20,287 nt of DNA. It comes from a virus. A program made the translations under genes and the position numbers. The stretch lies in the IMG/VR virus record IMGVR_UViG_3300031626_000026, positions 1 through 20,287 of that record, one strand, 5' to 3'. A model generated the notes under the pieces. It was given only the letters and a program-made list of their open reading frames with translations, did no database searches and was not told the origin of the DNA. Below, piece after piece: positions 1 through 20,287 of this stretch. Each line of letters opens with the position of its first letter. Position 1 is the stretch's first letter.

Positions 1-338
1 AAACCTAGAGCTTCGTAACGTAGTTCTGCAATAGCAGCTCCATCCGCAACAGAAGTGGCAAAGATGTCAATGTCCTTAACTGCACCAGCACTTGTGTATA
101 TACCAATATCATAAGTACAGCTGCCGCCTAGTGCATCAGATCCAACTTGGATTGAAGTCACAACAGCTTGGCTTGGGATTGGTGCAAGCATAACAATATC
201 TGCATTACCAGTATCACCAGCTGCCAAAGCCACGTTGCCTTGAGCAATACGAACTGAACCACTTAATAATGCGGCATCATTCATTACGATTGGAGAAGCT
301 TCATAGTTCGCTATGAGCGTTGAGTTTTTTGTAGTCAT
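1..338 (-). CDS. Capsid decoration-like protein, partial (C-terminus beyond window)
   Basis: The frame opens with ATG at 336-338, preceded by a GGGAG ribosome binding site, and runs off the left edge after about 112 codons, so the C-terminus is missing. It starts 15 bases downstream of the major capsid gene. The protein begins MTTKNSTLIANYEASPIVMN and continues with small polar and hydrophobic residues typical of beta-rich virion proteins (GSVRIAQGNVALAAGD, then a TYDIGIYTSAG stretch). This pattern, with an N-terminal substrate-like tail followed by RVAQG-type and DALG-type segments, is one I recall from small proteins encoded right after the major capsid gene in related phages. Those are usually taken as decoration, cement or head-fibre proteins. 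The role is inferred from that resemblance and the position; a tail-adaptor role cannot be excluded. Confidence 0.6.
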   Translation of the reverse strand, partial: MTTKNSTLIANYEASPIVMNDAALLSGSVRIAQGNVALAAGDTGNADIVMLAPIPSQAVVTSIQVGSDALGGSCTYDIGIYTSAGAVKDIDIFATSVADGAAIAELRYEALG

Positions 339-353
339 ATCAAATACTCCCTA

Positions 354-1217
354 TTAAGCTGATTCATCACAAAGGACAGAAACCACTTTAGCTTCTTCCA
401 TTCGTGTCGAACCAAAGGTTGAACAATAAAAGACTTGAGTTGCATAAGACTTATCTGCACGCTCATCAATCTTCGCCATAACATCTTTTCCAACAGCTAA
501 TTTGACTCCATCTTCAGCCCATGCAAAACAAGTTCTGATGTTAGAAGCCACAGCTAATCTTGTAGACATGATGAATTTGAAACCCATAAAAGTATCAACT
601 TCACCTTGAACAAGCGCTTTAATGTTAGAAAAATCGCTTGATGTTACCTGGGTTGTACCAAGTAAAGCTTCAACTTGCGCTGGAGCTACAGCAATATATC
701 TTGCGATAGAAGCATCAACAGATCCCTCATCTAAGATTTTCTTTGCTTGGATAAGCTTTGCGACTGTTAAATCAGCAGATCCATGAGCAATAATATTGCC
801 AGAAATCATGTCTGTGTCTGCTGATCCACTACTGCCAGTTTTTGAAGTTCCAGTAGCCGCTGAGATAATTGAATCATCCATAGCTCTACCCATTGCAGCT
901 GCGGCTGCTTGAGCATAAGTTGATGTAGGATCAATTAACATACGAACCTTGTCACTATCGTCTATCAGATCCGCCCACTCGTATGTATCCATTGTCACCA
1001 TACGTCTTGAGTGTGGTGTGTCTTGGATCATTGTATCAGCGTGTCTGCTAGTTCTTTTGATAGCAGCGCTGCTGCCCACTTGGTCGAAAAATGCTTTCTC
1101 ACCAGTTACAGATTCTTCAGAAACAGCACCACGTAGCAGCGAACCTTTTTGCTGCGACAATAGCTGTACGTTAGAACTAAACTGATTTACAAAAGCTGTT
1201 GTAATTTGTGTACTCAT
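354..1217 (-). CDS. Major capsid protein
   Basis: A 287-residue protein that should form the icosahedral shell. The N-terminus (QITTAFVNQF, then LLSQQKGSLLRGAV) and the pattern of short blocks ending in FYCSTFGSTRMEEAKVV match the short major capsid family (Phage_capsid_2 type, as I recall it) found with T7-type portals. The length is normal for that family, which is shorter than classical HK97 capsid proteins. The start is ATG at 1217, with AAGGAG about 8 bases upstream. It lies downstream of the scaffold gene and a 65-residue protein and directly upstream of a decoration-like gene, the usual head-module order. No protease gene is seen in the window and no obvious propeptide is visible. No frameshift or truncation is evident. 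Confidence 0.88.
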   Translation of the reverse strand: MSTQITTAFVNQFSSNVQLLSQQKGSLLRGAVSEESVTGEKAFFDQVGSSAAIKRTSRHADTMIQDTPHSRRMVTMDTYEWADLIDDSDKVRMLIDPTSTYAQAAAAAMGRAMDDSIISAATGTSKTGSSGSADTDMISGNIIAHGSADLTVAKLIQAKKILDEGSVDASIARYIAVAPAQVEALLGTTQVTSSDFSNIKALVQGEVDTFMGFKFIMSTRLAVASNIRTCFAWAEDGVKLAVGKDVMAKIDERADKSYATQVFYCSTFGSTRMEEAKVVSVLCDESA

Positions 1218-1281
1218 AACACAAGCTCCTTATAAAAGTTAAAATGATAACGCTACCTGGAGAATCCAGACGTAAGTTTGA

Positions 1282-1479
1282 TTATTTTTTGCGAGGGCCA
1301 CCGCTTATCTCGACTACTTTGCTAGTGTCTTTTTTTAGAGCGCCTTTCGGCTTATCCCCTTGTTTACACCATTGCAAATACTTATCAGCTCGTTCAAGAG
1401 GATTGTCTATTATCCTACCAGATCCAGTTTCTAAAACCATTCTTAGAACTTCAAGCTTAAATTCTTGTTCGTCATCCAT
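1282..1479 (-). CDS. Small conserved-position head-module protein (65 aa)
   Basis: A 65-residue protein of unknown function. It overlaps the end of the scaffold gene by 8 bases (ATGGATGA), and GGGAG lies 9 bases before its ATG, so translation is probably coupled. The N-terminal half is acidic and helical in character (MDDEQEFKLEVLRMVLETG). The C-terminal half is Lys-rich (GDKPKGALKKDTSKV) and ends GGPRKK. The position between scaffold and capsid suggests an assembly or minor virion role, but no motif supports a specific function. A 64-base gap without a recognisable gene or terminator separates it from the capsid start. Confidence 0.7.
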   Translation of the reverse strand: MDDEQEFKLEVLRMVLETGSGRIIDNPLERADKYLQWCKQGDKPKGALKKDTSKVVEISGGPRKK

Positions 1480-2311
1480 TTAACATCTCCCTATATTTCA
1501 TTGCTTCATCAACATAAAAGTTATGCTGGGGGTGTTTAGCATCCCAATAAGGTGTGCCAGGATCAGTATATTCTGCTAACTTTGTTTGAACTTCTTGTAG
1601 ACCCATTGCACCACTAGTTTTAACGCCCTCTAAACTATCTTCACCAATCTTTTGTGTGATGTATTGTCCAACATTAACGATCATTTTAATGACTTCTGGA
1701 TGATCGCCTAACCTTCTGCCATCAGCTAACTGTATTTCAGCTATGTCTGGTTGCCCAAACTGAGATAAAACACCATTGCCAACTTTCATTCTATCTTCAA
1801 AAGCCGCACCATATTCTTTTTGCAGCTCTAAAGATCCCTTTTCCACTTCAGCTAAGACCTTACTTTCATCCAAACCAAAGCGACTATTGTTCATTTCATT
1901 AAAATCACTCATTAAAACTTGCGCTTGGCGAGGAGTTAACCCAGCTTTGTGAGCTGTATTACCAAACCAATCCATCATATCTTGGTCTACTTGCTGACCT
2001 TCTTTGATTGATGATGCTAAATTATATTCTTCAGCTTTTGCTGGCCGACCAAGCTTATCATACACAGCTGACCAATCATCATCAGTTGCGTGTTTGCCTG
2101 GTATAGCAACTTTATCTGCACCAATCATTGATTGTGCGTTAACATAACTCTTAGCAAGACTAGGAATGTCTTGTATTGTCTCTAATGATTTATGACCTCT
2201 AATTTCTTCTGGGATTTCTGAGCGCCAATCATTTTGTACTGGCTCAACAGACGTTGCTTGTCCAGTTTCTTCTACTACTGGAGCATCCGCTACCTGTGTT
2301 TCTTCACTCAT
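1472..2311 (-). CDS. Capsid assembly scaffolding protein
   Basis: A 279-residue acidic protein whose job would be to guide capsid protein assembly and then leave the procapsid. Residues 1-30 are a disordered acidic leader. They are followed by the block IPEEIRGHKSLETIQDIPSL and SYVNAQSMIGADKVAIPG, then YDKLGRP. I recognise these segments from scaffolding proteins of T7-portal phages. The middle and C-terminal parts are helical and polar and lack cysteine, as usual for scaffolds. The start at 2311 overlaps the upstream stop in ATGA, so it is translationally coupled to the Bbp19-like gene. It precedes the capsid gene with only one small ORF between. Identification rests on these sequence blocks and on gene order. 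Confidence 0.8.
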   Translation of the reverse strand: MSEETQVADAPVVEETGQATSVEPVQNDWRSEIPEEIRGHKSLETIQDIPSLAKSYVNAQSMIGADKVAIPGKHATDDDWSAVYDKLGRPAKAEEYNLASSIKEGQQVDQDMMDWFGNTAHKAGLTPRQAQVLMSDFNEMNNSRFGLDESKVLAEVEKGSLELQKEYGAAFEDRMKVGNGVLSQFGQPDIAEIQLADGRRLGDHPEVIKMIVNVGQYITQKIGEDSLEGVKTSGAMGLQEVQTKLAEYTDPGTPYWDAKHPQHNFYVDEAMKYREMLNG

Positions 2312-2529
2312 GTTTCTACCATATCCTCTCTTTTAAGTTGTTCTTTCAGCATTGATTTTAAAAATAACACTACAGTTCGCTGACCTTCTCTGTAGGCTGT
2401 CTCGCATGGATCAACTGAAAAAGTAGATCCGTTAACATGATATCTGGCTTCTAAATCGGCTAAGATAGCTTGACCATCTTTTGTGTTTAGAATTAATTTA
2501 TAAGCGGCTCTTAATTCTTCTAAGGTCAT
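2308..2529 (-). CDS. Bbp19-like small head-module protein
   Basis: A 73-residue protein resembling the Bbp19-like family named after a Bordetella phage BPP-1 protein. The recognisable blocks are LNTKDGQAILADLEARYHV near residues 14-32, an SFSVDP-type segment (here TFSVDP), and TAYREGQRTVVLFLKSML near residues 44-61. The family sits between portal and scaffold genes and its biochemical role is not known to me. The gene overlaps both neighbours: its ATG (2527-2529) overlaps the portal stop and its stop overlaps the scaffold start in ATGA. This fits a tightly coupled head operon. Confidence 0.72.
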   Translation of the reverse strand: MTLEELRAAYKLILNTKDGQAILADLEARYHVNGSTFSVDPCETAYREGQRTVVLFLKSMLKEQLKREDMVET

Positions 2530-4124
2530 TGCGTAGCCTTTAGCATTGGCGCTGCTGCACCAGCTGATTCAGCCACTTGTTGCGCTTGATCTAATTGAGC
2601 TTGCTGTTCTTGTTGAGCTTGCCTTTGCTCTCTTATTTCTGAAACTTCTGACTGACTTCTAACCGCCTTTGCTGGAACAGATAGAGTGTTTATAAGATGC
2701 TTAACAAGATTATCTGTGTCTATGTAATCCATTACACCAGGATCAATCTGTGCAAGCGGCTGAGTTAACTCTATAAACTGTAATGCCGACTGAACATCAC
2801 CAGCTTTTTGAGCTTTAGCGAGTGGCGATACATACTCTATATCAAAATCTTGACCTTCTATTAGTTCTGGTGCTGGCTTAAAAGCACCTTGTCTTGATAA
2901 AAGATTGTAACATCTTGTGATTAATGGCTGTAACAATTCAGCTTGTAGCCTTCCTAATACTGGCCCTAGCAATCTCATCTTTTCTTCAGTTCTTTGAACA
3001 ACCTCTGTTGCTGTCATTTGAGGACCTTGACCTAGAATTAATTGGTCAACGTAAAAAGACGATTGGATAGCCTTTCTACGTTGTTCTTCCATAGCAAGAC
3101 CTATGGGATTATTCGCACCAATATTTAATGGCTCTAGTCGATCTCTAGTTCCAGATCTATAAAAGTTAAGGCCGCCTGGAACAGTTCTGATGGGGAGAAT
3201 AAAGCCATCATCTGGTACAAGTAAGGGAGGATCTACTTGTTTCTGGGCAGCCCTAATTGTTACCTCAGACATTTTATTAAGCATTTTAATATCAGCAAGA
3301 GCTGTCATAGCTGGGGATCTACCATAACCAATCTCAAAGCTTGCCTTTAAAAACCTCGGTGAACAATAAGGAAACTCATCAAAACCACCTTCTGACAACA
3401 CAGTTTTTTCATCTGGGTCTAAATAAACAGAAGCTATTGGTTTATTTTCTGCATCAACTTTAGTAACATCCCTTTCATCTCTGGAATAAACAGCATGAAG
3501 CAAGGTCATCATCTCGTATGGGTTTTCTTTTTCCTTTTTTAGTATCTTAGATGTCATGTTTTCAGCGCCAAAGCGATTAACTGCGGCTCTTAATGGCATT
3601 TTAAACTTACGAAAAACTGTATCCACCCTACCTTTATCGTTTTCAGTTATGTAACATTCGGATATATGCCTAGTTGAAAAGCTTAAATCAAACTCATCAT
3701 CAGCTTCAACGAACATAACCGCTGTACCAAAGGTAATTAAATCGTGATAAAGCTCATGGATCTGTTCATTAAAGTTTGATCTGGAAAAAGCGCCATACAT
3801 AACACGCTCAACATCACCTATCCACTCTCTCGCTTCATCTATTGTGTTGTATTCATCATTCTGAAACTGCAACGAGAACCATTTGGTACTCATATTAGTT
3901 AACATTCCATGCAAACTAGCGGCTAATAACTCCGCTGCAAGACCAGCAGTACCATCAAAAATGTTTTCAGTTCGCTTATCACCAGCGGATCTAACCTTAT
4001 TAATATCCGCTTTTCTTGGAACAACGTAATCACCGATCTCTTGCCAATGGGATTCCCAAGTTGCCCTTTGGTTTTCAAGCGAACCAAATCGTTTCATTAA
4101 TTCACTAGCTAATACATCAGCCAT
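2526..4124 (-). CDS. Portal protein (T7-type head-to-tail connector)
   Basis: A 532-residue protein that should form the dodecameric ring at the capsid vertex through which DNA enters and to which the tail attaches. It matches the podoviral head-tail connector family. The N-terminal block (RATWESHWQEIGDYVVPRKA, near residues 18-38), then NIFDGTAGLAAELLAASLHG and LTNMSTKWFSL, are characteristic. A central PGGLNFY segment follows, then TATEVVQRTEEKMRLLGPVLG in the region of the clip and wing. The C-terminus is Gln-rich (EQRQAQQEQQAQLDQAQQ), a coiled-coil or disordered tail common in this family. Length is normal. The start ATG lies 1 base after the upstream stop, with AGGA 6 bases before it. 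Confidence 0.93.
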   Translation of the reverse strand: MADVLASELMKRFGSLENQRATWESHWQEIGDYVVPRKADINKVRSAGDKRTENIFDGTAGLAAELLAASLHGMLTNMSTKWFSLQFQNDEYNTIDEAREWIGDVERVMYGAFSRSNFNEQIHELYHDLITFGTAVMFVEADDEFDLSFSTRHISECYITENDKGRVDTVFRKFKMPLRAAVNRFGAENMTSKILKKEKENPYEMMTLLHAVYSRDERDVTKVDAENKPIASVYLDPDEKTVLSEGGFDEFPYCSPRFLKASFEIGYGRSPAMTALADIKMLNKMSEVTIRAAQKQVDPPLLVPDDGFILPIRTVPGGLNFYRSGTRDRLEPLNIGANNPIGLAMEEQRRKAIQSSFYVDQLILGQGPQMTATEVVQRTEEKMRLLGPVLGRLQAELLQPLITRCYNLLSRQGAFKPAPELIEGQDFDIEYVSPLAKAQKAGDVQSALQFIELTQPLAQIDPGVMDYIDTDNLVKHLINTLSVPAKAVRSQSEVSEIREQRQAQQEQQAQLDQAQQVAESAGAAAPMLKATQ

Positions 4125-4125
4125 A

Positions 4126-4767
4126 TTAATTTCCTAATAAAGTTTTTCTTTTAATTGGAGCTGAACCTAATAAACCTTGTGAAGATGTGTTAACTCCACT
4201 ACTTTTACCTCGACTCCTTGCGTATAACTTTGGTGCAAGTGACGGAGCGCCACCACGAACCGCACTATTTGGCGTTACTCTTGTGCTATTTGAAACTGTG
4301 TTTGACACACCTCTTGTCTTTACTGCCGAGCCTGGCCTTCCACTAGATCTATTATCACTTCCATCACCACCAGCTGTAGGATCGCCAAAAGGGTTGAACT
4401 GATTTTCACCAGAATAAACTGTTGAACCTTTCCCAAACAAACCTTCTCCAAGAGTGCCTTTAACAGCGCCATCTCCGTAAACTGGGCTTTCACCTCTTTG
4501 TAATCTTTGTTGTAATTGAGAAGCGCTATATTTATTCATTAACGATAACGCTCCAACACCAGGTATAAATTGATCCAAAAGCGAATTACCAGTAATCGTA
4601 GAGTTCATACGTTGCGTTAAGCCTGTGCTACCTGCAAAGTCTCCATAAAGGGATTCATTCCTAGAAACATTACCTTTTTGCTTAGTAAAATCGCCATAAA
4701 GGTTTTGATCCAACATAGGATCTGTATCTGTGGTCGGTGAACCAGGATCGCTTGTTTCTGCTGCCAT
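4126..4767 (-). CDS. Low-complexity protein with C-terminal APIxxKxLLG motif (213 aa)
   Basis: A 213-residue protein of unknown function between terminase and portal genes. It is rich in Gly, Ser, Asn and Thr and probably mostly disordered. The short unit LYGDF occurs twice near residues 23-45, with a related VYGDG further on. The last 19 residues (SSQGLLGSAPIKRKTLLGN) closely resemble the end of the upstream 76-residue protein. I recall a similar C-terminal tail in other phage proteins encoded near terminase genes, but not its function. The start overlaps the upstream stop in TAATG and has no clear ribosome binding site, which suggests coupled translation. It could be a minor head or ejection protein; that is a guess from position. 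Confidence 0.7.
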   Translation of the reverse strand: MAAETSDPGSPTTDTDPMLDQNLYGDFTKQKGNVSRNESLYGDFAGSTGLTQRMNSTITGNSLLDQFIPGVGALSLMNKYSASQLQQRLQRGESPVYGDGAVKGTLGEGLFGKGSTVYSGENQFNPFGDPTAGGDGSDNRSSGRPGSAVKTRGVSNTVSNSTRVTPNSAVRGGAPSLAPKLYARSRGKSSGVNTSSQGLLGSAPIKRKTLLGN

Positions 4768-4997
4768 TATTTATTTGATCCCAACAAAGATTTATATTCT
4801 ATAGGCGCTTCAGTAAGCAAACCTTGAGAACCAGTTAAAATAGTTTTGTTTCGACTAACTCGTTTACGATCTTTTCTTTTATTCTCCACCTCATCAACAG
4901 ACGTAACCACACTATCTGGCACAACATCCATAGGCGGTGCGGGTGGTGGTGGCTCAACTGGTGGCGGTGCTGGAACGCTTGGTGATAAAAAACTCAT
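4767..4997 (-). CDS. Proline-rich small protein with C-terminal APIxxKxLLG motif (76 aa)
   Basis: A 76-residue protein directly after the large terminase gene (TAATG overlap) and directly before the 213-residue protein (again TAATG). Residues 5-25 are almost entirely Pro, Ala and Val (PSVPAPPPVEPPPPAPP). A basic stretch follows (NKRKDRKRVSRNK), then the tail ILTGSQGLLTEAPIEYKSLL. The tail shares the pattern SQGLL-x2-API-x2-K-x-LLG with the next protein, so the two probably share a binding partner. The function is unknown. The Pro-rich N-terminus followed by a basic linker would suit an extended, non-enzymatic virion or packaging accessory. A plus-strand frame opposite this gene is a codon shadow. 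Confidence 0.7.
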   Translation of the reverse strand: MSFLSPSVPAPPPVEPPPPAPPMDVVPDSVVTSVDEVENKRKDRKRVSRNKTILTGSQGLLTEAPIEYKSLLGSNK

Positions 4998-6292
4998 TAA
5001 ATCGCAACTCCTAATGGATTATAATTACTATCGGCTAAAACTTGTGGTGGTCGCTCAAACCCTCTATTTTCTTTAATACCAACTGCAAAATACCTAAAAG
5101 CATCAGCTGCATGACTAGCCCAATCATGTACTGGACTATTTCTAAAAGTCCTTAATCTCTCATTATAAGCTCTATGATACTGCCTTAACGCTTCTAACCC
5201 TGCTTTGGTGTTTGCTTGGTCAAACCAACAACGAGATATAATAAGCTGCGCAGCATGGATACCATCCTCAACTGGCAATTTCGGAACAACCTTAAAGTTA
5301 ATGCCCAAATCGTATGCGACCTCTCTCCTCGACTTGCCAGAACCAAGCTCTCTAACCTCAATGTCATGCGGAGCGTTGTGAGTACCATAAAAATAACCCT
5401 TACTTGAAAGTACCTTCGCATAATGCGGCAACCCTTCATTTCTATTTTCATAATAATCTATAACGTGAATGGCTCTACCAACAGTCTGAGTAAACCAAAC
5501 AGCGGTGCTATCACCAATACCAAGATCCCAAAACGTATCCACCTTATGCGATTCATCATAGGGAACATTTCCTATGCGCCCACTTTCTTGAGCCGCTTGC
5601 AACTCTTTTCCAAAAATAGCTCCAGGCACATTAGCCACCCAAGAACATTCAAACTCCTGGTCAAATTGATCGACACTCATCATAGACTTAGAAGCCGCTA
5701 GTTCTTCAGCATCAACAATGCCAGTTTCACTTGCCTTATAAACCGCAGTAAACCAATCATCACTCGCTTGAGCCGCTTCATATAAATCAAAGAAAGCGTT
5801 ATGCCCTCTTGGCGTTCCAATAAAAAAAGCAAACGTAGGTATATCTTTCGTATTCCTATCAGATAAAGCTGGTCTTAAAACTGTAGGAAATAAACTCTCT
5901 GGCACATCTGCCATCTCATCAATACAACAACCATCAAGGTAAATTCCCCTCAGAGAATCAAAATTCTCAGAACCCAACAACTGTATCCTTGCACCATTAG
6001 GCAAGTCACATCTAAGCTCTGTTTCATGGAACGAAACCATAGGCACTTTAGAAGCAAACTCTTTCAAATAAGACCAGGCCACCATCTTAGCCTGCCTATA
6101 AGTTGGCGCTATATAAGCGTACCTCGGATTGTTCCTCGTATTCAGTATAGCAGCCCTTAACAAGTGGTTTATAGCCATGACAGTCTTGCCAAACCTTCTA
6201 TGGCATACAACCACACCCCAGCGCTTCTTAGTAAGCTCGTTGTGGAGCTTTGCTTGAAGTGGTCTAGGTGAATAAGGGATCTCAATGTTCAT
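4997..6292 (-). CDS. terL: Terminase large subunit (packaging ATPase and nuclease)
   Basis: A 431-residue motor protein that cuts concatemeric DNA and pumps it into the procapsid through the portal. The ATPase half shows a Walker A variant CHRRFGKT at residues 30-37. A Walker B segment follows at IYLDGCCIDE, ending at D125 and E126, with the coupling motif GTPRGHNAF near 159-167. The C-terminal RNase H-like nuclease shows D256 in FWDLGIGDST, D279 in HVIDYYENR, and the final acidic cluster SHAADAFRY near 394-401. These are the expected metal-binding acidic residues. Length is normal. The start at 6292 has AGGAG upstream, but about 12 bases away, which is longer than usual. A 226-base gap separates it from the small subunit, unlike the overlapping genes that follow. 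Confidence 0.95.
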   Translation of the reverse strand: MNIEIPYSPRPLQAKLHNELTKKRWGVVVCHRRFGKTVMAINHLLRAAILNTRNNPRYAYIAPTYRQAKMVAWSYLKEFASKVPMVSFHETELRCDLPNGARIQLLGSENFDSLRGIYLDGCCIDEMADVPESLFPTVLRPALSDRNTKDIPTFAFFIGTPRGHNAFFDLYEAAQASDDWFTAVYKASETGIVDAEELAASKSMMSVDQFDQEFECSWVANVPGAIFGKELQAAQESGRIGNVPYDESHKVDTFWDLGIGDSTAVWFTQTVGRAIHVIDYYENRNEGLPHYAKVLSSKGYFYGTHNAPHDIEVRELGSGKSRREVAYDLGINFKVVPKLPVEDGIHAAQLIISRCWFDQANTKAGLEALRQYHRAYNERLRTFRNSPVHDWASHAADAFRYFAVGIKENRGFERPPQVLADSNYNPLGVAI

Positions 6293-6518
6293 GTGTAAGA
6301 CACTCTCCTAAGAGTATATAATAGATATAGAAAGGTGCGCCCGATCTGTGGGGGTGTAGGGGGTGCAAAATCCCAAAAATAGGCATCATACGAGTATATA
6401 ACTCGTAACCATTCCTATATATCGCAACGATCACAGTTGATCGAGTGGCTTTTATTGTACTGCTGTTGGTTCGTGTGCGAGATTACTGTCATACAATACT
6501 TATAGGCGAACTAACTTC
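6293..6518. other. Gap between terminase subunit genes; candidate packaging or promoter region
   Basis: No convincing gene is present; the longest minus-strand frame here is about 34 codons without family resemblance. Three structures stand out: two runs of five G on the plus strand at 6350-6354 and 6359-6363, a perfect 7-bp inverted repeat TACGAGT/ACTCGTA with a 5-base spacer at 6389-6407, and a perfect 6-bp inverted repeat CGATCA/TGATCG with a 4-base spacer at 6428-6443. AT-rich stretches near 6314-6330 could hold a minus-strand -10 element for the large terminase. Packaging sites often lie in or near small terminase genes, so this is a reasonable place for one, but nothing seen proves it. 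Confidence 0.35.
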
Positions 6519-6941
6519 CTACACAATCTCTAGGTTACCATTAGCCCAAGACAACGTGACTTGCCCATTATTCGTTGCTTGCTTATCTTCTGCTTTATCT
6601 CGCACTCCCAATGGTTGCATCTGTCTAATATGCTTGTCCATATGGTCGCACTCTAATCGCCTTCGTTGTACTTCTGCCATTGCTAACTTGGGATCATCTG
6701 GTAGAGCTAACTTAACCAAGTCAAGTATCTGATCTCGCATTACTTCACATTGCAAAGCTCTAGCCCTTCTATATAAAGTATGGGCTTCGTCATTCTCTTG
6801 AACCCATCTAAGAACAGTACGCCATGAAGGCAAGCTCTTTGTATTGTTGCAGATCCTAGTTAAGCTTTCACCTTCTGCAATGCGCTCACAAATCTTTTCC
6901 ATTTGCGGCTTTGTAACTCTTATCTTAATAACTTTTGCCAT
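6519..6941 (-). CDS. terS: Terminase small subunit (Sf6-like)
   Basis: A 140-residue DNA-recognition subunit of the packaging terminase. The N-terminal helix-turn-helix (ICERIAEGESLTRICNN, then SWRTVLRWVQENDEAHTLYRRARA, residues 17-64) matches the Sf6-type small terminase family. The central helices (VMRDQILDLVKLAL and AMAEVQRRRLECDHM) would form the oligomerisation core. The C-terminus is short and polar, where the family contacts the large subunit. It is the first gene of the leftward late operon. The ATG at 6941 lies just 14 bases after a T-tract terminator, and a weak AAAGCAGC precedes it rather than a strong ribosome binding site. Confidence 0.88.
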   Translation of the reverse strand: MAKVIKIRVTKPQMEKICERIAEGESLTRICNNTKSLPSWRTVLRWVQENDEAHTLYRRARALQCEVMRDQILDLVKLALPDDPKLAMAEVQRRRLECDHMDKHIRQMQPLGVRDKAEDKQATNNGQVTLSWANGNLEIV

Positions 6942-6954
6942 AAGCTGCTTTCAT

Positions 6955-6989
6955 AAAAAAACCTAGCAACTATATTTCAAGCTGCTAGG
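6955..6989 (-). terminator. Intrinsic terminator directly upstream of the small terminase gene
   Basis: Read on the minus strand, a 9-bp stem (CCTAGCAGC pairing with GTTGCTAGG, one G-U pair) with a 10-base loop is followed at once by seven T residues at 6961-6955. This is a standard factor-independent terminator. It faces the start of the late operon, so any leftward transcript reaching it would stop before the small terminase unless antitermination occurs. On the plus strand there is no T-tract, so it acts in one direction only. Confidence 0.75.
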
Positions 6990-7003
6990 CAAAGGATAAC
7001 TAT

Positions 7004-7044
7004 ATGATAACCAAACAATGCCACTTTTCAGATCATTTAGTCAA
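7004..7044 (-). promoter_or_regulatory. Candidate leftward (late) promoter region
   Basis: On the minus strand a TTGACT hexamer lies at 7044-7039 and a CATTGT hexamer 18 bases on. Further along, TATCAT at 7009-7004 is a good -10 element with a poor -35 (TCTGAA) 17 bases before it. Either would start transcripts close to 7000, only about 10 to 20 bases before the terminator at 6989-6955. The assignment is tentative, since no single hexamer pair is strong. Confidence 0.35.
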
Positions 7045-7070
7045 GTGCAATGATTAAATAAATATATAGC

Positions 7071-7098
7071 TTGACGTTAAAAGACATATCTATATTAT
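7071..7098 (+). promoter_or_regulatory. Promoter of the ArdA block
   Basis: TTGACG at 7071-7076 and TATTAT at 7093-7098, spaced 16 bases, form a good sigma-70 type promoter. Predicted initiation is near 7105, which would place the first hairpin leader at the very 5' end of the mRNA. The -35 region reads TTGACGTTAAAAG and shares TTGACGT with other phage promoters in the window. Confidence 0.7.
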
Positions 7099-7105
7099 AG
7101 AGCTA

Positions 7106-7132
7106 GGGCAATCATGCCCACTTATGGAAAGG
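7106..7132 (+). repeat. Hairpin leader, copy 1 (upstream of the first ArdA-block gene)
   Basis: A perfect 5-bp stem GGGCA/TGCCC with loop ATCA is followed by CACTTATGGAAAGG. The AAAGG at the end is the ribosome binding site for the gene starting at 7140. A nearly identical element occurs at 8398-8423, differing by two substitutions and one missing G. Given the promoter position, this hairpin would sit at the 5' end of the transcript, where it could protect the mRNA or tune initiation. Confidence 0.65.
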
Positions 7133-7139
7133 TTAAGCT

Positions 7140-7607
7140 ATGAAAGATCAATTAAAACAAGTTTATTTCTCACTTGATGAGGATAACATTTATATCGGCT
7201 ATATATTAGAAAACAACTTTTGGAATGGTTGGCTTTCTCCTTATGTAACTAAAGAAGTTTATGATTCAATAATTCATTACTACACAGTTGAACGTAAGTT
7301 AGATCCTGAAGGCCGAAACTATTACGAGGATGAAGAAAACCCTTGGCTTGATTTAGCTAAAATAGAGCCAAACAAAGACGGACTTTATGACGTATCACAT
7401 GGTTTCTGTTGGTCTGAAGTTGAGTATCTATCCGAAAACCATGCAACAGACGAGCAAGTTCTAAGATTATATAGTGATCTTGTAAGCCTTGGTAATCAAA
7501 TGGTTGCAGAGAGTAAGCTAGATCAATCAAAAATATACTTTGCAAAACTACTAGAAGTTAATGACGTAGTAAAAGCTAGAAACCTATCAGTTGAGGAGTG
7601 GATATAA
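7140..7607 (+). CDS. Acidic protein of unknown function upstream of ArdA (155 aa)
   Basis: A 155-residue protein with 30 acidic and 14 basic residues by my count, so strongly negative. The segment FWNGWLSPYVTKEV near residues 27-40 resembles small plasmid- and phage-encoded proteins I recall with WNGW-CPYFTKE-type motifs, whose function is unknown to me. A second aromatic patch is GFCWSEVEYL near 88-97. The start ATG at 7140 has AAAGG 8 bases upstream, provided by the hairpin leader. The stop overlaps the ardA start in TAATG, so the two are translationally coupled. Acidity and coupling to ArdA suggest another antirestriction-type DNA mimic, but this is inference; a housekeeping accessory role is possible. 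Confidence 0.75.
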   Translation: MKDQLKQVYFSLDEDNIYIGYILENNFWNGWLSPYVTKEVYDSIIHYYTVERKLDPEGRNYYEDEENPWLDLAKIEPNKDGLYDVSHGFCWSEVEYLSENHATDEQVLRLYSDLVSLGNQMVAESKLDQSKIYFAKLLEVNDVVKARNLSVEEWI

Positions 7608-8143
7608 TGACACAAGCGCAATTAAAAGAAGATTTAAACCAAGTAACATTATATGCTCAACCTTATGACTTAGATGCACAAGGCTTTTACTTTGATAGCT
7701 TTGAAGATTATGAAACTAAGTATAATAAAAACTGTAATGTTTATGGTCAATTTGTTGAAGAATACGAGATTCAATTCATTGATGGCTCTGTCATTAACTC
7801 TGCTTTATTTGATGCAGTTGGCTCATATAATCTTAAAGCTTATTACAAGGTTGTAAATATTTGGGATGATTTCGAAAAAGTAGATTTAATTATTTCATAT
7901 AAAGATAATATTACAAGTGAGCCATTTAACGAGGATATAGAGCCAAATGACTTAGATATAGAAGTATATTATGACATGACGTTTAGAGAATTAGCTCAAG
8001 AGTTTATTGATGATGGTTGTCTTGGCGATATTCCTAAACACTTAGAAAATTATATTGACGTTGATAAGTATGCCTATGATCTAAAGATGGATTACAACGA
8101 GTTTAGACTTGGCAGTACAACTTTAATTTATAGGAGTATGTAA
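7607..8143 (+). CDS. ardA: Antirestriction protein ArdA
   Basis: A 178-residue DNA-mimic protein that blocks type I restriction enzymes by occupying their DNA-binding groove. The N-terminal part (TLYAQPYDLDAQGFYFDSFE, residues 13-32), the middle motif VEEYEIQFIDG and the C-terminal motif ENYIDVDKYAYDLKMDYNEF followed by LIYRSM match the ArdA family in order. By my count there are 37 acidic and 13 basic residues, as expected for a mimic. A longer frame begins with GTG at 7598. I prefer ATG at 7607 because GAGGAG lies 8 bases before it and it overlaps the upstream stop in TAATG. The gene would protect incoming phage DNA from host restriction and fits with the methyltransferase encoded elsewhere in the window. 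Confidence 0.92.
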   Translation: MTQAQLKEDLNQVTLYAQPYDLDAQGFYFDSFEDYETKYNKNCNVYGQFVEEYEIQFIDGSVINSALFDAVGSYNLKAYYKVVNIWDDFEKVDLIISYKDNITSEPFNEDIEPNDLDIEVYYDMTFRELAQEFIDDGCLGDIPKHLENYIDVDKYAYDLKMDYNEFRLGSTTLIYRSM

Positions 8144-8144
8144 A

Positions 8145-8330
8145 ATGAGTAATAATCATAGAATAGATGAGCTAGTAACCATATATCAAAAATGGACAGA
8201 ACAACAAAAAGAGTTTAAAGGAATCCATATAGGTAGTGCAAGTGAAATGTTAATGATTGAAACTTTAACAAGTTATCAAGTAAATTGGTTAAATAGATTT
8301 ATTGAGGTTTGGGATAAAGCAGAAAGCTAA
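8145..8330 (+). CDS. Small protein of unknown function (61 aa)
   Basis: A 61-residue protein two bases after ardA, with AGGAG before its ATG (overlapping the ardA C-terminus). It is predicted to be largely helical (RIDELVTIYQKWTEQQKEF and MLMIETLTSYQVNWLNRFIE) and carries no recognised motif. The same strand, spacing and ribosome binding site make it part of the ardA transcription unit. Transcription may be modulated by the long hairpin that follows at 8344-8379. Confidence 0.65.
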   Translation: MSNNHRIDELVTIYQKWTEQQKEFKGIHIGSASEMLMIETLTSYQVNWLNRFIEVWDKAES

Positions 8331-8343
8331 ATAATTTGTGTTA

Positions 8344-8379
8344 CTCTTGTTGGGCAGTTTAACGACTGCCTAACGAGAG
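8344..8379 (+). promoter_or_regulatory. Long 15-bp hairpin between the two halves of the ArdA block
   Basis: CTCTTGTTGGGCAGT (8344-8358) pairs with ACTGCCTAACGAGAG (8365-8379) around a 6-base loop, with two G-U pairs. There is no T-tract on either side, so it is not a standard intrinsic terminator. It lies between the 61-residue ORF and the second hairpin leader. It may be an RNA processing site or block 3' exonucleases, which would let the two halves of the operon be expressed at different levels. The structure is seen; the role is inferred. Confidence 0.5.
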
Positions 8380-8397
8380 CTATACAAGCTCAACCAT

Positions 8398-8423
8398 GGG
8401 CAATTATGCCCACTTGTGAAAGG
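8398..8423 (+). repeat. Hairpin leader, copy 2
   Basis: GGGCA/TGCCC with loop ATTA followed by CACTTGTGAAAGG, nearly the same as 7106-7132. The stem can extend by one pair (TGGGCA/TGCCCA). The terminal AAAGG is the ribosome binding site for the gene at 8431. No strong promoter is visible just upstream; TATACA at 8381 has no good -35. Confidence 0.6.
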
Positions 8424-8430
8424 AACTACT

Positions 8431-8751
8431 ATGACTATAGCAAACCATAAAGATTTAAGCTTTGAGGAATTACAAAGCTCTCTTGAAGATCTTGGCTTTC
8501 AGTATGAGAGTGGCAACTTTAAAAAAGAAGAAATGATTGAACTAGTAAACAGATGTTGCAAAGTTTTTTTATTTACTGAGAAACAATTAGAAGTTGTAAC
8601 AGATGCTTTAGAAATTATGCAAAGTAACTATCAACATTGTGTTGATGAATTAGAGCTTATAACTGATCCATCTAAAGACGATCAAGAGCTATTAGAAGAA
8701 CGTCAAACAGCTCTTAATGAAATAGACAAAATTAATTTAGCAATAGGTTAG
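8431..8751 (+). CDS. Acidic helical protein of unknown function (106 aa)
   Basis: A 106-residue protein counting from ATG at 8431. A longer frame starts with GTG at 8416, but that codon lies inside the hairpin leader and the ATG has AAAGG 7 bases before it, so I take the ATG. The protein is rich in Glu, Asp and Leu and predicted helical throughout (SFEELQSSLEDLG, KKEEMIELVNRCCKV, QLEVVTDALEIM, DDQELLEERQTAL). It may be a coiled-coil or helical-bundle protein. There is no recognised domain. Its membership of the ArdA block rests on strand, spacing and the shared leader. Its acidity again allows a DNA-mimic role, which is unproven. Confidence 0.65.
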   Translation: MTIANHKDLSFEELQSSLEDLGFQYESGNFKKEEMIELVNRCCKVFLFTEKQLEVVTDALEIMQSNYQHCVDELELITDPSKDDQELLEERQTALNEIDKINLAIG

Positions 8752-8762
8752 GAGTATTAAAA

Positions 8763-9131
8763 ATGAAACTAGCAAACACAAATAATTCACTTGCCTACAA
8801 TCTTCAATTAACTTTAGGTTACAATGAGAATGATAGAGGTTCTTATGGGCTTGTAATGGACTTAGACACTAGCCTTATTGGCACTCGAAATTATATGGGC
8901 TTGGCTTATTTTTGGGATCATGACGTTAAGCACACAATGCGAGAGATGACACCTAAGTTCAGAAAGGTTGTTCATGATACTGCAATGAAAAATAATTTAA
9001 TAAAAGATGGCTTTGTTAAAACTAATAACGAGTTTATAAAAATAATAAATGCGACTTTAAAGAAATTTAAAATAAAAGATAGCTCTAGTAAAACTGGATG
9101 GGGATATTTTTTTGAGGAACTAAATGAATAA
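8763..9131 (+). CDS. Protein of unknown function (122 aa)
   Basis: A 122-residue protein starting at ATG 8763, with GGAG about 8 bases upstream at the end of the previous gene. The N-terminal half looks beta-rich (AYNLQLTLGYN, GSYGLVMDLDTSLIG, GLAYFWDHDVKHTM). The C-terminal half is helical and Lys-rich (EFIKIINATLKKFKIKD). No catalytic motif is evident; the Asp and His in FWDHDVKH are not in a pattern I recognise. It overlaps the following HTH gene by 8 bases, so both are probably translated together. Confidence 0.65.
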   Translation: MKLANTNNSLAYNLQLTLGYNENDRGSYGLVMDLDTSLIGTRNYMGLAYFWDHDVKHTMREMTPKFRKVVHDTAMKNNLIKDGFVKTNNEFIKIINATLKKFKIKDSSSKTGWGYFFEELNE

Positions 9132-9309
9132 AACAGAATTTAGAGAAGCCAGACAAACGCTTGGCTTCTCACAAAAGCAGTTAGCGACTTTACTAAAAGT
9201 CGCATCCGATAGAACAGTCAGACGTTGGGAAGCAGGAGAGAAAGATATTCCTGGTCCAGTTGTTGTGCTTATGAATTGGCTACTATCCAACAATAAGCCA
9301 AAACTATAA
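9124..9309 (+). CDS. Small XRE-type helix-turn-helix regulator (61 aa)
   Basis: A 61-residue protein that is essentially one helix-turn-helix domain. The core is FREARQTLGFSQKQLATLL (residues 5-23), then ASDRTVRRWEAGEKDIPG (27-44), the usual XRE/Cro arrangement with recognition helix SDRTVRRWE. The start overlaps the previous gene by 8 bases and has GAGGAA upstream. As the last gene of the ArdA block it may regulate that block or other phage promoters, but no specific operator can be assigned. It faces the opposing DUF6362 gene, whose stop lies 17 bases away. Confidence 0.82.
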   Translation: MNKTEFREARQTLGFSQKQLATLLKVASDRTVRRWEAGEKDIPGPVVVLMNWLLSNNKPKL

Positions 9310-9326
9310 AAGCAGTTAGCAACTTT

Positions 9327-9710
9327 TTATAACTTGTAATACAACCTAACCAAAGCATCTTTATATCTGCGCTTTACAATTCTTGGATCATGTAAGCTTA
9401 ACAACCTAGCTATTTTAGACCACTTAGCGCCACGATCTCTAAATGCAGCCGAGTGAGCTACCGCCCAAACAAGCCTTCTATCTTCTGTTTCCATCTTAGT
9501 TAAAGCTAAATCTATAGCTTGATCTAATCTAGTAATCTGTTCTGGACTTGCTTTTAATCTGGTTGTTTCTGTTGTGCTGTAACCATAGCCAGACCATTCA
9601 GTCACATAATCTGGCCAACTAGCCATCTTCTGTTTTCTAAAAGCAGTCGGCAACTTTCGCTCAGTTTCGGCAGCTTCAAAGAATAGCTCGTTTAACTGAG
9701 CTATATCCAT
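9327..9710 (-). CDS. DUF6362-like HTH protein, candidate late-gene regulator
   Basis: A 127-residue protein resembling DUF6362. WPDYVTEWSGYGYS lies near residues 32-45, then SPEQITRLDQAIDLAL, DRRLVWAVAHSAAFRDRGAKW, and a C-terminal helix-turn-helix (SKIARLLSLHDPRIVKRRYKDAL, residues 98-120). The C-terminal half looks like a sigma-region-4 type HTH, as seen in late-gene activators of other phages. It is the last gene of the leftward early operon, where lambdoid phages carry Q. It points towards the late operon across the opposing ArdA block. A late-regulator role is my inference; the family function is not known to me. Its start overlaps the upstream stop in TAATG. Confidence 0.7.
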   Translation of the reverse strand: MDIAQLNELFFEAAETERKLPTAFRKQKMASWPDYVTEWSGYGYSTTETTRLKASPEQITRLDQAIDLALTKMETEDRRLVWAVAHSAAFRDRGAKWSKIARLLSLHDPRIVKRRYKDALVRLYYKL

Positions 9711-10087
9711 TACTTGCGCTCATTTCTTAGTTTGTAATCCATCATGTTTAACCACTCTAAACGATCAAATCCAGATATGTGATCGAGGTTAGCAAGTAAA
9801 TCTTTATAAGCATCAACTGAATAACGTGGCCTTAACTTTTTAAGAACTCGTCTTTGTAATTCATCAATAGGAAACTTTGCACTTCGCTCGACTGCGGCAA
9901 CGTAATATTGGTTGGATTTCTTTACAGTCATCTTAGCTAAGTTCTTTATCTTAGCTAAGTTCTTTAACTTAGCTAAGTTATCTAAGTTATTTTCTTTAAT
10001 AAAAGGTTTATCATTATTGCTAAGTTGTGCGCTAAACTTAGCTACATGATCTTGCTTTAAAGAAATTATACTGTCATCACTTTTCAT
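9710..10087 (-). CDS. Protein with NLAKxK tandem repeat, function unknown (125 aa)
   Basis: A 125-residue basic protein. Residues 37-52 are a short tandem repeat (NLAKLKNLAKIKNLAK) encoded by an 18-base DNA repeat. The N-terminal part is polar and probably disordered. The C-terminal half (YYVAAVERSAKFPIDELQRR, VLKKLRPRYSVDAYKDLLAN) is helical and may be a folded DNA-binding domain, though I recognise no family. The start overlaps the upstream DUF6378 gene by 11 bases; the stop overlaps the next start in TAATG. Its place in the early operon between DUF6378 and DUF6362 hints at replication or regulation, without direct evidence. Confidence 0.65.
   Translation of the reverse strand: MKSDDSIISLKQDHVAKFSAQLSNNDKPFIKENNLDNLAKLKNLAKIKNLAKMTVKKSNQYYVAAVERSAKFPIDELQRRVLKKLRPRYSVDAYKDLLANLDHISGFDRLEWLNMMDYKLRNERK
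9931..9984. repeat. 18-bp tandem repeat, three copies, each with a 10-bp palindrome
   Basis: Units at 9931-9948 and 9949-9966 are identical (TCTTAGCTAAGTTCTTTA); 9967-9984 is a diverged third copy (ACTTAGCTAAGTTATCTA). Each contains the perfect palindrome CTTAGCTAAG. The repeat lies inside the coding sequence of the 125-residue protein in the reading frame that gives NLAKxK. It could be simple slippage or a set of iteron-like binding sites. Confidence 0.75.
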
Positions 10088-10358
10088 CTGTCAATCCTCC
10101 GAATAGAAATAAATAGTTTGCAGCATCCCATATGTGATCGCTATCTGGCTTCCCGCAATCGATACGAGCTAGTTTCATCTCCACTAATATTTTTGTTATA
10201 TCGGCAGCAGTTATCTTTTTACCAGGGGCAAGTTTATTGCCCAGGCTTAGATTCACTCTTGCAGCTATGTTGTTATAAAGTGGCTTATAATCTCCTAGCT
10301 TGTCTGCTCTATCTTTTAATATGATTGCAGCTTGTTCAGCGTGTTGTTGCGGTTTCAT
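10077..10358 (-). CDS. DUF6378-like protein
   Basis: A 93-residue protein resembling DUF6378. The N-terminal pattern AAIILKDRADKLGDYKPLYN, then NIAARVNLSLG, KITAADITKILVEMKLARI, and the ending DSDHIWDAANYLFLFGG line up with the family pattern as I remember it (R-x-x-x-GDY, an LxKLAR-type helix, then a final D-x-x-x-Y helix). The family is common in phages of alphaproteobacteria and in marine phages. Its biochemical role is unknown to me. The start overlaps the stop of the PAPS-reductase-like gene in ATGA, and the stop overlaps the following gene by 11 bases, so it is part of a tightly packed early operon. Confidence 0.72.
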   Translation of the reverse strand: MKPQQHAEQAAIILKDRADKLGDYKPLYNNIAARVNLSLGNKLAPGKKITAADITKILVEMKLARIDCGKPDSDHIWDAANYLFLFGGLTDEK

Positions 10359-11173
10359 TCAGTACAATCTCCCTCTTTTGTTTGACAAAAATAGCCTTGC
10401 TGGTCAAAAACCCAGTCTTGTTGATTAGTAATAAAATCATTAAAATTAGATAAGTTTCTATCTCTATTAAATTGTTTGTTTGTGATCTTTTCCATATCTA
10501 GCCACCATTTAGCCTTGTTTGGAAATTCTTTAAATAAGATAGCTAATTGGGATTCGGATTTAAGAAAACAACCATCACAGTTACCCATAATAGTTTTCCC
10601 ATTAACTACTGGCAGTCTTAATTTAAAGGTTTGCTTTAACCAAAAGCTTTCAACATCAATTAACTTATCATCTGCTAAAACCATGGGATAATAAGGGTAA
10701 TAGCCTTGATCTAATTTATCTTTCATTCTTTTTTTTTCGTCAGCTCTAATGCCTAAACAGTTGTTCCAGTTTTTCCAACCTAATGATTTTAAATATTTAC
10801 TAGCTGTTTGTATTTTTAATATACCAGTACAATATCTTTGTAAGGCATTAGGCAATCTGCCATATCTTAAAATAACTTTTTTAAATGGCTCACCATCACG
10901 ACTAGCTGAGTTATGATTAACTTCTTTAAATGTATTTTTGCCATCAACTTCATTATATTCTAACCAAGTAACCTTAACATTCCATCTATCAGAACATTCT
11001 TGAACAAAGTCTAATGTTTGCTCCATCTCACGACCAGTATTAGTAAATATAACTTTAGCTCTATTTGGCAAACCATTATTAGCTTTAAGTATTTCATGCA
11101 GCATAAAACCACTTGTGCGACCACCGCTAAAACTTATCTGTACATTGCTATCTGGTAACTTGTAGTCACTCAT
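10355..11173 (-). CDS. Phosphoadenosine-phosphosulfate-reductase-like (PP-loop) protein with Cys cluster
   Basis: A 272-residue protein of the PAPS reductase superfamily, which binds ATP-like or adenylyl-sulfate nucleotides in a PP-loop. The loop is SFSGGRTSG at residues 14-22. Downstream are RYCTGILKIQ (C115), a CDGC pair (C199, C202) and YFCQ (C263), four cysteines spaced as in superfamily members that hold an iron-sulfur cluster; C270 is a fifth. Phage members are often called PAPS reductase, but the true substrate is usually unknown. Nucleic-acid thiolation (DndC-like) is one possibility. The frame can extend to TTG at 11185, but ATG at 11173 has GAGGG 6 bases upstream and overlaps the methyltransferase stop by 8 bases, so I choose it. 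Confidence 0.82.
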   Translation of the reverse strand: MSDYKLPDSNVQISFSGGRTSGFMLHEILKANNGLPNRAKVIFTNTGREMEQTLDFVQECSDRWNVKVTWLEYNEVDGKNTFKEVNHNSASRDGEPFKKVILRYGRLPNALQRYCTGILKIQTASKYLKSLGWKNWNNCLGIRADEKKRMKDKLDQGYYPYYPMVLADDKLIDVESFWLKQTFKLRLPVVNGKTIMGNCDGCFLKSESQLAILFKEFPNKAKWWLDMEKITNKQFNRDRNLSNFNDFITNQQDWVFDQQGYFCQTKEGDCTE

Positions 11174-12350
11174 TTTTACCCTCAATCTCTTTAATAGCTA
11201 ATCCAATCCGATAGGTTATCTGTGGCAATAAGGCATTGCCTAACTGCTTTAATCTGTCTGCTCTGTATTCATTCTTATGAGTTGTTCGTTGGATATGTCT
11301 GGGTTCGTCCAGCCATCCGGAAAGCCCATCAAATATTCCACGAAACCTGGCGAAAGTTTCCCCAATCCCTCTTTCTGATACATCTCCACCGCTAGGTCTT
11401 TCTGTCTGCCCTTCTCTATTCTGTTCTCGTAATACTCGTTGTTCCCATTGTAACTGTGTTTCCCCAGACCTGCGTTTGGAGTTGACCAAAACACTCTCCT
11501 GGGCAAACTGTCTCGTTTTCGGTTCTCTTTCCAATTCGCTATGTTGCCCGTGTCCTTGTAATCCCTCGCTGTTGGTGTTGGCCACATCTGCACCTTGTCT
11601 GCTAGATTCAGACCATGACTCTCCCCGCCATTTGGTGATATTCTTCGGTTGTTCTTGTTCAATTTCATGCTTGGATGTTCTGTTTCTTGTGTCGTTGGGG
11701 TTGGCCACAACCATTCTTTCATCCTTGGTGGTCTGAGTGTCGTTCCATTCATCATGGCTTGAGCTTCTTTCTCCGTTAGCTCCCCTCTCTCCACTAGATC
11801 TCTCATTATCAACGTCTGACCCTCGCTCGCATGACCAAATCCCTTGGTTGTCGGAGTTGGCCATGTTCTTGCAGATGATCCAGAGTCTATCCCTTTTGTG
11901 GGGGCGGAAACCCGCAGCTGGAACAATAAATGTCGCTGTGGCGTAATCAAGTGATCCCATTTGGCTAAGTACCTTGTCGAGGCCGAGCGAAATGTGTCCA
12001 TAAACATTCTCGAAAACGCAGTAAGTGGGTCTTGTTTGTGCAACAATTTCTGCAATGTGCGGGAAGATGTGGCGAGGATCTTCTTCACCTCCCCTTTTCC
12101 CGCTTGCTGAGAAAGGTTGGCAGGGATAGCCGCTTGAGAGGATGAAGGGTCTTTCGTGAATAAATCTTTTTGGGTCACTCGCTATTTCCTTTACGTCATT
12201 GGCTATTGGTATTCCTGGAAACCTAACTCTTAATAATTTTCTAACCTTTTCATCAAAGTCGCATAGCAAAACTGGCTCAGATAGCTCGGCTGCAATAAAG
12301 CCAAGGCTAAAGCCACCAATGCCAGAACATAAATCAACATGAGTCCTCAA
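11166..12350 (-). CDS. DNA cytosine-5 methyltransferase
   Basis: A 394-residue enzyme that transfers a methyl group from S-adenosylmethionine to C5 of cytosine in a specific DNA sequence. Motif I is DLCSGIGGFSLG (residues 6-17). Motif IV is SSGYPCQPFSASG (72-84) with catalytic Cys at about 77. Motif VI is FENV (113-116), motif VIII is KRDRLWII (152-159) and motif X is RADRLKQLGNALLPQI (363-378). Residues 163-340, where the target-recognition region lies, are polar and low in hydrophobics, with recurring (V/M)AN(S/P/T)-type segments. The start must be TTG at 12350: an in-frame stop lies 4 codons upstream and motif I begins within six residues. It overlaps the previous stop in TTGA. It probably methylates phage DNA against host restriction. 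Most of it is overprinted by a second frame (next entry). Confidence 0.92.
   Translation of the reverse strand: MRTHVDLCSGIGGFSLGFIAAELSEPVLLCDFDEKVRKLLRVRFPGIPIANDVKEIASDPKRFIHERPFILSSGYPCQPFSASGKRGGEEDPRHIFPHIAEIVAQTRPTYCVFENVYGHISLGLDKVLSQMGSLDYATATFIVPAAGFRPHKRDRLWIICKNMANSDNQGIWSCERGSDVDNERSSGERGANGERSSSHDEWNDTQTTKDERMVVANPNDTRNRTSKHEIEQEQPKNITKWRGESWSESSRQGADVANTNSEGLQGHGQHSELEREPKTRQFAQESVLVNSKRRSGETQLQWEQRVLREQNREGQTERPSGGDVSERGIGETFARFRGIFDGLSGWLDEPRHIQRTTHKNEYRADRLKQLGNALLPQITYRIGLAIKEIEGKNE
11249..12178 (-). CDS. Overprinted 309-codon gene inside the methyltransferase gene (WPTP-repeat protein)
   Basis: This frame lies wholly inside the methyltransferase gene on the same strand, shifted by one base, yet it reads like a real family. 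It has LLFQLRVSAPTKGIDSG (residues 84-100) and W(P/S)TP motifs at 106-110, 158-162, 199-203 (WPTPTARDYKD) and 231-235. Its C-terminal block is LSPGFVEYLMGFPDGW (275-290). I recall these blocks, in this order, from phage and bacterial proteins annotated as hypothetical or methyltransferase-associated. The start is GTG at 12178, with AAAGGA 8 bases upstream. The WPTPTARDYKD codons are the shifted reading of VANTNSEGLQ in the enzyme. The function is unknown. It may be a protein partner of the enzyme, or a by-product of conserved DNA in the other frame. Confidence 0.5.
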   Translation of the reverse strand: MTQKDLFTKDPSSSQAAIPANLSQQAGKGEVKKILATSSRTLQKLLHKQDPLTAFSRMFMDTFRSASTRYLAKWDHLITPQRHLLFQLRVSAPTKGIDSGSSARTWPTPTTKGFGHASEGQTLIMRDLVERGELTEKEAQAMMNGTTLRPPRMKEWLWPTPTTQETEHPSMKLNKNNRRISPNGGESHGLNLADKVQMWPTPTARDYKDTGNIANWKENRKRDSLPRRVFWSTPNAGLGKHSYNGNNEYYENRIEKGRQKDLAVEMYQKEGLGKLSPGFVEYLMGFPDGWTNPDISNEQLIRMNTEQTD

Positions 12351-12613
12351 TTTACAATCTTATCGTTATCATCCAATTTTAACTCTTGAGATTTCCAAGC
12401 GGATCTCCACATAGATTGTTCTTCTGATGTTAATGGCTTTGCAGCCTTTTTGATATCTCGCCAAAGTTGTTTTAATGGATCTGCACCAGTTCTATCCCTG
12501 GATGTTCTATCTGTTGATGATGCGCAAGTTTTACACATACATGGACTAACTCTTTTTCTAGCGCTTCGTTCTAACTTAGCTTCACACTTCCAACAATAAT
12601 CTAAATCTAACAT
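12347..12613 (-). CDS. Small Cys-rich (zinc-ribbon-like) protein (88 aa)
   Basis: An 88-residue protein with two cysteine clusters: CWKC at residues 7-10 and CMCKTC at 25-30, a spacing suited to binding a zinc ion. A basic stretch (ARKRVSP) lies between the clusters, and a helical C-terminal half follows (DPLKQLWRDIKKAAKPL). It is probably a DNA- or protein-binding accessory; no specific family is recognised. The start overlaps the nuclease stop in TAATG and the stop overlaps the methyltransferase TTG start, so the three are translated in series. Confidence 0.7.
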   Translation of the reverse strand: MLDLDYCWKCEAKLERSARKRVSPCMCKTCASSTDRTSRDRTGADPLKQLWRDIKKAAKPLTSEEQSMWRSAWKSQELKLDDNDKIVN

Positions 12614-12999
12614 TACTTCCCCCTCAGTTTAATTAATCCTTCTAAAAACTCATGCACTTGGTCGATTGATCTACAAAGTTGCCAAAAGCAACCAGCCAGC
12701 TCTAATTTGTCACGAACCATTGCTTGATTTTCTGATAGCTTTCCTCCCTTTGGTCGCTTCAACTCAATAAAAATACTTATCGAGATTCCAACTTTTGATT
12801 GATCGCCTGGTACAAATATCTCAATGTCTGGCCAACCAGCTTTAGTTCCCATGCGCTTCTGTTTAACTTTGTAAGCAACATGACGATTCCCTTCATTTGG
12901 CGAATGATGCCAAACAGCACCAGGAGGTAATGCGAGATCAAGCCATTGACCGATTCGCATTTGTAATTGATCCTCAGTTTCGTCTGATAATGAAATCAT
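12613..12999 (-). CDS. VRR-NUC domain nuclease
   Basis: A 128-residue stand-alone VRR-NUC nuclease of the PD-(D/E)XK superfamily. Landmarks are HHSPNEGNRH (residues 31-40), MGTKAGWPDIEIFVP with D58, FIELKRPKG with E79 and K81, and LSENQ with Q92. These are the expected catalytic D, E-x-K and the following Gln. Length matches phage members of the family, which cut branched or structured DNA and are often encoded among replication genes. It overlaps the Cro-like gene by 26 bases at its 5' end and the Cys-rich gene by one base at its 3' end. A role in resolving replication or recombination intermediates before packaging is likely from the family. Confidence 0.88.
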   Translation of the reverse strand: MISLSDETEDQLQMRIGQWLDLALPPGAVWHHSPNEGNRHVAYKVKQKRMGTKAGWPDIEIFVPGDQSKVGISISIFIELKRPKGGKLSENQAMVRDKLELAGCFWQLCRSIDQVHEFLEGLIKLRGK

Positions 13000-13186
13000 T
13001 TGGTGTTACGCTGCTCATTGTTACGTTTAAAATTAAACTCAAGTTCCTTGGAGAAGGCGTTAAAGCTTGCGGGTGATCCTTTGGTAAGCACCATCTACGA
13101 GCCACAGTCGCTTCTTTGAAGCCTAGTTTTTCAGCCAAAGCCTTGTAACTTAATCCATTTGCTAATCTGTATTCATCTAATGTCAT
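12974..13186 (-). CDS. Cro-like helix-turn-helix regulator (70 aa)
   Basis: A 70-residue DNA-binding protein. The helix-turn-helix is SYKALAEKLGFKEATVARRW at residues 13-32, preceded by LDEYRLANG. After the domain only a short tail remains, as in Cro-type repressors. It is the first gene of the leftward early operon and lies opposite the CI-like gene, a lambda-type arrangement. No ribosome binding site precedes the ATG at 13186. A minus-strand promoter ends about 8 bases upstream, so the mRNA may be leaderless or nearly so. The role as the lytic-side regulator is inferred from position and size. Confidence 0.75.
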   Translation of the reverse strand: MTLDEYRLANGLSYKALAEKLGFKEATVARRWCLPKDHPQALTPSPRNLSLILNVTMSSVTPNDFIIRRN

Positions 13187-13193
13187 GACGATA

Positions 13194-13223
13194 TTGGTAG
13201 CATCAAATGATTTTAAACGTCAA
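13194..13223 (-). promoter_or_regulatory. Leftward early promoter (Cro-like operon)
   Basis: On the minus strand TTGACG at 13223-13218 is followed after 18 bases by TACCAA at 13199-13194, preceded by TGC (extended -10 like). Predicted initiation falls at about 13187, at the ATG of the Cro-like gene. The -10 is weak, so regulation by an activator or repressor is plausible. Confidence 0.5.
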
Positions 13224-13256
13224 TACCTTTTTTATTATTTGACATGATGACGTTTA
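13214..13256. promoter_or_regulatory. Operator candidate: 9-bp inverted repeat between divergent promoters
   Basis: TAAACGTCA at 13214-13222 and TGACGTTTA at 13248-13256 are perfect inverted copies separated by 25 bases. The left copy overlaps the -35 of the leftward promoter and the right copy lies in the spacer of the rightward promoter. Related sites are TAACGTCT at 13277-13284 and the palindrome ATGACGTCAT at 13377-13386. This is where CI-like and Cro-like proteins would be expected to bind. Confidence 0.55.
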
Positions 13257-13266
13257 TAGACATAAT
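13239..13266 (+). promoter_or_regulatory. Rightward promoter of the immunity region
   Basis: A consensus TTGACA at 13239-13244 and CATAAT at 13261-13266 with a 16-base spacer. Transcription would start near 13273 and first meet the short ORF at 13299, then the CI-like gene. The inverted-repeat half-site TGACGTTTA lies within its spacer. Confidence 0.7.
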
Positions 13267-13298
13267 AAAATGTATATAACGTCTTGGGAGGACACTTT

Positions 13299-13454
13299 AT
13301 GAGTCATGAAACACAAAATATAGGGGTTACATTAAAACAACGCACTAGATCTTGCGGTGTAAATGATCCAAACAACATGACGTCATTAATAAATTTTGAT
13401 TCGAATCAAACCACTTGGCAATCGAATAAATGCAGCAAGTTTAAAAGTAGTTAA
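13299..13454 (+). CDS. Short ORF in the immunity region (51 aa), unrecognised
   Basis: A 51-codon frame with a near-perfect ribosome binding site, GGGAGGA at 13286-13292, 6 bases before the ATG. It is about 26 bases into the transcript predicted from the promoter at 13239-13266. The protein begins MSHETQNIGVTLKQRTRSCG and ends KCSKFKSS. It is polar with two cysteines, and no domain is recognised. The frame also contains the palindromes at 13377-13386 and 13395-13410, so part of the conservation of this stretch could be for DNA binding rather than coding. It may be a small regulator like those beside phage repressors, or a leader peptide for the CI-like gene. Confidence 0.5.
   Translation: MSHETQNIGVTLKQRTRSCGVNDPNNMTSLINFDSNQTTWQSNKCSKFKSS
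13395..13410. promoter_or_regulatory. 16-bp perfect palindrome (operator candidate)
   Basis: TTTGATTCGAATCAAA reads the same on both strands over all 16 bases. It lies about 130 bases downstream of the rightward promoter and 75 to 90 bases before the CI-like gene. A perfect palindrome of this length in an immunity region is a likely dimer-binding site. The protein that binds it is not known. Confidence 0.5.
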
Positions 13455-13459
13455 CACAT

Positions 13460-13477
13460 TCAAAGCATAAGCTTTGA
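13460..13477 (+). promoter_or_regulatory. 7-bp hairpin before the CI-like gene
   Basis: TCAAAGC pairs with GCTTTGA around an ATAA loop. It ends 7 bases before the first possible ATG of the CI-like gene and could affect its translation. A TTGACA hexamer at 13473-13478 overlaps the right arm but has no suitable -10. Confidence 0.35.
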
Positions 13478-13484
13478 CAAAAGA

Positions 13485-14192
13485 ATGAGAGTAGATATGA
13501 ACATGCAACTAAAGACACAAGAACATAAGATCGGACAAATTCAAATGCCAAACAATCTCGAATTAATGATACAAAAATCTGGTATGATTAAGAAAGATGT
13601 CGCAGAACGAATGGGCATAAGGCCAGAAACAGTTTCCCGTCATGCAAGTGGCGCTTTACAATTCTCTATAAAACAAGCTAGTGAGTACGCTATAATTCTT
13701 GAGTGCCAACCTCAAGATATTATGTTTGCTCAAAATGCAGTAGCTATGTTTGGAACTTTAAACGAAAGCTACGTTAAAGCTCGTGATCCTAGTGATGGTG
13801 AAATAAGCTACCATGTTCCATTCCCCGTAACTGAACATAGACGATTTATTATTTCAGAACATACTGATCCAGCTAAAAAGTGGGCTAATGGAAGAATGTA
13901 TATGTTTGAAAATAATTGCATATTAGCGCAAAGGGTTGATGAAACTAGCTTTATGCGCTTATGTATTTTAAAAATAAAAAAAGATAGAAAAATACGACTC
14001 GGAGTTGTTTACCCCGAATCTGGTGGCACTTTTTCTATTGGGGTCAATATTGATACACATACAAGCACAACTGGTTCAAACTCATTAATTCATTCTGTAG
14101 TACAAACTGGATTAAGTTTATCATGGTCCACACCGATTTTAACGTGCATCATGCAACCAGAATTACTAGGGATAATACGTAAAACGCATTAA
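13485..14192 (+). CDS. CI-like repressor with N-terminal XRE domain
   Basis: A 235-residue regulator, likely the lysogeny repressor. The N-terminal XRE domain spans about residues 24-82, with the helix-turn-helix at KKDVAERMGIRPETVSRH (36-53). The C-terminal region (residues 105-235: YHVPFPVTEHRRFIISE, WANGRMYMFENNCILAQR, IRLGVVYPESGG) is beta-rich. I see no Ser and Lys of the S24/LexA self-cleavage site and no DSM-type motif. It may dimerise like CI but not be cleaved by the RecA route. Starts at 13485, 13497 and 13503 are all possible; GAGAG lies 5 bases before ATG 13497, so the true protein may be 231 residues. A short ORF lies upstream. Confidence 0.75.
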   Translation: MRVDMNMQLKTQEHKIGQIQMPNNLELMIQKSGMIKKDVAERMGIRPETVSRHASGALQFSIKQASEYAIILECQPQDIMFAQNAVAMFGTLNESYVKARDPSDGEISYHVPFPVTEHRRFIISEHTDPAKKWANGRMYMFENNCILAQRVDETSFMRLCILKIKKDRKIRLGVVYPESGGTFSIGVNIDTHTSTTGSNSLIHSVVQTGLSLSWSTPILTCIMQPELLGIIRKTH

Positions 14193-14216
14193 TTAATATT
14201 TATTTAATCATCCCTC

Positions 14217-14241
14217 TTGACGTAATAAGACAAGTTATAAT
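14217..14241 (+). promoter_or_regulatory. Promoter region of the recombination operon
   Basis: A perfect TATAAT at 14236-14241 follows TTGACG at 14217-14222, but the spacing is only 13 bases, so either another -35 is used or an activator or repressor acts here. The stretch TTGACGTAATAAGACA resembles the ArdA promoter (TTGACGTTAAAAGACA). Initiation from TATAAT would fall near 14248. Confidence 0.5.
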
Positions 14242-14271
14242 AGGCTCTTCTAAATAATTAAGGGAGAGCCT
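14242..14271 (+). promoter_or_regulatory. Inverted repeat covering the exonuclease ribosome binding site
   Basis: AGGCTCT at 14242-14248 is the exact complement of AGAGCCT at 14265-14271, and G-U pairs can extend the stem to about 10 bp. The right arm holds the ribosome binding site (GGGAGAG) and touches the ATG at 14272. A transcript entering from upstream would hide the site. One starting near 14248 would lack most of the left arm and leave it free. Confidence 0.55.
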
Positions 14272-15219
14272 ATGTCATTTATAGAAACACCAGAGTTCGC
14301 TTCAAGATTTAATTATCTATGGCACTCAAATCCAAAATCTAAATTAAAATGCAAAGCTTTATTTGATAAAGTTCACCTTCGCCCTCTTGTTTCAGAAGCT
14401 TGGGAAAGGTATCAAAATCTTAACAACGATAAAGATGTAAGAGATTTAGCTTGGTCTGTTATAGAGAAATATGATTCTAGGTTAAATGGTCAAGATAATT
14501 CGGCTATGTGCGGTGGAAGAACAGTTCAACAAGCCGCTGACAGTATCTTAATAGACAATGTTGATCCTGGTGAAGCTATTGATAAAGCTATTGAAGGATA
14601 CAATAAGTTTAAAGCTCGTACTTGGGATAACGGAACTGATGCAGAAAAGAAAATTAAATATATAGATGAAATTGCTGACGTAACAAACAATGCAGTTGCA
14701 GGGCTTAAAGAAGCTATGTCACTAGACAATTCAATCTTAGGTGAAGTTGAGTATATAGAAAAGTTAAGCGGCATAGAGCTACCTCACAACACTAGACCAG
14801 ATTATAATAGACGAGGAGATCTCAAGACTAAATGGTCTAGGCTATCCAAAACGTCTAAGTCTGGGTTTGCGGCTGCAAGCCTACCAAAAACATTAACTGG
14901 TCCATTTGAACAAGCTGCTTTATATCAAGTCGCTGGTTTTTGGGCTTGTAATGGTGGCCTACCGCCCTTCTTAGTTTACGCTAACGCTTCAGACTATAGA
15001 ATATTTGACCAATCAAACACGCCAGAGCTTCAAGACGATTATTTGCATGGCATTGTTCAAACAATCATAAGGTCACACAAAGCAACTGAAGAACTATTAA
15101 AGGTCGCAACTAATAAAGACCATCTATTCAAGCTTATAGAGCCAGACTTTAGCCATATTTGTTGGAGCGAACCACCAGTTATTATTGAAGAAGCAAAAAG
15201 TTTATGGGGGATTTCTTGA
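14272..15219 (+). CDS. RecB/Cas4-like PD-(D/E)XK exonuclease
   Basis: A 315-residue putative exonuclease that would resect double-stranded DNA ends for recombination by the downstream annealing protein. Superfamily landmarks are GEVEYIEKL with E158 or E160 near residues 157-165, RGDLKTKW with D183 and K185 (181-188), and FEQAALYQVAGFW with the Q-x-x-x-Y pair Q214 and Y218, typical of the RecB/Cas4 branch. A segment FLVYANASDYRIF follows, like the last strand of that fold. The N-terminal 100 residues are helical. GGGAGAG lies 4 bases before the ATG. It leads a recombination operon in the position of lambda exo. The assignment to the superfamily is from motifs; the exact substrate is not shown. 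Confidence 0.65.
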   Translation: MSFIETPEFASRFNYLWHSNPKSKLKCKALFDKVHLRPLVSEAWERYQNLNNDKDVRDLAWSVIEKYDSRLNGQDNSAMCGGRTVQQAADSILIDNVDPGEAIDKAIEGYNKFKARTWDNGTDAEKKIKYIDEIADVTNNAVAGLKEAMSLDNSILGEVEYIEKLSGIELPHNTRPDYNRRGDLKTKWSRLSKTSKSGFAAASLPKTLTGPFEQAALYQVAGFWACNGGLPPFLVYANASDYRIFDQSNTPELQDDYLHGIVQTIIRSHKATEELLKVATNKDHLFKLIEPDFSHICWSEPPVIIEEAKSLWGIS

Positions 15220-15326
15220 AAAATATGTGGCTATGGATTGGAGAGTTCATAGGAGCAATTTTTATTTTTTTATTTTTTTATTTTGTAATTTGGTTTGCAG
15301 CCATTGTTTTTCCAGAAGGGTTTTAA
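15216..15326 (+). CDS. Small membrane protein (33-36 aa)
   Basis: A very short frame with one strong membrane segment (FIGAIFIFLFFYFVIWFAA), a short N-terminus with two Trp, and the C-terminal end IVFPEGF. It can start at TTG 15216 (GGGGG 5 bases before; 4-base overlap with the exonuclease stop in TTGA) or at ATG 15225. Its stop lies immediately before the next ATG. It fills the only gap between coupled genes, which argues for its being real. It may be an inner-membrane protein acting on host physiology, for example superinfection exclusion; the role is unknown. Confidence 0.5.
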   Translation: MKNMWLWIGEFIGAIFIFLFFYFVIWFAAIVFPEGF

Positions 15327-15653
15327 ATGATTGATATATTAGATACACCACCAGCCTTGCATAAAAACGCCAGAGAAACCGAACAACTATCATTAGAGTT
15401 CATACTTCCAAAGATTAAAAAGATGCGCCTAGTGGTCCTTGAATCCATTGCTAAAGCAACAAAAGGGCTAACTGGATCTGAAATAGTTGATGATGTTAAT
15501 GGATACATAGTTTCAGTTAGACCACGACTAACAGAACTTCATGCTTTTCAGCTAATTGAACCTGGTGACAAGCGTAAAAATCATAGAGGAATGTTTGAAA
15601 CAGTCTGGTCAATAACATCTAAGGGATTACAAATAGTGGAGTTAAGCGAATGA
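15327..15653 (+). CDS. Winged-helix-like protein (108 aa)
   Basis: A 108-residue protein. Residues 33-100 resemble a winged helix: VLESIAKATKGLTGSEIVDD (helices 1-2), YIVSVRPRLTELHAFQLI (recognition helix), then a basic wing GDKRKNHRGMFETVWSIT. The order is like that of MarR-type and phage replication-initiation domains. The start directly follows the upstream stop, with GAAGGG 7 bases before. The stop overlaps the next start in ATGA. It could bind DNA to regulate the operon or load recombination proteins; the sequence does not decide. Confidence 0.65.
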   Translation: MIDILDTPPALHKNARETEQLSLEFILPKIKKMRLVVLESIAKATKGLTGSEIVDDVNGYIVSVRPRLTELHAFQLIEPGDKRKNHRGMFETVWSITSKGLQIVELSE

Positions 15654-16378
15654 GTAAAACTAATATACCAGATACGCTAAAGGTATTTATAAATGAATTA
15701 AAAATGACAAGGGATGAAACTGTGTGGGATTGTCATGGTACATTGGTAATGTATCACAAAGCACTAGAGAAAATTGCAGCTTATAAAAATGTAAAGTTTG
15801 ATGATCCAAATATCATTCACCAAGACGTTAACCAAAAATCAGTAGTCATATTAGTTACTGGTAAAATGGATAACAAGTCTGAATGGAGCTTTGGAGAAGC
15901 TACACCAGCTAATAATAAAAACGCCTACCCTTTTGCTATGGCAGAGAAGCGAGCTAAAGATCGAGTTATTTTAAAGCTAGTTGGGTTGCATGGTGATGTT
16001 TATTCAGATGCAGAAATTGATGCTGACTTACAAAAAGAGCTAGAAAACAAAGCTAAACGTAATTTAGGAAAAGATCCCCAGCCACCTAAAGATGAACCAC
16101 CTCAAAAAGAAATTATAAAAGAAGATTCAATTAAAGAAGCACCTATACACGATCCTATTGAAGAAGAAACTGATCCTAACAAGATAGCTGATTGGGAAAA
16201 GATAGCTATTGGATACATGAAAAACATAGATCAATTACCTAATCAATCCGTTTGTATGGCTTGGTTTAATCGAAACAAAACAGTTCTTACCTCTATGAAA
16301 GCAGCAGTACCAAGGTTGTTCGGTGAGATAAGAGAACATTTTGACAGAAAACTTGCAGAAATTAAAAACCAAAACTAA
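15650..16378 (+). CDS. Candidate single-strand annealing protein (Rad52/ERF-like)
   Basis: A 242-residue protein. Residues 1-125 form the conserved part: ETVWDCHGTLVMYHKALEKI, then NQKSVVILVTGKM, EWSFGEATPANNKNAYPFAM and AEKRAKDRVILKLVGLHGDVYS. The last block, a helix with AEKRA-x-DR followed by L-x-G, recalls the final helix of Rad52/ERF-type annealing domains. A Pro/Glu-rich linker follows (near 140-172), then a helical C-terminal domain (180-240). Similar proteins occur in phages of alphaproteobacteria, usually without a function. It lies two genes after the exonuclease and before a candidate ssDNA-binding protein, so annealing in a Red-like system is a reasonable inference, not a demonstrated fact. 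Confidence 0.55.
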   Translation: MSKTNIPDTLKVFINELKMTRDETVWDCHGTLVMYHKALEKIAAYKNVKFDDPNIIHQDVNQKSVVILVTGKMDNKSEWSFGEATPANNKNAYPFAMAEKRAKDRVILKLVGLHGDVYSDAEIDADLQKELENKAKRNLGKDPQPPKDEPPQKEIIKEDSIKEAPIHDPIEEETDPNKIADWEKIAIGYMKNIDQLPNQSVCMAWFNRNKTVLTSMKAAVPRLFGEIREHFDRKLAEIKNQN

Positions 16379-16389
16379 AGGAGTTACAC

Positions 16390-16752
16390 ATGGCAAACGC
16401 ACCACAATTTTCAAACACTAAAGTTAAATTCAATAGAGCTGTTTCAAATTCAGAAGATAATCCAGGGCAACAAATTAAGGTTAGCATTTGGTTAAACTTT
16501 GATAATGGCTGGGATGATGAGCAAAAAAGACCTATTGGAGCTACACCAGATCAACAAAAAAGCATTGAAGATATCCATAGGCAAATCAAAGAACTTAATA
16601 TGGAACTATCGTTTCAACTTCAAGAAGGCGAAAGCCGAATGAATGTGGCTCGTGGGAGAGCCTTTTGTAACGACCTTCGTTATGATGCAAACCCAGACCT
16701 AAGTTATGATGCAGTTAAAAATGGAGAGAGTGATGGCTTCGGAAGTTTATAA
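16390..16752 (+). CDS. Candidate ssDNA-binding-like protein (120 aa)
   Basis: A 120-residue protein with AAAGGAG 7 bases before its ATG, the best ribosome binding site in the operon, suggesting high expression. The N-terminal half is strand-like (NTKVKFNRAV, IKVSIWLNFDNGW), the middle is helical, and the C-terminus ends with an acidic tail (NGESDGFGSL), a little like the acidic tip of SSB proteins. This resemblance is weak. The position after the annealing candidate supports a role in ssDNA handling, but another accessory role is possible. It overlaps the next gene by 20 bases. Confidence 0.55.
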   Translation: MANAPQFSNTKVKFNRAVSNSEDNPGQQIKVSIWLNFDNGWDDEQKRPIGATPDQQKSIEDIHRQIKELNMELSFQLQEGESRMNVARGRAFCNDLRYDANPDLSYDAVKNGESDGFGSL

Positions 16753-16990
16753 AGCTTTATATAGTTTAGTTGAAACTACACAAATACTATTTGGTCCATG
16801 TAAACGTAAAGGATCTGAGTATCAACGAGTTAATAGAATGATTAAATCTGGAGCGATAGAAAGTATTGTTGATGGTGAGCGACACTATGTAACAACAAAA
16901 GTTTTATTAGACTATTTTGGATCTGAGGAGAAGTTGGATAAAGCTCTAAGTAATTTAAATAATGTTGTAGAGCTTTATCCTAGTAATTAA
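16733..16990 (+). CDS. Excisionase-like small DNA-binding protein
   Basis: An 85-residue protein from ATG 16733. The frame extends upstream to 16706, but the GGAGAG before 16733 favours the shorter form. The segment EYQRVNRMIKSGAIESIVDG followed by ERHYVTTKVLLDYFG is a MerR/excisionase-type winged helix, in which a short helix pair precedes a small beta wing. It ends the recombination operon and converges with integrase (stops overlap at 16987-16990), the usual place for a recombination directionality factor. It would bend attachment DNA to favour excision. It could instead be a transcription regulator. Confidence 0.6.
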   Translation: MASEVYKALYSLVETTQILFGPCKRKGSEYQRVNRMIKSGAIESIVDGERHYVTTKVLLDYFGSEEKLDKALSNLNNVVELYPSN

Positions 16991-18222
16991 AAATTAATTT
17001 GAGCAATATCGTTTCTTAGTTTTTCCTTTTTAGATTTATCCACTAACCAATGGCCATAAGTCTTTTGAGTAATGCTAACCTCGCTATGGCCCATTAGGTT
17101 AGAAACTGTCCAAACATCATTACCATAAAACTCTAACATCTTACTTGCATAGTAATGTCTTAAATCGTGCCAAACTAAATGTTTATCAGTTATCTTTTTA
17201 ACAGTTGCTTGAAGATGCTCACGCCAATATGTTTTTGTTACCATTGTATTATGCTTAGTTCCAAAAACTAAATCAGTACCAGCTGGTCTGCCTTTTTTCA
17301 TATGCAACTCCTTTAATTCTCTCACTACATAAGGAGGAATAGGAACAAGTCTATTTGATGTTCTGGTTTTAACTCGACCAACACCACCTTTGACCATTAC
17401 CTTTGCTGATTTATTAACAGACACTTCAAAAGTTTTAAAATCAATATCATCCCAAGTTAAAGCTCTCAACTCACCAGCTCTAAGTCCAGTAGAGCAAGCA
17501 AACTTAAAAACTAAAGTTATTGCTTTTGGTAATGCAACCTCAATCTCATGTATAAAATCAGTTGATAACTTTTCTTTTGCTTTTGTTTCTAAATCTTCAT
17601 CTACTGGTCTATCTATTTTTATTCCAGCCATAGGGTTTTCACGAATACAGCCACAAACTTTAGCGTGCTGCATTAATTTATTAAACCTTGATCTAAATCC
17701 GATTATAGTTTTATAACTTCGCTTACCTTTTTTCCCGCTATTTTGTAGAGTTGGAATGATAAAAGTTTTACAATGTTCCGCTGTAAGATCATTGACTAAA
17801 AAATCTCCTACTAATTTAGATCCAATGTCAATTTTTAAAATAGCATCAAAAGCCGCTTCATGCTCAATAAAGTATTGTGGTAATGGTGATCCTTTTTTCA
17901 TTCTTTTATACTCATCAAAAAGAAAATTCCTTTTTGGTTTATTGTTTTTTATACACTCATCCCATTCCACATTAGTAAAAAGATTCTGAGATTTAGCATC
18001 ATTTTTGGGAAACGAACCTAGCAAATCTTTTATTGTCCAGGTGTCACTTTCTTGCAAAGCTTTTTTATTTAAATCCAAAAACTTATTTAAAACTTTTTCG
18101 GCTTCATTCATTGTTTCATAAAAAGTTCTTCCTCCACCAACTTTTCTGAGATCTAACTGAAATGAAGCAAAACCATTCTTTAATCTTGCAGTATCTTGCC
18201 AAATATATTTTCTATTTTTCAT
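16987..18222 (-). CDS. int: Tyrosine-family integrase
   Basis: A 411-residue site-specific recombinase that joins attP to the host attB. The catalytic domain shows STGLRAGELRAL with R248, VGRVKTRTS with K285, WHDLRHYYAS with H352 and R355, LMGHSEVSITQKTYGHW with H379, and the nucleophile Y389. This is the complete R-K-H-R-H-Y set. The N-terminal 60 residues fit an arm-binding domain and residues 110-200 a core-binding SAM-like domain (ENPMAGIKI at the end). Length is typical of phage integrases. The ATG at 18222 has GGGAG 8 bases upstream. A promoter and a putative tRNA-type attP lie just upstream, and an excisionase-like gene converges on it. Confidence 0.95.
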   Translation of the reverse strand: MKNRKYIWQDTARLKNGFASFQLDLRKVGGGRTFYETMNEAEKVLNKFLDLNKKALQESDTWTIKDLLGSFPKNDAKSQNLFTNVEWDECIKNNKPKRNFLFDEYKRMKKGSPLPQYFIEHEAAFDAILKIDIGSKLVGDFLVNDLTAEHCKTFIIPTLQNSGKKGKRSYKTIIGFRSRFNKLMQHAKVCGCIRENPMAGIKIDRPVDEDLETKAKEKLSTDFIHEIEVALPKAITLVFKFACSTGLRAGELRALTWDDIDFKTFEVSVNKSAKVMVKGGVGRVKTRTSNRLVPIPPYVVRELKELHMKKGRPAGTDLVFGTKHNTMVTKTYWREHLQATVKKITDKHLVWHDLRHYYASKMLEFYGNDVWTVSNLMGHSEVSITQKTYGHWLVDKSKKEKLRNDIAQINF

Positions 18223-18250
18223 ACTTAACTCCCTAATAAATATTATTACT

Positions 18251-18279
18251 ATTATTATGGGAATGACTTAAAAAGTCAA
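18251..18279 (-). promoter_or_regulatory. Integrase promoter with overlapping palindrome
   Basis: On the minus strand TTGACT at 18279-18274 and AATAAT at 18256-18251 are spaced 17 bases. The inverted repeat TGACTT/AAGTCA (18264-18278, 3-base centre) overlaps the -35. A second perfect palindrome, ATGATATCAT, lies just upstream at 18285-18294. These suggest repressor control of int. Confidence 0.6.
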
Positions 18280-18309
18280 GGAGCATGATATCATTGTGTC
18301 ATTTAGATT

Positions 18310-18616
18310 CTTGTAGGAATTTTCTTAAAAAACCTAGAATATAGTAGATTGTGTCTTTTTAATTACCACAATATGCACTATAACATCCGAATGAAACATA
18401 AAAAACCTATTAAAATCAAGGGATTAAGTGTGGTGATCCCTACGAGATTCGAATGTGGAATTTACTGTATCTCATCATGCCTTAAGCTCTCTAACTCAAG
18501 CCCACATTAACAATGTATACTATTAGATACTATCAGTCAACACTAGCTTCAAACTCGTAGGACACAATTTTACCACAGTAATTAAACGATTGTGGTTTAA
18601 CTTTACTCGTAGGGAT
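18310..18616. repeat. Repeated CT(C/T)GTAGG sites in the attachment region
   Basis: CTTGTAGGA at 18310-18318 (+), CTCGTAGGG within the core at 18438-18446 (-), CTCGTAGGA at 18554-18562 (+) and CTCGTAGGG at 18606-18614 (+). The core copy and the last form an exact 11-bp inverted pair (ATCCCTACGAG at 18436-18446 and CTCGTAGGGAT at 18606-18616). ACCACAAT at 18365-18372 has an inverted partner at 18589-18596, and ACCACA at 18572-18577 pairs with TGTGGT at 18591-18596. The stretch 18223-18729 has no credible gene. Integrase and excisionase binding is the likely purpose. Confidence 0.55.
18431..18453 (-). other. attP: Putative attP core: 3' end of a host tRNA gene
   Basis: Read on the minus strand, the segment has a T-loop TTCGAAT, T-stem half CTCGT, acceptor half AGGGATC, discriminator A and terminal CCA, each with the length of a real tRNA 3' end; the conserved C after the T-loop is present. 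The matching 5' half of the T-stem (ACGAG) is absent: phage sequence CCACA lies there instead. So this is only a tRNA tail, as carried by phages that integrate into tRNA genes and restore the end. It lies 209 bases from int. Confidence 0.75.
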
Positions 18617-18729
18617 GGTTTTGGTGGGAATTGTGATTTGATGGGAAACGTCATAATCGCACATTATTTATAGGCGATTTAAGAGCCATACAGAGGGCTA
18701 AATGATTTTAGATAAAAACATACATGGGA

Positions 18730-18867
18730 TTATTTCTTTTTCTTAGGAAATCCAGCTTTCATGTTTGAATAAGCTTTAGATGATACTGTACTTTTAGCTT
18801 TTGATCTTGATGTACCAGCTTTTTTTCTTGCGTTCATGTTGGCGTATAGTCCAGGTTTTTTCTTCAT
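18730..18867 (-). CDS. Small Lys-rich protein (45 aa)
   Basis: A 45-residue, strongly basic protein with AAGGA about 7 bases before its ATG at 18867. It reads MKKKPGLYANMNARKKAGTS, then SKAKSTVSSKAYSNMKAG and a KKKK end. Small proteins beginning MKKKPGLYANI-type are ones I recall from many marine phages, usually at the end of the late operon. The function is unknown; it may bind DNA or RNA or be packaged. It is the last gene of the leftward late operon before the attachment region. Confidence 0.75.
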   Translation of the reverse strand: MKKKPGLYANMNARKKAGTSRSKAKSTVSSKAYSNMKAGFPKKKK

Positions 18868-18882
18868 AATAATTCCTTGTGG

Positions 18883-19137
18883 TCAAGATTTTTTATTTTT
18901 GTTTGCAAAGTTTTTAGCTGCGGCTACAGATCCAAATCCCCATTTCTTTAATGCTAAAGCTTTCCTAGTCGGTTGGCCTTTAGCATCTTTCATAGGGCCT
19001 TTCATGCCAGCGAACCTTGCAGCAAAAGATATTCGCCTTGGATTTGTTCCTTTATTAATTGGAGCTTTCACACCAAAGTGTTTTCTTCCAGCAGCGTTTA
19101 AACCACCTTTCGGATTTTGATGTTTTTTAAGAGCCAT
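18883..19137 (-). CDS. DUF6321-like basic protein (84 aa)
   Basis: An 84-residue basic protein resembling DUF6321: GGLNAAGRKHFG near residues 11-22, KAPINKGTNPRRISFAARFA, then the highly characteristic GMKGPMKDAKGQPTRKALAL near 44-63, ending KKWGFGSVAAAKNFANK. A TTG at 19140 could start the frame three bases earlier, but ATG 19137 with AAAGGA 7 bases upstream is better. It overlaps the endolysin stop by 11 bases. The function of the family is not known to me; DNA binding or a minor virion role fits the charge. Confidence 0.82.
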   Translation of the reverse strand: MALKKHQNPKGGLNAAGRKHFGVKAPINKGTNPRRISFAARFAGMKGPMKDAKGQPTRKALALKKWGFGSVAAAKNFANKNKKS

Positions 19138-19579
19138 CAATTAATCCTTTTCTGTACCCATGAGATTTGTCGTAGGTAAGCAAATCTTTTCTAGGGGTGT
19201 CTGCGACTGAACAATGAACCCAACCAGTATTCCCACCTTTGTAAAACTCTAAGATGAGCTGATCGAAATCTAAAGTTGTTTTAATAAAGTAAGCTAGATC
19301 CATATTGCTAATACCTGGCACTTCAAAATCTACAGCTTGGCCTTTGGTATGTTGACTAGTTGCTTTTGAGCCTATCGCCAGGCAAAGATCAGCACTACGA
19401 AAACCAGAGCTAACTGTAAAAGGTATTCCATAACGATTGCGAACTGGCTGCAAGATTTTTTCTGCCACCATCCGTAGATAATAAATTCCATCTTCGTCTG
19501 GGTTGTTTGGAATACTTTGTCTTTCAGCGGTTTGGCTTTTTGTTAATTCCTCTAGGCTAAAGTTTGCTGATAACATCAT
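19127..19579 (-). CDS. Peptidase M15-type endolysin
   Basis: A 150-residue zinc peptidase expected to cut peptide cross-links of peptidoglycan at the end of infection. Order of motifs: FSLEELTKSQTAERQSIPN (residues 7-25), the helix LRMVAEKILQPVRNRYG, VSSGFRS, SQHTKGQAVDFEV with zinc ligands H77 and D84, then FDQLILEF with E111 and WVHCS with H122. The family usually has G-R-S and S-x-H-x-x-G-x-A-x-D here, which fits. There is no signal peptide, so the enzyme depends on the holin encoded two genes upstream. The upstream sequence (AAAGAAAGAAC) is only a weak ribosome binding site; the ATG overlaps the stop of the 33-residue ORF. Confidence 0.9.
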   Translation of the reverse strand: MMLSANFSLEELTKSQTAERQSIPNNPDEDGIYYLRMVAEKILQPVRNRYGIPFTVSSGFRSADLCLAIGSKATSQHTKGQAVDFEVPGISNMDLAYFIKTTLDFDQLILEFYKGGNTGWVHCSVADTPRKDLLTYDKSHGYRKGLIDGS

Positions 19580-19677
19580 TTTTTTTGTTCTTTCTTTAAT
19601 TCTAAAACATGGAGATGGTAAAAGTAATTTCCAATCTTGTTAAAGAACTTGGATACTCTTAGATAAAACATAATCAT
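19576..19677 (-). CDS. Small protein between holin and endolysin (33 aa)
   Basis: A 33-residue frame coupled at both ends: its ATG overlaps the holin stop (ATGA at 19677-19674) and its stop overlaps the endolysin start (ATGA). It reads MIMFYLRVSKFFNKIGNYFY, then HLHVLELKKEQKK. The first part is aromatic and amphipathic, the end basic. I recall similar proteins with a K-x-G-x-x-x-x-x-L-H pattern from marine phage lysis regions. It may be a holin partner or membrane-associated peptide. The evidence is mainly the perfect gene packing. Confidence 0.55.
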   Translation of the reverse strand: MIMFYLRVSKFFNKIGNYFYHLHVLELKKEQKK

Positions 19678-20036
19678 TTTCTTATCTTTGCTATTGATTT
19701 AAGACCAAAGCTTGCAGCGATTGATGCAAGGATTCCATACTTGATGAAATCTGGTGCGGTGTTTAAAAAAAGAAATCCATCTTTCATGATTGGCTGTAAT
19801 GGTTTGATGAAACTAGCGCCAATAATCATTATAAAAAATATTGTCCAGGCTTCATCTTTCCAAGAGCTATCCATACTAGCGACAGCTTTTTCATCCCAGT
19901 TTCCATCTTGCTCAACACGCTTAACTTGTGCGGCTACTTTAGCCACTTCTAATGTTTGTTTTAATTTAGCTTTTTCTTGCTTACCTTGTAGCCAAGTTCC
20001 AGCCAGAGAAGCTACAGCATTTAAAATAGGTAACAT
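19674..20036 (-). CDS. Holin of the 3TM type
   Basis: A 120-residue protein resembling the GTA-type 3TM holin family, which forms lesions in the inner membrane to release endolysin. The N-terminal 55 residues are amphipathic and charged (LQGKQEKAKLKQTLEVAKVA). SSWKDEAWTIFF then leads into hydrophobic segments FFIMIIGASFIKPLQPIM (about 67-84) and PDFIKYGILASIAASFGLKS (about 95-114). The WKDE-W signature before the first membrane segment and the ASFGL block near the end fit the family. It is followed at once by the 33-residue ORF and the endolysin, the usual lysis order. Length is slightly short but acceptable. Confidence 0.8.
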   Translation of the reverse strand: MLPILNAVASLAGTWLQGKQEKAKLKQTLEVAKVAAQVKRVEQDGNWDEKAVASMDSSWKDEAWTIFFIMIIGASFIKPLQPIMKDGFLFLNTAPDFIKYGILASIAASFGLKSIAKIRK

Positions 20037-20044
20037 TTTATCTC

Positions 20045-20245
20045 CTAATAAACTTGAACTTTCTTGGGATCTATATTTGTTTGAAGTTTACAAATACATT
20101 TATATAATTGTGGCTCACCGCCCTTTTTATACTCTTGATTGTTCAGACCTTCTTTGTAGAAATTACAATCAGTAATGCTTTTAAAATGCACATTACTATT
20201 TTGAGGAGCGCCATTGATAAAGCAAGCTAGTAGAAATGTGATCAC
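20045..20245 (-). CDS. Small exported protein, spanin-like candidate (66 aa)
   Basis: A 66-residue protein with GTG start at 20243-20245, overlapping the upstream stop in GTGA. The N-terminus MITFLLACFINGAP is a short hydrophobic, possibly secreted or lipoprotein-type segment (Cys at residue 8). A periplasmic-looking part with further cysteines follows (ITDCNFYKEGLNNQEYK and YKCICKL). Similar small Cys-containing proteins accompany holin and endolysin genes in marine phages, from memory. An outer-membrane spanin role would fit location and export, but no coiled coil or clear lipobox is visible, so the function is uncertain. Confidence 0.62.
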   Translation of the reverse strand: MITFLLACFINGAPQNSNVHFKSITDCNFYKEGLNNQEYKKGGEPQLYKCICKLQTNIDPKKVQVY

Positions 20246-20287
20246 TTTGCTATATCTCTTAGGCTTTTCATTACATCATCTATGCTA
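20242..20287 (-). CDS. C-terminal end of an upstream late gene, partial
   Basis: The last 14 codons (SIDDVMKSLRDIAK) of a frame entering from the right edge, ending with TGA that overlaps the next GTG start in GTGA. The coupling fits the rest of the late operon. Too little is visible to name it. Confidence 0.4.
   Translation of the reverse strand, partial: SIDDVMKSLRDIAK

Follow-up and report, generated by a model that had tools for sequence, protein, structure and literature searches.

The described system closest to the locus reported here is M.EcoHK31I, reportedly the subject of work by Lee, Kam and Shaw in 1995. The small gene of M.EcoHK31I is nested in its large gene in the other reading frame. 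The enzyme needs two polypeptides; the large subunit contains motifs I-VIII and X together with a predicted TRD, and the small subunit contains motif IX (PMC3404938). In M.AquI, the alpha subunit contains motifs I-VIII and the beta subunit contains the distal variable region and motifs IX-X (PMC3404938). A survey of P. larvae phages reports two cytosine methyltransferase genes, in passages that do not mention nesting (PMC6070908). Paenibacillus phage Diva has an annotated nested pair of the type investigated here (g49/g50, 'g49 internal gene'), for which the record gives no function or subunit relation. A search of a literature that excludes most subscription journals found no paper describing the nested phage family.

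We have analyzed a window of 20,287 nucleotides (IMG/VR virus record IMGVR_UViG_3300031626_000026) in which a methyltransferase frame (alpha) encloses a second frame (ORF2, or beta). The window alpha resembles the large subunit of M.EcoHK31I in having motifs I-VIII and X without IX, motif IX is carried by beta, and nesting in another frame is likewise shared by the window family. The two systems differ in that the predicted TRD of M.EcoHK31I is on its large subunit, whereas the region between motifs VIII and IX in the window is constrained in the beta frame. Compared by description, the phage family resembles a variant of the M.EcoHK31I type that is widespread and whose recognition region would be read from beta. 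The break that M.AquI has after motif VIII and ahead of the variable region is also found in phages Phanphagia (65/66) and Vash (32/33) and at locus L104, whereas the window and most of its relatives keep motif X on alpha and have a nested beta. Babsiella gp54 and PFR1 ORF45 share with the window a WPTP-type variable region followed by motif IX (EWMMGxPxGxVT) and match phrog_1008 and phrog_116; unlike the window, they hold every motif in one chain and one frame. The PHROG 1008 profile itself, labelled 'DNA methyltransferase', runs into motif X, which the split relatives have as well and which lies on alpha in the window.

Results

Because genes for a terminase, portal, capsid, integrase and repressor-like protein are present, the window looks like a temperate phage. 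The alpha ORF (11166..12350, minus strand, 394 aa, TTG start) encodes a C5 cytosine methyltransferase (PF00145, 1.5e-30; phrog_363, 7.8e-48), and its alignment to M.HhaI covers motifs I-VIII (1.6e-13). On the minus strand, motif I (DLCSGIGGF) lies at 12309..12335, motif IV with the catalytic PCQ at 12108..12131, the ENV of motif VI at 12003..12014, motif VIII (KRDRLWII) at 11874..11897 and motif X (RLKQLGNALLPQ) at 11220..11255, where the end of beta runs over the first codons of the motif. The first-pass annotation had listed motifs I, IV, VI, VIII and X, and all five were found in alpha. Measured against PF00145, alpha has motif I, the catalytic PCQ, ENV and motif VIII; the ten motifs do not lie on one chain, as motif IX is found in the +1 frame only.

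ORF2 (12178..11249, minus strand, 309 aa, GTG start) is read in the +1 frame relative to alpha and lies wholly within it. Residues 13-296 of its 309 match positions 40-284 of the phrog_1008 profile (5.5e-25). A putative Shine-Dalgarno sequence, AAAGGA (12187..12192), is positioned 8 nt before the GTG over alpha Lys-Glu codons, and an in-frame TAG occurs 6 nt 5' of the start. From the start of the frame, an overprinted N-terminal part leads to a conserved segment (STRYLAKWDHLITPQRHLLFQLRVSAP, 11900..11980) with two predicted strands, which lies over alpha motifs VI-VIII. The variable region (11468..11863) contains four W(P/S)TP units, three WPTP and one WSTP, and the alpha linker reading of these bases consists of VAN(T/P)N-type repeats. 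Motif IX (KLSPGFVEYLMGFPDGW, 11309..11359), assigned by profile alignment, is read as linker in alpha. The two frames share nucleotides at WPTPTARDYKD (11552-11584, beta) and VANTNSEGLQ (11556-11585, alpha) and, at alpha motif VIII, at GIDSG (11879-11893, beta) and RDRLW (11880-11894, alpha). The earlier description of this frame, including its length, start codon, upstream AAAGGA, repeats and shared codons, was thus verified in coordinates and sequence.

The openness of the second frame is not due to chance, because synonymous recodings of alpha never held it open: none of 20,000 recodings gave an open +1 frame of 309 codons, and their longest +1 open runs had a median of 41-44 codons and a maximum of 289. 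The +2 frame contains 23 stops across the same stretch. The ORF2 observation is real and neither chance nor artefact.

A substitution test evaluated selection on the two frames. It used 53 close, mutually disjoint pairs (49 viral; the four bacterial pairs gave the same direction), counted isolated substitutions only and was bootstrapped over pairs. The resulting pairwise omega values are counting estimates rather than the output of a full dual-frame codon model. Upstream of beta, omega_alpha was 0.05 [0.04-0.07] and omega_beta 0.94 [0.50-2.27]; downstream of beta, the values were 0.05 and 0.93. From the beta start to motif VIII (R1), both frames were under purifying selection (omega_alpha 0.08; omega_beta 0.17 [0.11-0.23]), and from motif VIII to the beta end (R2) omega_alpha rose to 0.68 [0.47-0.99] while omega_beta was 0.05 [0.04-0.07]. 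Purifying selection on the beta frame in close relatives begins at the beta start codon and finishes at the beta stop codon, and codon-position rates flip at the borders of the overlap. Alpha-synonymous changes that create beta stops occurred at a relative level of 1.4-1.6 outside the overlap and at zero inside it, which is the opposite of the second-frame stops in close relatives that would have spoken against the frame. Alpha stops were found nowhere in the close pairs, linker included. In the actinophage group beta stops were likewise absent, in a sample of only 18 pairs of mixed architecture. Both frames code for protein across motifs IV-VIII, and we regard dual coding of the locus as practically certain. 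Between motifs VIII and IX, selection acts on the beta frame and leaves alpha nearly free, so that alpha need only remain open to reach motif X. This near absence of amino-acid constraint makes the alpha linker between VIII and X look like a newcomer.

Beta initiation was examined in relatives as well. All 84 close relatives start beta at ATG or GTG, and in nearly all of them an AAGGAG-like site precedes the start by about 8 nt. AAGGAG or AGGAGG precedes the beta start in 127 of 219 unique loci, compared with 1.6% of control +1 ATG/GTG codons, and the alpha Lys-Glu pair at this position is encoded by AAG GAG in 121 of 139 homologues, against about 18% expected from background usage. A beta-frame stop lies no more than five codons upstream of the start in 173 of the 219 loci. 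The conserved start, the Shine-Dalgarno sequence and the nearby upstream stop favor internal initiation of beta over a frameshift at the VIII/TRD junction.

Beta carries motif IX (LSPGFVEYLMGFPDGW), and alpha lacks it. The conserved C-terminus of beta, LxPxFVEYLMGFPxGW, sits where motif IX belongs. A 59-sequence beta profile matched motif IX of single-chain actinophage C5 methyltransferases (E=5.8e-8), and the C-termini of these single-chain enzymes in turn gave a nearly gapless alignment with standard C5 methyltransferases across motifs IX-X (E 4.9e-5). Direct comparison of the beta profile with standard C5 motif IX gave a weak match in the same columns (E=0.016), and HHalign of full beta against the full standard C5 alignment recovered eight columns only, exactly motif IX (P 0.068). 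The alpha C-terminus aligned to motif X alone of standard C5 methyltransferases, not to IX (E=5e-5). GVPDRVDR, which occurs near alpha motif X, was considered as alpha's own motif IX and rejected, both on this alignment and on its absence from the window. Beta had no domain in a Pfam search and no match up to E 10 in a PDB profile search. AlphaFold2 gave poor models for beta (15-sequence alignment; pLDDT 45) and for a compact family member, L018 (59-sequence alignment; pLDDT 65, pTM 0.28), and Foldseek yielded no PDB match below 0.001. Judged by its sequence, beta is in all likelihood an enzyme subunit providing motif IX and the variable region. Its position and constraint suggest that beta may also be responsible for target recognition.

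Relatives of the locus were found in virus contigs, bacterial genomes of many phyla, isolated phages and plasmids. By uniform six-frame HMM classification, beta lies over alpha in the +1 frame at 255 of 258 loci. This relation and the phrog_1008 match bear out the conservation of both readings in other phages that the first-pass annotation had stated. A widespread dual-coding gene is supported, and the dual-frame selection results reject the alternative of a widely propagated false family. At two of the three remaining loci (L104 and L152) the beta ORF continues into motif X, and at the third (L100) the beta model gave no detection, the WPTP frame being visible by eye. No beta stood without alpha at any of the 258 loci; phiKX1_290 and Rctr197k_201 are standalone in annotation only, as each has an alpha in the other frame that was left out of the annotation. 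The first-pass annotation had listed such a lack of methyltransferase-free homologues as partial refutation. With no such homologue among the 258 loci, beta does not look like a gene overprinted de novo and able to exist by itself, and the lack is expected of an obligate nested subunit. Of 299 genomes surveyed in a single phylum, four had phrog_1008; all four matches overlap an alpha match, which a stop breaks in one genome.

Several loci depart from the common pattern. At L022 a single TGA interrupts beta close to the end of a contig, and alpha matches are spread over two ORFs at L120, L126, L150 and L166. At L023 (1888-3192), a close relative, alpha is full of linker stops and cannot reach motif X; the L023 beta has an inserted helix-turn-helix-like segment in the same stretch. 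When a scan with Phanphagia gp66 was pooled with the annotated phage loci, 39 loci were single-chain and 17 were split. Babsiella gp54 and PFR1 ORF45 (PF00145 profile 20-312) have the TRD-IX-X block joined in frame to motifs I-VIII, whereas the block forms a second, overlapping chain that carries X in Phanphagia 65/66, Vash 32/33 and Embleya. Several single-chain actinophage loci have motif IX in frame 0 while their +1 frame still reads WPTP without IX. Motif IX is therefore not bound to beta everywhere, and pieces appear to move between frames.

Discussion

We propose, with a probability of roughly 0.85, that the overlapping frames of the locus yield the two polypeptides of a single DNA cytosine-C5 methyltransferase. 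The computed results show that each frame is coding and under selection, that an initiation signal of its own precedes beta and that the motifs are partitioned between the frames. Alpha, in frame 0, would be the catalytic half, contributing the SAM-binding and catalytic motifs I-VIII plus X, and its linker to motif X would be nearly free sequence that must only stay open. Beta would be started at the internal Shine-Dalgarno sequence and GTG in the +1 frame and would supply the small domain, made up of a target-recognition-type variable region, in which the WPTP repeats lie, and of motif IX. By analogy with M.EcoHK31I, alpha and beta would be expected to assemble into the active enzyme, whose activity would depend on beta, and methylation of the phage DNA would probably be protective against host restriction.

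Selection on ORF2 demonstrates dual coding and not function, and beta has no detectable fold; some relatives, moreover, pair a complete single-chain enzyme with a +1 WPTP frame that lacks IX. These observations would suit a translated overlapping gene for a separate phage protein, such as a regulator, an anti-restriction factor or a methyltransferase chaperone. We consider this unlikely, given that beta has the motif IX that alpha lacks, that relatives have the TRD-IX-X block in cis and that no beta was found apart from alpha at the 258 loci. Among the roles initially suggested for the second frame (partner, regulator or artefact), a partner fits best, in the form of a subunit of the same enzyme. 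The existence of single-chain relatives also raises the question of a programmed ribosomal frameshift that would join motifs I-VIII to the WPTP-IX frame and leave beta alone incidental. The +1 constraint starts at the internal start codon instead of the VIII/TRD junction (omega_beta 0.17 across R1), the Shine-Dalgarno sequence and start codon are conserved with a +1 stop just upstream, and alpha stays open through the linker with motif X under normal selection, which a frameshift product would not need. A frameshift is accordingly quite improbable.

The second frame might also be an annotation artefact that simply follows from conservation of the methyltransferase codons, as could be suspected from the inconsistent annotation between records and from the fact that two frames of one conserved stretch are always somewhat correlated in similarity. 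This reading is refuted at the sequence level by the dual-frame selection test: omega_beta is 0.05 where alpha is nearly unconstrained (0.68), and beta-stop-creating changes are missing inside the overlap only. The excess of AAG GAG at the Shine-Dalgarno position also stands against it, and we give this explanation almost no credence.

Returning to the two-subunit enzyme, the initial suggestion that WPTP-type proteins arose by overprinting of methyltransferase genes holds for part of ORF2 only. Its N-terminal approximately 100 residues are overprinted on the older motifs IV-VIII. The WPTP/IX part is an ordinary C5 variable region plus motif IX, in frame in the single-chain phage relatives, and is not overprinted. 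The old portion thus seems to be a different one in each frame, amounting to reciprocal overprinting. Depending on the frame, the repeats of the variable region can be read as VAN/VAD-type or as WPTP-type units. Speculatively, small indels could shift recognition units between alpha and beta, and so between cis and trans; nested, split and single-chain loci might then be interconvertible states of one enzyme and the overlap a device by which target specificity is changed.

The two-subunit reading unites scattered 'hypothetical' and duplicate 'DNA methylase' annotations as one enzyme with two overlapping subunits, and the locus is a case of strong dual-frame selection across a long nested overlap. 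The presence of single-chain, split and nested architectures makes the origin of the overlapping genes directly testable. Gene callers that forbid overlaps miss half of the enzyme, and existing records call alpha only, beta only or both. At L294, L295, L297 and L298, the submitters' annotation is confined to all or part of the beta frame, and the conserved methyltransferase frame is unannotated.

Additional observations concern the surroundings of the locus. The window encodes an ArdA antirestriction protein (7598-8143, plus strand; PF07275, 2.2e-7), and its presence alongside the methyltransferase suggests that the phage has two anti-restriction strategies. The first 20 nt of a PAPS-reductase-like gene (10355-11185, minus strand; phrog_424, 4e-46) coincide with the end of alpha, and in phage C72C1 (L101) a PAPS reductase gene also follows shortly after the methyltransferase. 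A DUF6378 protein (10077-10358, minus strand; 3.6e-10) also matches a PHROG labelled phosphofructokinase, a doubtful label. Among the bacterial relatives, the chromosome of one Roseovarius MAG (OX638333.1; L129-L133) contains five copies of the nested locus, as if from five related prophages or from assembly duplication.
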